Assembly: GCA_900696645.1 (NCBI GenBank)
Contig: CAADGV010000007.1
Location: forward strand, 62,001-126,000
Origin: an uncultured Chlorobiota bacterium
Lineage (GTDB): Bacteria; Bacteroidota; Ignavibacteria; UBA10030; UBA6906
Direction of reading: 5' to 3'
DNA: 64,000 nt
Position 1 is the stretch's first letter. The number at the start of each line of letters is the position of its first letter. Positions 1 to 64,000 of this stretch are shown here, piece by piece. A model generated the notes under the pieces. It saw nothing but the letters and a program-made list of their open reading frames with translations, made no database searches and was not told the origin of the DNA. The position numbers and the translations under genes are program-made.

Positions 1-1
1 T

Positions 2-1359
<1,358 letters not shown>

Positions 1360-1361
1360 CG

Positions 1362-2354
1362 ATGCGTGTTCTGATTACGGGCATTGACGGATTTGTCGGG
1401 AGCCATGCAGCAGACCTGCTGGTAGCAGAAGGAGCGGAAGTACACGGAACCATCCTTCGTTTCGACGAGTTGAGGAATATTGCCCATCTCAAGTCATCAC
1501 TTATACTTCATCAGGCGGACATTACGAATCCCGGTCGAGTTGATGAGCTTGTGCAGACTATCCGTCCCGAGCGAATTCTTCACATTGCAGGCCAAGCGTT
1601 CGTGCCCGCCTCGATGAGCAACCCGATGGAGACGTTCCAAGCAAATCTCATTGGAGGATTGTCGATTCTTGATGCCGCCCGAAAGACGAAAACGGCCACC
1701 GGAACGCCCGCTGTGCTTGTTGTAACCAGCGGTGAGACGTACGGCCGCGTAGCGCCCGACCGTTTGCCGATCACGGAGGATCATCCTTTCTCGCCAACAA
1801 CACCCTACGCCGCAAGCAAAGCAGCACTGGATATCATCGCTCATCAATATGCCTCCTCCTTTGGTGTCGATGTCATTGTTGTCCGTCCGTTCAACCATGC
1901 GGGACCAAGACAGAATCCTTCATTCGTCGTTTCAGATTTTGCCAGACAGTTTGCAGAAATCTCGCTGAGGAAACGCCGTCCCGTTCTACACGTTGGCAAC
2001 ATCATGGCAAAGCGTGACTTCACAGACGTTCGCGATGTTGTGAAGGCGTATTGGAAGTTGTTTGACAAACAATCCGGTCACACTGCGTTCAATGTCTGCT
2101 CCGGCCATTCCGTTGAGATTCGTGAAATACTCGCAATGCTCCGCGAAACCAGCGGCCTTCAGGTCGAGATTGTGCAAGAGCAACAACGAGTTCGTCCGTA
2201 CGACGTAGTTGTCGTGTCGGCAAGCTACGATCGGCTGCACGCTGCAACCGGATGGAAGCCGGAGATTCCGCTGAGCATGACGATTGCAGACACGTACACG
2301 TATTGGATGAACGAACTCCGTTCTGCTGAATCCGGCGTTGCCGCCTCCCGATGA
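1362..2354 (+). CDS. rmd: GDP-6-deoxy-D-mannose reductase (NAD-dependent epimerase/dehydratase family)
   Basis: A 330-residue SDR protein with an N-terminal GIDGFVGSH nucleotide-binding motif, Ser-Tyr-Lys residues (TSGETYG; YAASK) and the RPFNHAGPRQ motif typical of GDP-4-keto-6-deoxymannose reductases. Directly after gmd this predicts reduction of the 4-keto intermediate to GDP-D-rhamnose. Other 4-ketosugar reductases share the fold, so the exact product is inferred from context. The stop overlaps the next start (ATGA), indicating translational coupling with the glycosyltransferase. Confidence 0.8.
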   Translation: MRVLITGIDGFVGSHAADLLVAEGAEVHGTILRFDELRNIAHLKSSLILHQADITNPGRVDELVQTIRPERILHIAGQAFVPASMSNPMETFQANLIGGLSILDAARKTKTATGTPAVLVVTSGETYGRVAPDRLPITEDHPFSPTTPYAASKAALDIIAHQYASSFGVDVIVVRPFNHAGPRQNPSFVVSDFARQFAEISLRKRRPVLHVGNIMAKRDFTDVRDVVKAYWKLFDKQSGHTAFNVCSGHSVEIREILAMLRETSGLQVEIVQEQQRVRPYDVVVVSASYDRLHAATGWKPEIPLSMTIADTYTYWMNELRSAESGVAASR

Positions 2355-3466
2355 ACATTCTCGTTGTCAACTGGCAGGATATCAAGAATCCGCAAGCCGG
2401 TGGCGCTGAAGTCCATCTTCACGAAGTCTTCGAACGCATAGTGAAGATGGGACATAGCGTAACCCTTGCCTGCTCGGCATTTCCCGGAGCCCTCGCTGAA
2501 GAAAATCTGAACGGAATCAACATTATCCGCAGGGGAGGAAGATTCTTGTTCAACTTCAGATTTGTGTTTGAATACCTTACGCGGTTTCGGAAAGAACGGT
2601 ACGACATCATTGTTGATGACATGAACAAAATTCCCTTCTTCACTCCGCTGTTTGCTCGTGAACCCGTCTACGGCATAACCCATCATCTCTTCGGCAAGAG
2701 TGTTTTTCTTGAGACGAATGTCCTGCTTGCTTCATATGTGTATTGGATGGAGCGGGCAGCCGTCGCATTATACAAAAAGCGACGGATTCCCTTTATCGTG
2801 GGTTCGCCGAGCACGGAACGGGAACTGAAGGAGGCGGGCTTTGCTTCAGATGATGTATCCTTGATCCATTATGGCGTCGATCATTCTACACACAATCTCA
2901 AAGGCGCAGTCAAGAGCGCGACTCCCCTCATCGGGTATTTTGGCAGACTGAAGAAATACAAAAGTGTTGATCATTTCTTGCAGGCACTTCCTGCCGTGCT
3001 GAATCAAGTTCCGAACCTCAACGTTGTTGTCGTGGGAGAAGGGGATGACAGGCCGAGGCTTAAGGCAATGGCAAAACAACTGGGGTTGAGTGAGGCTGTT
3101 GAGTTTACGGGCTTTGTTTCGAAAGAGAAGAAGATAACCCTCTTGCAGCAAATGTGGTTCAAGGTAACTACATCTTCAAAGGAAGGGTGGGGATTGACGG
3201 TTATTGAAGCGAACGCATGCGGTACGCCCGTGGTTGCGAGCAATGTCGAAGGGTTGCGCGATGCGGTACGGGATGGCGAAACGGGGTTGCTTTATGAGTT
3301 CGGAAACCTGGCCGACCTTTCGTCGAAAATGCTGCAACTCCTTACAAATGAAGCACTTCGGAAGCGGCTTGCAGAGAATGCCGTGGAGTGGTCAAAGAAA
3401 TTCGATTGGGATCGTGCGGCAGAGGAAACCATTGGTTTGTTGCGAAAGCGTCTCGGAAGCCGATAA
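2351..3466 (+). CDS. GT4-family glycosyltransferase
   Basis: A 371-residue GT-B fold protein. The N-terminal half begins MNILVVNWQDIKNPQAGGAE, where the GGAE glycine loop is typical of GT4 enzymes. The C-terminal half holds YFGRLKKYK, the nucleotide-sugar segment GLTVIEANACGTPVVAS and the EGLRDAVRDGETG motif. It should transfer a sugar from an activated donor on the cytoplasmic face during surface-polysaccharide synthesis. Sitting directly after gmd and rmd, a deoxymannose donor such as GDP-rhamnose is plausible but unproven. The acceptor is unknown. Confidence 0.85.
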   Translation: MNILVVNWQDIKNPQAGGAEVHLHEVFERIVKMGHSVTLACSAFPGALAEENLNGINIIRRGGRFLFNFRFVFEYLTRFRKERYDIIVDDMNKIPFFTPLFAREPVYGITHHLFGKSVFLETNVLLASYVYWMERAAVALYKKRRIPFIVGSPSTERELKEAGFASDDVSLIHYGVDHSTHNLKGAVKSATPLIGYFGRLKKYKSVDHFLQALPAVLNQVPNLNVVVVGEGDDRPRLKAMAKQLGLSEAVEFTGFVSKEKKITLLQQMWFKVTTSSKEGWGLTVIEANACGTPVVASNVEGLRDAVRDGETGLLYEFGNLADLSSKMLQLLTNEALRKRLAENAVEWSKKFDWDRAAEETIGLLRKRLGSR

Positions 3467-3473
3467 ATTCCGG

Positions 3474-3863
3474 CTACTCCTTTTTCTCTTCTTTCCGAAT
3501 AGTGCCATAGAGCGTCTCCCCTTCTCTCACCTGAAACGAGACAGTGTCATTGTTCCAAATGACACGAGTAGCGAGAAGTTTCTTGATCTCAACAAGCTCG
3601 TAGCGGACGTCTGAGAAGCCTTGTGTCAGGACTTGAACTGAGGCTTGAAGGCCATTGAGTTCCATGCGTATGCCTTTTTGCTCGGCACGTATGCCCTTTA
3701 GTTCTTCCCGCGTTCCTTCCTGCTCGGCACGCATACCCTTCATTTCTTCTCGGGTTGCCTCCTGCTCGGAGCGCATGCCCTTCATTTCCTCTCGAGTAGC
3801 TTGTTGCTCGGAGCGCATGCCCTTCATTTCCTGAAGGATTTCTTTGAGGATTTGTTCTTCCAT
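3474..3863 (-). CDS. Repeat-containing coiled-coil protein
   Basis: A 129-residue soluble protein. I start it at MEEQILKEILQE, behind a clear GAAAGGAG ribosome site, rather than at an upstream in-frame Met. Residues 13-68 are four near-identical 14-residue units of the form MKGMRSEQEATREE, two heptads each, giving a long amphipathic coiled coil. A shorter C-terminal part ends in charged residues. No enzymatic motif is visible. Such short Bacteroidota proteins are usually annotated hypothetical. It converges on the glycosyltransferase gene with only 7 bp between stops. Confidence 0.65.
   Translation of the reverse strand: MEEQILKEILQEMKGMRSEQQATREEMKGMRSEQEATREEMKGMRAEQEGTREELKGIRAEQKGIRMELNGLQASVQVLTQGFSDVRYELVEIKKLLATRVIWNNDTVSFQVREGETLYGTIRKEEKKE
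3660..3827 (-). repeat. 42-bp in-frame tandem repeat, about four units
   Basis: Four consecutive 42-bp units each encode a 14-residue double heptad. The two units nearest the gene start are almost identical at the DNA level, and the last has drifted (LKGIRAEQKGIRME). The unit length equals two heptads, so copy-number change would keep both frame and coiled-coil register. Confidence 0.85.
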
Positions 3864-3920
3864 TCGATTCTCCTTTCTCGTATTCATATAAGAAAGTTGA
3901 ACAACGAAATCAAGAGAACA

Positions 3921-3954
3921 CAAAGCCCCGCAGCTAAGGTGCTGCAGGGCTTTG
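3921..3954. terminator. Hairpin downstream of the TonB receptor gene
   Basis: CAAAGCCC-C-GCAGC pairs with GCTGC-A-GGGCTTTG around a 6-base loop, with one mismatch. It lies between the start of the coiled-coil gene and the stop of the receptor gene. The stem is strong but no clean U-tract follows on either strand, so termination is likely but not certain. Confidence 0.55.
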
Positions 3955-3978
3955 TCGAAGAGCTACACGGATGTTTGG

Positions 3979-6900
3979 TTAGTTGAAAATATATCTCACT
4001 CCCAACTGAATCCTGAACACATCCGCAAGTTCGGTTGTTTGCTCGAGAGGAGTGTCTAACAATTTTCCTCCGATGTTCGCCAACGTATAGCGCGCCGCCC
4101 CGTCGGCAAGGGGTGCCATGGATGTTAGCGGACGTACCGTGGCGTTATTGGTGTTCTTATATCGCTGTCCAACTCCCCACTTCTTGTTGAGCAGATTGCC
4201 GACGTTCAGAAGGTCAATTCTGAACTGAAGCGTGTTACGCTTTTCGAGAAGGTCGGTGAATACTTCCTGCGCAATACTCAAGTCTGCCCTGTACACCATC
4301 GGCAGCATTGCTGCGCCGCGCTCGGCATATTTGCCTCTGTTCTTACTCAGATATTTATCCTTGCTGATATATGAATTGAACGCATCTATTTGTTCCTGGA
4401 CGGTGAATGTCTTGCCGCTTGCGGTATACTGCACGAAGTTCATTTCGCTGGCATCACGCGGGATATAAATGAGGTCGTTTGTTGCTCCGTCGCCGTTCAT
4501 ATCGTTGCTGAACGTGAAGCTGAAATTCCCGAACCCCAAATACGTGGCCCGCACTCCTTCCCAGAACAATGAAATGGTTGTTGCTCCGAAGTCGAAGTAC
4601 TCGAGGCGGTAGGATACGGTGGCAAAAATTCTGTGTCCTGTTGAACCGCCGCCGAAGGCGCTTGAATATCCGACACCGGGATTATTCGGATCACGGGAAA
4701 TCGGGTTTGAACTCCATGATCCGAATGCAATCGAACCCGGGTCAACAGTGTTTTTCGAGATTGCGTAGCTGTATGCAGCTTTTGCAAACCAGTTGTCGCT
4801 CCAAGGTTTCTCCAATGCTGCCGAGAGATTCCACGTGAAGCCAACATTCTGGTTCTTCAATACAGTGGCATTCGAAATCTGATTACCGGTAGCATTGTTG
4901 ATCCTGTTGCTGGTCCATCGCGGGCGGTTATCGACTCCGGTGAAGTTGGTTTGTGCAGCGGGTAGATTTGCATTGATGTAATAGATGCCGTTCACGTCGC
5001 GTCCGTAGAGAACTTCAGCCGTTCCGATCAATCCATACGGCAACTTCTGGTCGATTGCAAGATTGCTTCGCCACAGTTGAGGGAACCTGAAGTTCGGATC
5101 CGTCAACGCGAGTTCATACGAGGTGGCAGGCGCTCCTGTCACAGTTGCGGGTTTGTAATGGTTGGGATTCGGATTGAACGGACGTGCTGTTGTGTTGGAA
5201 ACGCTCGAGAAGCCTGTCAACACGCCGGTGTTTCCGATTTGATTGGAAATCCAGACATAGGCCGGGCGGCCGGTGAAAACCCCTGTTCCGCCCCGAATCT
5301 GAGTGCTGCGATCGCCCATCACATCCCAATTAAAGCCAAGTCGCGGGGAGAAGAGTACATTAGGATCGGGCAGCTTGTCTGTTTTGTATTTAACCGGGGC
5401 TCCGGTTTCATCCCTGAATGTTGTCGTATCTGCATTCGCATTCGCGTAGCCTGTTTTGCTGAAGAACGGCACGTCAACTCTCAAGCCCAACGTCAGTTTG
5501 AGATCGTTCGTCGCTTGCCATTCATCCTGTGCGTACAGGCCGCCGTAGAACACCTTGAGCGGCTGAACAGGTTTTTCCAAACCCGGTATGTTCGACCAGC
5601 GTACCTGGAAGGTTCTCAATGTAACAGGAGAAACCGTTCTGTTCGGATTTGCCAGATAATCGTTAGCATCTGTGTAGAAGTCCTGAAGAGAGTTATACAC
5701 GTACACACTCTGCGATCCCGGGAAGAAGACGTTCTCGGACTGGTAACGTTCTGCGCTCAAACCGAGTGTAATTGTGTGCTCAGGCTTGTAGATGGTGAAG
5801 TTGTTCTGCAACTGATAGCTGCTGTAGCGCAGTTCGTTGTTTGGCGTGAACGGTTCAAAGCCGAAAGTAGTGTATACGGCACTGCCCGAGAAAATATCAA
5901 CCAGCGGGAAGAACGAGCCTCGTGTAGCACGGCTTTCGTCGTGATGGGAATATCCGACGATGAGGTTATTGGCCATGTTATCGCCAATGACCGAGTTCCA
6001 TTCGCCCACAATTGAACGGATGTTCTCCATAATGCCGTAGTTCGAGTTGGCGAAGTTCAGTCCGTTTGTGTTGCTTCTTCTTCCACCTGCACCCAACGAG
6101 GAAGAATTCGACAGCAACACATCAGTCTCTGAATCCAAATGGTTGTAGCGCAAACTGATTTTGTTGTTCTCGTCAAGATTGAAATCGAGTTTTGCAATAA
6201 TCCTCCGTGCGGGGGTCTTGAAATCATATCCTTCAAAAGGACCGGTGTCGTAGCCAAAATTGGTTTTCAAGTAGCTGCTTAACGCAATGAGGTCAGATGC
6301 TAAGACTCTCGTAGTTTGGCCACCCACAGGAGTGAGTGTGTCAGGTCTTGCTTTGAATGTGGTTCCCGGTTGAGTAAGTGATTCATCTTCAAAACTGGCA
6401 AAGAAAAAGAGCTTGTTTTCAATAATTGGACCACCCACACGAGCTCCTATCTGCCTGTAGCTGAATTTCCCCGGGTCACGCGACAATTCTCCCGCCTTGA
6501 GTCCCACCAAGCCTTGGTGGCGGAAGAGGTAGTAAGCAGAACCGGAATACTCATTTGTTCCACTCTTTGTGACAGTATTGATGCCTGCGCCAACAAAGTT
6601 GCCCTGACGAACATCGTACGGGGCAATATTGACCTGCACCTGTTCAATTGCATCAAGAGAAACAGGGGCGACATTTGTCCGATCTCCCGGTGAACCTGCC
6701 AGACCAAAGGAGTTGTTGAAATAGGAACCATCGATTGTCACGTTGTTAAGACGGTTATCCTGCCCGGCAAAGGAGGTACCCGAAGCTTGCGGAGTCAAGC
6801 GTGTATAGTCGGCAAGTGTTCTGTTAATTGTCGGGAGGGCTTCAAGAGCTTCCCTCGCAACTGAAGTCGAAGCTCCTGTTCGCGAAGCATTCAAAATGGC

Positions 6901-7287
6901 GGATTGCTCGCCCACAACAAGCACCTCGTCGCCCGTTACTGCTTCTTCAGAGAGCGAAAAATCGAGATCGAAAGCTTGAGAAAGTTGCAGAAAAACGCGT
7001 TCCTGAGCCTGTTTTTTGTATCCAATCAGTGATGCTGTTACCGTATAGGGTCCGCCGACGCGGAGGTTCGGCAGTGCGTACCGTCCATCGGAACGTGTGC
7101 TTGTTCCATAGGTCGTTCCGCTGGGAGTGTGAACGGCGACCACATTTGCGCCCGGAAGCGCTTCGCCGCTTTTGCTGGTTACCTTCCCGTTAATGGCAGA
7201 ATTTGTAACGCCCTGTGACAGGGCTGTTTGGGTTGCCATCACACAAAGGAAGAGGATCAAGGTACAGATCGTACTTGAAGTCCTCAT
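3979..7287 (-). CDS. Oar-like TonB-dependent outer-membrane receptor with carboxypeptidase-like N-terminal domain
   Basis: A 1,102-residue outer-membrane protein. I use the ATG at 7287, preceded by AAGGAACT, because it gives a signal peptide ending near TALSQG; an upstream in-frame Met would spoil it. Residues about 30-115 form a carboxypeptidase-regulatory-like domain (GKVTSKSGEALPGANVVA). A plug domain follows (RLNNVTIDGSYFNNSFGLAG; VAPYDVRQGNFVGAGINTVT-like region), then a long beta-barrel ending in an aromatic strand, LGVRYIFN. The form matches Oar/SusC-like receptors importing large ligands or acting in surface adhesion. There is no SusD partner, so the substrate is unknown. Confidence 0.88.
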   Translation of the reverse strand: MRTSSTICTLILFLCVMATQTALSQGVTNSAINGKVTSKSGEALPGANVVAVHTPSGTTYGTSTRSDGRYALPNLRVGGPYTVTASLIGYKKQAQERVFLQLSQAFDLDFSLSEEAVTGDEVLVVGEQSAILNASRTGASTSVAREALEALPTINRTLADYTRLTPQASGTSFAGQDNRLNNVTIDGSYFNNSFGLAGSPGDRTNVAPVSLDAIEQVQVNIAPYDVRQGNFVGAGINTVTKSGTNEYSGSAYYLFRHQGLVGLKAGELSRDPGKFSYRQIGARVGGPIIENKLFFFASFEDESLTQPGTTFKARPDTLTPVGGQTTRVLASDLIALSSYLKTNFGYDTGPFEGYDFKTPARRIIAKLDFNLDENNKISLRYNHLDSETDVLLSNSSSLGAGGRRSNTNGLNFANSNYGIMENIRSIVGEWNSVIGDNMANNLIVGYSHHDESRATRGSFFPLVDIFSGSAVYTTFGFEPFTPNNELRYSSYQLQNNFTIYKPEHTITLGLSAERYQSENVFFPGSQSVYVYNSLQDFYTDANDYLANPNRTVSPVTLRTFQVRWSNIPGLEKPVQPLKVFYGGLYAQDEWQATNDLKLTLGLRVDVPFFSKTGYANANADTTTFRDETGAPVKYKTDKLPDPNVLFSPRLGFNWDVMGDRSTQIRGGTGVFTGRPAYVWISNQIGNTGVLTGFSSVSNTTARPFNPNPNHYKPATVTGAPATSYELALTDPNFRFPQLWRSNLAIDQKLPYGLIGTAEVLYGRDVNGIYYINANLPAAQTNFTGVDNRPRWTSNRINNATGNQISNATVLKNQNVGFTWNLSAALEKPWSDNWFAKAAYSYAISKNTVDPGSIAFGSWSSNPISRDPNNPGVGYSSAFGGGSTGHRIFATVSYRLEYFDFGATTISLFWEGVRATYLGFGNFSFTFSNDMNGDGATNDLIYIPRDASEMNFVQYTASGKTFTVQEQIDAFNSYISKDKYLSKNRGKYAERGAAMLPMVYRADLSIAQEVFTDLLEKRNTLQFRIDLLNVGNLLNKKWGVGQRYKNTNNATVRPLTSMAPLADGAARYTLANIGGKLLDTPLEQTTELADVFRIQLGVRYIFN

Positions 7288-7559
7288 AGGGGAGTTCCTT
7301 ATATGAGTTAATGAATTGTGAATTGTGGTTCTGGATTTGCTTTTCAAAGAATCGCACTAGATGTAGTGCAGGATGGATCCTCAGGGTTGGCTTCTTGAGG
7401 CAGGAGAAACTTACGCAAGCCAAAACTCAAAAACAAGTCCCGCCTGTTATCGAATTGTAAAATTTGAGCGGTGTTGCGGTATTGCAATTCGGTGTTGTTT
7501 TCGGTTATATTGAATTGTGCAACAGTTCTTTTCCATAGTCCTTCAGGAGTTCATTGCTT

Positions 7560-7952
7560 ATGGCCGACGTAACAACTCAAGCCGCACCTGCAAAAGCCAA
7601 GAAACGTCCGCGTGAACTTGCTGTCATCAACCAGGCCGGATGTACCGGATGCGAAGTCTGCATCGAGTTCTGCCCGGTGGATTGCATGCTTACTGTTCCG
7701 GGGCCGGAGTACGATGTGCACAAGAAACTTGTCGAGATTGATTTGGATATTTGTATCGGGTGCAAGCTGTGCGTTAAGTACTGCCCGTGGGAAACAATTG
7801 AAATGATTCCGAGCGGTGAAGCACTGCAAGTTGCAGCGGAGTGGACGGAACGCTCGGTGTTGCCCGATGCAGAATGGATTCAAGGGTCAGGAATTGAAAT
7901 CGTTGAGAAGGGGCCTTTGCCTCTGCCGGGGAGCAAGGTCGAAGTCGGCTAA
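7560..7952 (+). CDS. 2[4Fe-4S] ferredoxin
   Basis: A 130-residue protein with two cluster-binding motifs, CTGCEVCIEFCP and CIGCKLCVKYCP, separated by about 35 residues, plus a basic N-terminal leader and a C-terminal extension of about 50 residues. The ATG at 7560 lies 10 bases after AGGAG and is preferred over the nearer TTG at 7554. It would carry electrons for a cytoplasmic oxidoreductase. No partner enzyme is adjacent, so its donor and acceptor are open. It is divergent from the TonB receptor across a 272-bp intergenic region. Confidence 0.88.
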   Translation: MADVTTQAAPAKAKKRPRELAVINQAGCTGCEVCIEFCPVDCMLTVPGPEYDVHKKLVEIDLDICIGCKLCVKYCPWETIEMIPSGEALQVAAEWTERSVLPDAEWIQGSGIEIVEKGPLPLPGSKVEVG

Positions 7953-8054
7953 AACTCATCCTCGGTAAGCAGAATCGCTCGTTGATTCTCTTTCGGATTT
8001 TGACTAAAATGAGTGCGGAAAAGTTGCTGGCGGAGCTTCCGCCCGGAGGTGAAC

Positions 8055-8220
8055 AGGCAGTTGGTAGAGCAGTCCCGATGCCCTATGATGCCGTATGCTG
8101 AAGTAGCTCAGTGGTAGAGCAGCTGATTCGTAATCAGCAGGTCGTGGGTTCGACTCCCACCTTCAGCTCAAAGGCGCATCGGGATAATCAGCAGGTCGAC
8201 TGTTTAAGTCCGCTCGGCAG
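8055..8220 (+). other. tRNA-like half sequences bracketing tRNA-Thr
   Basis: Upstream of tRNA-Thr, positions 8055-8080 resemble a tRNA D-arm (GGCAGTTGGTAGAGCAG) running into TCCCGATG. Downstream, 8177-8220 begin CATCGGGA, the exact complement of that octamer. They continue with ATAATCAGCAGGTCG, nearly repeating the tRNA-Thr 3' half, and then a T-arm-like segment. The two halves could pair around the functional tRNA. They may be a broken tRNA copy or a precursor stem. Confidence 0.45.
8097..8168 (+). tRNA. tRNA-Thr (anticodon CGT)
   Basis: A full 72-nt cloverleaf can be drawn: 7-bp acceptor GCTGAAG/CTTCAGC, D-stem GCTC/GAGC, anticodon stem GCTGA/TCAGC with loop TTCGTAA, a 5-nt variable region, and T-stem GTGGG/CCCAC around TTCGACT. 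The anticodon CGU reads ACG threonine codons. The 3' CCA is not fully encoded (TCA follows the acceptor stem), so CCA would be added after transcription. Confidence 0.93.
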
Positions 8221-8243
8221 CACAGATACTGTATCTCAATGTA

Positions 8244-8276
8244 GAGACGTTCGATTGAACGTCTCTCCGTGTTTTT
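8244..8276 (+). terminator. Hairpin-plus-T-tract terminator after tRNA-Thr
   Basis: GAGACGTTC pairs perfectly with GAACGTCTC around a GATT loop, followed shortly by TTTTT at 8272-8276. It ends the tRNA transcript just before ypdA. The T-tract overlaps the region carrying the ypdA ribosome site (TTGGAGAAAAG). Confidence 0.7.
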
Positions 8277-8288
8277 GGAGAAAAGAAT

Positions 8289-9257
8289 ATGTTTGACATT
8301 GTGATTATCGGCGCAGGCCCCGCCGGACTTGCTTGCGCAATCGAAGCCAAGAAGGCCGGCCTTTCTGCGGTTGTGCTGGACAAAGGCAGCGTTGTTGACG
8401 CTATCCGTCGCTTTCCGACGGGGCTGATTTGGTTCTCGACCCCCGAATTGTTGGAGATCGGCGATGTTCCGTTCGTTATTCCCTCGACCCGCCCGACACG
8501 AGTCGACACCATCAACTACTACCAACGCGTTGTGTTTCACTATCGTCTCGATGTGAGAACTCTCGACGGAGTAGAGCATGTGCAGAAGGAGGGATATCAC
8601 TTCAAAATCACAACACAACGCGGCACGCTGTATGAAGCCAAGTATGTCGTGGTTGCGACCGGTTACTACGATAACCCCAACAAGCTCGGAGTTCCGGGCG
8701 AGGAATTGCCGAATGTCTTGCATTACTATCGCGAACCGTTTGAGTTTTTCGGAATGGATGTTGCCGTCGTTGGCGGGAGGAATTCCGCTGTCGAAGCGGC
8801 TCTCGATCTCTACAGGCACGGAGCCCGTGTAACGCTGATTCACCGCGGGCCGGAGCTCAGCAAAGGTGTGAAATACTGGATTCTTCCTGATATTGAGAAT
8901 CGAATAAAGAATGGCGAGATTCAGGCTCTTTTCAATTCAACTGTAAAGGAAATCAGGCAGGATTCCATTACAGTGCAGACACCTGACGACTGTGAAGAAC
9001 TAAAGACTGATTTCGTGTTTGTCCTTGTTGGTTTCCACCCGAGCTCAATGCATCTGAAAAATTACGGCGTTGAGATCACTCCGGACAACCTTGCCCCGGT
9101 TCACTCTCCTGAAACCCTGGAGACGAATGTGTCGGGACTCTATGTTTGCGGCTCAATTGTCGCCGGGAGGAACAACAACAAGATTTTTGTTGAGAACGGC
9201 AGGCTGCACGGCGCTGTCATCGTTTCGGCTATTCTTGCCAAGCAGAACGAAAACTAA
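8289..9257 (+). CDS. ypdA: YpdA-type bacillithiol disulfide reductase
   Basis: A 322-residue flavoprotein of the thioredoxin-reductase-like superfamily. The FAD motif GAGPAGLACA is at the N-terminus, the NAD(P)H-binding motif VVGGRNSAVEAA is in the middle and a C-terminal GLYVCGS segment completes the FAD site. The FPTGLIWFSTPELLEIGDVPF region, with no CxxC redox pair, is characteristic of YpdA rather than of thioredoxin reductase. YpdA reduces oxidised bacillithiol with NADPH in the cytoplasm. Bacillithiol synthesis genes are not in the window. The ATG is preceded by GGAG. Confidence 0.8.
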   Translation: MFDIVIIGAGPAGLACAIEAKKAGLSAVVLDKGSVVDAIRRFPTGLIWFSTPELLEIGDVPFVIPSTRPTRVDTINYYQRVVFHYRLDVRTLDGVEHVQKEGYHFKITTQRGTLYEAKYVVVATGYYDNPNKLGVPGEELPNVLHYYREPFEFFGMDVAVVGGRNSAVEAALDLYRHGARVTLIHRGPELSKGVKYWILPDIENRIKNGEIQALFNSTVKEIRQDSITVQTPDDCEELKTDFVFVLVGFHPSSMHLKNYGVEITPDNLAPVHSPETLETNVSGLYVCGSIVAGRNNNKIFVENGRLHGAVIVSAILAKQNEN

Positions 9258-9383
9258 GCCCCAATTCCCTCAAAAGACTTCATCTCCAATATCCGCCCAA
9301 TCATTGATTCTGAACGTATTTTTGGCTAATTTGTGCGCCAGAAATTCATCCAACCCAAATTATCTCCACGAGAAAGGAACTGA

Positions 9384-10790
<1,407 letters not shown>

Positions 10791-10792
10791 CC

Positions 10793-11203
10793 ATGTACGA
10801 AAAACTATTTCAGTTGGAAATTCTGACGCCGGGTAAAGTTGTTTTCAAGGACGAGGCGTCAAGTCTCAGCGCCCCGGGTGTCGCGGGAAACTTTCAGGTC
10901 CTCTATAATCACGCGCCGTTTCTTTCCGCGCTTGATGTTGGCGAGATTAAGGTGAAGGACAAGAGCGGCTCCGACGTGTCCTATGCAACAAGTGGCGGCT
11001 TTGTTGAAGTGAAGGAGAATCATGTTGTAGTTCTGGCCGATGCTGTCGAACGAAGCGACGAGATCGACGTCGAGCGTGCGAAAGCTGCGAAAGAACGGGC
11101 ACAGCAACGTTTGAAGTCGATGCAAATGGATGTTGATCTGGAACGGGCTCGGGCGGCATTGTCCCGTGCCAATAACAGGTTACGCCTCATCGAAAAAGGC
11201 TGA
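10793..11203 (+). CDS. atpC: F1F0 ATP synthase subunit epsilon
   Basis: A 136-residue protein with the N-terminal beta-sandwich (FQLEILTPGKVVFKDEASSL; GNFQVLYNHAPFLSAL) and a C-terminal two-helix region rich in Arg and Ala (RAKAAKERAQQRL). It couples the F1 motor to the c-ring through gamma and can inhibit ATP hydrolysis. It starts two bases after the atpD stop and is followed by a terminator, so atpDC form a two-gene operon. Confidence 0.94.
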   Translation: MYEKLFQLEILTPGKVVFKDEASSLSAPGVAGNFQVLYNHAPFLSALDVGEIKVKDKSGSDVSYATSGGFVEVKENHVVVLADAVERSDEIDVERAKAAKERAQQRLKSMQMDVDLERARAALSRANNRLRLIEKG

Positions 11204-11227
11204 TGAGATTCACAGCACAAATGACTC

Positions 11228-11263
11228 AAGCCCTATTCCGTTGAAGCGGGATGGGGCTTTTTC
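11228..11263 (+). terminator. Rho-independent terminator of atpDC
   Basis: AAGCCC..TTCCG pairs with CGGGA..GGGCTT around TTGAAG, followed by TTTTT. It lies about 25 bases after the atpC stop. Confidence 0.8.
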
Positions 11264-11303
11264 TCAATCGTCGTAAATTCGAGAACACGGAAGCGAGAAG
11301 CAT

Positions 11304-12398
11304 ATGAGTAATATCTATCCGGTTATCATGGCAGGTGGCATCGGAACACGGTTCTGGCCGCGAAGCCGCGAAAAATCACCGAAGCAGCTGCTTGAAATCA
11401 TCGGCAAAGGAACGCTGATTCAGAATACCGCGAAGCGATTCAATAACTTTGTTCCGAAAGGAAATATTCTTGTTGTCACGAACAGGAATCAAAAAGCGTT
11501 GGCTGCAAAGCAACTGGAAGAAGTACTCATCAAGGAAGATCAGATTATTGCGGAGCCCGTCGGCCGGAATACCGCAGTATGTATCGGGCTTGCGGCTTTG
11601 CATATTCGCCGGCGCGACCCTAACGGAGTGATGATCGTGCTGCCTGCCGATCATCTGATTGAGAACACAGTCGAGTACGAGCGGGTCATCCGATTGGCCG
11701 TAGAAATTGCCCAGGATTCCGACAATCTGATTACGGTCGGAATCAAGCCGCAATATCCCGAAACGGGGTACGGCTATATTCAGATGTTCAACGAAGAAGG
11801 CGAACACAATCCATTTTTCTCTCGCGGAGTCTTCAAGGTAAAGACGTTTGCCGAAAAGCCTACACTGCACGTCGCGGAGAAATTTCTTGCCAGCGGCGAT
11901 TTTCTCTGGAACAGCGGCCAGTTTGTGTGGCGCGCAGATCTCATTCTCCGGAAATTGGAAGAGTTTTTGCCCGATCTCTATGCCGAGTTGATGAAGATTG
12001 ACGAAGCAATTGACACTCCCCAATACAACACAACACTGGAGAAGGTATATGGTATCATTCGGGGCATCTCGATAGATTACGGTGTGATGGAGAAGGCGAA
12101 GGATGTCTATGTCATTCCTGGTGATTTCGGCTGGAGCGACATCGGCTCGTGGGATGAGGTGTTCAAGATGTCGGGGAAGGACGAGCAGGGCAATTCCATT
12201 ACGGGAAGCGTTATCCAGAAGGACACAAAAAATTGCTACATCTATTCCCAAAACAAAGTCATTGCGACTATCGGCGTTGAGGATATGATCGTGGTTGACA
12301 CGGGTGACGCTTTGCTGATTTGCAAACGAGGCAGGTCGCAGGATGTGAAGGACATTGCCGATTATCTGAAACGAAAACAGATGAACGAGTACTTGTAG
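11304..12398 (+). CDS. manC: Mannose-1-phosphate guanylyltransferase
   Basis: Makes GDP-mannose from mannose-1-phosphate and GTP. The 364-residue protein has the nucleotidyltransferase signature [20 protein letters not shown], the motif [16 protein letters not shown] and the sugar-binding FAEKP and NSGQFVWRA segments. It lacks the C-terminal phosphomannose isomerase domain of bifunctional ManC/AlgA. Its product feeds gmd (385-1359), about 10 kb upstream. Its stop is two bases before the rlpA start. Confidence 0.92.
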
Positions 12399-12400
12399 CC

Positions 12401-12811
12401 ATGAAGCCGGTGCTGAGTTTTGCAGTTTTCGGTATCGTTTTCTCGATATCGTTTATTCTCTCATCCTGCTCATCGGGGTACTCTTCCCGTGATGATGATG
12501 GCGTGGAACAAGGTATCGCATCGTACTATGCACACGACTTTCATGGCCGTACTACCGCAAACGGCGAGACTTATGACATGAATACACTGACAGCGGCCCA
12601 TCCGACCTTACCTTTTAACACACTGGTTCGGGTGACGAATCTCGATAACAACAGAAGTGTCGAAGTCCGAATTAATGATCGTGGCCCGTTCAAAGGCGGA
12701 CGAGTCATTGATCTCTCACTCAAAGCGGCAAAAGAGATCGGCTTGATTCTGAACGGAACGGCTCCGGTAACGGTCGAAATTCTTGAACTCGGCCCTCCAA
12801 CCCGAAGATAA
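12401..12811 (+). CDS. rlpA: RlpA-like septal lipoprotein (double-psi beta-barrel)
   Basis: A 136-residue lipoprotein. Starting at the ATG at 12401 gives a signal peptide with the lipobox ILSSC. The mature part is one double-psi beta-barrel: [37 protein letters not shown] and VRINDRGPF. RlpA proteins bind or cleave naked glycan strands at the septum or sit in the outer membrane. There is no SPOR domain here, so this is the short form and its lytic activity is uncertain. Confidence 0.85.
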
Positions 12812-12817
12812 CACTCT

Positions 12818-13480
12818 ATGGCGAAGAGCCTCATAACTGAAGGAATGGTTCGGCAGGCGATTTCTTCCGGTCAAAAGAAGATGAACGCGCCGAAAGGGGC
12901 GATCATTACGCCACTGGCCGCGGAATTGGCATTGGCAAAGGGAATCGAGTTCTCTTTTTCGGGACAGAGCGCCAAGTTGCCGGAGACAGCCCATGCTGCA
13001 TCAGGGTCCTCACCGAGTAAGGGTGCAATTGTGGCGTTTGGGAGCGACCACGGTGGTTTCCAGCTCAAAGAACAATTGAAGAAATATGCTGAAGGGCTGG
13101 GCTATAAGGTTCTGGACGTGGGGACATCTAATGAGGAGCCCTGCGATTACCCCGATTTTGCCTATGCGGTAGCTAAGTCCGTATCAACAGGCGAGGCTTG
13201 GAGGGGCGTGATGATTGACGGAGCCGGGATCGGTTCATGTGTCGTAGCCAACAAGGTCCCTGGCGTGAAGGCAGCCTGCTGTCATAACGAGTTTGTTGCC
13301 CGCAATGCACGAGAGCATAATGACACCAATGTCTTGACACTGGGGAGTCGTGTTGTCGGCTCCGAGGTCTGCAAGGAAATCCTCAAAATATGGCTGGAAA
13401 CGTGGTTTTCCGGCGGCAGACACAAACAAAGGGTGGAGAAAATTGATGAGGTAGAGAAGCGATTCCTGAAGCGAAGTTGA
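12818..13480 (+). CDS. rpiB: RpiB/LacAB-family sugar-phosphate isomerase with N-terminal extension
   Basis: A 220-residue protein. Residues about 70-215 form an RpiB fold (FGSDHGGFQLKEQ, DYPDFAYAVA, NKVPGVKAACCHNEFVA, AREHNDTNVLTLGSR), which interconverts ribulose- and ribose-5-phosphate. The usual catalytic Cys before GTGIG is an Asp here (MIDGAGIGSC), as in the RpiB subgroup using an acidic base. Residues 1-50 (LITEGMVRQAIS; APKGAIITPLAAELA) are an extra domain absent from E. coli RpiB. It resembles short domains I associate with microcompartment-linked enzymes, though no shell genes are nearby. Reaction confidence is moderate. Confidence 0.8.
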   Translation: MAKSLITEGMVRQAISSGQKKMNAPKGAIITPLAAELALAKGIEFSFSGQSAKLPETAHAASGSSPSKGAIVAFGSDHGGFQLKEQLKKYAEGLGYKVLDVGTSNEEPCDYPDFAYAVAKSVSTGEAWRGVMIDGAGIGSCVVANKVPGVKAACCHNEFVARNAREHNDTNVLTLGSRVVGSEVCKEILKIWLETWFSGGRHKQRVEKIDEVEKRFLKRS

Positions 13481-13504
13481 AGAATTTTCATTTGAATTTG
13501 TTCA

Positions 13505-13529
13505 GGTCAGCCGCCGGCTGGCCTTTTTT
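13505..13529 (+). terminator. Rho-independent terminator after rpiB
   Basis: GGTCAGCC pairs with GGCTGGCC around a GCC loop, followed by TTTTTT. The 263-bp gap that follows, up to the next start, holds no open frame I would call and probably carries that gene's promoter. Confidence 0.85.
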
Positions 13530-13743
13530 GTTGTTAGAATGTCACCTGTGATGAGTAACATGGTTAACAAATGATAACTTGATTATACTCTCCGAGAGTT
13601 CTATTTTAGTACCGGTTTCAGAATGTGAACCACGTCAAGTGAAAGCATTTATTTGGCATAGTTAGGGCTGGATAATAATTCACTCAAAACAATTTGGAAC
13701 GTTCTTTGGAAGATGCATTCAGAAACAGCAAGAAGGGGTTTTG

Positions 13744-14499
13744 ATGGAAAGACATTCCTACATATTGCTGGCATTCATCGCCTTTGTGTTGGCCGGTTGT
13801 ACGCCGACGACAGAAAGCGTCGTGAAGCGAGCTGGTGTGGTGGATGGGATAGAAGGTGTGGGAGTGGGGTTTGCTAATGTTGTTGCGCCCCCTGATGCCG
13901 GATCCGTGGGAAAAATGCCCAAACTGGACTGGGCTTCAAGAAACATTATCCGAAGCTACGGCGATACAATCAAGAAATACTCTGAGCGCTATGGGTTCGA
14001 CTGGCGCTTGACACTGTCGGTTATGAAGGCCGAATCAAGCTTCATCGATTCTGCGGAAAGCGAAAAGGGGGCTCAGGGCCTGATGCAAATCATGCCCGGA
14101 ACGCAGGAATACGTGGTAAGAGCGCTTGATATCGACAATGCAGTCGAGCCGCGGAATAACATCAGGGCGGGAATATTCTACCTGAGCCGCCTCTACCGGT
14201 ATTTCGAAGATGCCGATGAGCACGACAGGCTGCGGCTGACTCTTGCGGCATACAATGCCGGCCCTGGGCGCGTTTTCGACGCCCAAGAGGTTGCCCGGTA
14301 TCTGAACAGTGACCCAACAAGGTGGCAGTCGGTGCGGGACGCGTTGCCCTTACTTTCGAGCCGGTATCACACATTACATGAAAATGTGTGGCCCGATAAG
14401 AGGCCGAAGTCGGGTTCGTTTGGCGGGCACCGGGAAACGGTCACGTACGTGGAGAAGATTATGAACTATTACGACGAGTATCGCTTGGTATTGGATTAG
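13744..14499 (+). CDS. Lytic transglycosylase lipoprotein (SLT domain)
   Basis: A 251-residue protein with a signal peptide and lipobox (VLAGC), then an SLT/lysozyme-like domain. The catalytic Glu lies in MKAESSF, followed by GLMQIMPGT and LAAYNAGPGRV, the three classical motifs of family 1 lytic transglycosylases. It cleaves peptidoglycan glycan strands with formation of anhydromuramic acid, anchored at a membrane facing the periplasm. The ATG at 13744 is used because GGGG lies just upstream. Confidence 0.9.
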   Translation: MERHSYILLAFIAFVLAGCTPTTESVVKRAGVVDGIEGVGVGFANVVAPPDAGSVGKMPKLDWASRNIIRSYGDTIKKYSERYGFDWRLTLSVMKAESSFIDSAESEKGAQGLMQIMPGTQEYVVRALDIDNAVEPRNNIRAGIFYLSRLYRYFEDADEHDRLRLTLAAYNAGPGRVFDAQEVARYLNSDPTRWQSVRDALPLLSSRYHTLHENVWPDKRPKSGSFGGHRETVTYVEKIMNYYDEYRLVLD

Positions 14500-14526
14500 T
14501 TGAGAGAGGAAGTGTACTAAGCGCAG

Positions 14527-14554
14527 GCGCCCGCCAAAAAGCGGGCGCTTTTTT
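14527..14554 (+). terminator. Strong rho-independent terminator
   Basis: GCGCCCGC pairs perfectly with GCGGGCGC around CAAAAA, followed by TTTTTT. It separates the transglycosylase gene from the convergent arginine decarboxylase gene and could stop both, since an A-run in the loop and a short run beyond serve the other strand weakly. Confidence 0.92.
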
Positions 14555-14566
14555 ATTTGGCTGACG

Positions 14567-15115
14567 TTACGGTAGGAGAATGGCGCACGCAAGAACCGTC
14601 GTCCAGATGCCACCATCCTTGTGGCCTTCGGCCGACTGTGTAACGTTATATGTCTTGACGATTTTGCCGCTCATTTTGTACTGCTTTTCACGCTCGTCCC
14701 ACGCAATGTTGGGGTCGAACTCAACTCCAAGTGTTGTGGCGAGCATTGTTGCCGCCAGATCCTCGGCATATTCGCCTGCTCGTTCATCGGTTTCACCGAA
14801 AGGATGATGCTCGGAAAGGTATCCGTATTGGTTGGGGTCTGCAGGTTGAGCCACCCCGATCGATGCCGCAATCAATCTGTTCGGCTCATTTGTTGCGTTT
14901 CGGGCCATTACGGCAAACGTAATCTGGCCGGGCTGGAGCAGCCGCAATCCATCATCAGCCGGAATGCGCTTGCAGTTCGGCGGATAAATGCTTGATACTG
15001 TTACGAGATTGCATTTCTCGATGCGGGCATCCCGCAACGCAAGCTCGAAGGACTGCAAATAGTCCTTGTGTCGGCCAACTCCTTTTGTGAAGAACATCTT
15101 ACCCGGAACGTACAC
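14567..15115 (-). CDS. pdaD: Pyruvoyl-dependent arginine decarboxylase
   Basis: A 182-residue proenzyme that cleaves itself to create a pyruvoyl group and then converts arginine to agmatine for polyamine synthesis. The cleavage site is the Ser-Ser pair in VTVSSIYPP. Other family segments are [30 protein letters not shown] and IGVAQP. The GTG at 15115 is used because GGAG lies 8 bases upstream; an internal Met six codons later is the alternative. The family is typical of archaea, Chlamydia and scattered bacteria including the FCB group. No speB is adjacent. Confidence 0.88.
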
Positions 15116-15160
15116 GTTCTCATCTCCATTCTGATAGTAAATGAATAGAATTGCAGTTGA

Positions 15161-16384
15161 TTACTCTGCCTTGATTACCTTGAGGAACTTTCTTTTTCCA
15201 ACTTTTACAATCACGCCGTCCCGTATCGTGACAACCGCCTTATCGCTGTCGATCCGCATTCCATCAATACTCACGCCGCCTTGTTCGATCATTCGCCGGG
15301 CTTCGCCGTTGGAGGCGACAAGCTTCGTATCGGTCAAAAGCTTGAGTATGCCCACCGATCCGTTCTCGGTCTGAATGGTTGCTTCCGGGATTTCATCCGG
15401 CACATCCTTCTTTACAAAAATCCGGTCGAATTCCTCCTGCGCGCTTTGGGCTGCTTCTTCGCTGTGATACATCGCAACTAGCGTTCTGGCGAGGCGTCGC
15501 TTCACATCTCTCGGATTTGTTTTCGGATTACTGAGCAATGACCTGATTTCGCCGAGTTCCGTCAGTCCGACATCCGTTGCAAGAACAAAGTAGTCGTAGA
15601 TCAGGCTGTCGGGGATGGAGAGAGTCTTGCCGAATATCTCCTTGGGAGGTTCGTTAATACCAATATAGTTATCAAGCGACTTGCTCATCTTCTCAACCCC
15701 GTCCGTGCCGGGAAGAATTGGCAGCGTCAGCGCAACTTGCGGCTGCAACCCGTACTCGCGTTGAATATCCCTGCCGACAAGAAGATTGAACTTCTGATCG
15801 GTTCCGCCTAACTCAACATCGGCGGCAACCGCAACAGAATCCATGGCCTGCGCAAGAGGGTAGAGGAATTCGTGAACGCTGATCGGCTCTTGTGCCTTGA
15901 ATCGCTTTTCAAACTCGTCGCGTTCCAACATTCTCGCTACAGTATATTTGCTTGCCAGGGATATGACGTCCGCGAAGCTCATCTTGCCAAGCCATTCGGA
16001 ATTGTACAGCATCTGCACTTTTTTGGTAGAGAGAATTTTCATTGCCTGTTCGAAGTAACTCTGCCCGTTCTTGCGAGTCTCTTCGAGTGTCAAGGTCGGA
16101 CGCGTTTTGCTTCGTCCCGATGGATCGCCAATCATCCCGGTAAAATCGCCGACAATCAGGATTGCCTGATGCCCGATATCCTGAAAATGGCGGAGTTTTC
16201 GAAGCACCACGGAATGCCCGAGATGCAAATCCGGCTTGCTCGGGTCGCAACCCAATTTGACCCTGAGCGGAATTTGCGTCTTGAGGGAGTGTTCAATCTT
16301 CTGGACGAGAGCTTCTTCGGGGATAATCTCGGCGGTACCGCGCCGGATGATATCCATCTGTTCATTGAGGGGGGGAAAAGACAC
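15161..16384 (-). CDS. tyrS: Tyrosyl-tRNA synthetase
   Basis: A class I aminoacyl-tRNA synthetase, 407 residues, charging tRNA-Tyr. The HIGH-type motif is HLGHSVV, preceded by the substrate loop LGCDPSKPDL, and the KMSKS motif is intact (GVEKMSKSLDNYIG). A C-terminal S4 RNA-binding domain covers about the last 65 residues (ASNGEARRMIEQGGVSIDG). Six bases separate it from smpB upstream, so the two form a translation-related operon. Confidence 0.95.
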   Translation of the reverse strand: MSFPPLNEQMDIIRRGTAEIIPEEALVQKIEHSLKTQIPLRVKLGCDPSKPDLHLGHSVVLRKLRHFQDIGHQAILIVGDFTGMIGDPSGRSKTRPTLTLEETRKNGQSYFEQAMKILSTKKVQMLYNSEWLGKMSFADVISLASKYTVARMLERDEFEKRFKAQEPISVHEFLYPLAQAMDSVAVAADVELGGTDQKFNLLVGRDIQREYGLQPQVALTLPILPGTDGVEKMSKSLDNYIGINEPPKEIFGKTLSIPDSLIYDYFVLATDVGLTELGEIRSLLSNPKTNPRDVKRRLARTLVAMYHSEEAAQSAQEEFDRIFVKKDVPDEIPEATIQTENGSVGILKLLTDTKLVASNGEARRMIEQGGVSIDGMRIDSDKAVVTIRDGVIVKVGKRKFLKVIKAE

Positions 16385-16390
16385 TATGGG

Positions 16391-16849
16391 TTACCTTGCA
16401 TACTTTCTTCGTAGATCACGTTTCACTTCGCGCTCGGCAATATCTGCCCGCTTGTCGTAGGATTTTTTGCCTTGTGCCACGCCGATAAGAACTTTTGCTA
16501 CGTTGTTTTTGAAATACACTTTCAAAGGGACGAGTGTAAGGCCCTTTTGCTGCATTTTTGCGACCAGTTTTCGAATTTCAGCCTTGTGAAACAGGAGTTT
16601 CCTTGTCCGAACCGGATCAACATTCGAATAGCTTCCTTGTTCGTACGGAGAAATGTGCATGCCAAAAAGCCACATCTCCCCGTTCTTGAGACTTGCGTAG
16701 CCGTCGGTGAGGTTAGCTTTTCCCTGTCGCAGCGATTTTACTTCTGTTCCTTTGAGTACAAGACCTGCTTCGTAGGTGTCGAGAATGGTATAGTCGTGTC
16801 GGGCTTTGCGATTTGTGGTGACGAGTTTTTCCTCTTCCGGTTCTGCCAT
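16391..16849 (-). CDS. smpB: SsrA-binding protein SmpB
   Basis: Binds tmRNA and places it in stalled ribosomes for trans-translation. The 152-residue form from MAEPEEEK contains NRKARHDYTILDTYEAGLVL, GTEVKSLRQGKANLTDGYA and the basic tail KSYDKRADIAEREVKRDL, all typical. An in-frame Met eight codons upstream (16873) is possible. Neither start has a clear Shine-Dalgarno, and the chosen one matches usual family length. The tmRNA gene itself was not found in this window. Confidence 0.92.
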   Translation of the reverse strand: MAEPEEEKLVTTNRKARHDYTILDTYEAGLVLKGTEVKSLRQGKANLTDGYASLKNGEMWLFGMHISPYEQGSYSNVDPVRTRKLLFHKAEIRKLVAKMQQKGLTLVPLKVYFKNNVAKVLIGVAQGKKSYDKRADIAEREVKRDLRRKYAR

Positions 16850-16873
16850 CTCGTTCCGAAAAAATGTGTGCAT

Positions 16874-17519
16874 AGTATATCAAAATAGTGCAGGAAAATC
16901 AATGCGAGATTCAATCGATTTGCAATATCGCTGCTATTCTCCGCTCGCGCAGGATCATTCAAGAGTCAGGAGTAAAGAAGAAAGTCACAGGGTATCGAAG
17001 GGGAGATGAAGTCTCACGACACAAACTCGCCTCGGCCGTCTTCGTTGAATTTCAGAGTGCAAGGAACGTACTGTTTGTGGATGGATGATTTCAATTCAAT
17101 CTTCATTGGGAGAGACTTGCCGCAACTCCACCGCTGGGAGCCGGACAACGACGTGCATCGAGAAGTATGATCATCCTCTCCGGAAGAAGTATGCAATTGA
17201 TTGCGATGTAGCAAGAGGGAAGTGGATGTTGAGGAAGGCGGTTTTCCGCCTTGATGATCAAAATTAGCCATTCCGATTTCAATACCGCGGGTCGAGAACT
17301 CGTCCGACCCAGCACTTGTTTGCGTAGTTCCATTCGCTATTTACTTCAAAATCTCTGCTAACTGACCTTCGATCCCTCCCCCCAAAATACCACGGATGGG
17401 GTATTGAGCAGCAAGCCCTCATTGCTAAATTTGTTACCAACTTAAGCAAACAGTATTCCCTGCATGGTCCGCACAACAAGGGGAATGAGCATATTCAAAC
17501 CACAAAAAAGGGGGAACCC
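16874..17519. other. 646-bp intergenic region without a supported gene
   Basis: Open frames here are short, lack ribosome sites and have no recognisable motifs. One minus-strand 30-codon frame near 17,030-17,120 could be a gene remnant, but nothing supports it. The right part should hold the promoter for the lipoprotein at 17,520, and the left part that of smpB-tyrS on the other strand. No convincing tRNA or repeat was seen. Confidence 0.5.
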
Positions 17520-18296
17520 ATGAAGCAACTCAAATTTCTGACACTCCTTACCGCAGCATTTCTTTTCATAGTCGCAGGTTGCAAGAAGGATGAAGGTAAT
17601 CCGGCGGGACCCGGAACCACAACGCCGACTCAACCGGCAGCGCCGACTCCAACATCGTATAACGGTACAACGCCCGCAAATGTCATGGCAATTGTTCGTA
17701 CAAGCACGCAGCAAACTGTTCCGGTGTTGGGGACGATCACAGTTGATGCAAATGCTGCTACAGCGGTGTTCGGAAATCCCGGAACGGACAAGGGAACGGT
17801 CACTGTTACAGTGGGTGCTGCGAACAGCCAACTCGGAAAACTGACAACCGGCGGAAGAGTCTCATATATCTTTCCCGATCCGGCCAATCCCACTGCAGTC
17901 CTGACGCTCGGCGCTGGCGCGCAAGCGGCAGCGTTCAGCGTCTCGGGATACACCCTTACGCCTAACGGTACGGTCACGGTTCCGGGACAGTTGACACTGA
18001 CGGCACCGGTTGTCAATGCCAGTGTGCCACGCAACGCGACGTTGAATGTAACATGGACGGTCAGCGGCGGTGCCGGTGCCCGACATGCAATTTTCATTGC
18101 TGATGCGCAGGGACACACACTCTTTAAGGACGGCGTGGCCAACGGTTCGGGTTCATTCTCCGCTGCTGAACTTGCGGGCTTCAGTGCGGGTACGGCCTGG
18201 GTGTATGCGCTGACCTACAATTTCAATCTTGTCAATTCCAATGATGCGGTGATTGTTGGTGAGGCGGTTGCCATCAACCAGGTAACGTTGCAATAG
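17520..18296 (+). CDS. Secreted lipoprotein with Ig-like/beta-rich domain
   Basis: A 258-residue lipoprotein with a signal peptide and lipobox (FIVAGCKK), then a Pro/Thr-rich linker (GPGTTTPTQPAAPTP) and a beta-rich body high in Thr, Val and Gly. A segment reading NATLNVTWTVSGGAGARHA resembles fibronectin/Ig-like strands. It lacks enzyme motifs. The start follows GGGGGAACCC. It is probably surface- or periplasm-exposed, attached to a membrane. Function unknown. Confidence 0.7.
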   Translation: MKQLKFLTLLTAAFLFIVAGCKKDEGNPAGPGTTTPTQPAAPTPTSYNGTTPANVMAIVRTSTQQTVPVLGTITVDANAATAVFGNPGTDKGTVTVTVGAANSQLGKLTTGGRVSYIFPDPANPTAVLTLGAGAQAAAFSVSGYTLTPNGTVTVPGQLTLTAPVVNASVPRNATLNVTWTVSGGAGARHAIFIADAQGHTLFKDGVANGSGSFSAAELAGFSAGTAWVYALTYNFNLVNSNDAVIVGEAVAINQVTLQ

Positions 18297-18452
18297 CCGG
18301 TATCAGAAGAATTCCATCAGCCTCATCGTAGTGAAGGGGAGGTGTCAACCGTCGGACCAGCGGGTGATGTTCCTCCCTTTTCTTCGGTGGGGTTTCAGCC
18401 TTTTCTGCTCGACACAATTCACCATTTCAACAACAATCCCCAAGGATTCATT

Positions 18453-20729
18453 ATGAAAGCAGGACAACGCATGGCGTGCTTGTCGGCGTTACTTTTGTTC
18501 TCCATTCTGTCGATAAGCAGCCTCACTTTCGGCGGCAAGAATCCCCACAATGTGTGGACTCTGGAAACGAAGGAAGATGTGGAAGCGAAGTACTTTCTGG
18601 AAGACGGAAAGTACTTTTTTGTGAGAGCGGAAGATTGGATGCATTTTTTTGACGGAGAGAATGGAAAGGAACTCTGGAAGTTGCGCATCCCCGACTATGA
18701 AGAAGCGGGCTTGCACATGCTCTGGAATGAGAAAGACTATATCGTGGGCAATGAAAACGAGGAACTCGTTTGCTACGATGTGTACACCGGTAAAGTCAAG
18801 TGGCAGCAGAAGTATCCCGACATTGACCAGGATGACTACACGGACATGGACAACACCAAGGCAGGGGTCATTCTGTACTATGATGATATTGCTCTCTGCG
18901 TTGATTTCAGCAACGGAAAGGAACTCTGGCGCAGGAAGATTCGATTCGACAAGAACCGGGTCGAAAAGGGCTTGACGACACTGTGGTATACGTGGGGGGA
19001 TGAAATTGGAAACAGGTTTTTATTTGCCACGAGAGACGGCATGTTGTTGTTGGATGCGAAAACCGGAAATGAACTGTGGAAGAAAGAGAAGGACGGCGAG
19101 CTTTCCGATAAAGAGGAAATCGATGCTGTCAACTTCTACGGCTCGAAAGCGCTGCTCATGTACGATAATGATATGATTGGATTCCTCGACTTGAAAGAGG
19201 GCAAGGAACTTTGGACGAGGAAGGTGGAAATTGGTGACATTGAAGGATACTCGACCATTGAGAATGCCGGCGGGTCTGATTATCTCCTGCTCTCGCTTGA
19301 CGACACGCAAACAATGATCAACCTTACAACGGGTTCCATTGCTTGGGAAACGAAACCCGATCAGTTGGTCGGCATTCTTACAAAATACCGGGTGATGGAT
19401 GGCGGGAAGAACGTGGTATGCTACTTCAAGCAAAAGAATGCGCCCAAGGAACGCGGCACATATCTCGTTCTCTACAACATCGAAATTGCCACCGGGAAGG
19501 TGAACTACAAGGAGAAAATCGCCTTTACGGAATGGGCTCCCGCAACCGGATTTGCCAACTTCCTGTCAAAAGCGCTGACGGGCAAGAAGGCATTTGAAGC
19601 CGCGGACTATGGCTTCGTCTTCTCCGAATACGAAGTTGACGGAGATGTCGTGTTTCTGATTCGTGGAACAAAAGGAGCTGGCGATATGGCGGATCCTCTC
19701 AGTCGCAAGGGAGATGGTGAAGGACTTGTGCGTATCAATCTCAACACCGGGAAAGTGGCGTATCGCTCATACTTTCCGCTCAACAAAGAAAGCTCCTTCT
19801 GGTCCAAGGCGAATTTCGATATCAACGCTGCACCCGAACCGGAAGTTGAAGGTGACAACATCTACCTTGTGGGCGCCGAGCGGGTCGTTTCGGCCAATCT
19901 GAAAACAGGGAAAGTAAACTGGAAGATTGATGACGATCTCGGCTTCCCGGTTGATTGGGGCATCATCGACAACACGATATACCTCAAAGTCGGGTATCAG
20001 GCATTCGATATTTCCATCAATGCGAAAAGCGGCAACATTGACGCGAAGAAATCGTGGAACAAAGACCCGTACCGTATTTATGCCATTGACGCATCGAACG
20101 GAAAGACTATCTGGAAGATTGATTTCAAATATGATCCGGGACTTGCGATGAAGGATGGCTCCGTTAGCATTGACCCTCTTACGCGGACATTGATCGGTGC
20201 AGACGAGGAACACTTGTTTGCGGTCCGTCTTTCCCGGGATGCCGGCGGGAAGAAGCTCTGGTCGCTGAACTTTGACAAAGACTTGAAAGTCGGGGAACTT
20301 GACCACGAAGACTGTTATGCCGTGACCCGGACATCCTCTTCATCGACTTCAGTAGGATGGAATTACACAACCACAACAACCAGTTATTCGGCGAGCGCCC
20401 GGCATGTTTTGTATCCGGTGATGCGGGGAGATCACATCATCGTGTTCGGACCGGATGGCGTTGCTTCGGTGAGTATGGACGGTAAAATTCAGTGGCGCAC
20501 GGAATGGAATTGGGCAGGCAAGAAGGTCACTCTGCCCCCTCAATTCCTGAACAACGGAAAGATTGTGTATATGGTGAAGGAAGATATCCAGTTGATGGAT
20601 GAGAAAACGGGGAAGATTCACTGGAAGGAGGAGGATGATTACGACGCTACGCCCATCATCCCACCGAACAACAAGTTCTTGTATATGCTTGAGAAGGACG
20701 AAATTCGGGTTTACAGGATCGCCGAGTAA
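18453..20729 (+). CDS. Secreted PQQ-type beta-propeller protein
   Basis: A 758-residue protein. The start at 18453 (CAAGGA upstream) gives a signal peptide ending near LTFGGKN. The body consists of many repeats of the pattern D..TGK..W with preceding beta strands (GKELWKLRI, TGKVKWQQKY, TGNELWKKEK, KGKELWTRKV, TGKIHWKEED), the signature of PQQ/quinoprotein-like propellers as in BamB. No alcohol-dehydrogenase cofactor residues were identified, so it is more likely a structural or binding propeller. It is acidic and Lys-rich. Confidence 0.75.
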   Translation: MKAGQRMACLSALLLFSILSISSLTFGGKNPHNVWTLETKEDVEAKYFLEDGKYFFVRAEDWMHFFDGENGKELWKLRIPDYEEAGLHMLWNEKDYIVGNENEELVCYDVYTGKVKWQQKYPDIDQDDYTDMDNTKAGVILYYDDIALCVDFSNGKELWRRKIRFDKNRVEKGLTTLWYTWGDEIGNRFLFATRDGMLLLDAKTGNELWKKEKDGELSDKEEIDAVNFYGSKALLMYDNDMIGFLDLKEGKELWTRKVEIGDIEGYSTIENAGGSDYLLLSLDDTQTMINLTTGSIAWETKPDQLVGILTKYRVMDGGKNVVCYFKQKNAPKERGTYLVLYNIEIATGKVNYKEKIAFTEWAPATGFANFLSKALTGKKAFEAADYGFVFSEYEVDGDVVFLIRGTKGAGDMADPLSRKGDGEGLVRINLNTGKVAYRSYFPLNKESSFWSKANFDINAAPEPEVEGDNIYLVGAERVVSANLKTGKVNWKIDDDLGFPVDWGIIDNTIYLKVGYQAFDISINAKSGNIDAKKSWNKDPYRIYAIDASNGKTIWKIDFKYDPGLAMKDGSVSIDPLTRTLIGADEEHLFAVRLSRDAGGKKLWSLNFDKDLKVGELDHEDCYAVTRTSSSSTSVGWNYTTTTTSYSASARHVLYPVMRGDHIIVFGPDGVASVSMDGKIQWRTEWNWAGKKVTLPPQFLNNGKIVYMVKEDIQLMDEKTGKIHWKEEDDYDATPIIPPNNKFLYMLEKDEIRVYRIAE

Positions 20730-20742
20730 TCAGAGCATCGGC

Positions 20743-20765
20743 AGGGGCGACTCGCAGTCGCCCCT
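20743..20765. terminator. Perfect palindromic hairpin between convergent genes
   Basis: AGGGGCGACT and AGTCGCCCCT form a 10-bp perfect stem with a CGC loop. It lies 13 bases after the propeller gene stop and overlaps the stop codon of the convergent thioredoxin-like gene. No U-tract follows. Similar GGGGCGACT palindromes are common dispersed elements in some genomes, so it may be a repeat rather than a true terminator. Confidence 0.5.
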
Positions 20766-21153
20766 ACTGCATCAGTTTGCGCAGGTCGCTTTCCGGTTTG
20801 ATCCCAAGAAGCACCCTCTGAATAATTCCTTCGTTCACAATCACCGTTGTCGGTGTAGCCATCACGCCAAATGCACGGGTGGTCGGCTTGTCTTCGGAAA
20901 TATCGACCTTGAATATGTTCGGCACTTCCATCCTGAGTCTGTCGATTGTCGGGGAGAGCTTCTTACATTGACTGCATGTCGGACTGAAGAAGTATGCCAT
21001 CACTTTTTCGCCCCGGGCGATTGCTTCCCCGAGCGGTCCGGTGACGCCTTCGATTTTCCTTCCTGTATTGCGTTTTGATTTCCAGAGGGCATAGAGTTGC
21101 ACTGCGAGAAGCAACAACAGCAGAGTAGTAAGTATGGTGAATATGCTGGTCAT
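20764..21153 (-). CDS. Membrane-anchored thioredoxin-like protein
   Basis: A 129-residue protein with an N-terminal transmembrane helix (residues about 4-22) followed by a thioredoxin fold carrying the redox motif CSQC in FFSPTCSQCKKLSP and the cis-Pro loop MATPTTVIV. It probably faces the periplasm and reduces or oxidises protein thiols. Its ATG overlaps the stop of the DUF6132-like gene upstream (ATGA), so it ends a cluster of small membrane/redox genes running from 22,016. Confidence 0.8.
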   Translation of the reverse strand: MTSIFTILTTLLLLLLAVQLYALWKSKRNTGRKIEGVTGPLGEAIARGEKVMAYFFSPTCSQCKKLSPTIDRLRMEVPNIFKVDISEDKPTTRAFGVMATPTTVIVNEGIIQRVLLGIKPESDLRKLMQ

Positions 21154-21350
21154 GCCGGCGGCTTTTCAGAGTCTTTGGGTTTGGAAGACCAGCCTGCCAC
21201 CGCACCGATCAATGCACCGTATGCCGTGCTGATGTAGGGATTGGAAGTAATAGGGCATGATCCGCCGAGACACCCAATGTAGTAGTAGTACGCATAACCG
21301 CCGATTGCGCCGAGAAGCGTAACAAGTCCGCGTTTCAACCAAATGTTCAT
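21150..21350 (-). CDS. Small membrane protein, DUF6132-like
   Basis: A 66-residue protein with two hydrophobic segments (VTLLGAIGGYAYYYYIGCL; ISTAYGALIGAVAGW), a CLGGSCPI motif between them and a charged tail. The spaced Cys pair and glycine-rich helices match small proteins annotated DUF6132 in related bacteria. Start and stop overlap both neighbours by four bases, showing translational coupling. The function is unknown, but the neighbours suggest redox or sulfur work. Confidence 0.65.
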   Translation of the reverse strand: MNIWLKRGLVTLLGAIGGYAYYYYIGCLGGSCPITSNPYISTAYGALIGAVAGWSSKPKDSEKPPA

Positions 21351-21565
21351 GCCATTTCCTTCTCAACAAGTTCTGTGTTCATTTCACGAACGAGGACATC
21401 GATAGCTTCGCTTGTCCATCCTTTGTCGAGCGCAAGTTCCTCGAGCGTACCCCAGGTCGGCTCCCCGCACACGAGGCAAGGAAGATTCCTGCTGATAAGA
21501 AACTTCACCGAACCCGGGAACCGGTCGATCAACTCTTCAATGCCGATCGTTCGCTCTATGTGCAT
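21347..21565 (-). CDS. DUF1858-like small protein
   Basis: A 72-residue soluble protein starting at MHIERTIGIEELI. DUF1858 proteins share the pattern of a leading two-helix segment, a CLVCGEP-type motif and a following helix; here the motif reads ISRNLPCLVCGEPTWGTLEELA. The Cys pair may bind metal or a sulfur species. The start was chosen inside a longer open frame because it reduces overlap with the upstream gene to 29 bases. Function unknown. Confidence 0.7.
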   Translation of the reverse strand: MHIERTIGIEELIDRFPGSVKFLISRNLPCLVCGEPTWGTLEELALDKGWTSEAIDVLVREMNTELVEKEMA

Positions 21566-21794
21566 CATATCCTTCTCCGAACATACGACGGATGACATCG
21601 CCAATGTACGCCCGCGTTGCCTGGATGACGAGGGCGCTTGAACATTCCTGTTCGAATCTACTGCACATTATCATCCCCACTTTCCGGGCGTCTGCCTCCG
21701 AGGTGGATGTTTTCAGCATCGCTTCCGCTTCGGCACAATACTGTTTGAGCAGTTCTTGCTGTGGGTCGGTCGGCGTATAAACAAGAGGTCCCAT
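21537..21794 (-). CDS. Conserved small hypothetical protein
   Basis: An 85-residue helical soluble protein (PQQELLKQYCAEAEAMLKT; RKVGMIMCSRFEQECSSALV). No family recognised. It contains three Cys residues without a CxxC pattern. It sits in the same-direction cluster between a DUF2892-like membrane protein and a DUF1858-like protein, overlapping the latter by 29 bases. Confidence 0.55.
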   Translation of the reverse strand: MGPLVYTPTDPQQELLKQYCAEAEAMLKTSTSEADARKVGMIMCSRFEQECSSALVIQATRAYIGDVIRRMFGEGYDAHRANDRH

Positions 21795-21809
21795 CGCTCC
21801 GCCTCGTTT

Positions 21810-22016
21810 CTATTTGCTCTTCTTTGTAGTTGATAGCTTGAGCGGGAAATACAACGGGCAGAAGCCGATGGCGCTTGTCGCCAGGAGAATAACCGCCAAT
21901 ATGCCAAGTACAACGCCGAGCGTGCCGCTAAGGGTTCCGTTCAACAGGAGGAACCCGAGGATGAGGGCCGCAACAACACGTACGATGCGGTCAGTTGTTC
22001 CCATGTTCTTTTGCAT
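21810..22016 (-). CDS. DUF2892 / YgaP-like inner-membrane protein
   Basis: A 68-residue protein with the leading motif MQKNMGTTDRIVRVVAA and two transmembrane helices, the second ending TSAIGFCPLYFPLKL. This is the typical DUF2892 layout, found alone or fused to rhodanese domains in YgaP. The ATG at 22016 follows GGAG by 9 bases. The family is linked to sulfur handling in other bacteria. Confidence 0.8.
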   Translation of the reverse strand: MQKNMGTTDRIVRVVAALILGFLLLNGTLSGTLGVVLGILAVILLATSAIGFCPLYFPLKLSTTKKSK

Positions 22017-22111
22017 GATCTTGTACTCCAATCTGGTGGGGAAATCCGGCAATGTCGCCGGGCTGATTCTGACGATGAGATGATGGGGACGTTACCAAAG
22101 GGTCAGGAAAT

Positions 22112-22384
22112 CTACGATTTGCGGCTGCCTCTCATTGAGGGTTTTCCGGTTGAGGCCTCGAGAATAGCGAGGTCGATGACTTTGTGCAGTTTCCGGTGTG
22201 TTTTGAGCGGGATAGACGGCCCTTCTTGTTTCTTGTAAAGAAGAATGGTCTTCTTCAGTGAATCAAGATATGCTGTACAGTTCGGGCAGGAGTCGAGATG
22301 CTTCTTGATCGCCCGGCATTTCGGGCTGTTCATGTCGGCATCCAAGTTCAAACAGATATATTGGTACACACCTTTACATTTCAT
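22112..22384 (-). CDS. Zinc-binding anti-sigma factor candidate
   Basis: A 90-residue protein with the ZAS-type motif H-x3-C-x2-C (KKHLDSCPNCTAYL) and an upstream Cys (MKCKGVYQYI; NSPKCRAIKKHL). It lacks a transmembrane helix, so it would be a soluble anti-sigma factor. The gene starts one base after the ECF sigma factor stop, which supports the pairing: the zinc domain would hold the sigma factor inactive until a signal, possibly redox, releases it. Confidence 0.78.
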   Translation of the reverse strand: MKCKGVYQYICLNLDADMNSPKCRAIKKHLDSCPNCTAYLDSLKKTILLYKKQEGPSIPLKTHRKLHKVIDLAILEASTGKPSMRGSRKS

Positions 22385-22385
22385 G

Positions 22386-23021
22386 TTATTCCTCCTCCGA
22401 AGTCATATACGGGTTCAACTGGTCTCGCAGAAACGCCCGCGCTCTTCGCAAACGTGATTTTGTCGCCTCAACGGAGATGCCGAGAATTCTTGCCGTCTCC
22501 TCATTCGAATTTCCTTCAACATCTCTCAACACAAACACCACACGATAGTCAACGGGCAGTTTGAGAATCGCCTTGTCCAACACGTCTTTCAACTCACGTT
22601 TCAGCAGAGTGTCAGCCGGTGTTTCTTCCCATCGCGGGATGTTCTGCCGGTGTGTTTCTTCATCGGTTACAGGTGGATTGTCATACGATTCAAGCATCGC
22701 ATCCATCTTTCGCCGCCGCCGCTTCATCAGGCAATGATTGGCCGTGATCCGGTACAACCATGTCGTCAGCTTCGAGCGTCCGTCGAAGGAGTCGAGACTG
22801 CGATACATGCTGATGAACGTATCCTGCAATGCCTCTTCCGCTTTCTCTTTGTCCCTGCACACTTTGTAGGAGAATCGGTATACTGTCTCTTCGTAACGCT
22901 TGACGAGGGATGTAAACGCTGCCTTGTTACCCCGTTTTGCTTCGTGGATGAGTTGAGCGTCTGTTGTCGTGTGAACTGTTTTCACGAATATGATGATGTG
23001 AAAAGTGAAAGGTGTCAGCAT
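22386..23021 (-). CDS. ECF-type RNA polymerase sigma factor
   Basis: The assigned frame gives 211 residues, but the exact start is uncertain (a GTG at 22985 or a Met at 23105 also lie in frame, none with a strong ribosome site). Region 2 reads AFTSLVKRYEETVYRFSYKV through TWLYRITANHCLMKRRR. Region 4 reads LPVDYRVVFVLRDVEGNSNE and GISVEATKSRLRRARAFLR, the helix-turn-helix that reads the -35 element. It probably directs the downstream small-gene cluster together with the anti-sigma factor. Confidence 0.88.
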   Translation of the reverse strand: MLTPFTFHIIIFVKTVHTTTDAQLIHEAKRGNKAAFTSLVKRYEETVYRFSYKVCRDKEKAEEALQDTFISMYRSLDSFDGRSKLTTWLYRITANHCLMKRRRRKMDAMLESYDNPPVTDEETHRQNIPRWEETPADTLLKRELKDVLDKAILKLPVDYRVVFVLRDVEGNSNEETARILGISVEATKSRLRRARAFLRDQLNPYMTSEEE

Positions 23022-23212
23022 CAACCTACTAAAACTCCGTCTTGCCTGCAACGCCGCATGAATGTAATTTGGCGAAACGAACACGCGGTTCTGCGCAAGC
23101 ATCATCCACCCTTAACAAAAAACCCCCGAAGCGGTGAAATCAGGTAAAGGCATGGTTGTTGATTCTTGTGTTGAGGGGCGTCACAGTCCGAAAGGAGAAG
23201 GGAAGGAACGGT

Positions 23213-24604
23213 ATGCGTCTTGAGCAATTGATTGACAGACTTGCGAAACACAAAAGGCTGCAGGCCCTGCTTGCCGATGCATCGCATTTGCCCGTTGACA
23301 ATCTTGTGGATACGTTGGTGCGAGAGTTCGAGTATGTCATCGACCGCTATTCCTCTTGGAGTGAGTTTGCAGGGCAGGTACGCAGAATCGAATCGGAAAA
23401 AGTGAAAGCTCCTTCCTTGCCGAACAGCGAAGCGGAACAAAGCAATGCTCCGACTATTTCTGCGGGTGACGGACAATCGCTGCACATCAAGCCGATTAAG
23501 ATCGAAGTTTCATCCATCGATCTGCATGAAGCAGAGAAGAAATTGGCTGCCAAACGTGAAGATGAGACACGGAAAATGCGCCTGCGCAAGCAATTGGATG
23601 ATGCAGAGCATCTCATTCATTCTGAAATAGAAAAGGAATGGGAGGCGAAATCCGGCGATGTACGAACGCGTGCGGATGAATTCAAAACGGTGCAACAAGT
23701 CCTGCGCAAACCGATTGTATTTCATCCGCCGTTAGAAGAACGGCCTGAAGTGGTAATGCCTCCCACGCCGGATTTTTCGAACGAGGATTTGCTGTATATC
23801 CATGGAGCGGCGCCGGTTGAAGAATCATCCAACGAACCCCGTATCTTGCCTGTTGACCAACTCAGGGGCATTGATGCGACAGGGCAAATGTTTTCCTTCG
23901 ACCTTTGGGGCCTCAGACTCTATGTGAGCAAAGTGCAAAAAGAGGAACTCAGTGTCACCCGGTCGGGCATGCTTCTGCTGAATAAGGAGGACTCGCTTCA
24001 CTATCGCGAGGAACATGAGGTCATTGTCAATGTGCTTCGGAACGAAGAGATGATTCTGCCATTCGAGTTCGGCACAATTGTTCGGGGCAAGGAAGAACTC
24101 ATACGGAAGGCTACTGTGCTGGCTCCGGCATTGCAGCGCGGCCTTGCCTCGGAATGCAGATCGGCGACATGGCTCGTTCGGTTGCGTGCTTACGATGCAC
24201 GCGTAACCAAAGTGATTTCAGGGCTGGCTCCTGCGACAATGATACAGGAGCGAGGGCGGGATGAGAAGCGGCCGTCGAAACGGTCGGACGTGAAGACGCT
24301 TGAAAAGCTCCTTCAGCACGAACGAACCGTTGCAGAAACAATACATGCACTGCTGACCGGCGTGAGCCTCTCATCCGAAGTGTCATTACTCGTCAACATC
24401 GGGAACGGTACCTCGGAAGATTGGAAGACAATACTCGAAGCGTCGTATGAAATTCCGATCATCAACCGGTCGAAGTTTTTCTCTGTTCTTGTTGAATTGC
24501 AGAACGAGTATCGCAAGGCGGGAATGATGTTTGAAGTGCACGGCCCGTCCGGCCGCTTCAGCTTGACTTCCGAAGTGGCAATGACTCAGGCAGTTTCCGC
24601 TTGA
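23213..24604 (+). CDS. Large protein with C-terminal GvpL/GvpF-like domain
   Basis: A 463-residue protein starting at MRLEQLIDR behind GGAAGGAAC. The first 220 residues are charged, helical and low-complexity. From about residue 240 it reads like GvpL/GvpF gas-vesicle proteins: FDLWGLRLYVSKV, LHYREEHEVIVNVLRNEEMI, LPFEFGTIV and the closing FEVHGPSGRFSL, matching the FE..GPWPPYSF-type end of that family. GvpL/F are accessory shell proteins. No gvpA or other gas-vesicle gene is in the window, so the role here is open. It is divergent from the sigma factor gene. Confidence 0.6.
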   Translation: MRLEQLIDRLAKHKRLQALLADASHLPVDNLVDTLVREFEYVIDRYSSWSEFAGQVRRIESEKVKAPSLPNSEAEQSNAPTISAGDGQSLHIKPIKIEVSSIDLHEAEKKLAAKREDETRKMRLRKQLDDAEHLIHSEIEKEWEAKSGDVRTRADEFKTVQQVLRKPIVFHPPLEERPEVVMPPTPDFSNEDLLYIHGAAPVEESSNEPRILPVDQLRGIDATGQMFSFDLWGLRLYVSKVQKEELSVTRSGMLLLNKEDSLHYREEHEVIVNVLRNEEMILPFEFGTIVRGKEELIRKATVLAPALQRGLASECRSATWLVRLRAYDARVTKVISGLAPATMIQERGRDEKRPSKRSDVKTLEKLLQHERTVAETIHALLTGVSLSSEVSLLVNIGNGTSEDWKTILEASYEIPIINRSKFFSVLVELQNEYRKAGMMFEVHGPSGRFSLTSEVAMTQAVSA

Positions 24605-24771
24605 ACATCTGCCTCGGACAATTCCTCGTCAATCACAATGTGCAGGTCGTTCGGCCTGCAGCAAACTTGGCAGTCTTCGATGTACTGTTGGTGAAGTCCG
24701 CCCGTTCCATCCACTACTATGGCGTTGACCTGAAGACAGTACGCGCAAATGAATGTAGTGTCGATTTCCAT
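24586..24771 (-). CDS. CPXCG-type cysteine-rich small protein
   Basis: A 61-residue protein with two Cys pairs: ICAYC near residue 8 and CQVCCRPN near residue 34. This is the zinc-ribbon layout of small CPXCG-motif proteins found widely in bacteria. It begins two bases after the polA stop, so it is probably co-transcribed with polA. Its end overlaps the convergent gene by 19 bases. Confidence 0.72.
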   Translation of the reverse strand: MEIDTTFICAYCLQVNAIVVDGTGGLHQQYIEDCQVCCRPNDLHIVIDEELSEADVQAETA

Positions 24772-24773
24772 TC

Positions 24774-27629
24774 CTAATGCGCCTCCAGCCAGTTCGGTCC
24801 CGTCCCCACCTCGACCTCGATCGGAACGGCAAGGGTCATTGCATTGCGCATTTGTTCAACAACAAGTTTCTTCATCATTTCCACTTCTCCTTCCGGCACT
24901 TCAAAAACCAACTCATCATGTACTTGCAGCAACATCTTGCTGCACATTCCCGACTTCAAACCTGTGATCTCTGATTTCCGGATGGCGTCATCAATCCGAA
25001 TCATCGCAATCTTGATCATATCAGCCGAGCTGCCTTGAATAGGCATGTTGATTGCCTGACGTTCAGCATTCGAGCGAATGGTGAAGTTGCGGCTGTTGAT
25101 GTCGGGAAGGTAGCGACGCCTGCCCAGGAGTGTGCTAACGTATCCCTTGCGCCGCGCCGAATCGATGGTATCGTTGATGTACTGCCTCACTTTCGGGAAG
25201 CGCTCGAAGTAACGTTGGATGATTTCCTTCGCTTCGCTTTGGCTGATTTCCAATCTGTTGGCGAGACCGAAAGGGCCAATCCCGTACATGATCCCAAAAT
25301 TGACTTCCTTTGCCTTTCGTCGCATGTCCCTTGAAATAGCATCCTGCTCAACACCGAAAACTTTTGCCGCGGTTGATGTATGAATATCCTCCTTGTTGTT
25401 GAACGCTTCCAGCAAACCCTCATCTCGCGAGATATGAGCCATGACACGCAGTTCAATCTGGGAATAATCCGCCGACATGATAACGTTGCCGCTGTTGCCG
25501 CAAATGAAGGCCTTCCGTATTGCCCTCCCCGCTTCAGTCCGGATGGGAATATTCTGCAGATTCGGATCGGCACTCGAAAGTCTGCCGGTTAACGCAACGG
25601 TTTGATTGAACGATGTGTGCAACCGGCCGGTTCTCGGATTGATGAGAGAAGGAAGGGCGTCAACATACGTTGACTTCAGTTTCGTGAGCTGGCGGTAGTC
25701 GAGCATCTTTTCGATAATCGGATGTTGACCCCGGAGAGCCTCGAGCACATTCACGTCGGTGGAGAATCCGGTTTTCGTTTTTCGGATAGTCGGCAGCTTG
25801 AGTTTGTTGAAGAGAATGTCTCCCAGCTGTTGCGTCGAGTTGATGTTAAACTGTCCGCCTGCATCAGCGTATATGTTCTTAATGAGATTGTTGATTTGTC
25901 GTTCCAGATCTTTCGACATGTCGGCGAGATAGCCAACATCAAGCGCAATGCCTTCTGCTTCCATTCGTGCAAGAACGGAAATGAGCGGAAACTCGACTTC
26001 CTCGCAGAGTGCAAGTTGCTCAAGCTGTTGGAGCTTGGTCTTCTGAATATTGGAAATCCGCAGAGTCATGTCCGCATCTTCGGCGGAGTAGTCGGTTATG
26101 GTTTCGAGCGGGACTTCTGCAATGTGTTTGAGACTCCGTCCTTTCCCGACAAGTTCTTCGAACGAAATCATCTTGTAGTGTAGATGTTCCATTGCCAGTG
26201 CGTCGAGGCTATGTTGCCCGTCCGCCCGCAAGATGTAGCTTGCCACCATTGTATCGAAGGCAACGCCGGCCACTTCGATGCCGTACGATTTCAAGACCAG
26301 CATATCGTATTTAATGTTCTGCCCGATTTTCTTGATAGATGGGTTCTCGATAATCGGTTTGAGTTTCTTGAGAACCGAATCCAGAGGCAAACCGAAGCTT
26401 GTTCGTGTTGCTTTACCGGATTCCGGTTCGGCCTGCGAAAAGAGATCCCTGACTTCCGATTTCTGACCTCCGACTTCTGAACTCACCGGAACATAAAACG
26501 CTTCGCGTTCTTTCACCGAAAATGCAAGTCCAACCAAATCCGCCTGCAACGCGTCGTTCGATGTTGTTTCTGTATCGAACACAAGGTTCTCAGCTTTGCC
26601 CAGTGTTGTACAGAGTTCGTCAAGCTCCTTCATCGTGCGGATGCAACGGTACTCATGCTTGTCAGAATGAATATCGCTCACCGGACGAGATGCCGTTGCC
26701 TCTTCTTGTCCGGTTGCGGCTTGTTTTACGTTCTTCTCAATTTCCGCTGAGACGATGTCCGCGAACTTGTTGGCAAGCGAACGGAATTCCAATTCTCCGA
26801 ACAACTTTGCCAATGCAGAAGTGTCGGGCGAGTTTGCCTTCAGTTGATGAAAGTCGATTGCTACGGGAACATCGGTATGAATGGTGACGAGCCTCTTTGA
26901 AAGAAATGCCAGCTCTTTGTTGTTGATGAGTTTCTCCCGCACGCCCTTCTGCGGTATCTTGCCGACATTCTCATACAAATCCTCAATACTGCCGTATTGT
27001 TGAATGAGAGGGATGGCTGTCTTTTCTCCGATGCCCGGCACGCCCGGCACGTTGTCGGACTTGTCGCCAATGAGGCCGAGAACGTCGGTCACTTTCTCCG
27101 GCTCTACGCCGAATTTTTCGAGAACTCCCTTCTCATCAACAACTTCCGGATCTTCGCCTCCTTTGCCCGGACGTAGGATCTTGACATACGGAGTGATCAA
27201 CTGCATGAAATCCTTGTCGCCGGTAACCATGTACGTAACGACTTTCTCTTTCTCGGCCCGCTTTGCAAGCGTACCGATCACGTCGTCGGCCTCATAACCC
27301 GGCTGCTCGATGACGGGTACGTTGAACGCCCGCACGACATCCTTTAACAACCCTAACTGGCTCGACATATCCTCCGGCATTTTTTCACGCGTCGCCTTGT
27401 ATTCCTTGAACATTTCGTGCCGGAACGTAGGTTCTTTCGTATCGAACACTACGGCGATGTGTTCCGGTTTCTCGTCATCAAGGATGCGCATGAGTGTTGT
27501 GGTGAAGCCGTAAATCGCGCTGGTGTTCATTCCCTTGCTGTTGATGAGCGGACGGTTGATGAACGCAAAATACGCGCGGTAGGCGAGTGCCATGCCATCC
27601 AACAAAAAGAGTCTTTCCTGATTGGGCAT
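24774..27629 (-). CDS. polA: DNA polymerase I
   Basis: A 951-residue protein with all three domains. The 5'-nuclease domain spans residues 1 to about 300 (FLLDGMALAYRAYFAF; GYEADDVIGTLA; GDKSDNVPGVPGIGEKTA). The 3'-5' exonuclease domain has its acidic motif intact (LVFDTETTSNDAL). The polymerase domain carries DYSQIELRVMAH, the O-helix RRKAKEVNFGIMYGIG and VHDELVFEVP. It fills gaps in repair and replaces Okazaki primers. A short low-complexity insert at about residues 380-396 (SEVGGQKSEVRD) interrupts the exonuclease domain and corresponds to a dispersed DNA repeat. Confidence 0.96.
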   Translation of the reverse strand: MPNQERLFLLDGMALAYRAYFAFINRPLINSKGMNTSAIYGFTTTLMRILDDEKPEHIAVVFDTKEPTFRHEMFKEYKATREKMPEDMSSQLGLLKDVVRAFNVPVIEQPGYEADDVIGTLAKRAEKEKVVTYMVTGDKDFMQLITPYVKILRPGKGGEDPEVVDEKGVLEKFGVEPEKVTDVLGLIGDKSDNVPGVPGIGEKTAIPLIQQYGSIEDLYENVGKIPQKGVREKLINNKELAFLSKRLVTIHTDVPVAIDFHQLKANSPDTSALAKLFGELEFRSLANKFADIVSAEIEKNVKQAATGQEEATASRPVSDIHSDKHEYRCIRTMKELDELCTTLGKAENLVFDTETTSNDALQADLVGLAFSVKEREAFYVPVSSEVGGQKSEVRDLFSQAEPESGKATRTSFGLPLDSVLKKLKPIIENPSIKKIGQNIKYDMLVLKSYGIEVAGVAFDTMVASYILRADGQHSLDALAMEHLHYKMISFEELVGKGRSLKHIAEVPLETITDYSAEDADMTLRISNIQKTKLQQLEQLALCEEVEFPLISVLARMEAEGIALDVGYLADMSKDLERQINNLIKNIYADAGGQFNINSTQQLGDILFNKLKLPTIRKTKTGFSTDVNVLEALRGQHPIIEKMLDYRQLTKLKSTYVDALPSLINPRTGRLHTSFNQTVALTGRLSSADPNLQNIPIRTEAGRAIRKAFICGNSGNVIMSADYSQIELRVMAHISRDEGLLEAFNNKEDIHTSTAAKVFGVEQDAISRDMRRKAKEVNFGIMYGIGPFGLANRLEISQSEAKEIIQRYFERFPKVRQYINDTIDSARRKGYVSTLLGRRRYLPDINSRNFTIRSNAERQAINMPIQGSSADMIKIAMIRIDDAIRKSEITGLKSGMCSKMLLQVHDELVFEVPEGEVEMMKKLVVEQMRNAMTLAVPIEVEVGTGPNWLEAH
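26449..26481 (-). repeat. SEVR-type dispersed repeat inside polA
   Basis: A run of imperfect 9- to 10-base units (GAAGTCGGAGGTCAGAAAT and similar on the minus strand) encodes SEVGGQKSEVR in frame. A 17-base stretch (26,464-26,480) is identical to one in the prophage at 54,729-54,745, so it is a mobile or amplified repeat and not part of the polymerase fold. Confidence 0.75.
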
Positions 27630-27740
27630 TGAAGCAGTCTGTTTGGTCTATTAAGTCGAAAGTCCGGAGAAATAGCGAGCGGAGCGAAGCTGTCTCGTCG
27701 GCAAGCAATATACAAAAAAGGAGACGTCTTCAGAACGAAC

Positions 27741-28787
27741 CTACTTATTTGACTCTGCTTTCAAATCGCGGAGGAGACGGTCGAGGGCTTTCGTGTAGGA
27801 GTCGTGGTTCTTCCAGTCACGGAAATCGCCGATTTGGCGGGTGCGGCGAATCTCGGCAGCCCATGCGACGGAAGTATCCATCACTGCATTGTCCAACTTG
27901 ACAGGGAAGAGAATGGTCTTGCCTTCTTTTCGCTCTCTTTCCATTGCCGATTCAACTTCCGATTCAACCCACGGGCTGTTGACAGATGTTTCTGAGAGGA
28001 TTAGCAGCAGTTTGTCATGCAGGCGGATGGATTCTTCGATTCTGGCTCTGAATCTGTCCCCGATTTTCATGTCTTCTGTAGCGAGCCAACACCGGACATT
28101 GTTGTTTTGGAGATCAGCATACAGGCGTTTCGCAAACTCTTGGTTCATCGAGGAGTAGCTAATGAAACAAGAATAATATTGAATTGGATTCTCAACAAGG
28201 GAACCGATATAATCAATGATTCTATCAGGAATTCCTGTCTCCCGAAGAAACAAATGAGGAATTTTCCCTCCTGACTTTACTATAGTATCAATTCCAATAG
28301 TCGACGGATGCCAATGATGATCACACTGTTCAAGACCGAAAGCTGTGCTCAGGTCGACATCTGCGAAAATTGAATGCCCAAAGCTCGAGCCCTCAAATCT
28401 TGCTCCATCTATGATTGAACGTGTGAAAATTGCATCAAATAGGTCGCAATAACGAAAGTCGACCCCAGTTAGGTTGCAATCCAGAAGAACTATGTTCTCA
28501 GCGCATGAGTTACTGAGATTAGCATCCTGAAAATCGCTGTACACTACAACTGCGTTTCGTAAGTCTGAGTAGGAAAGGTCGGCTCCTACGAGTTGAGTAA
28601 ACCAAAATTTTGTTTCGCGTAGGTCCGCTCCGCGAAGGCTAGCAAACTTCAGATTGCAGTCGCTCAAATTCCACTTACTTAGATCTTCCTCTGCGAGGTC
28701 GGGTTTTTCCAATTCGTGTTGTTTTCTCCACTCATTCCATGCCTCAGCACCTTGCGCGAGAACTGCCAGTTGATCAGAATTGGCCAT
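27741..28787 (-). CDS. Pentapeptide-repeat protein with C-terminal TIR domain
   Basis: A 348-residue protein starting behind GGAGG at 28787. Residues about 40-150 are pentapeptide repeats (LRGADLRETKFWFTQLVGAD; YSDFQDANLSNS; DFRYCDLFDAIF), which fold as a right-handed beta-helix. Residues about 205-335 are a TIR domain: CFISYSSMNQEFAKRLYADL, RCWLATEDMKIGDRF and SPWVESEVESAM, with the Glu in the position that is catalytic in NAD-cleaving TIRs. It could be a signalling or anti-phage effector sensing through the beta-helix. The start abuts the MFS stop, and no defence partner gene is adjacent. Confidence 0.85.
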   Translation of the reverse strand: MANSDQLAVLAQGAEAWNEWRKQHELEKPDLAEEDLSKWNLSDCNLKFASLRGADLRETKFWFTQLVGADLSYSDLRNAVVVYSDFQDANLSNSCAENIVLLDCNLTGVDFRYCDLFDAIFTRSIIDGARFEGSSFGHSIFADVDLSTAFGLEQCDHHWHPSTIGIDTIVKSGGKIPHLFLRETGIPDRIIDYIGSLVENPIQYYSCFISYSSMNQEFAKRLYADLQNNNVRCWLATEDMKIGDRFRARIEESIRLHDKLLLILSETSVNSPWVESEVESAMERERKEGKTILFPVKLDNAVMDTSVAWAAEIRRTRQIGDFRDWKNHDSYTKALDRLLRDLKAESNK

Positions 28788-30004
28788 TATACCTCCTTGT
28801 CGATTGCCTGAAATGAAGTAGCCGGGACCTGCTCCATATACCGCCAAATCACAAATGCAACCGCCAGTGCCAACGCGCTGTTCACGAGAAACATCTCACG
28901 GATTCCCGTATGCGCAGCAACAACACCGCCAAGGACAGGGCCGAGCATGTTGCCAAGAATCGTCATGCTGCTGGCAATGGCGATGATGCCGCCTTTGCGT
29001 TCGGTCGGCGCATGAAGATTGGCGAGGGAGTAGAGTGCCGGCAGCACGCCGCCGCGCCCGATGCCGAGTATTGCCCGAAGAACCGCAAGCTGAAGCAAGC
29101 TTGTAACAAGATTATGCCCGATGTACGCGAATCCCGTTAAACTCATGCCGATAAACAGCCCCGTTTTGTATCCCTTCCGATCATTGCGCTTGCCCCACCA
29201 CGGAGCTGAAATGGTTGAGAAGAATCCGGTGATGGCAAAAATGCTTCCGGCAAGTGTTGCAATGTAGGCCGAATCTTTCCTGAAACTCTCAACAAAAAGC
29301 GCGAAGATCGGCTCAACCATCAGCACAGATATTTGTCCGACTACAAGACACAATGCAACCAGCCGGAGTTGCTTGTTCGAGAACATCAATTTGTAGTTGT
29401 CGATGACGGAGAATTTCTTCTCGCCTGCATCTGTGTCGCGAATCTCCTGCACGCCATACACAACGGCAAAGCCGCCCAGCGTGCAGAACGCCGCTGTTAC
29501 AAAAAAAATCTCCCGATACCCGATCAAATCTGCAAGCACTCCGCCAAAAAACGGACCGAGCACAACGCCACCTGCGGAGGCGGATTGCAGCATTCCCATT
29601 GCGTATCCGACGCGATTCTTCGGTGTGCTGGTAGAAACAAGCGCAAGCGCAGCGGCAATGAATCCACTGATGGCGCCTTGAAGAATTCGGAACAAAAACA
29701 CCTGCATCACGTTCTGTGAGAAGCCGATGAGAACTTGCGAAAGGGCAAGTCCGAACAGCGCCCGCACAACCATTGCCTTGCGCCCGTACTTATCGCCCAT
29801 GTTGCCCCAAAACGGCGTGAAGAAGAACGCCGAAACAAACGGGCCGGCGAACACAAGTCCGCTCCAGCGAACAACTTCGGCTTCATCCGATACACCGAGT
29901 TGACGGAGATAGAAAGGGAGGAAGGGCACAACGAGGTTCATCCCCACCATGGCGACAAACTGAGTTGCCCAGAGGACGTAGAGGTTTTTACGCCAGAGTT
30001 CCAT
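28787..30004 (-). CDS. Major facilitator superfamily exporter
   Basis: A 405-residue protein with about 12 transmembrane helices. The loop between helices 2 and 3 has the MFS motif GNMGDKYGRKAMV, and helix 5 has the drug-antiporter-like motif GGVVLGPFFGGVLADLIG. This resembles TetA/Bmr-type proton-coupled efflux pumps; the substrate cannot be read. The C-terminus overlaps the start region of the TIR gene. Confidence 0.85.
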   Translation of the reverse strand: MELWRKNLYVLWATQFVAMVGMNLVVPFLPFYLRQLGVSDEAEVVRWSGLVFAGPFVSAFFFTPFWGNMGDKYGRKAMVVRALFGLALSQVLIGFSQNVMQVFLFRILQGAISGFIAAALALVSTSTPKNRVGYAMGMLQSASAGGVVLGPFFGGVLADLIGYREIFFVTAAFCTLGGFAVVYGVQEIRDTDAGEKKFSVIDNYKLMFSNKQLRLVALCLVVGQISVLMVEPIFALFVESFRKDSAYIATLAGSIFAITGFFSTISAPWWGKRNDRKGYKTGLFIGMSLTGFAYIGHNLVTSLLQLAVLRAILGIGRGGVLPALYSLANLHAPTERKGGIIAIASSMTILGNMLGPVLGGVVAAHTGIREMFLVNSALALAVAFVIWRYMEQVPATSFQAIDKEV

Positions 30005-30127
30005 TTGGCTCTACGAAAAGAAAACCACGAAGGCACGCAAACACGAAGTGGAAAAGGATCAACAGAGTTGATGCTCTTGTGTCTTGTTGGTAAGGTCTTC
30101 TTGGAGGTTCGGAAGGTATCGAATCCG

Positions 30128-30715
30128 TCATTTCTTTTTGGACTGAGCGGCTTGCCAGTCGTGGAAATTCTTCAGCAGGCCGGTCCGGAACCGTGCCTCC
30201 GATGCAACACGAGTCTTGACGAAAAACTCCCGTGCATCCTTCTTCCAAAAAACAATAGGCATCCATACTTCCGGCTGTATGCCGTTGGTTTCGATGAGTG
30301 TTTCGGAAGAAAGCGGATTCGACGCGTAGAACATGTACGGGCTGTCCTTGTCGAATTTGAAGATGCGGACAGCCGACAGACTGTCGAATGAGAACGTCAC
30401 CTCACCAACGAGAACGCCGTTCTCTTCGTACAGCTTCTTCTTCAGATTGCGGTAACCGGGATTGTCTTTCTCGAATTTGTTTCCTTTGACGTACATGTCG
30501 ATCAACTGCTGAAAGTCGTCATTCGTTATGTCCGTCGTGTCATCACTTTCCGAGATGATGTTGATGAACCTGATTGTTGCTTCGCCCGCGGTGCCGTTCT
30601 TGAGTTTGATGTGGTATTCTTTTATTTCAACGGTAAGGCATCCCGTGAGGATCGTTGATGTGAGCAGAGTAATAAGACTGAGAGCAAAAAATGTCGTGGG
30701 TGAAATCTTCTTCAT
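30128..30715 (-). CDS. Hypothetical lipoprotein
   Basis: A 195-residue protein with a signal peptide and lipobox (TILTGC). The mature part has alternating beta strands (EYHIKLKNGTAGEATIRFIN; VLVGEVTFSFDSLSAVRIFK) and a helical C-terminus rich in Lys. No family recognised. It probably sits on the periplasmic side of a membrane. The 280-bp gap between it and the divergent glycosyltransferase holds no gene I can support. Confidence 0.65.
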   Translation of the reverse strand: MKKISPTTFFALSLITLLTSTILTGCLTVEIKEYHIKLKNGTAGEATIRFINIISESDDTTDITNDDFQQLIDMYVKGNKFEKDNPGYRNLKKKLYEENGVLVGEVTFSFDSLSAVRIFKFDKDSPYMFYASNPLSSETLIETNGIQPEVWMPIVFWKKDAREFFVKTRVASEARFRTGLLKNFHDWQAAQSKKK

Positions 30716-30996
30716 CGCGCTTTCTTCTATTCATATTGTCCTCAAGAATATACCAAATGGGTCATGCAGTTGCAAAAATGAGGGAGAGCGTAAGTTCCGT
30801 GCAGAGAAGCCGCCGCTTTCTTGCACCTCACGTGCGATTGGCGTATCTTTTTTCGAATTATTCACGGGGTTGACTCTCATTTCCCGACACGATAGTACAT
30901 CTCAAGAAGCTTGAAAATTCTCTGTATTTCCACGCATTTTCATCCTCTACCGGGAGACAACGGACTTCTCTCCGCAGGCTTTTTGTCGAGGATTCA

Positions 30997-31974
30997 TTGA
31001 GAATCCTGTTTACAACGGCGCTAGACACGTCCTTTATCAGGGAAGACCTGAAGCTTCTTAGAGAACACTTCGAGGTCGAACATTTCTTTACTTCGGGTTT
31101 CCTGGGCGCGCTGAAGATTCCGTTCCGGGTCGCTTCCTCTACTGTTACCTTTACATGGTTTGCTTCTGTTTACTCCGGAGTTGTTGTATTCTTCGCACGA
31201 GTGTTCAGGAACAAAAGTGTTATCGTTATTGGCGGGGCAGACGTTGCAGACTACCCCGAAATAGGCTACGGCGTATGGCGCTCGAGATGGAAGAGGTTGT
31301 TCGTCCGCTACGCAATCCGCAACGCCGACAAAGTTCTTGTCGTCGATCCCTACTTGCAGAACGAAGCGATGAGACTTGCCGGATACGACGGAGAGAATAT
31401 CGAATACGTCCCGACGGGCTACGATCCGCAGAAGTGGCGGGCTTATGGCGAGAAAGAAGATTTCGTATTGACTGTTGCCGGCGTGGAAACTGAATCGCGA
31501 GCGAAAGTCAAGGGGCTTGATGTTCTCTGGAAAGCGGCGGGCAACATGCCTTCTGTTCGATTTGTTATCGTCGGGCTTGCACACCATCTTGTTGAAAAGA
31601 TGAAGCGAATGGCACCGGCAAATGTGGAGATATTCCCTTTTGTGGAAAGTGAAAGATTGTTGAGCTACTACCAACGCGCCAAAGTCTATTGCCAGCCTTC
31701 GTTTGTTGAAGGCTTGCCCAACAGTCTGTGCGAAGCAATGCTCTGCAAATGTGTTCCGGTCGGAACAAAAGTCGGCGGCATTCCGACAGCAATTCGGGAT
31801 ATCGGGTTTCTCGTTCCTTACGGCGATCCCGATGCGTTGGCGAATGCAATTCAGCAAGCATTGGATGCCCCGCGAAGTGTCGGTGAGGCTGCGCGCAAGT
31901 ACATTGCCGAAACATTTCCGTTGCAGAGAAGGGAAGAAGCGCTTGTCCGCATCCTGAAGGAATTGATCAAGTGA
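30997..31974 (+). CDS. GT4-like glycosyltransferase
   Basis: A 325-residue GT-B enzyme. The start is TTG, chosen because GAGG lies 5 bases upstream and no ATG is near. The donor-binding half shows YVPTGYDPQKW, VEGLPNSLCEAMLCKCVPVG and GGIPTAIRDIGFLVPYGD, the typical E-x7-E nucleotide-sugar region. The N-terminal acceptor half is short. It heads a five-gene polysaccharide operon in which every gene overlaps the next. Confidence 0.85.
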   Translation: MRILFTTALDTSFIREDLKLLREHFEVEHFFTSGFLGALKIPFRVASSTVTFTWFASVYSGVVVFFARVFRNKSVIVIGGADVADYPEIGYGVWRSRWKRLFVRYAIRNADKVLVVDPYLQNEAMRLAGYDGENIEYVPTGYDPQKWRAYGEKEDFVLTVAGVETESRAKVKGLDVLWKAAGNMPSVRFVIVGLAHHLVEKMKRMAPANVEIFPFVESERLLSYYQRAKVYCQPSFVEGLPNSLCEAMLCKCVPVGTKVGGIPTAIRDIGFLVPYGDPDALANAIQQALDAPRSVGEAARKYIAETFPLQRREEALVRILKELIK

Positions 31975-33371
31975 AGAGACCCTTGTCAAATCTGTTCTCT
32001 CTGCTTGCTGGAGATATAGGTAGCCGCTTGTTGGGTTTTCTGATTACCGCTTATCTTGCCCGGGTTCTTGCGCCAGCGGCATTCGGCATCATCAATATCG
32101 GATTGGCTGTTTTAGGTTACTTGATGCTGTTGGGAAGTCCGGGCTTGCAGTTGCTTGAAGCGCGTAATGCCGCGGCAATTGCCGGAGCAAATGTACTACG
32201 CGTCAATTCCGTCCTCACACTCAGGTTGCTACTTGCGGGAAGCTTGCTCGTGCTCGCAACTCTTGCATCCATCCTCATACTCTCAAGCAGTGAGATTCGC
32301 GAGAGTGTTGTTCTGTTCTGCGTCAGTTTGATTCCGTTGTCTCTTTTTCTTGACTGGTTCTTTCAAGGCAAAGAACAGTTCGGGCTGTTGAGCTTTGCAA
32401 AACTAATCATGTATCTTGTTTATGGACTTGTTGTTGTGGTTGCGGTTCATTCTGCTGCCGACATTATCTGGGTTCCGGTCGGATTTGCGGCGGGTCATCT
32501 TGCCGCAACGTTGCTTCTCTTGTGGGGATACAGGAAGTTCGGAACTTTTTCATTCGCCTGGCGGCCTGATGAATGGAAATCCATTCTTCGTTCCAGTGTG
32601 CCGGTCGGGCTTGCGATGTTTCTTGCTCAAAGCACGATCAATCTGCCGCCGATTGTGCTCGGTTGGTTCGCTTCAACTGCCGAGGCGGGCATATTCAGCG
32701 CGGCACTGAAAATCGTGTTCGTGTTATTGATGTTGGATAGATTGCTGAACGCGCTGTTACTCCCGGCCGTTACGCGATACTTCGCTTCCCGCGCCGACCA
32801 GGTTCCTTTCTTTCTGACCGTCGTGATGAAAGTGGTTCTTATAGTCATTCTCCCATTGACAGTATTGGGAATACTCTCGGCCCCGACGATCATTCCGGTT
32901 GTGTTCGGCACCGGGTATGCAGATGCGGTTCCCCTGTTTCGCATATTGATGGGATATTTCTTTCTCACAATTCTCAACTCCGTATTTGTCTGTTCGTTAG
33001 TTGGCGCCGGTAAAGAAAACGAATACACGTCAGCCCTGAATGCAGGTTCAGCAATTCTGGTTGCCGGAATAGTTGCCGGCGCTGCTTTCTTCGGCTCGAT
33101 GGGCGTTGCAATCGGCATTGTCATCGGCGAGCTGAGTACGGTTCTGCTCATGATTCATCGGACGAAGAAGATCGTAACTGTTCCGTTGTTCGGGGCGTTC
33201 ATCAGGCCTCTGAGCGCCGTTGTTTTAATGGTTGCAACCGTGCTTCTTCTTAACGAACATGCACTTCTTGTCCAGGCTTGTGTTTCCCTTCTCGTGTTTA
33301 CCGCCGTCATCGTCGTGACTCGCGGCGTTGCGCCGGAGGAAATTCAGTTTCTGCGGGAGAGATTTGTATGA
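31971..33371 (+). CDS. Polysaccharide flippase (Wzx/MATE-like)
   Basis: A 466-residue integral membrane protein with about 12-14 helices. The N-terminus (SLLAGDIGSRLLGFLITAYL) and LARVLAPAAFGIINIGLAVL match the polysaccharide-biosynthesis (PST/Wzx) family. It would flip undecaprenyl-linked repeat units across the inner membrane. The GTG start overlaps the previous stop (GTGA). Its presence beside glycosyltransferases marks this as an O-antigen or capsule operon. Confidence 0.85.
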   Translation: MKRPLSNLFSLLAGDIGSRLLGFLITAYLARVLAPAAFGIINIGLAVLGYLMLLGSPGLQLLEARNAAAIAGANVLRVNSVLTLRLLLAGSLLVLATLASILILSSSEIRESVVLFCVSLIPLSLFLDWFFQGKEQFGLLSFAKLIMYLVYGLVVVVAVHSAADIIWVPVGFAAGHLAATLLLLWGYRKFGTFSFAWRPDEWKSILRSSVPVGLAMFLAQSTINLPPIVLGWFASTAEAGIFSAALKIVFVLLMLDRLLNALLLPAVTRYFASRADQVPFFLTVVMKVVLIVILPLTVLGILSAPTIIPVVFGTGYADAVPLFRILMGYFFLTILNSVFVCSLVGAGKENEYTSALNAGSAILVAGIVAGAAFFGSMGVAIGIVIGELSTVLLMIHRTKKIVTVPLFGAFIRPLSAVVLMVATVLLLNEHALLVQACVSLLVFTAVIVVTRGVAPEEIQFLRERFV

Positions 33372-34936
33372 AGCTGAACGTCGGATTGATTTCGCCTTCG
33401 CCGATGTGGGAGCAGATGCTGCTTCAGGAGGGAGTACCGTCAAACAGAGTCGAGCTGAACCGCGGCGATCCCGGGTGCTCCGTTCTGGTTGTGAATCGCG
33501 TTCTTCAACACTCAGAGCGTAAGGCGGTCGAGGCGTATCTTTCGTCGGGAGGGGCAGTGCTGGGCTTTGCCGGGCATCTTGCCGGAGTATGCAAAACAAC
33601 AAGCAGGGCGGCACGAATTGATTTCCTGACCTCTGACGTGACGGGAATCTTTTCCGATATTCATCTTCTGGACCTTGCAATTTCCGGCGAAGTACCCCGC
33701 GAAGCCAATTGTCTTCGGACCCGGCACAATGAATTTGCTGCGTACGCGGGCAAGCTCGGCGGCGGATATGCAGTCATTCTGCCGTTTGATATTGCAGGGA
33801 TGATGGAAGATCGGCGGGCTGTTGTGAAGAGTTTCTACTCAACTCGGGACCGGCTACCGACCGAACGGGTCTCAGCCGTCAGCAAAGGGGAACTCCGGCA
33901 CGTTCTGCACTATGCTCTCCGCTACTTGCATCATGTGCGCAACCTGCCGTATGTTCATGTGTGGTATTTTCCTGACGGGAAGAAGAATGTTTCTGCATTC
34001 AGAATTGACAGCGACAAAGGTACGAAGAAAGAGGTGGATGAACTCTACCATCTTGCCGTCATGAATGATTTCTCGATGACGTGGTTTGTAGATGTGAAAA
34101 GTCATGAAGAATGGCTTCACCATTTTGCTTTTCTTGCCGGACAGGAAATCGGTGTTCATTGTTACGAGCATCGTACATTTGATTCATTTGATGAAAATCT
34201 CAAGAACATTTCGAAAGCAAAGCGCAAGCTGGAGTTGGCAGGAATCAGTTCGCCGGGCTTTGCGGCCCCGTTCGGAATCTGGAGCGTTGAGTTGGCAAAG
34301 GCTGTCGATAAGCTTGTGTTCGAGTACTCATCGGAGTTTTCCTATGCCTATGATACGTTTCCATTCTATCCGTCGGTGGATGGACAGACATTCCTCACGC
34401 CGCAAATTCCCGTTCATCCGATTTGCATCGGCAGTCTTCGCAAAGTCGGCTACACGGGCCAACAGATGAAAGAGTATTTCAAAAGAGTCATTGATGAAAA
34501 ATTGTTGAGAGACGAGCCGCTATTCTTCTACCATCATCCCACTCATCATTACCCGGATGTTGTGCGCTTCATCTTCCAATATCTTGAGGAGAAAGAAATT
34601 GACAATATGACGATGCTCGAATTTGCCCGATGGTGGCAGAAACGCCTGAAGTATCTTCCCTCTTTCAATCTTGAAAATTCCCGGCTGGGGATGGCGGCGG
34701 ATTCACCCGCTGACGATTCGGTGCGGATAAGAGTCATCCGGCCTGACGGTGGGGAAACTCTTGTTCAACCTTCCCCGCTTGTTGACCTGAAGAAGCTTGA
34801 GTGGAATCCGCAGAGGCATCGAGCCTCGGCACCGGCAGATATCCGCCGGATCCGCGAGTTCGATCCCCGTGCATTGGTTGGCGAGGTCTTCTCCGGTCTT
34901 GCACAGAGATTTACGAGAAAGGGGGGCAATCGCTGA
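33368..34936 (+). CDS. Polysaccharide deacetylase-like (NodB-type) protein
   Basis: A 522-residue protein starting at the ATG overlapping the flippase stop. The middle resembles NodB-type carbohydrate esterases: SAFRIDSDKG (motif 1, with a metal Asp), EIGVHCYEHRTFDSFDENL (H-x-x-x-H-like motif 2) and PGFAAPFGIWS (motif 3). The N-terminal 170 residues hold a separate alpha/beta domain, possibly a gatase-like fold (SSGGAVLGFAGHLAGVC). It likely removes acetyl groups from the polysaccharide or its precursor, but the motifs are non-canonical. Confidence 0.7.
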   Translation: MKLNVGLISPSPMWEQMLLQEGVPSNRVELNRGDPGCSVLVVNRVLQHSERKAVEAYLSSGGAVLGFAGHLAGVCKTTSRAARIDFLTSDVTGIFSDIHLLDLAISGEVPREANCLRTRHNEFAAYAGKLGGGYAVILPFDIAGMMEDRRAVVKSFYSTRDRLPTERVSAVSKGELRHVLHYALRYLHHVRNLPYVHVWYFPDGKKNVSAFRIDSDKGTKKEVDELYHLAVMNDFSMTWFVDVKSHEEWLHHFAFLAGQEIGVHCYEHRTFDSFDENLKNISKAKRKLELAGISSPGFAAPFGIWSVELAKAVDKLVFEYSSEFSYAYDTFPFYPSVDGQTFLTPQIPVHPICIGSLRKVGYTGQQMKEYFKRVIDEKLLRDEPLFFYHHPTHHYPDVVRFIFQYLEEKEIDNMTMLEFARWWQKRLKYLPSFNLENSRLGMAADSPADDSVRIRVIRPDGGETLVQPSPLVDLKKLEWNPQRHRASAPADIRRIREFDPRALVGEVFSGLAQRFTRKGGNR

Positions 34937-35973
34937 TGCGGGTGTCTGTTGCAAGCTATCAGGCGGTGTCGATTCTTCACGGCGGCCCGAATACCCAACT
35001 GAGAAAGACGATGCAGCATATCGGCGAGTTCGGAGTTGATATGCGCTTGTTCGATCCGTGGGCGTCGTTCAGGAAAGAGGATTGCGATGTGTTTCACATC
35101 TTTGCGGCGAATGTCGGTACGTATCATCTTGCGCATGAGATTCATGTATTGGGCGTGCCGATGGTGGTCTCGCCGATTTTCTTCAGATTGCAGTCGCCTG
35201 CAATCATCAAATCGTTTTTATATGCAACCCGCTTCGCACAACATCTTACACAATCAATTTGGACGGATGTCGGATTCACGGCGGAGATGTGTAGCTGGTC
35301 GCAAAAAGTTCTTCCGAATTCGAAGGCGGAAGGCGAACTCATCTCACGCAGTTTCGGCATCGCGCAGTCAAAAATCACCGTCATACCGAACGGCGTCGAC
35401 GAACGGTTCTATCATGCGGAGCCTTCGTTGTTCAAGAAGACGTACGGGCTGGAGAATTTCATTCTCAACGTCGGGCATATCGGCCACACGCGAAAGAACG
35501 TTCTTTCGCTCATCAAAGCTCTCGGCCAAATCGATCATCCTTCAGTCATCATCGGCCGGATCATATCCGGGAAGTACGGCGATGCGTGTGTTGCCGAGGC
35601 GAAGAAGCACAAGCACATTCTGCTGATCGACGGACTCGATAATGACTCCGATATGCTTGCGTCCGCGTATGCGGCAGCAGATACGTTTGTGTTGCCTTCG
35701 TTGTTTGAAACGCCCGGCATCGCTGCATTGGAGGCGGGACTTGCCGGATCGAAAATCGTCATCACCCCTCACGGCGGCACGGAAGAATATTTCGGCAGGA
35801 TGGCGGAGTATGTTGATCCGCATTCGGTTGAATCCATCCGGGCGGGCGTTGTCAAAGCGCTTCAGTCGAACAAGGATGATCGTTTGCGAGAACGTATCCG
35901 CAACGAATTTCTCTGGCAGCACGTGGCGAGAAAAACTGCTGCCGCCTACAAGCTGATTTCCGGGAAAGAGTAA
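34936..35973 (+). CDS. GT4-family glycosyltransferase
   Basis: A 345-residue GT-B protein. The C-terminal half has VIPNGVDERFYHA, NVGHIGHTRKNVLSLIKAL, LPSLFETPGIAALEAGLAG and the E-x7-E pattern. The ATG overlaps the previous stop by one base (TGATG). It probably adds one sugar of the operon's repeat unit, with donor and acceptor unknown. Confidence 0.85.
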   Translation: MRVSVASYQAVSILHGGPNTQLRKTMQHIGEFGVDMRLFDPWASFRKEDCDVFHIFAANVGTYHLAHEIHVLGVPMVVSPIFFRLQSPAIIKSFLYATRFAQHLTQSIWTDVGFTAEMCSWSQKVLPNSKAEGELISRSFGIAQSKITVIPNGVDERFYHAEPSLFKKTYGLENFILNVGHIGHTRKNVLSLIKALGQIDHPSVIIGRIISGKYGDACVAEAKKHKHILLIDGLDNDSDMLASAYAAADTFVLPSLFETPGIAALEAGLAGSKIVITPHGGTEEYFGRMAEYVDPHSVESIRAGVVKALQSNKDDRLRERIRNEFLWQHVARKTAAAYKLISGKE

Positions 35974-38120
35974 TGGCGAAGCGAATTCTGTTGCTTGTCG
36001 GATTGTTGGTGGGAGTGTTGACGTTCGTCGTGTTTGCTCCGACTCTTCAGTATCCGTTCGTGAATTGGGATGACAACATCTATGTGTATCAGAATCCGCA
36101 TTTCAAACCTGTAACACTTCAAGGGATTCTCCATTTCTTCACCAATCCGTACTTCCGTTCGTGGACTCCGGTCACGTTTGTTTCTCATGCACTTGATGTC
36201 GTTCTCTGGGATTTCAATCCCACGGGCCATCACCTGACGAACGTTCTGTTGCATAGCGTGAACGCTGCTCTTGTTTTCTGGCTTGCGCTTCATTTGATTG
36301 ATGCGTTCAAGCGCAAGAGATCTGAAACGGGCAAGCCGATTGTCTCGATGACATCTTCAGTGATTTCAGGCTCAGTGATAGCTGCGCTTGTATTCGCCCT
36401 TCACCCGCTGCGGGCGGAAAGTGTTGCATGGATTTCCGACAGGAAGGATCTCCTTTGCGCATTCTTCATGCTGCTGACGACGATAGTGTATTTGACGCGA
36501 AGAGAGAATCCGTTACGGTTACTGGGAAAGTACCCGTTGCTTCTTGTGTTCTATGCATTGGCGCTCGGCTCAAAAAGCACGGCGATGGTGCTTCCGGCTG
36601 TGTTCATACTTTTTGACATTACGCTTTTTCGACCGGGGTTCTCACGGTCACTGAAGGAAATTTCTCCCATGGTGTTGCTGGCCGTCGGGGCAGGCATCAT
36701 GGCAAAGGTTGCTGCTCCCGGCCTTGAAACGGATTTTGCTGCGGGTGAAACAACTCCGTTGCAGTTGTTCTTATTTCCATTTGCAGCCACACTCTTCTAT
36801 CTAAAAAATCTGTTCTACCCGCAGGAACTCACTCCGATCTATCACACCAACGCGTTTCATCCGGCCGCGGAAAGCCCGATGCTTTTCATTGCGCCGCTGG
36901 TTGTTGTGGCTGTGACAGTTTTTTGTCTGTACGAGTGGCGGCGGGGTCGTTCGTACTGGATTGTTGCATGGGGTGTTTTTCTTCTCTTTCTAACTCCTAC
37001 ATTCCTGGGACTGTTTTCAGGAATTCAACCTGTTGCAGACAGGTACACGTACGCGGCATCGATTGGATTGTGCGTGCTGGCAGGAGGAGGAGTGGAACGG
37101 ATTTTCCGGACGATCGATCGGAACACTCTCGACGCGAAAGGGAAGATGATTCTTGCGGCGTGCGTTGTGTGCCTTTCACTTCTTTCATACAAATCGATGC
37201 AGCAAATCAAAGTGTGGAGCGATCCGATGAAGTTGTGGACGTACGTGATTCCGAGAGCGCCCTTTCCTCTTGCGTACAATAATATGGGGATGATTCAGTT
37301 GGAGAGAGAGATGTATGACGAGGCCATCGCGTCATTCGAGAAGGCTGTACAACTCCGCCCGGCGTATGGCGAGGCGTGGTGCAATATGGGGATCGCGTTG
37401 AACAAGATGGGGGAGTACGAAAAGGCAATGCAAACGTACCGCAAGGCCATTGAGGTTGAGCCGGATCATTTGGATTCGTACATCAATCTCGGAACGGAAT
37501 ATCTCAACAAGAACATGCCTGATTCCGCCATCGCCATCTATCAGCGCGCAATAACGATTGATTCGGCGTTTGCTGCGGCGTACTACAACATTGGCCTTGT
37601 GCTTATGCAGCAGGGCAGATACGGCGATGCAGTTTCGTACCATCAGCGGGCTCTTGCATTCGCTCCGGCCAGTGCCGACGGGTGGTACAATATCGGTGTA
37701 GCGTATGAGCATCTCTCACAATCCAGCCCGGCAATTGAATCGTACATCAAAGCGATTGCATTCAGAAAGGATTATCTCGATGCCTATATCAACCTTGGCA
37801 AGCTGTATGCCGAGACGGGAAATGCGGAACAAGCACTTCAGGTTTTCGGCAAAGCGCTTTCGGTAAATTCAGAATCAGCCGATGTGTATTACAATCTCGG
37901 CTACGTTCTTTATAGTGTTGGAGAAGCGGATCGCGCATGCACGTCGTTCGAGGCTGCAATACGATATGATTCAACGTATGCGACAGCGTATCACAATCTC
38001 GGCGTGATTTACGGCCAGCGTGGCGATCAGGAACGATCCGTTTCATATCTGAAGGGCGCTGCAAAGCTGGGATATGAAGAATCGCAGCAGCTTCTGAGGG
38101 AGAAAGGCATGAGTTGGTAG
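35973..38120 (+). CDS. Membrane glycosyltransferase-like protein with TPR domain
   Basis: A 715-residue protein. The N-terminal 430 residues have about ten membrane helices with early acidic motifs (NWDDNIYVYQNP; WTPVTFVSHALD; HPLRAESVAWISDRKDLL) in the style of TMTC/protein O-mannosyltransferase-like enzymes. The remaining 285 residues are about eight tandem TPRs (AYNNMGMIQLEREMYDEAI; YYNLGYVLYSVGEADRA). It probably moves a lipid-linked sugar onto a polysaccharide or protein in the periplasm. The start overlaps the upstream stop (TAATG). Confidence 0.75.
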   Translation: MAKRILLLVGLLVGVLTFVVFAPTLQYPFVNWDDNIYVYQNPHFKPVTLQGILHFFTNPYFRSWTPVTFVSHALDVVLWDFNPTGHHLTNVLLHSVNAALVFWLALHLIDAFKRKRSETGKPIVSMTSSVISGSVIAALVFALHPLRAESVAWISDRKDLLCAFFMLLTTIVYLTRRENPLRLLGKYPLLLVFYALALGSKSTAMVLPAVFILFDITLFRPGFSRSLKEISPMVLLAVGAGIMAKVAAPGLETDFAAGETTPLQLFLFPFAATLFYLKNLFYPQELTPIYHTNAFHPAAESPMLFIAPLVVVAVTVFCLYEWRRGRSYWIVAWGVFLLFLTPTFLGLFSGIQPVADRYTYAASIGLCVLAGGGVERIFRTIDRNTLDAKGKMILAACVVCLSLLSYKSMQQIKVWSDPMKLWTYVIPRAPFPLAYNNMGMIQLEREMYDEAIASFEKAVQLRPAYGEAWCNMGIALNKMGEYEKAMQTYRKAIEVEPDHLDSYINLGTEYLNKNMPDSAIAIYQRAITIDSAFAAAYYNIGLVLMQQGRYGDAVSYHQRALAFAPASADGWYNIGVAYEHLSQSSPAIESYIKAIAFRKDYLDAYINLGKLYAETGNAEQALQVFGKALSVNSESADVYYNLGYVLYSVGEADRACTSFEAAIRYDSTYATAYHNLGVIYGQRGDQERSVSYLKGAAKLGYEESQQLLREKGMSW

Positions 38121-38162
38121 CATGTTGTTTGAATCCCACGTTACCTTTTCTTAGCTTTAAGC

Positions 38163-39005
38163 ATGGAAACTGCCGGAAGACACACGGAAGATCTCTCGCT
38201 GAACACCGAAATCGTTCAGAGACTGCTTGCCGATTTTATCCGGGACGAAACCCACAACGCCGGTTTTCGCAAAGGTGTGTTGGGACTTTCCGGGGGAATT
38301 GATTCCACCGTCGTTGCGTATCTGGCTGCCAAAGCGCTCGGGCCGGAAAATGTTCTGGGCGCGATCATGCCGTACAAATCGAGCAACCCGGCAAGCAAAG
38401 CCGATGCGGAACTTGTGGCGCGTGAACTCGGCATCCGCACCGAAGTTGTTGACATCACGCCGATGGTTGATGCATATCTGCAAACGGCCAACGGCGTTGA
38501 CCAACTGCGCGCAGGAAACGTCATGGCACGCCAGCGAATGATTGTGCTGTATGACTTGTCGAGCAGAGAAAAGGCGCTTGTTTTAGGAACAAGCAACAAA
38601 ACCGAGATTTTCTTGGGATACGGAACGCTGTTCGGGGATATGGCGTGTGCCCTCAATCCGCTTGGCGATTTGTACAAGACTCAAGTGTGGCAACTGGCGG
38701 AGGCGTTAGGCGTGCCGAAACACCTTATTGACAAGAAGCCTTCGGCGGATTTGTGGGAAGGGCAAACCGACGAGGGAGAATTCGGCTTCTCGTACAAGAA
38801 AGCAGATCATCTTTTGTATTGTATGATTGATGAACGCCGCAGCATGACCGAACTGAAGCACATGGGGTTTGAGCCGGAACTCGTTGAGCGGGTGAAAAAT
38901 ATGGTGATGAAGAACCAGTTCAAGCGGCGACTTCCGTTGATTGCCAAAGTCTCCAACCGTACGGTCAATGTTGATTTCCGCTACCCTCGTGACTGGGGAA
39001 TATGA
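38163..39005 (+). CDS. nadE: NAD synthetase (ammonia-dependent)
   Basis: Makes NAD from deamido-NAD, ATP and ammonia. The 280-residue protein has the N-type ATP pyrophosphatase P-loop [16 protein letters not shown], the motif [21 protein letters not shown]-like region and [13 protein letters not shown]. There is no glutaminase domain, so ammonia is the nitrogen donor. The stop overlaps the rsmI start (ATGA). Confidence 0.93.
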
Positions 39006-39712
39006 GCGAGACAATTCAGGCCGGCGCCCTGTATGTTGTGAGTACCCCGATCGGGAATTTGGATGACATCACGCTGCGGGCCATCAAGATTCTGGGCGGC
39101 GTTGATTTGATAGCGGCGGAGGATACACGTAAGACAAAGTTCTTGCTTGATCATCTATCAATCTCGAAACCGCTTGTCAGCTATTATTCTCACAATGAAG
39201 CACGAAGAGTTCCTGAACTCATCGCCCGGCTCAAGGAGGGCAAGTCTGTTGCAGTGGTTACCGATGCTGGAACGCCGGGGATTTCAGACCCGGCGTTTCT
39301 TCTTATCCGATCAGCTATCGAAATAGATATTCCCGTTATTCCGATTCCGGGCGCAAGCGCGGCTCTTGCCGCTTTGGTGGTAAGCGGCCTGCCGACGGAT
39401 AGATTTGTGTTTGAGGGATTTCTTCCTGTGAAGAAAGGGAGGAGGTCGAAGTTTGAGGAGTTGAAGGAGGAGACTCGAACCATTATCATCTACGAGTCAC
39501 CCTTTCGAGTTGAGCGAACGCTGGAAGATATCACCGAGTACTGGGGCGAGCGACGGGTAGTAGTCGCGCGTGAGATTACCAAAAAGTTCGAAGAGGTTGT
39601 TCGGGGGCACGCTTCAGAAGTCCTTGCACATCTTCAAAAAACCAATCCGAAGGGGGAATACGTTATAGTCGTGGAGGGGAATACCAACGATTTCACATCC
39701 GAGCGAGAATAA
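39002..39712 (+). CDS. rsmI: 16S rRNA (cytidine-1402-2'-O) methyltransferase
   Basis: Uses SAM to methylate the ribose of C1402 in 16S rRNA. The 236-residue protein shows [18 protein letters not shown] at the N-terminus, [28 protein letters not shown] (the SAM-binding glycine loop) and [18 protein letters not shown], all diagnostic. It is coupled to nadE by a 4-base overlap. Confidence 0.95.
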
Positions 39713-39714
39713 CT

Positions 39715-41253
39715 ATGCCGTCAAACTCGACACCTGAACTCCGCCTTAAGAGTACCTCACATCCTGTTCTCTACGAAGTCAATGCACGAGTCTTCCTTAA
39801 CGAACTGTCTCAGCAAGCAGGAAAGAAGATCACTCTTGATATAATTCCCGATTCAGTGCTTGATGAATGGTCGCAGTTGGGATTTGATGCCGTTTGGTTG
39901 ATGGGGGCGTGGACAACAGGGAAACTCGGCATTGAGATTGCCCGTTCACACGAAGTTCTCCGTCCGGTGTACCGGCGGGCGTTGCCTGATTATACCGACG
40001 AGGATGTGGCGGGTTCGCCGTATGCTGTTAACGCATATACCGTTGCCCGTTCGCTCGGAGGAGCGAGGGCGTTGCAGGAATTTCGCAAGAAACTTGCGCA
40101 GCGCGGAATAGGGCTGGTGCTTGACTTTGTTGCCAACCACACGGCACGCGATCATGCGTGGGTTTCCGGGCATCCCGAATACTACATCAACGGCAACGAG
40201 GGTGATGAGAAGGAGAAGCCGGATCTCTATTTCCGGACACAGACGAAAAAGGGGGAAAAGGTTCTTGCGTTCGGGCGTGACCCGTACTTTCCCGGTTGGA
40301 CGGACACTGCACAGTTGAATCCCCGTCATCCTGAAGCGCGTTCGGCAATGATTGACACGCTGTTCCGTATTGCGAAGACTTGCGACGGCGTTCGTTGCGA
40401 CATGGCGATGCTATTGTTAAATGACGTGTTCCGGAATACCTGGGGCGAACGTTCGCAGCCGGAGCAGGCTGCCGCTCCGGATTCGGAGTTCTGGGCTGAT
40501 GCAATTCAGACAGTAAAAAACACGTTTCCCGATTTCCTCTTCATTGCCGAAGCATACTGGAATCTTGAATGGCCGCTTCAACAACTCGGCTTCAACTACA
40601 CGTATGACAAGACGTTGTATGATAGACTGTTGCGGGAGGGGGCGAGTTCCGTCAACGATCACCTCAAAGCCGAGATGGCGTTTCAACTTCGTTCAGTTCG
40701 CTTTGTCGAGAACCATGATGAGGAAAGAGCTGCCCACGTTCTTCCGAGTGAGGCATGGCACTATGCGGCTGCAACCGTTGCGGCGACTGTCCCCGGAATG
40801 TTCCTTCTGCATGATGGTCAGATGGAAGGGAGAAAGATAAAAGTGCCGGTACAACTCAAGCGTCGCGCAGTTGAAGAAGTTTCCCAACCCACTAAACAAT
40901 TCTACACGCAGCTACTCTCATGTCTGAAAAGCAAAGTACTGCGAACCGGCGAGTGGAAGCTTCTGACCGTCCGGCCTGCATGGCATGATAACCACTCGTA
41001 TCACAATGTGCTTGCGTATTCCTGGCTGAAGGGAACGGAGCATCGAGTCATTGTCGTAAATTATGCGCCGCTCAACTCGCAATGCTATCTCGACATTGGG
41101 CTGAACAATATGAAGGGCACTGTGTTCGAGTTTCGGGATTTGATGAGCCCGGCGGTATTCTCCCGTGACCGGACCGGACTTCAGCACAAAGGGATGTACT
41201 TCGACCTGCCGGGGTACGGACTTCATTTTTTTGAAGTTAAGGTTGCCCGATAG
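39715..41253 (+). CDS. GH13 alpha-amylase-family enzyme
   Basis: A 512-residue (beta/alpha)8 glycoside hydrolase. The GH13 regions are LVLDFVANHTARDHA (region I), DGVRCDMAMLL with the nucleophile Asp (II), LFIAEAYW with the acid/base Glu (III) and VRFVENHDEERA (IV). No signal peptide is seen, so it acts in the cytoplasm on alpha-glucans or a maltose-like substrate; specificity cannot be read. It starts three bases after rsmI and is the last host gene before the prophage end, which lies 61 bp downstream. Confidence 0.88.
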   Translation: MPSNSTPELRLKSTSHPVLYEVNARVFLNELSQQAGKKITLDIIPDSVLDEWSQLGFDAVWLMGAWTTGKLGIEIARSHEVLRPVYRRALPDYTDEDVAGSPYAVNAYTVARSLGGARALQEFRKKLAQRGIGLVLDFVANHTARDHAWVSGHPEYYINGNEGDEKEKPDLYFRTQTKKGEKVLAFGRDPYFPGWTDTAQLNPRHPEARSAMIDTLFRIAKTCDGVRCDMAMLLLNDVFRNTWGERSQPEQAAAPDSEFWADAIQTVKNTFPDFLFIAEAYWNLEWPLQQLGFNYTYDKTLYDRLLREGASSVNDHLKAEMAFQLRSVRFVENHDEERAAHVLPSEAWHYAAATVAATVPGMFLLHDGQMEGRKIKVPVQLKRRAVEEVSQPTKQFYTQLLSCLKSKVLRTGEWKLLTVRPAWHDNHSYHNVLAYSWLKGTEHRVIVVNYAPLNSQCYLDIGLNNMKGTVFEFRDLMSPAVFSRDRTGLQHKGMYFDLPGYGLHFFEVKVAR

Positions 41254-41282
41254 AGGTTTTCACCCATCTCCTCCCCTATTGC

Positions 41283-41313
41283 CCGAAACCTGTCGTTTCA
41301 GGCTTGATTTCGG
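41283..41313 (+). terminator. Hairpin downstream of the GH13 gene, abutting the prophage terminus
   Basis: CCGAAACCTG pairs with CAGG and, past a 5-base bulge, TTTCGG. The predicted prophage terminus (TG at 41314) follows immediately, and there is no T-tract. If the terminator was intact before integration, its T-tract may lie on the other side of the element. Confidence 0.4.
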
Positions 41314-41323
41314 TGGGGGGAGT

Positions 41324-41519
41324 CACTCCATTCGCGCGACGTGTCAGTAGCACATCCCTTTGATTTCTTTACACTTACAGCGTTTTGTCCATCTCACTCA
41401 AAGTGAGAATAATGTCACTGCTCCGAGAATTTTGGCCGTCGCGTTCTCACTCAATTCGCGCGGGGAAATCCAACGGCGCCCGTAACCCATTGATTTTCAA
41501 AGCCCGCGCGAATCAAGTG
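41324..41519. promoter_or_regulatory. Three transposase-binding-site-like repeats at the prophage terminus
   Basis: CACTCCATTCGCGCG (41324-41338, plus), CACTCAATTCGCGCG (41448-41462, plus) and CACTTGATTCGCGCG (41505-41519, minus) share 13 of 15 positions. Aligned with Mu end sites as I recall them, the CAYTnnA and CGCG positions coincide. Two direct and one inverted copies near a terminus parallel the multi-site Mu ends. Confidence 0.75.
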
Positions 41520-41608
41520 CGAACGGTTGAAAGAGGTAGCACTGACATGCATTTTTGCCGAATCCTGTATTGAATCGCCGATCCCCGGATTTCCATGTCA
41601 GTGACAGG

Positions 41609-41639
41609 TTGGCATATTCACAAAAAAAGACCTACCTTG
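41609..41639 (+). promoter_or_regulatory. Candidate Bacteroidota-type promoter
   Basis: TTGG, a 20-base spacer, then TACCTTG resembles the TTTG / TAnnTTTG sigma consensus of Bacteroidota. It lies about 65 bp upstream of the plus-strand gene at 41705. A short palindrome TGTCAGTGACA just upstream (near 41,600) could be an operator. Confidence 0.4.
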
Positions 41640-41704
41640 TTGCGTTCGACGGACCGCTGAGGTCTCCTTAACTTTCTTCTTTCCTGACCATAAAGGAGCC
41701 AACC

Positions 41705-41962
41705 ATGCACACCACCTTCTATCTCAAAGCAACCTTCTCGAGAGAACAAGTCTTGATGGATAGACCCACCCAACTCAAAGTCATGTGTCGATCCGAGGAG
41801 AATGCAACTGTCTGGGAGCCCAAGGACACTGACCAAGATCCTCTCACATATTATGTCGAGATTCGAGGAGGGACCGTTCTTGCCGGTCTCTTACAAAGGC
41901 TCTTTGGGTGCGAAAGGCACTACGCTACTCCCAATCTTGATCAACACATTCCAAGTAGGTAG
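41705..41962 (+). CDS. Small hypothetical protein at the prophage end
   Basis: An 85-residue soluble protein, transcribed toward the prophage interior and opposite to the late genes, with AAAGGAG upstream of its ATG. Contents are mixed beta and charged segments (TFYLKATFSREQVLMDR; TYYVEIRGGTVLAGLLQ). No family recognised. Its own promoter, opposite strand and terminal position suggest a moron-type cargo gene expressed in the lysogen. It converges on the F-like gene with a 4-bp gap. Confidence 0.5.
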   Translation: MHTTFYLKATFSREQVLMDRPTQLKVMCRSEENATVWEPKDTDQDPLTYYVEIRGGTVLAGLLQRLFGCERHYATPNLDQHIPSR

Positions 41963-41966
41963 GCTG

Positions 41967-43055
41967 CTACCCTGTTAATCGGTAGGCACCAACGTACGCC
42001 GTTGTCGACATTGATGCTTGGCGCTCAGCGAGGTATCTCTCGAACGCCTGCCTTTCCGCATTGAAGACGTCGCTCAAGTTGAACTTGTCGCCCGTTTGAA
42101 GTCGCTTCAATGTGTCGTTGTCGATCTGGTAGAGATGCAGATGTTGAGCGCTGCACCGGCAATTGAATGACTGCCCTCCTCCTTCGCCATTTCGCAGAGG
42201 CGGGTACGGGCCTTCACCTACACGGTAGATGTTATCGTTCAACGCTGCATGCTCAGGCCTCGTTGCCGAATCAAGGATCGAAACGTAACGCCAGAACGGG
42301 AAGCGATCCCGCATTTGGTCGATCTGCTCGAGTTGAGCGACAGAGTAAGACGTGAAGATGTTTGTTCGAAAGACATTCTGCAGCCGATGCGGTGCAAGTC
42401 TCGTAGCCTTGAACTTTTCGAAGAGCTGATCGGCCTTCGCCCTCCATTCTGTCCATGTTTCACCATTCCTCAATGCCTCTTCGAGAGACTTTTGAACGGA
42501 TTTCAAAAGCTCGTCGTTTTCAATTCCCGCAATCCAGAATGCCTTCTTGCGCATGTACTCGGCTGCGTATTCCGGCACCAGATCAAACGAGATCTTCACG
42601 CGTTCATCCTTGCATGCAAAAACTCCTGCTTGCTTGAACGCCAGGACAGTACCGTCAACATTGAACCTTGCTGCAGCTGCTCCCTTGCGTGAGGAAAAGA
42701 AGACATCCTTGTCGGCAATCAAAGTGCGGCCGAGACTGTCGGCGAGTTCCAGAGCATCCTTCAGCGTTTGCCCGAACTCTACAATGAACTGCATGTCCAC
42801 TCCGGCTAGCTCAGCACGTCTGTGTGCATCTTCAAATGAGATTGCCGAGTGAATCACCTCCAATACGTGATTGACGAGCCGGTTGTAGATTGTCGCCGAA
42901 TGTGCTGTGGCGTTCTCGCTTATCGAGTCTACTTGCTCGGCATATTGTCGGTCAGGGAATCTCACCAGATTTGCTCCGTGTACCTGTATCCTCGAAAACC
43001 CCTCATTGGCAGCGGCGAGTTCGGAAACACCATCGGTCCAGTGCAGATTGCCCAA
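41967..43055 (-). CDS. Mu F / SPP1 gp7-like head morphogenesis protein
   Basis: A 362-residue protein reading with a TTG start. The N-terminal two thirds are helical, and the C-terminal third contains the gp7/F family signature: FRTNIFTSYSVAQLEQIDQM, RYVSILDSATRPEHAALND and the closing NGEGGGQSFNCRCSAQHL, a Cys-x-Cys motif. These minor head proteins join the portal and take part in capsid assembly. It normally precedes the protease/scaffold and capsid genes, but here only cargo and the prophage terminus follow. It overlaps the upstream 120-residue gene by 94 bases. Confidence 0.82.
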   Translation of the reverse strand: MGNLHWTDGVSELAAANEGFSRIQVHGANLVRFPDRQYAEQVDSISENATAHSATIYNRLVNHVLEVIHSAISFEDAHRRAELAGVDMQFIVEFGQTLKDALELADSLGRTLIADKDVFFSSRKGAAAARFNVDGTVLAFKQAGVFACKDERVKISFDLVPEYAAEYMRKKAFWIAGIENDELLKSVQKSLEEALRNGETWTEWRAKADQLFEKFKATRLAPHRLQNVFRTNIFTSYSVAQLEQIDQMRDRFPFWRYVSILDSATRPEHAALNDNIYRVGEGPYPPLRNGEGGGQSFNCRCSAQHLHLYQIDNDTLKRLQTGDKFNLSDVFNAERQAFERYLAERQASMSTTAYVGAYRLTG

Positions 43056-43324
43056 TAGCGTGCGAGGAATGTTCCGCCGTAGAGATTTGATTTCCCTCTT
43101 CCTTGTCGGAAATCCATAATGTTGACCCGAAACTGGATATGACCGTCAAACGCAACATACAGGTGGAGTACCTCAATCCGTGGTCTTGTCGGGAAACTCA
43201 TGTGCCAGCACGATTCTCCTGAATCGATCCTTGGTTTGATACGTTGAATAAAGGACAGACCTCCGGACTCTTTCACCCACGTGGAGGGTAAGCACTTGAT
43301 GACGCCTGTCAGCTGTCCGCTCAC
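42962..43324 (-). CDS. Hypothetical protein coupled to the Com-like gene (Mom position)
   Basis: A 120-residue protein. The GTG start overlaps the stop of the Com-like gene (GTGA). Readable parts include a beta-rich centre (RIEVLHLYVAFDGHIQFRVN) and an aromatic C-terminus (ARYWAICTGPMVFPNSPLPM; RGFRGYRYTEQIW). No family recognised, and it does not read like Mu Mom. Its position directly behind a Com-like zinc finger is that of mom in Mu, so a DNA-modification or other Com-controlled role is possible. The 94-base overlap with the F-like frame makes its 3' part less certain. Confidence 0.5.
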   Translation of the reverse strand: MSGQLTGVIKCLPSTWVKESGGLSFIQRIKPRIDSGESCWHMSFPTRPRIEVLHLYVAFDGHIQFRVNIMDFRQGRGKSNLYGGTFLARYWAICTGPMVFPNSPLPMRGFRGYRYTEQIW

Positions 43325-43416
43325 TTCTTTCCCCACTTCCATCCGCACATTTTACATGTATCGCCGGGCTTCATCTGTTGCAGTCGTTGCCCGCATCGTT
43401 TGCACCACTTCCTCAC
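43321..43416 (-). CDS. Com-like small zinc-finger protein
   Basis: A 31-residue protein too short for standard gene calling. Its GTG overlaps the portal stop and its own stop overlaps the next GTG. It carries two CxxC pairs, KWCKRCGQ and TCKMCGW, 13 residues apart, followed by WKWGKK. In Mu, Com is a small CxxC-CxxC zinc protein that opens the mom mRNA for translation, and many Mu-like phages encode such a Com. The fold match is good but the function is inferred. Confidence 0.65.
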   Translation of the reverse strand: MRKWCKRCGQRLQQMKPGDTCKMCGWKWGKK

Positions 43417-44747
43417 TTCAACAACTCCGCTTTTGTTCCAAGAAGTCCTTTGAACGCAGCTGATTGAAACGGCACAGTCTGCTGCGCTGGCTGAAGGGTC
43501 GGCTCGCCCTCCTTGGCGATTGGACGCCCGTAGAATTCAGATGCATACTGTTGCGATAACGGGAACCCCATTCTCACCAGCGCTTCATCCACTGTGACAG
43601 AGAGCTGCAAATCCTTCGGCTTCTCGATCTTTGTCTTGAAATACGGATAGACCTCTTGCTCGCCAAAGTTGAACATCACCAACGGTAGGATGAACTGATC
43701 GGTGATGATGCCATCCATGGCCAACGCATCTGCCTCGACAAGATCAAGCCGAATCTCTTGAGCTGCATTCTCATTCCCCAACTTGCCGGGTGTCGACTGG
43801 ATCGTTCCGGTGTGCCCAAGGACTGCTTTGCTCTGCCAATCATCCATCCGGTTCAACACGCTGTCGTAAATGTTGACAGTCGTTCCCTTCTGTGCCGGTT
43901 CCGGGAACTCGATCTCCGTATTCTTGCCGATCACGGCTCCGGCATCTCTGGCGAGGCCTCGAATGGCGTCGGTTAGAACTTCAATGTCCTTCTCCCGCGT
44001 CGGTGAAGTTTCGTCATATTTCCCTATGCGGAGAGGAATGCCAAAGATCTCGCAGAAGATCATCAATGACTTTGTTCCGCCGTTCTTAAAGAGGTACGGC
44101 CAGGCGCATGAGCGTGAGATCGAGGTACGGGAGGGATACCCTGATCGGGATTTGATGAGTGCAACAATCCACTTGTACGGTTCGAGGTCAACACCGTTGG
44201 TTCGGTTCTCATCGGTAAGCCGTCGAATCTCATTCAGGTTCGATTTGAGGTCGCTAGCTCTTCCAAACCGGAAGTTCTTCTGATGAACCCACTCGAATCC
44301 CTCGATCCCTACCTGCCCGCCGGCATCGATATTCCACAGAATCTGTTGAACGCTGTAACCCTTCGCCACTGCATCCAGCAGGTCTTCCTGGAAGCGACGC
44401 CACGTCTTGCACCGCTCGACGACTTTGCGAACGAACTCAGCAATCTTCTTGTCCTCAGGCGTGTCCGCTCCGGGGATGATCTCGTACTGCCATTTCAGTA
44501 CCGCTTGTCGTCGACTCTGGAAGAGCGCACCAAGGTGTGCGTCCTTCTCCTGCATCTCTTCGAACAATTCCATCTGTCGGTAGACATCACCCTGGTCAGC
44601 CTCTTTGCAAATCTCAGAGAGACGCAAGGGGGTCAACCCATGCGATGGATAGCTGCCGTATTTGTCCAGCAGCGTAACAACGTTGATCACGTCGAGGGGT
44701 GGACGGAGTGGACGTTTCTTCTTTGGGGTTACTAGTTCAATGGGCAT
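43413..44747 (-). CDS. DUF935 portal protein (Mu gp29-like)
   Basis: A 444-residue portal protein forming the ring through which DNA enters the capsid. Typical DUF935 segments are LFEEMQEKDAHLGALFQSRR near the start, the WNIDAGGQVGIEGFEWVHQK middle region and IFCEIFGIPLRIGKYDE with the following ALIRGLARDAGAVIG-like helix. It is preceded by CGGAGAG. The neighbouring terminase lies upstream, separated by four small genes instead of abutting as in Mu. Length is slightly under the family norm. Confidence 0.9.
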   Translation of the reverse strand: MPIELVTPKKKRPLRPPLDVINVVTLLDKYGSYPSHGLTPLRLSEICKEADQGDVYRQMELFEEMQEKDAHLGALFQSRRQAVLKWQYEIIPGADTPEDKKIAEFVRKVVERCKTWRRFQEDLLDAVAKGYSVQQILWNIDAGGQVGIEGFEWVHQKNFRFGRASDLKSNLNEIRRLTDENRTNGVDLEPYKWIVALIKSRSGYPSRTSISRSCAWPYLFKNGGTKSLMIFCEIFGIPLRIGKYDETSPTREKDIEVLTDAIRGLARDAGAVIGKNTEIEFPEPAQKGTTVNIYDSVLNRMDDWQSKAVLGHTGTIQSTPGKLGNENAAQEIRLDLVEADALAMDGIITDQFILPLVMFNFGEQEVYPYFKTKIEKPKDLQLSVTVDEALVRMGFPLSQQYASEFYGRPIAKEGEPTLQPAQQTVPFQSAAFKGLLGTKAELLK

Positions 44748-44761
44748 GATTCTCTCCGATT

Positions 44762-44793
44762 AAAAAGAAATAATCGCAACGGGTGGCTGCGAT
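44762..44793 (-). terminator. Terminator upstream of the portal gene
   Basis: On the minus strand ATCGCA pairs with TGCGAT around a 9-base loop, followed by a T-rich run (TATTTCTTTTT). It would stop transcripts coming from the 45,039-46,393 region just before the portal ribosome site. Confidence 0.6.
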
Positions 44794-44931
44794 AAGGACT
44801 TGTGTGACAATACTTTCCAGTAACTGATCGCAATGGCATATCTACAGGTACATATAGCCTGCATGTTCTTCCGCAAATGACTACACCTGAAAGGAGTCGG
44901 TTTTCTTTTCAACAATGAAGAGGAACGACTC

Positions 44932-45042
44932 ATGAAGAACAAGAAACGCACCAATTCAGGGAACAAGACGAACAAATGGCTTCTCGTGCTGTCAGTAGTC
45001 TTGAAGGTCATTGACATCATCATGCAGTTTACATCCGATTAA
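44932..45042 (+). CDS. Very small basic membrane peptide (plus strand)
   Basis: A 36-codon frame, MKNKKRTNSGNKTNKW followed by a hydrophobic run LLVLSVVLKVIDIIMQF. GAGGAACGACT precedes the ATG. It points opposite to its neighbours and overlaps the next stop by 4 bases. A cationic head plus one membrane helix would fit a small membrane or toxin-like peptide, but only weak evidence supports translation. Confidence 0.35.
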   Translation: MKNKKRTNSGNKTNKWLLVLSVVLKVIDIIMQFTSD

Positions 45043-45722
45043 AAGTTGAACTGCAAAGTTGCTTTGAACTCCTGTTGACTCAGGTTCGAATAGCTTGCAA
45101 AGTAACCGGCGCCGACGTAGATGTCGTGGTACAGTTTCACCTCGGCGCCCAATCCCGCCCCTTTCAAGTCGAGAGCCAGCATTGGCAGCCTGACAACACC
45201 GAAGAACTCGGCAAACGAGAGCTTAACCATAGGCTGAATGATGCCACCGTTGCGCCCAGGATCGCCCACGTTCGCACCGAACGGCGCAAGGCTTATCCCA
45301 ACGCCGGGATATAGCCCAAAGGCCACGACTGGCGGATTGTAGGCGACAACATCAATACGTTCGAGGGAAGAATCCCGCTCCACAAACACGTCGCCTGACT
45401 TCGTTTCAATAATGCTCACCGGCTTGTCGATGCCCTTGTATTTCACACTTACCACGCGTCTCACATCCTTTTCCCGAACACCTCCCGGAAGTCTGGCAGG
45501 TGGGTCTGCTGTCTGCTTGCCGAAGGCAGACAGCAGAGGTGGTGTGTATTGCCGGTGATGAGTCGGCATGAAGGAGCTGTCGCTCGGCATCACAACTGTG
45601 GGCTGCGATACCGAGCCGGTGAACAACGCCGACGCCCATTGCCTGATGTTGACGCTGCCGAATAGCAGTACCACGATCAAGAGCAGAGCAACGGCGACCG
45701 CAATCTTGTGTGACGATTTCAT
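45039..45722 (-). CDS. Membrane-anchored protein with beta-rich C-terminus
   Basis: A 227-residue protein with an N-terminal transmembrane helix (IAVAVALLLIVVLLFGSV), a Pro/Ser-rich periplasmic linker and a beta-rich C-terminal 110 residues ending in aromatic LQFNF. That outer-membrane-like last strand suggests the protein may span the envelope. It lies among late phage genes, so a spanin-like or host-surface role is possible. No family recognised. Confidence 0.55.
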   Translation of the reverse strand: MKSSHKIAVAVALLLIVVLLFGSVNIRQWASALFTGSVSQPTVVMPSDSSFMPTHHRQYTPPLLSAFGKQTADPPARLPGGVREKDVRRVVSVKYKGIDKPVSIIETKSGDVFVERDSSLERIDVVAYNPPVVAFGLYPGVGISLAPFGANVGDPGRNGGIIQPMVKLSFAEFFGVVRLPMLALDLKGAGLGAEVKLYHDIYVGAGYFASYSNLSQQEFKATLQFNF

Positions 45723-45964
45723 GTCCTGATGACCCTCCTAACGTGATGAGTACTCGTTTGGTTTTGTAGCGGTTTCATGTCCGAACCGAACCGCACTTCA
45801 CGCAGCCTTGGTTTGATGATGCGTTCGATGTATCGCTTGCTTGTCTCGATCAGCAGGGACTTGCGTCCGAGTTTCCTTGCGACGACACCAGTCGTTCCTG
45901 CGCCGGCAAACGGGTCCATAACAACATCGCCGGGACGGCTGCCTGCTTTGATGCACGTCTGGAG
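45719..45964 (-). pseudogene. C-terminal remnant of an adenine/cytosine-N4 DNA methyltransferase
   Basis: The frame from the first codon after an in-frame stop (45965-45967) reads LQTCIKAGSRPGDVVMDPFAGAGTTG, which is motif I and its lead-in from a type II MTase, followed by ARKLGRKSLLIETSKRYIER. The catalytic (D/N/S)PP(Y/F) part and the rest of the N-terminus are missing. It is replaced by the plus-strand gene at 45971, which looks like the insertion that truncated it. Confidence 0.75.
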
Positions 45965-45970
45965 CTAAAC

Positions 45971-46174
45971 ATGACAACAGCATCGACAACTCAGGCCTCA
46001 ACTGCCTATCAGCAAAAGAAACAAACCGCAGAACTACTGTTGGAGGAACTGCATCGCAAGCTGCAACTGCACGAGGACGCTGCCAGTGAGCGACCTCGAG
46101 ACTGGGGGTTCGTCGGCGATCTCTCACACCTGGTAGAAGTGCTTCAGGACGCCAACACGTTCTTCGTCCGCTGA
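45971..46174 (+). CDS. Conserved small protein (plus strand cargo)
   Basis: A 67-residue protein, helical, with the recognisable segment RDWGFVGDLSHLVEVLQ. I know the W-G-x-V-G-D-L-x-H pattern from small hypothetical proteins in many bacteria, function unknown. The ATG follows CTAAAC without a clear ribosome site. Orientation is opposite to the late operon, and it sits on top of the broken methyltransferase, so it is probably a later insertion. Confidence 0.5.
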   Translation: MTTASTTQASTAYQQKKQTAELLLEELHRKLQLHEDAASERPRDWGFVGDLSHLVEVLQDANTFFVR

Positions 46175-46210
46175 TCCGGCCAATCGCAGCTCGTTGTTGA
46201 GGCGATGGAG

Positions 46211-46393
46211 TCAATTCATCGCCTTTTGTTTTTGTGCCTTCATCTTCTTTCGCACTCTGTAGTCCAATCGCTTGTCACGCAACACGAAATAGCATCTTCC
46301 GTTTCTCGACATCCGCACATCGAAGCCAAGGAGTGCCGAGAGTTCAATCCACCAGGTTCGCAATCGTGCCCCGAACGGAATCGGTGTGTTCAT
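46211..46393 (-). CDS. Small basic hypothetical protein
   Basis: A 60-residue basic protein (FGARLRTWWIELSALLGF; CYFVLRDKRLDYRVRKK). Its ATG overlaps the large terminase stop (TGATG), so it is translationally coupled to it. No family recognised. Phages often place small connector or accessory genes here. Confidence 0.5.
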   Translation of the reverse strand: MNTPIPFGARLRTWWIELSALLGFDVRMSRNGRCYFVLRDKRLDYRVRKKMKAQKQKAMN

Positions 46394-48045
46394 CAATAGG
46401 TTCCTTCCTCAAATGACATCTCTCGCTTTGTCACGCTGCGATAGTTGACTTCGCCGGTACCCGGATAGTCCGTAACCAACGTCACGGCACCTTCCAGCGC
46501 ATCAGATCCGTCGTCGCCGACTCCCCCGACATTAACCGGTGCCGGATTCGGCTCTGCTTTCAACTGCCGCATTAACAAGTCCTGATCGGGATCATCTGGG
46601 TCGAATGTGACGATGGCGTCTTTCACTAACGGAGCGAGCCGCGCTATTCGTCCCCGCTTGTTGCCTACCTGCTTGATCGGGAAGAAGGGGAGAGGCCTCT
46701 TCTTCTTTGCCATGAACCGGCGATACTCACGCTTCACAAAATCCTCGTACATGTTGTCTGCAACGCCGACACGAATTGATTTGAACACCACGAAATGATC
46801 CCATGAACGTTCCAGCATCCAATCAACCCCTTGCTGTTGTATGTCTGCCTTCAACACAGGGATATGCAACTTCTCTTCAATCACTCCGACGCCGACGGTA
46901 ACGACTGCTTTGTTGTCACCCGTTTCGGTCCCGGACGGATCGACAAACGTGAAGACATCGTACTGACTCAGGTCAAGGTCCTTGAGACGATGAAAGCGGA
47001 ACCAGTGGTCGTGGAAAATCTTCCCCTTACGCTTGCGGGGACGCATCATCATTTCGCAATCGTGCGTCTCCGGGTCGTTCTTGCGGTCTTCAAGCTCCTG
47101 GATTGTCGGGTGACGGAATTGCCAAGTACTTTTCTCGTTTGTCGGAAACCCAGCCTCTCGGCATGCACGCGCAATCTCACGATCTTGCTTCGTTTCAAGT
47201 GGGTTTGGTTCGAGTACTCTGGTGATCACCTTTTTGAAATGCTCGGTGTGTCTGCCCCGCATCAGGCGGTCGGTGATGTCATCCTCAACAGTCCAGTTGC
47301 ACAACATGATGCCGCTCCAACGGGGGGCGTTCACACCCTTCATCACACTCTTCTTCACCCAATCAACCTTCTGCTCGACAACAGCGGGAGAGTCCGGCAG
47401 ATCAGGATCGGAAATGTCATCAATAACGAAGTGGTCGTATCGGTGTCCGTTCACTTCCTCGCCTCGCAGCGATTGGTCCCTACTGAGACCTTTGAAGGCC
47501 CTTCCCGTGCTGGTGACAATGAACCCGTTTTCCCATTGCCGCTTCCCGACCAGATCGCCAAAGTCATTCTTCAGACGAACATTTTCCTCGAACTCGATCT
47601 TCAGCGGAATGATTTTCGACTCCGCTTTCTTCTCCGTCTTGGCGATGATCGGAATATACCAGCGCTCTTCGAAGACGACTTTCCAAATTGGATCGATCTT
47701 GCCGAGAAGAGTACTTTTCGCACACCCCCGGAAACCTGCAAAGAGCGTGAACACTTTCAGCACGTCGGCCAGCCGGAAGTACTCCTCGTGGAACTTTGCA
47801 AACCCTGCGTCAAACCAATCGATCTCTGCTTCCGGAGTTTTCCAGACCTCTTTGTACTCAGGCTTGAGTTCGATGTAGTGGGGAAAATAGGTCGCGGCAA
47901 AGAAGAGCTTGTCAACTTTTGCACGAGCTACGCGGGCCCGGCGCTTTGCCGGCGTATCGTTTCTAAACGGCGTAACATCCCGTCGAACACGGTTTAACAG
48001 CTCTTCAAACTGCTCAAAGTATTCCCGTTCGGTGATGAGTGCCAT
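46393..48045 (-). CDS. Large terminase subunit (Mu gp28-like)
   Basis: A 550-residue packaging motor. The N-terminal ATPase domain has an adapted Walker A (LFAGFRGCAKSTLLGK) and Walker B/DEAD-like segment (HRYDHFVIDDISDPDLPDSP). The C-terminal RNase H-like nuclease contains VFTFVDPSGTETGDNKAVV and the later acidic residues GDDGSDALEGAV. Length matches Mu gp28 (about 550). It packages phage DNA, in Mu by a headful mechanism. Its ATG overlaps the stop of the small terminase-like gene. Confidence 0.9.
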   Translation of the reverse strand: MALITEREYFEQFEELLNRVRRDVTPFRNDTPAKRRARVARAKVDKLFFAATYFPHYIELKPEYKEVWKTPEAEIDWFDAGFAKFHEEYFRLADVLKVFTLFAGFRGCAKSTLLGKIDPIWKVVFEERWYIPIIAKTEKKAESKIIPLKIEFEENVRLKNDFGDLVGKRQWENGFIVTSTGRAFKGLSRDQSLRGEEVNGHRYDHFVIDDISDPDLPDSPAVVEQKVDWVKKSVMKGVNAPRWSGIMLCNWTVEDDITDRLMRGRHTEHFKKVITRVLEPNPLETKQDREIARACREAGFPTNEKSTWQFRHPTIQELEDRKNDPETHDCEMMMRPRKRKGKIFHDHWFRFHRLKDLDLSQYDVFTFVDPSGTETGDNKAVVTVGVGVIEEKLHIPVLKADIQQQGVDWMLERSWDHFVVFKSIRVGVADNMYEDFVKREYRRFMAKKKRPLPFFPIKQVGNKRGRIARLAPLVKDAIVTFDPDDPDQDLLMRQLKAEPNPAPVNVGGVGDDGSDALEGAVTLVTDYPGTGEVNYRSVTKREMSFEEGTY

Positions 48046-48515
48046 CAGCGTTTCCTGTACTTTTTGTTCATTTCCTCACCGAATCGGCTGAGATGGGGAA
48101 TGATTTGCTGCAGGAGTTCCGGGTCTTCAGCATCCATGAACTCTGTAAATTCCTTCGTGAAGGCGAGGATGTACGGGTACATGTGTTGACCCTTTGTGAG
48201 CCGCTCGGCCATTTCGTACAGCGCTTTTAGTGCATACACTTCCTGCGCGTCGAGCTTGTTGCCGGCCTGAATCTCATCAAGCAGCTTGCCGAGACGTGCG
48301 ACCGAGGTTTGCAGCATCTTGTTCGCGTTGGCGGTAGGTGTTGCCCGGAATGCCTCACGGTCTTTGTCCCAGTCCTTTCCTGCATGCACATCTTCTTGCT
48401 TCCAGCGATACAAAGTCTTCTCCGGCACTTTGAGCAGTTCGGAGATTTCCGGAATCTCCTTCATGTCCTGGACGTAGAACATGTAGGCATCATTGCGTTC
48501 AAGTTTCCGTGCCAT
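48045..48515 (-). CDS. Small terminase-like protein (Mu gp27 / DUF1804-like)
   Basis: A 156-residue protein beginning MARKLERNDAYMFYVQDMKE with GAGG five bases before the ATG at 48515. The N-terminal helix-turn-helix (IPEISELLKVPEKTLYRWKQ) is followed by a helical oligomerisation region. In Mu-like phages the gene before gp28 encodes such a DNA-binding terminase partner that recognises the packaging start. Confidence 0.78.
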   Translation of the reverse strand: MARKLERNDAYMFYVQDMKEIPEISELLKVPEKTLYRWKQEDVHAGKDWDKDREAFRATPTANANKMLQTSVARLGKLLDEIQAGNKLDAQEVYALKALYEMAERLTKGQHMYPYILAFTKEFTEFMDAEDPELLQQIIPHLSRFGEEMNKKYRKR

Positions 48516-48524
48516 CATCACCTC

Positions 48525-48571
48525 AAAAAAGAAAGAAGCCGAGCATCCCAAACCGGGACACTCGGCTTCTT
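48525..48571 (-). terminator. Strong terminator before the terminase genes
   Basis: AAGAAGCCGAG pairs perfectly with CTCGGCTTCTT over 11 bp, with a second inner pairing, followed on the minus strand by TTCTTTTTT. It lies directly before the small terminase ribosome site, so late-gene transcripts must begin or be antiterminated here. Confidence 0.85.
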
Positions 48572-48610
48572 GTTATCGAACGACCGAGAGTGTTTACCTA
48601 TTATTCAGAA

Positions 48611-48793
48611 TCATCTCCTGCCGGAGAGACTCGTATACTCCTCCACACTTAGTTTGATCTTTTCAAAGATCGGTATGAAATTTCCTTCGCCGTCATAGTT
48701 CAGTACAATCGTAACTCGCTTGCGATGGCGTGCAACTTCCTTGATCAGTTCAATCGTCCGGTCGACATTGAGTGCATCAGACTTATCCGCCAT
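48611..48793 (-). CDS. Small hypothetical phage protein
   Basis: A 60-residue soluble protein with helix then beta content (TIELIKEVARHRKRVTIVL; GNFIPIFEKIKLSVEEYTSL). No family recognised. It lies between the holin-like frame and the terminator, in the late operon. Confidence 0.5.
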   Translation of the reverse strand: MADKSDALNVDRTIELIKEVARHRKRVTIVLNYDGEGNFIPIFEKIKLSVEEYTSLSGRR

Positions 48794-48814
48794 GTACTCC
48801 CCCAGGTACTCTTT

Positions 48815-49018
48815 CTACAGTGTAACCAACTTGTCAAGGCGTCTGACCGATCCGGGGAGAAAGACGCAGAACAATAACGCGCTGGCGCGTCCAAACGTGC
48901 CAAGAGACACGTCCACCGCCGCTCCGAAGAGGGCGATGACGCCAGCGCGTTGAAACGCTGTGCGTACCGCACTCTCGTAGCGGTGATGAACGCTCTTGGT
49001 TTGTTTTTGGACAGCCAT
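48815..49018 (-). CDS. Holin-like small membrane protein
   Basis: A 67-residue frame whose centre is hydrophobic (AFQRAGVIALFGAAVDVSLGT to ALLFCVFLPG), with a charged N-terminus. It directly follows the endolysin gene (49,057), the usual holin position. The coding sequence contains a large perfect inverted repeat, and another frame on the same stretch is also open, so the call is tentative. Confidence 0.4.
   Translation of the reverse strand: MAVQKQTKSVHHRYESAVRTAFQRAGVIALFGAAVDVSLGTFGRASALLFCVFLPGSVRRLDKLVTL
48876..48951. repeat. 12-bp perfect inverted repeat with nested stem
   Basis: AACGCGCTGGCG (48876-48887) and CGCCAGCGCGTT (48940-48951) are perfect complements. Within the 52-base loop ACGTG and CACGT also pair. 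The whole structure falls inside the holin-like frame and so would form in its mRNA. Confidence 0.75.
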
Positions 49019-49056
49019 AATCTACCGAATCAGTTAGTATGTTTCAAGCTTAATCG

Positions 49057-49794
49057 TCAGACCTTCAATTCACAACGAGTGCAGAGTTGAGTCCAGTCGA
49101 ACATGCAGTGTAGGTCTGACTTGTCCGGTCGCACCATGGAGTGCGGCAGAACACCACTGAACGCGACGGCCACGCTTTCGTTGACACCGCTCATGTGTTG
49201 TTGCGGTGTGCGCCGCATGATCGTTGTAAATTGTTTCAACAGTTGCTCGACAAGCTCGTACAGCGATTCAAGCTGTGGCGGGTCGTATCTGTCGAAGAAA
49301 GAGTATGAACGCCACGGTGTCCCAAGATGCCAGAACTTTTTCCCATCATTCGCGACATGGTAGAGTCGCTTCGCATTTTTGAACCACTCCGTTGCAGCAG
49401 CACGCGAGCGGTCGATGTCGAAAGCGTAGAGATACTCAGGATCGAAGCGAGCCGGTGCTCCACTACCTTTTGCAATGTTGTTCAACTCGGTCCCGGAGCG
49501 CAACGCTCCTTCGGAAGCAAGCTCAATGCCGATTGATTGCTTATTGCACTGAACGTTCTGCGGGATCTTCAGACCAAGATGATGCGCCCAATAATGCGGG
49601 TCGAATACTTCGTAGACGGTGCCGTCTCGCTCGATGATGTACGCTGTGGCGACTCGCTCGGCTGTCGATTGCCAATACTTGAATGTGCTTACTGCACTTC
49701 CTCCAACGGTATGATGGAGGTACAGCTGCGTCTTCGGGACAACGTCCCGATAGTACTGATCAGGACTCAGTCGCAGAGTTCGATTGATGTTCAT
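49057..49794 (-). CDS. N-acetylmuramoyl-L-alanine amidase (endolysin)
   Basis: A 245-residue amidase-2-type enzyme. Zinc ligands and catalytic region can be read as YLHHTVGGS (first His), HYWAHHLG, SIGIELASEG and, near the C-terminus, LHCMFDWTQL (His and Asp). It cuts the amide bond between N-acetylmuramic acid and L-Ala for host lysis. There is no signal peptide, so it needs a holin. It occupies the lysozyme position of Mu. Confidence 0.82.
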   Translation of the reverse strand: MNINRTLRLSPDQYYRDVVPKTQLYLHHTVGGSAVSTFKYWQSTAERVATAYIIERDGTVYEVFDPHYWAHHLGLKIPQNVQCNKQSIGIELASEGALRSGTELNNIAKGSGAPARFDPEYLYAFDIDRSRAAATEWFKNAKRLYHVANDGKKFWHLGTPWRSYSFFDRYDPPQLESLYELVEQLLKQFTTIMRRTPQQHMSGVNESVAVAFSGVLPHSMVRPDKSDLHCMFDWTQLCTRCELKV

Positions 49795-50284
49795 CTTGCA
49801 CTCCGTTTTGTGTAATTAACTTTTGAACCCAAATAATAATCCGCTGTGCTGAGACGCCTGTCCTGCCGTCCCACTCGCCGTCGTAGTCTTTGTCACAGAG
49901 CCGACTCTCTGCATGAAAGCTCACTTGCCCTGTCGGCAGGTCGACGTACAACACCCAGTTGTGATACTCCTGCGCCGGATCGATCTTCCATCCCCACTCG
50001 ATGCCGAGCTTGGCGGCGCAGTGTTCGAGTGCATTGCACAGGTTCTTCAACGACCAGTTTTTCTTGTCGTATGCCTTGTGCCGGTAGCCGCCCCCTCGAT
50101 ACACTTTTGCACGTGCACTCGCTTTCTGTGCCCTGAACAGATTCACGGCCACCGTGCCAACGTCGCCGAGTTGCTCAAGCAGCCGATACAATTCCTTCGT
50201 GGCTTCGCCGTCTGAACCTTCGTAGATACGTCTGACATCAACGCATCTGACATCTGGCATCTGATCTCTGACCTCTGCTCTCAT
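49760..50284 (-). CDS. Conserved phage hypothetical protein
   Basis: A 174-residue protein. The central and C-terminal part (WGWKIDPAQEYHNWVLYVDL; PTGQVSFHAESRL; DYDGEWDGRTGVSAQRIIIW) looks conserved and globular. I recall similar W-x-L-Y-V..GQVSFH segments in uncharacterised phage proteins. The first 25 residues (AEVRDQMPDVRCVDV) are encoded by a dispersed DNA repeat, so the original start may be later, near MPDVRC or beyond. It overlaps the amidase start by 35 bases. Confidence 0.6.
   Translation of the reverse strand: MRAEVRDQMPDVRCVDVRRIYEGSDGEATKELYRLLEQLGDVGTVAVNLFRAQKASARAKVYRGGGYRHKAYDKKNWSLKNLCNALEHCAAKLGIEWGWKIDPAQEYHNWVLYVDLPTGQVSFHAESRLCDKDYDGEWDGRTGVSAQRIIIWVQKLITQNGVQDEHQSNSATES
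50231..50280 (-). repeat. SEVR-type dispersed repeat at a gene start
   Basis: Five imperfect units of the type CAGA(T/G)(G/C)(C/T)(A/C)A on the minus strand (CAGAGGTCAGAGATCAGATG and further units) lie across the first 18 or so codons of the 49,760-50,284 gene. They match in type the repeats in polA and at 54,729. Confidence 0.6.
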
Positions 50285-50832
50285 CCCGCCCCCGTTTGAT
50301 GCCGGCTCGGATATGTCGGATAAACACGCGTGTGCGCTCGCGCTTCACGGAATTCTTCCTCACTCATGCCGAGCTCGTCCAGGGCGTAGCTGCGCAGCTC
50401 CTCGCCGGTCATGAAGTGGCTGTTGCTTTTGCTGAGCGGGCGGTACCCGGTTTTGCTGTATGATTTGGTCGTCCTTCTGATGCCCTTTGCGCTGCTCGGC
50501 TTCTCCTTGTTGTGTCCGTGCATGTAGTGGAGTATTATCTCTTTCACGGCGCCGCCGTCGAATGTAGTATCGAGCTCAATCGCCGACGGCGGATCGAGCC
50601 TATGAAGAAGGTTCTGCACCGCCGGCCTCCCGGACATCGAAAGCAGGTGAATCACGGTGGTACGATCCAGCCGTAATGTCTTGCCGATTTCCCCCTGCTT
50701 GTATCCGGCCTTCTCAGCCGCAAGCGCAATTGCAGCACGGACGTGCACAACCGCCGACTTTCTGGTGCGTTCGAGCGGATCCAAGCCGGAAAGGGCGGAG
50801 GCCTCTCGGATAATGTCTGCGAGTGGCTTCAT
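50281..50832 (-). CDS. DNA-binding regulator with DnaA domain-IV-like fold (Mor/C position)
   Basis: A 183-residue protein. Residues 1-70 align by eye with the DnaA C-terminal domain: LADIIREASALSGLDPLE, then RTRKSAVVHVRAAIALAAEK, and GYKQGEIGKTLRLDRTTVIHL, which resembles the DnaA GRDHTTVLHA signature. No AAA+ domain is present, so it binds DNA but cannot itself initiate. The remaining 110 residues are basic. It lies where Mu has Mor, directly before the endolysin gene, so it may activate late genes or bind DnaA boxes. Confidence 0.75.
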   Translation of the reverse strand: MKPLADIIREASALSGLDPLERTRKSAVVHVRAAIALAAEKAGYKQGEIGKTLRLDRTTVIHLLSMSGRPAVQNLLHRLDPPSAIELDTTFDGGAVKEIILHYMHGHNKEKPSSAKGIRRTTKSYSKTGYRPLSKSNSHFMTGEELRSYALDELGMSEEEFREARAHTRVYPTYPSRHQTGAG

Positions 50833-51017
50833 GACTCCTGCCCTTCGAAATCGGAGGCCGGCCGGATTTCGCCCGGCCTTCCTCTTAGTTTTCTTTGAGC
50901 CGCCTCTTCAGTCGGGAAGAGGAGGGCGTTCTCGAAGTTGGCCGACCAGCCATCGTGTGGCGTCAGGAATTGCCAGGGCTTGGCAGGCCAAGTTCGTACA
51001 ACGACGAAACCTTTCAT
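50829..51017 (-). CDS. Small hypothetical phage protein
   Basis: A 62-residue protein reading like a short beta-rich domain with a DUF-type ending: FVVVRTWPAKPWQFLTPHDG and TEEAAQRKLRGRPGEIRPA. It starts within the stop of the gene before (ATGA) and is coupled to the DnaA-like gene in the same way. Function unknown. Confidence 0.55.
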   Translation of the reverse strand: MKGFVVVRTWPAKPWQFLTPHDGWSANFENALLFPTEEAAQRKLRGRPGEIRPASDFEGQES

Positions 51018-51202
51018 CTCGCTTCCCCTTTCTCATGAATGAGAAATCTCTCCGGTACGCCGGTGAGCCGAAGCGCCTGATGCTTGTTCGGATTTCGGCG
51101 GTTGATCTCGAATGCTTCCCCCAGCCCCGGATTGGTGAGGTGAAGCAATTCAAGTTCGGCATCAAACGCCCGATCCGCCCAGAATTTTTCCATCTTTGTC
51201 AT
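51014..51202 (-). CDS. Small hypothetical phage protein
   Basis: A 62-residue charged helical protein (MTKMEKFWADRAFDAELELL; RLTGVPERFLIHEKGE). The ATG at 51202 overlaps the upstream stop; a longer frame exists but would overlap the neighbour out of frame. No family recognised. Confidence 0.5.
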   Translation of the reverse strand: MTKMEKFWADRAFDAELELLHLTNPGLGEAFEINRRNPNKHQALRLTGVPERFLIHEKGEAR

Positions 51203-51585
51203 CTCGCGTCCAGCGCCTCCGGCAATTGACACAGGCTGCAGAGTCCTTCCACATCGAAATGCGGGCCGAAGACCGTTTGGCCTTTGTACAGAAAATGTTC
51301 TCTCGCTTCGTGTTCCTCGGCAGTCAGTACGCACTTCAGAGCTGTCTGCACAATCTCACTCTTCGTCATGTGCGGCGAGAGGATCCATTTTCTGGTTGAC
51401 CATGCGCTGCCCTCCGCCCGGAAGCGACCCTGCAAATGTGCGTTACCGTAACCGTCCAGCACGATCACGGCAAACTCCCAATCCTTGTACGTCACATGCT
51501 GCAGCGCTTCCTTGTAGATGCTTGCCGCAACGTCGAGCTGCACGTCGGGCGTGTTGAGTGCTGCGTTGTTGTATTCGAGTTTCAT
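51199..51585 (-). CDS. Hypothetical phage protein
   Basis: A 128-residue mixed alpha/beta protein (TPDVQLDVAASIYKEALQHV; WEFAVIVLDGYGNAHLQGRF; HMTKSEIVQTALKCVLTAEE). A C-terminal GLCSLC pair could bind metal. No family recognised. Coupled by ATGA overlaps on both sides. Confidence 0.55.
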   Translation of the reverse strand: MKLEYNNAALNTPDVQLDVAASIYKEALQHVTYKDWEFAVIVLDGYGNAHLQGRFRAEGSAWSTRKWILSPHMTKSEIVQTALKCVLTAEEHEAREHFLYKGQTVFGPHFDVEGLCSLCQLPEALDAR

Positions 51586-52328
51586 TGTTCCCCCGATGCT
51601 AAGAGTCGTACCGGCCCGTCGGCCGACGTGAGTGTTTTGTTGATTTCAATTCTGCGCCCATCATTCCAACCCGCAAGCCGTGCAGCGGTGTCCTTCCGGG
51701 GCGACTTATGGTTGCCTGTTGTGACCGAAGGCCGATTCATAACGAACTTGTCCAAGGCCTCATCGGTGAGATGGACAATCCCGTATTCCTGCGCTTGCTG
51801 TGCTTTCGCTTCGGCCAGCTTGCGATAGAGACCGACGTACACGCCGTAGAAGTAATTCAGCATCACCTGCTTGCGCCTCTTGCGGCGCATTCTGCTCGTG
51901 AGGAGGGACTTCCGGGCGTTCTTCCAAAGTGTTGCGAACGTTCGGCACAGGTACATAAACACGAACTCGGCGATGATGATATGATGCTCCTTGCCATAGA
52001 TGTCGTATCGCTCTTTCCAGTCGGTGTGCATGAATGATTTGAAGAGCCTCTTCGACCATCCTTTGGGCAGTACAATCCGCACCATCCGCACATGAAAGAA
52101 ATCGCTCACGATGTGGACGATGTAGGGCTCATATTCCTTGTACCCCGTGCCGGTGAGGAACTGCTTTGCATGAAATTCCTCGTCACGCACCTCGCCTGGA
52201 TCGACGGAATACTTCTCCATCATCTCCATTGCACGCTGCAGCGCGAGTGCCGCCTCGTGCTCATTCGGTGAAGTCGAGAGCCGGAGGAGCTTTTTTATTT
52301 TGTCAATGATTCTCTTGCGTTCGGTCAT
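51582..52328 (-). CDS. DUF2786-like phage protein
   Basis: A 248-residue protein. Starting at the coupled ATG (52328) the N-terminus reads KIKKLLRLSTSPNEHEAALA with LQRAMEMMEKYSVD, the DUF2786 pattern, followed by a longer domain with FLTGTGYKEYEPYIVHIVSD and a basic, aromatic-rich middle. DUF2786 with such a tail (DUF7168-like) is common in phages, function unknown. An upstream extension in the same frame is rejected as shadow coding. Confidence 0.72.
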   Translation of the reverse strand: MTERKRIIDKIKKLLRLSTSPNEHEAALALQRAMEMMEKYSVDPGEVRDEEFHAKQFLTGTGYKEYEPYIVHIVSDFFHVRMVRIVLPKGWSKRLFKSFMHTDWKERYDIYGKEHHIIIAEFVFMYLCRTFATLWKNARKSLLTSRMRRKRRKQVMLNYFYGVYVGLYRKLAEAKAQQAQEYGIVHLTDEALDKFVMNRPSVTTGNHKSPRKDTAARLAGWNDGRRIEINKTLTSADGPVRLLASGEQ

Positions 52329-52759
52329 GCAATCTCCTTGATGATCATCCACGCCGTCACCACGTTGCCGGTGATGCGGCACTTTCGTTTCTGTGATTTT
52401 CCCAGCACGCCTTTCTCGCGTAACGCAAACGTCCGGCCCACAACACGGTTGATCTCGGCGTTGAGGTGCACACGGATCTCTTCGTTGGTTGCGTCGTCGT
52501 GCCCCTGTTCCCGTAACTCCTTGAATGCGTTGAACACCCAAAGCTCCTTCTTGTTGAGAATGTCCGGGTCAAACGTGAGGACGATGTGCGAGAGCTTGCG
52601 CGTGTCTGTTGCCAACGGGATCGCCCTCGGCGCCTCGGTGACGAGGTATTGCTCACGTTTCGAGAGCTCTTTGTTCTCGGTTTGAAACAGCGGCAAACCG
52701 GCTGTCGGATGCTGCCCGATCACGTCTGCGACCGCTTCGTTGCGTTTGTACGGCATCAT
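52325..52759 (-). CDS. Hypothetical phage protein with helix-turn-helix features
   Basis: A 144-residue protein starting MMPYKRNEAVADVI behind GGGGGGA. The C-terminal half reads as winged-helix-like (NAFKELREQGHDDATNEEIR; HLNAEINRVVGRTFALREKG). Such small DNA-binding proteins are frequent in the middle operon of Mu-like phages. No exact family recognised. Confidence 0.55.
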   Translation of the reverse strand: MMPYKRNEAVADVIGQHPTAGLPLFQTENKELSKREQYLVTEAPRAIPLATDTRKLSHIVLTFDPDILNKKELWVFNAFKELREQGHDDATNEEIRVHLNAEINRVVGRTFALREKGVLGKSQKRKCRITGNVVTAWMIIKEIA

Positions 52760-52979
52760 TCCCCCCGGATGATACATTTCGTTGCTTGCACTTCTTGTGG
52801 CTGAAAAGCATCTGCCCGAATCGGGCCAGTGATGCTTCCTCGACGTATTCATTGTCCCCGATAGGTTCACCGCACGTCATGCAATGAACTGACGACACCA
52901 TGGTCATGTCGTAGCCGTACTTTCGGTCAGCCGTTGCGAGACCTCTGCATCTTGCACAGTTGCACACGGTGCCCGTCAT
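52653..52979 (-). CDS. Small zinc-finger phage protein
   Basis: A 108-residue frame starting at the ATG overlapping the previous stop. The N-terminal half has CNCARC and CMTCGEPI, two Cys clusters, then HKKCKQR. The last 35 residues overlap the next gene by 107 bases in another frame and look low-complexity, so the true protein may end earlier through a sequencing or phase difference. No family assigned. Confidence 0.45.
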   Translation of the reverse strand: MTGTVCNCARCRGLATADRKYGYDMTMVSSVHCMTCGEPIGDNEYVEEASLARFGQMLFSHKKCKQRNVSSGGNDAVQTQRSGRRRDRAASDSRFAAVSNREQRALET

Positions 52980-53245
52980 AGTGCCACCCTCATGGCAAGC
53001 CGGTAGCGCCGTTCGTCCTCTTCCATCTGCGCCTTGTATTCCTTCGCCAGCTCTCCAATACAGTGCCTGCACTCAACTCTTCCCGTCTCCCTGCACGTCT
53101 CGCAAGGCGCTCCGGCGATAGAGACAGCGTGGCAATCGGGGCATTCCATCTCCGCCTCATAGTCGCAGTGCGGGCACTCGATAATTCTCCGCCTCAACTC
53201 AGGATGCGCGTCGAGCCATTGTTTGAATGTGTAGAATCTTGCCAT
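52976..53245 (-). CDS. Zinc-ribbon phage protein (DnaJ-like Cys repeats)
   Basis: An 89-residue protein with four CxxC pairs in a row: CPHC, CPDC, CETC and CRHC, in the arrangement of DnaJ-type zinc ribbons, then a charged helix (AKEYKAQMEEDERRYRLAM). It may act as a nucleic-acid or protein-binding module. It is coupled to the gene downstream. Confidence 0.6.
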   Translation of the reverse strand: MARFYTFKQWLDAHPELRRRIIECPHCDYEAEMECPDCHAVSIAGAPCETCRETGRVECRHCIGELAKEYKAQMEEDERRYRLAMRVAL

Positions 53246-53348
53246 TGTCGTTATCCTTTCGGAGCGAATCAGAGATTCGCTCTACAAGATCACCCGGAGG
53301 AGAGCTGCGGACAAACCCCCCGGTACGCCCGGCAGCTCTCCTGCACTG

Positions 53349-53882
53349 TCAGCCTCCTTGCCCCCAGTGCCTGATCGTGAAGAAGGCGATCACGCTCGCA
53401 CCCCAGCCGATCCAGTTCGGCCAGCACCAGGCGAGCGCCTTCCAAAAATCCTCCCGCCACATTTCATCGGGCGGGTACCAATTTCGTGTTGCGCCAAGAT
53501 CTTCATGCGTGCGCATGTCGAGAACGATGTGCAGCATGAACGAGATCGATGCGGCGATGACCCAATCGTGAAGGAACACGATGCCATAGCAGACACCGAA
53601 GGCGCCGAAGAAGAGCGCACCGACGCTGTGCATTTTGCTGTACCAGTTCCAGGCGTTCCAGTTCCTCTTCACGAGCTTCTCGGCAAACCCGATGATGTCG
53701 TGACTCGCGCCGATAACGGCGCCGGCGGCTTCGATTGTCCAGGGCAGTTCCTGCCCGGTGATGAGCTCGCACGCCTTGATGGCAATGTAGCCGTGTGCTG
53801 CATGTTGTATCGAGTCCAAGTATTCCCCCCAGATGAAGAGTGAAGGCGGGACGCCCAACTGAGAGTCCCGCCGTGTATTCAA
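53349..53882 (-). CDS. Membrane protein, possibly metal-dependent hydrolase-like
   Basis: A 177-residue frame with three to four membrane segments and several His residues in hydrophobic context (HAAHGYIAIKACELI; GASHDIIGFAEK; FMLHIVLDMRTHE). The pattern recalls YdjM/LexA-regulated membrane-bound hydrolases. The listed start is a TTG directly after the previous stop. A second TTG at 53819, 5 bases after GGGGGG, may be the real one. Role in the phage unknown. Confidence 0.55.
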   Translation of the reverse strand: MNTRRDSQLGVPPSLFIWGEYLDSIQHAAHGYIAIKACELITGQELPWTIEAAGAVIGASHDIIGFAEKLVKRNWNAWNWYSKMHSVGALFFGAFGVCYGIVFLHDWVIAASISFMLHIVLDMRTHEDLGATRNWYPPDEMWREDFWKALAWCWPNWIGWGASVIAFFTIRHWGQGG

Positions 53883-54299
53883 TTATTTCAAACGTGATGC
53901 GGCAGCTGGCATGCGAATCCCGATCCACTCAAGGAACCGTTGCGCAGTTTCGAGATCGAACACCCTATTCGCTACCAACGTCACCACAGCGCCGACGAGA
54001 GCCACGAATGGTGCAGTCCACGTGAACTCTGCTGTGTTGATAAACAGGCCAACTTCAAAAGCGACAGCGACGATCTTCCAACCGAAAAAAGAAAGACCTT
54101 GGCCGACGAGGAAACTGAAAACCCATGACCATGTCGAGTTGGCTTTCGTCCACTTCTTCAGCAGATCGGTGAACAAGACTGTTCCACCGATGAGACCGCC
54201 AAGAGTGAGAAACCATTCGAGCACGTCCAATGGCTCGCCGACTGTAAACAGACCGGCGACCACACCGAGGACGAGAACGAGGATGCGTTTGATGTTCAT
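53883..54299 (-). CDS. Small multi-pass membrane protein (holin-like or exclusion)
   Basis: A 138-residue protein with four transmembrane helices (ILVLVLGVVAGLFTVG; FLTLGGLIGGTVLFTDLL; WVFSFLVGQGLSFFGWKI; APFVALVGAVVTLVANRVF). Its size and helix number fit class III holins or phage membrane proteins. It lies in the middle operon well before the endolysin, so holin function is only one option. Confidence 0.55.
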   Translation of the reverse strand: MNIKRILVLVLGVVAGLFTVGEPLDVLEWFLTLGGLIGGTVLFTDLLKKWTKANSTWSWVFSFLVGQGLSFFGWKIVAVAFEVGLFINTAEFTWTAPFVALVGAVVTLVANRVFDLETAQRFLEWIGIRMPAAASRLK

Positions 54300-54342
54300 G
54301 ATACCTCCTAAGTGATTGATGATTGAATCGTCGCTACTTGGG

Positions 54343-54726
54343 CTACGTGTTATGAAACCCGTCGAACAACTGTCGCAGACTTTCCTTTGCCTCTTGCACC
54401 GTTACATCCGGGAGCGCTGCCGTGCATGTCGGGCAGTTTTCGTCGGCGAAGTGGGTCGTGCCACATGTACATTCGATTCGCAGTCGCCGCCTTGGCTCAT
54501 TCTTCTTCCTTTCTTTGGCAAGAATTCCTTTGACGTATCTGATGTTCCGCACGTTCGCCTCGGCGGCAATCTTGATCGCACGGTACACGTTATCGTAGCC
54601 ATGTTCCTTTGCCAGCTCGAGCAGCTCGTGGAGAATGATATAGCCGACCCGTCCTTCACGTCCCCAGCAAGCGAGCAGGTACTGCTCTAGGTTGGCGCCA
54701 TTCTGTTTGTACTCTTCATGCGTCAC
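54343..54726 (-). CDS. Hypothetical phage protein with DnaD-like segment and zinc ribbon
   Basis: A 127-residue protein. The first part (GDNVYRAIKIAAEANVRNIR-type helix, then YVKGILAKERKKN) resembles the DnaD-type DNA-remodelling C-terminal region. The last third is a zinc ribbon (CTCG and CPTC). A replication or repair accessory is plausible. Coupled to its upstream neighbour by ATGA. Confidence 0.5.
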   Translation of the reverse strand: MTHEEYKQNGANLEQYLLACWGREGRVGYIILHELLELAKEHGYDNVYRAIKIAAEANVRNIRYVKGILAKERKKNEPRRRLRIECTCGTTHFADENCPTCTAALPDVTVQEAKESLRQLFDGFHNT

Positions 54727-54908
54727 GCTGACCTCCGACTTCTGACCTCAGACCTCTGGTCTCTTTCCCGTACATCCCGGTGCAACACCTTCGTTGCCGC
54801 CAACGCGGCCTCCGTGATCGTGTGCTTGTTCAGGCCCCGCTCGTTGCGCATGATGAACGCAATGGCTGCTCGGATGTCGGAATAGGTTGCATTGAGTGAC
54901 TTCTTCAT
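54723..54908 (-). CDS. Small helical phage protein with repeat-derived tail
   Basis: A 61-residue protein, helical for 45 residues (DIRAAIAFIMRNERGLNKHT; EAALAATKVLHRDVRE). The final dozen residues (RSEVRSRRSA) come from the dispersed repeat at 54,729-54,762, which replaced or extended the original C-terminus. Coupled on both sides (ATGA). Confidence 0.5.
   Translation of the reverse strand: MKKSLNATYSDIRAAIAFIMRNERGLNKHTITEAALAATKVLHRDVRERDQRSEVRSRRSA
54729..54762 (-). repeat. SEVR-type dispersed repeat at a gene end
   Basis: Minus-strand units CCAGAGGTCTGAGGTCAGAAG and GTCGGAGGTCAG follow one another. The plus-strand run TGACCTCCGACTTCTGA is identical to one inside polA. Confidence 0.75.
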
Positions 54909-55063
54909 GTCCGGGATTCTTGAGTTTCTGATCGTTTACTTTTTTCTTGATCCGGTTTCGCCGGCACAGTTGTGTCCGGCTTGCGACTGGCAGCCTTGAC
55001 TCGTCTCGCCCATCTCTTTGCTGTAATAGCCCTACAGCGTGCACGCAGGAAGCGCCTTCTCAT
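54905..55063 (-). CDS. Very small basic protein
   Basis: A 52-residue frame (RRRFLRARCRAITAKRWARR; then a Pro/Lys-rich tail) fitting exactly between two genes with ATGA overlaps at both ends, the same coupling rule seen throughout this operon. It is strongly basic and could bind nucleic acid. No family recognised, and only the geometry supports it. Confidence 0.45.
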   Translation of the reverse strand: MRRRFLRARCRAITAKRWARRVKAASRKPDTTVPAKPDQEKSKRSETQESRT

Positions 55064-55311
55064 TCGCTCATTCTCCGACGACCATTGGAGTTGATTCTCC
55101 AGAGCGTGCGTTGCAGGTATTTCCTTCCGGTAATGAACCTATGCTTTCGAAGGTCACGGCAGCGGGATGCGACAGCTCGCAAGGGAATGTGTGTCCCGGA
55201 GCCATTCAGGTATGCAGCAATTTCTGACGTGGAACACTCTGCAGGTGAACCAGGCGCAAGAATGCTGATCGCTTTCAGAATCTTCTTCTCTATCATTCTT
55301 CGGTTGTCCAT
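55060..55311 (-). CDS. Winged-helix-like small phage protein
   Basis: An 83-residue protein with a helix-turn-helix-like run (SEIAAYLNGSGTHIPLRAVA; SRCRDLRKHRFITGRKYL). The order fits a winged-helix DNA-binding domain. It starts at MDNRRMIEKK behind GGGGAG. Regulation of the middle genes is possible but unproven. Confidence 0.5.
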   Translation of the reverse strand: MDNRRMIEKKILKAISILAPGSPAECSTSEIAAYLNGSGTHIPLRAVASRCRDLRKHRFITGRKYLQRTLWRINSNGRRRMSE

Positions 55312-55347
55312 CCATCTCCCCGTGTGATGTACTGCTGCTGTGATTAC

Positions 55348-55848
55348 CTATTCTTCCGAGAGCTTTGCTTCATTGAACGTGAAGTACGGTTTGTCCTTCG
55401 ACTGCGTCAGCCTCAATCCGAATCTCGCCAGCTTTTCAGCAGGCAGATTCAGGGCTCTGACCGCGTCTTTGATGTAGCTGTAAGTGACCTTCGCGCAATG
55501 TTTGAACGACGGAGATTTGAGCAACAGCTTCGCCGTATCGTCCTTGGTAAATCCCTTCAGTTGTGTAAGTCCGGGACGTGAGTCCTCAATGCCGATTTTG
55601 CCGTAGAGGAGGTCAATCGACTTCTTTCCTTCCCGGCAGATTTCCTTCTTGTTCTTCTTGATGTAATCAAGCAGCTCCGATTCGACGAGAGCGTACCGGG
55701 CCGAGAGCGGAGCCGTGACCTCCAGCGATTTCTCTTTCAACTTTTCGATTGCATCGTTGAGGATGACCTCCTCCGCGGCGATGTCCCTCTTCAAACGGTA
55801 CAAATCCTTGATGGCGTCGTTAGCCTGGTTGAGGCTGGCAATTGACAT
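55348..55848 (-). CDS. DUF3164-type phage protein (Mu-like early gene)
   Basis: A 166-residue protein starting MSIASLNQANDAIKDLY behind GGGGGAAC. The middle (EKLKEKSLEVTAPLSARYAL) and the end (LPAEKLARFGLRLTQSKDKP) match DUF3164, a family found next to MuB-like and GemA-like genes in transposable phages. Function is unknown, possibly nucleic-acid-related. It overlaps GemA by 29 bases. Confidence 0.7.
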   Translation of the reverse strand: MSIASLNQANDAIKDLYRLKRDIAAEEVILNDAIEKLKEKSLEVTAPLSARYALVESELLDYIKKNKKEICREGKKSIDLLYGKIGIEDSRPGLTQLKGFTKDDTAKLLLKSPSFKHCAKVTYSYIKDAVRALNLPAEKLARFGLRLTQSKDKPYFTFNEAKLSEE

Positions 55849-56437
55849 GATGTTCCCCCTTTGCGGTATGTTGATTTGGTTGCGTTGCGGAAGAATCCGG
55901 GCTACCACCTAAGACGCGATGCGGTGTCTCTGCGATGGAGGGCACCGACCCATTGTCCGGATTCTTCGTGCGACGCGTGAACGTTCTGAATTCAAAAAGT
56001 TCTGTGTGGGTGAGAGTACGTTTCCCCGTTTCGTGGTTACGTTCGATCATGGCGACCATGGCGAGAATAACCTTGCGCAGCTCGGCTGTACTGCACTTGC
56101 GGGTGTCGTCCCAGCCCGTAATGCGCTTGCAGAGATTCGACACAGGCTGCCATGAATCCCAACCGAGATACTCCATGAGGTGAGGAATGATCCGCTGCTG
56201 CGAGGCAATGCCGGAAGCGTGCTGGTCACGACTCTTCGTCGGCGGCCGCCCAGCCGCGGAGTGGAATCGTCGTAACGCGACCAGCACGTTTTCCAGCTCG
56301 CTCAGCGGAAGGCCCTTCACTGAGCGCTTTCCCGTGACCTGCTCCACGATGTCGCGGTAGAGCTCATCATCAAGTCCCACCTGTTGCTTGATGATGTGGA
56401 TGTCACGGACAGCACGTGTATAGGTAAGTTCTTTCAC
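55820..56437 (-). CDS. GemA-like regulator (gp16 family, DUF1018)
   Basis: A 205-residue protein with a GTG start. The N-terminal region (IHIIKQQVGLDDELYRDIVE; GKRSVKGLPLSELENVL) is the DUF1018/gp16 pattern. In Mu, GemA affects host gene expression and DNA gyrase during lytic growth. Here the C-terminus carries a disordered tail (SSATQPNQHTAKGEH). It lies two genes after MuB, the usual place. Confidence 0.75.
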   Translation of the reverse strand: MKELTYTRAVRDIHIIKQQVGLDDELYRDIVEQVTGKRSVKGLPLSELENVLVALRRFHSAAGRPPTKSRDQHASGIASQQRIIPHLMEYLGWDSWQPVSNLCKRITGWDDTRKCSTAELRKVILAMVAMIERNHETGKRTLTHTELFEFRTFTRRTKNPDNGSVPSIAETPHRVLGGSPDSSATQPNQHTAKGEHHVNCQPQPG

Positions 56438-56440
56438 AAC

Positions 56441-56647
56441 TCAATCCATGATCTTTCTGAGAAACGCGGGCCGTTCTGGTTCTAAATTCTTCGGCGGATT
56501 CGGATTGTGGAACAGATAGAACCGTATCGAGTTGAACACCTCTTTGAAGATGCCGGGCATGCCTTTGTCCTGAGGCGTAAAAGTCCGCTCGATTTCTTTT
56601 CCTTCGACCGTTGCCTTGAAACTGATGCTGTGTACTTCGATGTTCAT
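56441..56647 (-). CDS. Small hypothetical phage protein
   Basis: A 68-residue beta-rich protein (VHSISFKATVEGKEIERTFT; FNSIRFYLFHNPNPPKNLEP) with AGGAGGAA before its ATG. No family recognised. It lies directly between MuB and the GemA-like gene. Confidence 0.5.
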   Translation of the reverse strand: MNIEVHSISFKATVEGKEIERTFTPQDKGMPGIFKEVFNSIRFYLFHNPNPPKNLEPERPAFLRKIMD

Positions 56648-56657
56648 GTTGTTCCTC

Positions 56658-57632
56658 CTACATCATTGCCTGCGCGTTGCGGATATGCTCCTCGTCGATT
56701 CTGCTGGAATCGGCGCTCAACATGAAGTCGTATGCCAGCGTCATCAGGTCAAACACGCCCCGGATGCCTGCACGGTTTGCAGAATCATCGTTCGCCCATT
56801 CACGCAGCTTGCGGATCTCCGAGCGGTCGAGATCATGAGGGAACTGCTTCACTATGGAAAGGATGTCGGCATCGCTCATCTCCTGAACGCGGATGCGCAC
56901 GGAGATGCGTGTATCGACGTAGCGAAGGTTCCGTTTCGGGTCCCGCAGGATGCCTTCGAGATTTGTCGTGCCGATGAACGCGACGGCGCAGCGTCCTTCT
57001 ATATCGCCCCGGATCGTTTGTAGTACTTCGAGGAATGAGGGCTTCAGGCGGTCCGCCTCGTCGATGATGATGAGCCGTTGCTCGCGTTGCAGATGCCGGA
57101 TGATCTCTCCCTTCAGCCAGCCGTTAGGTCCCTTCACATCCTCGACTCGTTGATAGAGGTTGAGACTGACTGCGATGCGGGCGAGGAGATCGTGCAAACG
57201 GAATGTTGCATCGAGAATCAAGTACACCGTATGATCCTGGTGCCGTCTCCAGTAGTCGAACGCTCCGAATGTTTTGCCTCGCCCGTTGTCGCCGATGATG
57301 AGACCCATGCGCCGGCGCTTCCAGATCAGGTCGAGCCCGACGTTGATGTCCTTGACCGATTGCAGTTCCAGAATTGTGTTCTTCGAGATCCAGCTCAGCC
57401 AGAACCTTGTGGCAGCCTGCTTGAAGTCTGCGGTATCGGCGCCGTACTTGTCGTTGAGGATTTGGCTGACCGTCGAGGCAGCGTAGCCGGTTGCCTGCGC
57501 AATTTCTTTGTGCGATACATCGCCGTCATCGACTGCTTTCTTGATTGAGTCAAGAACGTGTTCCGGGTCCGTAGCGATGCGAGGATTGAGTTGATCCAGG
57601 TATGCGAGTTTCATTGCAGCGTTGCTTTTCAT
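56658..57632 (-). CDS. MuB-like AAA+ ATPase
   Basis: A 324-residue protein starting behind GGGGGG. Residues 36-75 hold an HTH (VSHKEIAQATGYAASTVSQI), as in Mu B. Walker A is GDNGRGKT near residue 110 and Walker B is RLIIIDEADR near residue 187, with a sensor-like IGTTNLEGIL. MuB binds DNA in an ATP-dependent way, selects targets, gives target immunity and activates the transposase. It follows the transposase with three small genes between. Confidence 0.88.
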   Translation of the reverse strand: MKSNAAMKLAYLDQLNPRIATDPEHVLDSIKKAVDDGDVSHKEIAQATGYAASTVSQILNDKYGADTADFKQAATRFWLSWISKNTILELQSVKDINVGLDLIWKRRRMGLIIGDNGRGKTFGAFDYWRRHQDHTVYLILDATFRLHDLLARIAVSLNLYQRVEDVKGPNGWLKGEIIRHLQREQRLIIIDEADRLKPSFLEVLQTIRGDIEGRCAVAFIGTTNLEGILRDPKRNLRYVDTRISVRIRVQEMSDADILSIVKQFPHDLDRSEIRKLREWANDDSANRAGIRGVFDLMTLAYDFMLSADSSRIDEEHIRNAQAMM

Positions 57633-57655
57633 TATCCCCCCGATGTTGTGTGACC

Positions 57656-57874
57656 TTACGACTGTTGTTTGTTTGGATTCTCTTTGAGTAAGACGGAAAC
57701 CCCTTTCGTGAACTCAGTTATAAGTGCGATTGATTCATCCACCCTCACGGCGACCTCTTGACATTTGCATTTGTACACTCCGCTGGTTGCCGGAACTTTA
57801 ACACGGGTTCGACAAGCTCTGCAGCCAACTTCGAACATCGTTTGCACGTGACCTTGTTCAGTGCGTTCTTCCAT
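57656..57874 (-). CDS. Small zinc-ribbon protein
   Basis: A 72-residue frame with CRAC and CKC Cys groups 17 residues apart (EVGCRACRTRVKVPATSG; YKCKCQEVAVRVD). The start may be the Met at 57838, which lessens overlap with the frame at 57,745. Both overlapping frames look coding, so one may be a shadow. Role unknown. Confidence 0.45.
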   Translation of the reverse strand: MEERTEQGHVQTMFEVGCRACRTRVKVPATSGVYKCKCQEVAVRVDESIALITEFTKGVSVLLKENPNKQQS

Positions 57875-57978
57875 CGTATTCCCCTGACGCTTCTCTTGCC
57901 GCAGAGCGGCCTGCCGAAATCACTCGCGTGGACTTTGCTTCTTGGACGCGACACGGCTTGTCCATAGCGGGCATTCAT
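57745..57978 (-). CDS. Small cysteine-containing phage protein
   Basis: A 77-residue frame with a His, CGKR and CKRC arrangement (VHASDFGRPLCGKRSVRG; ALNKVTCKRCSKLAAE). The ATG overlaps the upstream stop by one base (TGATG). The last 43 residues overlap the zinc-ribbon frame at 57,656. No family recognised. Confidence 0.45.
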   Translation of the reverse strand: MNARYGQAVSRPRSKVHASDFGRPLCGKRSVRGIRWKNALNKVTCKRCSKLAAELVEPVLKFRQPAECTNANVKRSP

Positions 57979-58169
57979 CAATTCCTCTGCGATTCACTTA
58001 GCCGGCTGATCACCCTGCGCTGCTCGAAGCGCACCCTTATGTATGGGTCGCTTGGGTTCTTCGATAGCTCGATGTAGATCAGAAGGTCGCTATCTTCCAA
58101 CTCGACTTGATAAACCTGCTCCGGCAGGATGCGCACTGCGTGCCTCAGTGTTGGTTCGGTCTTGTTCAT
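57978..58169 (-). CDS. Small hypothetical phage protein
   Basis: A 63-residue beta-rich protein (HAVRILPEQVYQVELEDSDL; LIYIELSKNPSDPYIRVRFE). Coupled to the transposase by ATGA overlap. No family recognised. Confidence 0.5.
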   Translation of the reverse strand: MNKTEPTLRHAVRILPEQVYQVELEDSDLLIYIELSKNPSDPYIRVRFEQRRVISRLSESQRN

Positions 58170-60166
58170 CGCAACTTCTCCACGTTAATGAGGTTGAGTG
58201 GATTTCCCTTGATCGTCTCTTCCTTCTTCTTTTCGACCTCTTCTTTCTTCATCTGCTTGGCAAGTTCTTGGTGGAACTTTCTCGCTTCGGCTTCGATGCC
58301 GGTCAGTTGCAGTACTTTCGGCGCCGCTGCCGCTATCATCGTGCGTTCGACTTTGCTGATGTTCTGAATCTCGGCGTTGAAGAGTATGGCACGCGCTTCA
58401 TCGCTGGTGATGCCTTCGCGTAGCGAGCGAATCTCGTCGGCGAGGTCCCTGTTCTGACGTTCCCGCTCCTTCACGAAACGCATCCAATCGCGCTCCGTGA
58501 CTCCGAGGAGTTTCTTATCCACTGCAAACGTGATGAAGTCCGCGCCGATATAGACGGCAACGCGCCCCACATTCATCGGATCGTAGTACAGCGTTGCCTG
58601 CTCGCCGTTGTAGGGATCGAGATCCATAGAGAAGTACTCGGCGCCGAGAAGCTTCACGTACCCGCGGCGGATGATGCGTTTCTCGACTTTCATCATCAGA
58701 ATGTTGAGCACGCGCTCGTCGATGTAACGCATGCCCGCGCTGTTCATCATGTAGAATTGCAATGGCGATACGTTACCGAGGGATTTGCGCGGCCGGTTGT
58801 TCACCATGTTCACCGCAAGCTGGAAGAGAGACCGGTACTCATCTTCGTACAAAATGAGACCCGCTTTCACCTGTGCGCTTAGATCATCCGGCTTCTTTGA
58901 GTAGTTACTGCCTTTGAAGCCGGGCAAGTATTTCAACACCTTTTGGATGATCGCGAAGGTTCCCTCGACCGTGCCCTTGCTTTGTGGATGACGTCTCTGT
59001 GTGTGTTCGAGCTTGCAGAGCAACTGCACCTGATTGCGCACGTCATCTTCAAAATCGATTTTGCCGATCACTTGACCTGTATACCTGCTCTTGTAGTCTT
59101 TGCCTCTGTCGTAATAGAGCTTATCGCATGCGTCAACAATGTTTGCCGGTTCATATTTCACATCGGGACCCGAACCGACTGCCGCAAAGAGTTGTGTGCC
59201 GAGAAACGCGTTGCGTGTGCACAGTGCAATCGTCTGGCTGCTCGGCGTATATGCGTGCACGTAGCCCTTAATCAGTCCGGTGCGTCGATCAACCAGCATC
59301 GTTGACCAAAGGGGAGCGATCTTGCCATCGCGGCGGTAAACGATGGTCACGTCCTCCGTATGATCGCCTTCAAGTACTCCACCCGGTCGGTACTCATCGT
59401 CAGGGCGGGAGATGTAAATGCGGTCAGTATCGCGTTCGCTTTTGCTCATGCGCGAGCGCTTGATGGCAACGTTCGTTTCGCGCTTGGTGGAGAGAAATCT
59501 GATGACGCTGGACATTGACGGCAGGTCATCCACAGTGGCAACATCGTTGGTCGCTTCGTTCAGCACACGTTGTTTCCTGCACGCATCGGCGAGGGCGAGG
59601 TAGCAGCTCTTGGCATTGTGTCCGGGACGCGAATAGAGTGCGATGAGAAATGCCTCGGCGTCCAGATACTCACCGGTTTCCTTCACGACGATCAAACCGC
59701 GGGCACTGCGCAGTTCCCCCGTGTTGCTTGGTGACTTCCGGACAACAATCTGCGCGAGCGCCTGCTTGATTTGTGGATGATGAGCCAGCTGATGGATGGG
59801 TTGTGCCGTCGGGATGCCATAGAGATCACGCAGCTGGGCTTTGTAGCGCCGTTGCGTGCCGGTCGGGATGCTGTACGTGCATGCAACCCGCATCTCGGTA
59901 GAGAGGATGTCTTTTTCTGCAGCAATCGACTCCAGCATAGCGTTCACTTTGGTCATCACATCATCGGTCAACTTCTCGGCGGGGATAAGCGGAAGATCGA
60001 GGGGAGCGGAGACCGTAGGGTCGGCCGTCTGTTCTTCGATCCACACTTCCGTCTTTCCCATCTCATTTTTCTGACTCATCACTTTCTGGTGCTTCATCAT
60101 TCTGAACAGGTGCCGTTCAGAGACCCGCAATATGCGAGCGGCTTCACTGAATGGAATCCAAGTCAT
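58166..60166 (-). CDS. MuA-type DDE transposase
   Basis: A 666-residue transposase, close to Mu A (663). The N-terminus has an HTH (FSEAARILRVSERHLFRMMK), fitting end-site or enhancer binding. The RNase H-like catalytic core holds the acidic triad Asp near 264 (GVLEGDHTED), Asp near 352 (YYDRGKDYKS) and Glu near 399 (QSKGTVEGTF), spacing like Mu A's D269-D336-E392. A beta-barrel region with RKSLGNVSPLQFYM follows. It should cut and join the phage ends, including the sites at 41,324-41,519. No obvious truncation. Confidence 0.92.
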   Translation of the reverse strand: MTWIPFSEAARILRVSERHLFRMMKHQKVMSQKNEMGKTEVWIEEQTADPTVSAPLDLPLIPAEKLTDDVMTKVNAMLESIAAEKDILSTEMRVACTYSIPTGTQRRYKAQLRDLYGIPTAQPIHQLAHHPQIKQALAQIVVRKSPSNTGELRSARGLIVVKETGEYLDAEAFLIALYSRPGHNAKSCYLALADACRKQRVLNEATNDVATVDDLPSMSSVIRFLSTKRETNVAIKRSRMSKSERDTDRIYISRPDDEYRPGGVLEGDHTEDVTIVYRRDGKIAPLWSTMLVDRRTGLIKGYVHAYTPSSQTIALCTRNAFLGTQLFAAVGSGPDVKYEPANIVDACDKLYYDRGKDYKSRYTGQVIGKIDFEDDVRNQVQLLCKLEHTQRRHPQSKGTVEGTFAIIQKVLKYLPGFKGSNYSKKPDDLSAQVKAGLILYEDEYRSLFQLAVNMVNNRPRKSLGNVSPLQFYMMNSAGMRYIDERVLNILMMKVEKRIIRRGYVKLLGAEYFSMDLDPYNGEQATLYYDPMNVGRVAVYIGADFITFAVDKKLLGVTERDWMRFVKERERQNRDLADEIRSLREGITSDEARAILFNAEIQNISKVERTMIAAAAPKVLQLTGIEAEARKFHQELAKQMKKEEVEKKKEETIKGNPLNLINVEKLR

Positions 60167-60187
60167 GGGCGGTTGACTTATTTTGTG

Positions 60188-60499
60188 CTATCTATTGTTG
60201 AGTGAGCAGAAGCCTTCCACAAACGCTTCCGGTGTAAACATCGTGACGACGTGAACGAACTTGTCTGTTTTGCAGATGCCGTGTCCCTTACGGTACACAA
60301 CGAAGTGCTTCGTATTGTGGGCGATATAAAAGTTCTCGCCGGCGATCACGCGAAGCTTTTGGGTCTGTTTCGCTTCGTCTTCTATGCGATGAATCATCGC
60401 GTACATCTTATCCTGAGCGGCACGGCGCTCGCGCAGTCGGCGTTCAGGTTCAAAGTGCTTTGTCAAATCGGGTGCAAGGGATTGGACTGCTACGTTCAT
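60188..60499 (-). CDS. Small hypothetical phage protein
   Basis: A 103-residue protein starting behind AAGGAG. An Arg-rich helix (EPERRLRERRAAQDKMYAMI) precedes a small beta domain (AGENFYIAHNTKHFVVYRKG). Its place directly before the transposase is usual for transposition-associated accessory proteins, but no family was recognised. Confidence 0.5.
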   Translation of the reverse strand: MNVAVQSLAPDLTKHFEPERRLRERRAAQDKMYAMIHRIEDEAKQTQKLRVIAGENFYIAHNTKHFVVYRKGHGICKTDKFVHVVTMFTPEAFVEGFCSLNNR

Positions 60500-60514
60500 T
60501 GGGCGGACTCCTTG

Positions 60515-60676
60515 TTAAGGTTGAGATTCAGATTTCTGATTTGCTGCTCTGTTGAGAACCTCGATGATTGCATCGATGTGCTTCTTTGCGAGACTGAGCC
60601 GATGCTTCTTGCCGAACTCTTTTATCTCGAGTCGAATACTGCGCTCGCATTGTGCACACAACTTATACTTGGCCAT
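60515..60676 (-). CDS. Small CxxC phage protein
   Basis: A 53-residue protein starting MAKYKLCAQCERSI with GGAGGA upstream. It has one CxxC pair and a charged helix (KKHRLSLAKKHIDAIIEVLN). A longer upstream in-frame extension lies inside the neighbouring gene and is rejected. Function unknown. Confidence 0.5.
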   Translation of the reverse strand: MAKYKLCAQCERSIRLEIKEFGKKHRLSLAKKHIDAIIEVLNRAANQKSESQP

Positions 60677-61028
60677 TCGATCCTCCATTTGTTTTCGGGT
60701 AGATTTGAAAATGGCATTGCGGACAATAGCGCGGCTTGCGTTCAGTTTTTTTCCGAAGTCCCTTCTGTACCAGCCACGCGACAATGCGTCGCCGCTCCGG
60801 CGTGCCGATTGATTGCTGCCTGATGAACTTCGATAAGGTGCCTTTGTTGACTCCGATACCACGTGCGGCCTCAGCAAGTGGAATTCGCATTAGGGCGAGC
60901 TTTTTGCCGAGGGGGTATCTCTGGTAGGGATATGAAGGTTGCAAGTTTGCAACCCCCCTATTCGGGGCATTAGCCCTACGAATTTCGAGTGTTTCCGGCA
61001 TCTCCCAATTCGCTCGCCGGGTTCTCAT
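60663..61028 (-). CDS. HTH protein with C-terminal zinc motif
   Basis: A 121-residue protein. The middle has a helix-turn-helix (IPLAEAARGIGVNKGTLSKF) and the end a CPQCH motif in a basic tail. The start overlaps the preceding stop (ATGA). It may regulate early genes. Its end overlaps the next start by 14 bases. Confidence 0.55.
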   Translation of the reverse strand: MRTRRANWEMPETLEIRRANAPNRGVANLQPSYPYQRYPLGKKLALMRIPLAEAARGIGVNKGTLSKFIRQQSIGTPERRRIVAWLVQKGLRKKTERKPRYCPQCHFQIYPKTNGGSNGQV

Positions 61029-61171
61029 CTCCGCAACCCTTTCACGGTCACCTTGTAGCCGGATTTTGTGAGCGAACGGATGTATCTCTTCATCGCTGTT
61101 GCATCGGGCATTCTTACCTTAATGCGAAGCCGGCGCGTGCACGTGGAGATGATGAGCGTACGTCGAATCAT
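61025..61171 (-). CDS. Very small basic protein
   Basis: A 48-residue frame (IRRTLIISTCTRRLRIKVRM; RSLTKSGYKVTVKGLRR) coupled to both neighbours by ATGA overlaps. A longer in-frame extension upstream runs through the next gene and is rejected. Function unknown. Confidence 0.45.
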   Translation of the reverse strand: MIRRTLIISTCTRRLRIKVRMPDATAMKRYIRSLTKSGYKVTVKGLRR

Positions 61172-61410
61172 GCGGCCTCCGCGAGCGCTGCCTTGCGTTG
61201 CTCGTAGAGGTCGATGACGTCGGCGATGAGTGAGACTTCGTTGGCGAGGGAGATTGCAAGATCGCTGCCGCTCGGTGCATCCAACAGGCGGATGTTGAGT
61301 CTGTCGCGTTCGCGCTTGAGGTAAAGGTAGCCTTCTTCGCTCAGCCATAGTGCGCAGACTTCCGTTGGTGTGAGAGTGTGAAGATTGGTTTTGCTGATGT
61401 GGCGCTGCAT
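61168..61410 (-). CDS. Hypothetical early phage protein
   Basis: An 80-residue, mainly helical protein (EVCALWLSEEGYLYLKRERD; LAISLANEVSLIADVIDLYE) behind GGGGGG. It is the first accessory gene after the HTH gene on the early strand. No family recognised. Confidence 0.5.
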   Translation of the reverse strand: MQRHISKTNLHTLTPTEVCALWLSEEGYLYLKRERDRLNIRLLDAPSGSDLAISLANEVSLIADVIDLYEQRKAALAEAA

Positions 61411-61506
61411 TTGCCCCCCCTTGATAGATTCCCGGATTCACTGAACAGTATATCTTAGCACGTTTGGACGCTCTATGGACATCTCAGTCTTGTTGATGAC
61501 AGAAAA

Positions 61507-61749
61507 CTACTGTACCTTACTAAGGCTGACTCCCCTTACAAGATCATGAATCCGGCCGCGAAGGTCGGGTAATTGTTCAGTCCAGAGTGCCAAATAGATC
61601 GCATGCCGTGAGACCCGCTTTCCATCTTTGTTCTGCAAACGTTTCATAAGGAATGCGTACCCGATGCCACGTTCTTCCATCATGAACCTGATCCGGCGCC
61701 CCAGCTTGATGCGCCTCTCCTTTTCTTGCGGCTTTAACCTTTTTGGCAT
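61507..61749 (-). CDS. Small HTH-type early regulator (Ner position)
   Basis: An 80-residue basic protein starting at the ATG at 61749 (the upstream part of the open frame crosses the operator region and is rejected). It reads EKERRIKLGRRIRFMMEERG then KDGKRVSRHAIYLALWTEQL, a likely DNA-binding helix arrangement. It is the first gene of the early strand, divergent from the repressor, the position of Ner in Mu, which turns down repressor and early transcription. Confidence 0.6.
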   Translation of the reverse strand: MPKRLKPQEKERRIKLGRRIRFMMEERGIGYAFLMKRLQNKDGKRVSRHAIYLALWTEQLPDLRGRIHDLVRGVSLSKVQ

Positions 61750-61763
61750 AAATTCGACGTGAA

Positions 61764-61840
61764 AGTATTTACTAAATGATGCTAAGGGCAATATAAAGTA
61801 TCTACTTTCAAAAGTCAAGTACTTTCTTACAGTGTCTACT
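61764..61840. promoter_or_regulatory. Three evenly spaced operator-like repeats between the divergent regulators
   Basis: AGTATTTACT (61764-61773), AGTATCTACT (61797-61806) and AGTGTCTACT (61831-61840) fit the consensus AGTRTYTACT. The first two have perfect inverted AGTA/TACT ends. Their starts are 33 and 34 bp apart, about three helical turns, so bound dimers would lie on one face of the DNA. They are the likely repressor or Ner operators controlling both promoters. Confidence 0.75.
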
Positions 61841-61851
61841 ATATACGTGAT

Positions 61852-62259
61852 TTGAGCTACAGCAACGAGGTCGCACATCGTTTCCGAGAGGTTGTCGATC
61901 AACATGGTGGGCCGTCGGCATTTGCACGGCTGATCGGGAAAAGCCCACAGACCTTAACGGATTATTTGGCAGGTAAAACACTTCCTGGGAATAAGCTGAG
62001 AGCTGCAATCCGTGAAAAACTGGGGGATGAGCTTGAGTATTACATCATGTATGGAACCCGCGAACAAAGGGATGCACAACACGAGAAAAATGCAGAAACG
62101 ATCTTCCGCAATAGCGGTTCAGAGAAGGCAAGAATGCTGGACGTGATTGAGAAGCATGGGGTTCTCACTGCCGAACAGTTGGATCGTATCCTCGAAGCAC
62201 GGCATATGATGTTGCATGAACCGAAACTTCGCTACAATCCGAAAGGGAAGAAGAGATGA
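61852..62259 (+). CDS. Phage repressor (XRE/CI-like)
   Basis: A 135-residue protein reading from TTG. The N-terminal domain is an XRE-type HTH (EVVDQHGGPSAFARLIGKSP; QTLTDYLAGKTLPG). The C-terminal part is helical (LDVIEKHGVLTAEQLDRILE) and could mediate oligomerisation. Placed divergently to the transposition genes, next to the operator repeats, it should keep the prophage silent. No LexA-like peptidase domain is present, so SOS cleavage is unlikely. Confidence 0.8.
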   Translation: MSYSNEVAHRFREVVDQHGGPSAFARLIGKSPQTLTDYLAGKTLPGNKLRAAIREKLGDELEYYIMYGTREQRDAQHEKNAETIFRNSGSEKARMLDVIEKHGVLTAEQLDRILEARHMMLHEPKLRYNPKGKKR

Positions 62260-62810
62260 TGCCCTTAGAACGGATTGAAGAAATTGTAAGGTCAGGAGAT
62301 TTGACCCTCTTGGGGGATTCGTATGCTGGCCATGCCGCCTCTTTCCTATCGAATCCCTACAATGACATCAACATCAGACCGGAAATCAGAAAGGAAATTG
62401 CAGTCCTCTTTGCAGTCACACACTTGAGCGGTGATCCGCGCACATACAAAATGGCAAAGCGCGTCCTTGAAATCACCGGCGGTAACTTCGATTGTCTCGA
62501 TCTTCTTGAATTCTGCAAGTCATCGCGAGGGAAGGTTGCACTTGAGATGATGAGTTCATACAAGAAAGAAGAGAAGATCGTTGAACTCTATTTCTTCACG
62601 ATGCAAAATCGAATAATTCACGAGCACAATCTCGCTGACCTTCTGAAGTTTAAGTATGGGAAAGGGGTAAGGATAACTCCGATTATTGATGGTAGCTGTT
62701 GCAGTGCCTGCAAACGGGGGAAGCAGACTTTCACCTGGAATGAAATTCACAAACTGCCGAAAGTACCGCGGCATTGGGGCTGCCGATGTGGTATCATGGC
62801 ATGGACATAA
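62256..62810 (+). CDS. Hypothetical protein coupled to the repressor, with Cys-rich end
   Basis: A 184-residue protein whose ATG overlaps the repressor stop (ATGA), so it is translated with it in the lysogen. The first 140 residues are helical. The end has CCSACKRGKQTF and HWGCRCGI, similar in type to the Cys-x-Cys ending of gp7/F-like head proteins. Function unknown; a lysogeny-associated role such as superinfection control is conceivable. Confidence 0.6.
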   Translation: MMPLERIEEIVRSGDLTLLGDSYAGHAASFLSNPYNDINIRPEIRKEIAVLFAVTHLSGDPRTYKMAKRVLEITGGNFDCLDLLEFCKSSRGKVALEMMSSYKKEEKIVELYFFTMQNRIIHEHNLADLLKFKYGKGVRITPIIDGSCCSACKRGKQTFTWNEIHKLPKVPRHWGCRCGIMAWT

Positions 62811-62822
62811 GGAAGAAAGAAA

Positions 62823-63221
62823 ATGACACGTTTGATCTTACTAACGCTACTGAGTGTCGGCATGCTCTCGGCTCAAACCACAATGTCCGTCGACTCATTC
62901 AAGAAGTATGAGGAAGGGAAAAAAGACAAGGCAGTTGCGTTTGCGATCTCAACTGTAATTCCGGGAGGGGGGATGATGTATGCCGACAATGATATTGGAG
63001 GGATAGCGGTATTCGGCGCGACCGTCGGCGCCGGATTCTGGCTCAGGAGTGCCGTGAAGAATGATGAAGAGGTAGTATTTCCATTGCTGGCAATGGCTGT
63101 TCTCCGCGTGATCGATATTGTGCTGGCATTTGATGGCGTCGACGAGTACAACAGAGCATTGCGAAACCACGTAACGGTAGCCGTTGGCGCCGGCAGTATT
63201 GGTTTGAGGTTTCACCTTTAA
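62823..63221 (+). CDS. Secreted or membrane hypothetical protein (DUF5683-like)
   Basis: A 132-residue protein with a signal-peptide-like start (MTRLILLTLLSVGMLSAQ). Its body reads AFAISTVIPGGGMMYADND, typical of DUF5683 (TM2-like) proteins of Bacteroidota, followed by hydrophobic helices (GAGFWLRSAV; LLAMAVLRVIDIVLAF). It is transcribed with the repressor. Host origin or phage cargo cannot be separated. Confidence 0.55.
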   Translation: MTRLILLTLLSVGMLSAQTTMSVDSFKKYEEGKKDKAVAFAISTVIPGGGMMYADNDIGGIAVFGATVGAGFWLRSAVKNDEEVVFPLLAMAVLRVIDIVLAFDGVDEYNRALRNHVTVAVGAGSIGLRFHL

Positions 63222-63224
63222 GGA

Positions 63225-63431
63225 ATGGGTAGCCTCAACGAGAACATATCGCTTGCAAAGAACTACATTCAGATCGCCCGTGACCTGAAAAGCAAGGGTG
63301 ACAAGGCGGGAGCGACGCTGAGATACCAGTACGCAATCAAGCTGCTCCGGTCATCGCAAGGAACGTTAGCCAGAAAACTCCTGGAGCAGACACTGGAAGA
63401 GTTTAACGAAATGACGTCTCAGGGAAACTGA
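63225..63431 (+). CDS. Small TPR-like helical protein
   Basis: A 68-residue helical protein of MIT/TPR type (SLAKNYIQIARDLKSKGDKA; ATLRYQYAIKLLRSS). It starts four bases after the gene before. No family recognised. Confidence 0.5.
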   Translation: MGSLNENISLAKNYIQIARDLKSKGDKAGATLRYQYAIKLLRSSQGTLARKLLEQTLEEFNEMTSQGN

Positions 63432-63503
63432 CGAACTCGATCTCGCCTCTCATGAACACACTCTACCTCGGTGAAACCATATAATCAATAGTTCGATCAC
63501 CAG

Positions 63504-64000
63504 ATGACAGCAAGAAAAGCCGGAGGTGCCACAACTGCAAGGCCAAGAAGGAAGGCGAGAACGGAAACGCGAAGAACGCCAAGCCGGCCTTTGAATCGAA
63601 GCCTTAGCGCCGCAAAGGCATCGAAGCAGGATGAGTTTTATACCCAGCTATCCGACATTGAGAAGGAGCTCCGGCACTACACGGCGCACTTCAAGGGCAA
63701 GACTGTCCTGTGCAACTGCGACGATCCCAAGGTCAGCAATTTCTTTCACTACTTCTCGCACAACTTCGAGAAGCTGAAGCTGAAAAAGCTGATCACTACT
63801 TGCTACAAGAATTGCGACGCCGATCTGTTTAGCAAGCACACGGATGAAAGAGGAATCTTTCTCGAATATAACGGCGACAAGAGTGGCAACCGCGTCCCCG
63901 ACCCGGAGGAAATCGGTATCCACCAGCTAAAAGGCGACGGCGATTTTCGCAGTGAGGAATGCATCAAGCTGCTCAAGCAAGCGGACATAGTAGTCACAAA
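63504..64000 (+). CDS. EcoRI-type adenine-specific DNA methyltransferase (3' end outside window)
   Basis: An open frame from 63504 to the window end. After a basic N-terminus of about 40 residues it reads KQDEFYTQLSDIEKELRHY, GKTVLCNCDDPKVSNFFHYF and DADLFSKHTDERGIFLEYNG, the beginning of the EcoRI-methylase family (m6A). The last bases give LLKQADIVVT, immediately before the expected NPPF catalytic motif. It would protect phage or host DNA from restriction. No restriction endonuclease is seen next to it. The start has no strong ribosome site. Confidence 0.85.
   Translation, partial: MTARKAGGATTARPRRKARTETRRTPSRPLNRSLSAAKASKQDEFYTQLSDIEKELRHYTAHFKGKTVLCNCDDPKVSNFFHYFSHNFEKLKLKKLITTCYKNCDADLFSKHTDERGIFLEYNGDKSGNRVPDPEEIGIHQLKGDGDFRSEECIKLLKQADIVVT

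Follow-up and report, generated by a model that had tools for sequence, protein, structure and literature searches.

Comparative sequence analysis identifies position 41314 of the window, a stretch of 64,000 nucleotides (contig 7:62001-126000), as the left end of a complete transposable (Mu-like) prophage, 41,933 bp long with TG...CA ends. We consider it very probable that the TnsB/MuA-type transposase of this prophage joins its target with a 4-bp stagger, as in the whole clade to which it belongs. Direct observations in the genomes compared are the termini, the end sites with their spacing, the empty site and the 4-bp duplications of four elements.

Ends and extent of the element

An earlier note, drawn from the letters of the window, had deduced a Mu-like terminus at 41314 from three 15-mers, the outermost lying 10 bp inside a TG, and had predicted a far end with a CA terminus and inverted copies of the 15-mer. 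All three repeats are exact (Table 1), the TG is in place, and the far end was found, through its sequence alone, downstream of the window at contig 7:145246, 19 kb past its edge. This matching end, together with the empty site described below, bears out the predicted terminus. With a slash at the joint, the left junction reads ...GATTTCGG/TGGGGGGAGT-CACTCCATTCGCGCG and the right end reads ...CGCGCGAATGGAGTG-CGAATTTACA/TCGGTCATTTT. The first right-end site (R1) begins 10 bp inside the CA terminus (nt 11) and the second (R2) lies 22 bp further in (nt 33). A degenerate left-end site at nt 82 had been overlooked in the earlier note.

Allowing at most one mismatch, a search of the 4,206,806-bp genome gave five matches to the 15-mer pattern CACTNNATTCGCGCG, three at the left end and two, inverted, at contig 7:145222-145236 and 145200-145214. 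The 15-mer is thus specific to the ends, a search of the 4.2-Mb genome for many copies elsewhere having found none beyond these two places. When the two 210-bp ends were shuffled with their composition preserved, matches of at least 11/15 averaged 0.08, against five observed. Just inside R2, at about nt 55-80, lies an operator-like imperfect palindrome, TTGACANATTGTCA (own copy GTGGACACAATGTCAT), which is conserved in the right ends of this element and of the related elements G093 and G028 and is absent from that of G209.

Table 1 Features of the element within the window, in window coordinates.
Feature	Position	Strand	Evidence or remark
Left TCGG target-site duplication	41310..41313	.	right copy contig 7:145247-145250, outside the window
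Left terminus TG	41314..41315	+	right counterpart CA at contig 7:145245-145246 (window-equivalent 83246); empty site in G057
L1 transposase-site repeat CACTCCATTCGCGCG	41324..41338	+	nt 11 from end; 15-mer scan, shuffles
Degenerate second site CACTCAAAGTGAGAA	41395..41409	+	nt 82; same position in relatives' left ends
Left-end site CACTCAATTCGCGCG	41448..41462	+	nt 135 (relatives 120-155)
Inverted left-end site CACTTGATTCGCGCG	41505..41519	-	nt 192-206
Mu F-like minor head protein	41967..43055	-	PF04233
Portal protein	43413..44747	-	PF06074 Portal_Mu
Terminase large subunit	46393..48045	-	phrog_38
Putative terminase small subunit / DNA-binding protein	48045..48551	-	phrog_756
N-acetylmuramoyl-L-alanine amidase, likely endolysin	49057..49794	-	
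Mu Gam-like protein	55348..55908	-	PF07352
Mu GemA-like protein	55820..56437	-	PF06252
MuB-like AAA ATPase, DNA transposition protein	56658..57632	-	phrog_296
DDE transposase	58166..60166	-	Mu-transpos_C, phrog_310; D268, D353, E401; TnsB/MuA fold
ORF at divergent switch between arms	61507..61905	-	family match: none found
Repressor-like HTH protein, opens rightward arm	61852..62259	+	
EcoRI-type adenine methyltransferase, start (runs past window), cargo	63504..64000	+	

Empty site and insertion loci

Comparison with an empty site in a related genome, proposed in the earlier note as a check, succeeded. A second species of the genus (G057) carries an uninterrupted stretch, 86% identical over 489 bases, that runs from the GH13 gene through GATTCCGGTCATT to groES. 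Since this genome is unbroken across the joint, the phage inserted between the GH13 gene and groESL, immediately upstream of an apparent groESL promoter. This promoter-like stretch and its CIRCE-like inverted repeat (contig 7:145247-145330) are intact, the phage end lying only some tens of bases away. The hairpin that had been placed behind the GH13 gene is a weak candidate (z = -1.7).

Three further complete elements were compared, in genomes that, like the others used, are mostly metagenome assemblies, with empty sites taken from sister species. The G028 element has an empty site in G029 at 92% identity. The relatives of G093, G090 and G092, are continuous but have indels near the site, and the G209 joint is spanned by none of the relatives checked. 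All four complete elements are intergenic, and three directly precede a gene (groES, uvrB and a TetR-like gene). A preference for promoter regions and a bias towards surviving insertions are both possible explanations of this siting.

Gene content and classification

The genes form two diverging arms. The leftward arm comprises A-B-GemA-amidase-terminase-portal-F, where F lies 0.65 kb inside the left end, and the rightward arm, which starts mid-element, comprises protease-head-tail; the products of the element include protease I, the major head protein, a scaffold-like protein, a head-tail adaptor and neck proteins. The transposase gene of the inverted A-to-F arm therefore sits mid-element, far from the end sites on either side. 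Where the arms diverge, two overlapping ORFs on opposite strands (61507-62259), one of them repressor-like, probably provide lysis-lysogeny control. A cargo segment (contig 7:125504-127659) encodes the EcoRI-type adenine methyltransferase and, after it, a GmrSD_N/HNH nuclease; the two may form a pair for restriction-modification or against competitors, and head and tail genes follow beyond the nuclease. At the right end of the element, a SpoIIAA-like ORF (L008:4699-5100, minus strand) runs antisense to the late genes.

These features can be set against those by which Mu-like phages are recognised. A DDE transposase and a MuB-type ATPase are present, as are GemA, the portal and other conserved phage proteins; the genome lies within about 35-42 kb, and each end has several transposase-site repeats, inverted between the ends, with TG...CA termini. 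The flanking duplication is 4 bp in all four elements, not 5 or 6 bp. With every other tested feature found, the element is classed as a variant of the transposable (Mu-like) phages. It lacks the colinear map of Muvirus, in which the repressor, A and B stand at the left end and the late genes all read rightward. It shares with KS10-type phages the inverted F-portal-terminase arm with F at the left end, but not the transposition genes in the rightward arm, A and B reading leftward here with terminase and portal.

The element is found in a single copy in its genome, as would also be expected of a dead remnant kept by chance; we consider this unlikely, since the hallmark genes (head, terminase, portal, tail-side) are open and both ends and the duplication are intact.

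A 4-bp target-site duplication

The right flank reads CA/TCGGTC, and the direct repeat beside the intact TG and CA ends is TCGG, 4 bp long. The 5-bp duplication TTCGG predicted in the earlier note has to be abandoned, since the five bases flanking the left end are TTCGG but those flanking the right end are TCGGT. The other complete elements gave the same length: ATGA in G093 (38,210 bp), TTAA in G028 (41,076 bp) and CTGG in G209 (36,819 bp), where a chance 4-mer match would occur at 1/256 per element. When scored without the duplication, the ends of our element and of the G093 and G028 elements rank first. The left end of G209 was fixed before its right end was located; the ends escaped a generic blind scan because the left and right sites of this element differ.

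Read in the same way, three E. coli Mu prophages yielded 5 bp (TCCAT, ATCTG, TTCAT), as did three distant relatives, prophages of Desulfotruncus, Paenibacillus and Clostridium (ATAGC, GGATC, ATTTT). In published work, Mu makes 5-bp and B3 6-bp duplications (PMC8705779), and Citromicrobium phages make 5-bp ones with the consensus NYSRN (PMC12486242). In our literature search, which covered open papers only, neither a 4-bp repeat in a transposable phage nor a description of a 4-bp stagger for such phages was found.

We also weighed a 5-bp stagger as in Mu, with one terminal T of a TG end replaced by or overlapping the target in each element. Once a terminal T is assigned to the host, a 5-mer shifted by one nucleotide matches on one side in all four elements (TCGGT/TCGGT in our own), an outcome with a chance of about 0.44 per element and 0.04 for all four. 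Such a reading needs an element end that has lost one base of its TG. The shifted base is on the left in our element and in G028, but on the right in G093 and G209, and TG opens each of the eight termini in the four complete elements. With TG...CA intact, every pair of 5-mers differs (TTCGG/TCGGT, ATCAT/TCATC, TTTAA/TTAAT, ACTGG/CTGGC), whereas the same reading gave the clean 5-bp repeats of Mu and the three distant relatives. We regard the shifted 5-mers as coincidence; they are the single weak point on the duplication length.

The target bases at 13 left ends bear on both lengths. They read Y-Y-R-N beside the TG, with YR at -3/-2 in 11/13 (p about 1e-5). Y at -4 occurs with R at -2 in 12 of the 13, which is also the register of Mu NYSRN. 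R is found at -1 in only 6/13, so that the consensus is not fully symmetric about the centre of a 4-bp target. As a sequence pattern, Y-Y-R-N agrees with a target of 4 bp that has YR at its centre, although the mirror preference is missing at -1. Taking these observations together, we judge the 5-bp stagger improbable and retain the 4-bp duplication. As the four elements occupy four separate deep branches within one clade, this length is probably ancestral, the clade's transposase most likely having inherited its 4-bp footprint from a common ancestor.

The transposase

D268, D353 and E401 are invariant across the sequences of 67 relatives. A structure model built from these 67 sequences reached a mean pLDDT of 82; a first model, from five sequences, was too poor for use (pLDDT 53). 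The best structural match of the model was CAST TnsB (ShCAST, Z 22.4), followed by Tn7 TnsB and the Mu core (Z 18). A sequence profile likewise found TnsB (1.5e-25) and did not find MuA, which was recovered by profile comparison alone (hhalign, 21% identity, E 1e-5) and so falls short of the close MuA homology of Muvirus. By profile and predicted fold, the transposase is closer to CAST TnsB than to MuA. The link to MuA drawn in the earlier note is accordingly looser than it implied, although the Mu-like end itself stands. Residues 1-45 form a winged-helix-like domain, which G009 also has and several relatives lack; it is a possible counterpart of MuA's enhancer-binding domain.

The matches to ShCAST TnsB (1.5e-25 by sequence, Z 22), the best among solved structures, could suggest a Tn7/CAST-like transposon and not a phage. 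This is very improbable, as terminase, Mu-type portal, F, protease, major head and head-tail proteins, Gam and GemA are present, and none of the scanned proteins was recognised as the product of a TnsA, TnsD/Q or Cas gene.

Family and relatives

The transposase family has 17 members in one clade with 100/100 support. Close relatives have 34-41% transposase identity, and the inverted-arm map is common to those examined as far as their contigs reach; distant relatives keep the colinear Mu gene order. Left ends were read just beyond F in 13 family members, mostly as TGTARGGGRT followed by a CACATTA-type site, and the left ends of further relatives lie 0.3-0.65 kb beyond F. In all four right ends that were read, R1 starts at nt 11 and R2 at nt 33. 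The earlier note had aligned the 15-mers to Mu sites by CAYTnnA and CGCG. The geometry holds family-wide, but the CACTnnA...CGCG letters are not kept across the family and, from the ends compared, are specific to our own element; conserved in all are the terminal TG, the 10-bp offset and the 22-bp step.

A scan of viral contigs with a single protein found no relative, but an alignment query did. The IMG/VR contigs have left ends, with no right end that could be paired. No further family members were found in a phylum-wide search of 395 genomes, and the order of G209 contained none beyond the two already known. No clear ends emerged for distant members in the same class (G132, G237, G293, G370), and among open papers we found none on Mu-like prophages of Ignavibacteria. 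We are fairly confident that these elements form a distinct transposable-phage clade, mainly from Ignavibacteria-related bacteria and environmental viral contigs, with a 4-bp stagger and an inverted A-to-F arm.

That the repeats are host regulatory or chance repeats, with the element boundary elsewhere, has a negligible probability: 15-mers with three mismatches occur throughout the window at chance level, but exact and one-mismatch copies lie only at the ends of a 41.9-kb block absent from the sister species, with the same arrangement in relatives, and while the genome-wide count and the shuffles rule out chance repeats or a host repeat family, the empty site refutes a boundary elsewhere.

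Proposed mechanism and significance

Binding, end pairing, chemistry and replicative growth are proposed by homology to Mu and Tn7. The TnsB/MuA-type DDE transposase, helped by the MuB-like ATPase, would bind L1 and the inner left sites, and the same protein would bind R1 and R2, 22 bp apart, at the right end. It would pair the two ends and cut beside the terminal CA-3'. The ends would then be joined to the host target with a 4-bp stagger, and gap repair would produce the 4-bp duplication, here TCGG.

The length of a duplication reports the spacing of the two active sites on target DNA. Lengths of 5 and 6 bp serve to recognise transposable prophages (PMC8705779), and a clade that makes 4 bp would therefore be overlooked or wrongly trimmed. 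A single enzyme superfamily would include members with 4, 5 and 6 bp, a spread also seen in retroviral integrases, and the determinant of the stagger can be tested through close relatives. Exact ends also allow mini-element tools for the poorly tractable Ignavibacteria-related bacteria.

Comparison with known systems

We compared the element with Mu (AF083977), against which the Mu end sites used in the earlier note proved right. The scan placed the left-end sites of Mu at nt 11, 116 and 156 and its right-end sites at nt 11, 33 and 56 (inverted), with CGCG at positions 10-13 of R1. The positions of L1, R1 (nt 11) and R2 (nt 33, 22-bp step) are identical in the two phages and both have TG...CA ends, while our left sites are at nt 11, 82 (degenerate), 135 and 192 (inverted) and our right sites at 11 and 33. 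The inverted site is thus at the left end here and at the right end (R3) in Mu. Both have a MuA-like DDE transposase, a MuB-like ATPase, Gam, GemA, a Mu-type portal, F and I. Mu differs in its 5-bp duplication, its colinear map from the left end and a transposase only remotely similar to ours.

Burkholderia phage KS10 (NC_011216) resembles the element in having F at the left end, portal and terminase leftward and the genes from the head protease onward rightward; its transposition genes read rightward and its transposase is 24% identical to ours. Its 15-nt end sites and 22-bp R1-R2 step are also alike (PMC2628397). The KS10 authors remarked on the split capsid genes (PMC2628397) and reported neither TG...CA ends nor a flanking direct repeat. 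In the KS10 record, the sites start from nt 11 at both ends, the second right-end site is at nt 33, and the termini are AG, not TG.

The phage collection compared did not include BcepMu. D3112-group transposases were the most numerous phage matches to our transposase. Pseudomonas phages B3 and D3112 are transposable and have TG...CA ends like our element. The D3112 transposase is about 23% identical to ours and, by its positions in the record, is read inward close to the left end. B3 makes a 6-bp duplication (PMC8705779), against 4 bp here.

The solved structures closest to our transposase are those of TnsB from type V-K CAST (7svw, 8aa5) and from Tn7. TnsB comes from Tn7-like transposons, not from phage. 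Tn7-type elements make 5-bp duplications. The Mu-like prophages of Desulfotruncus, Paenibacillus and Clostridium have a transposase of the same superfamily and the same portal (about 40% identity in Desulfotruncus and Clostridium), but unlike our element they have 5-bp duplications and the Mu-type gene order.
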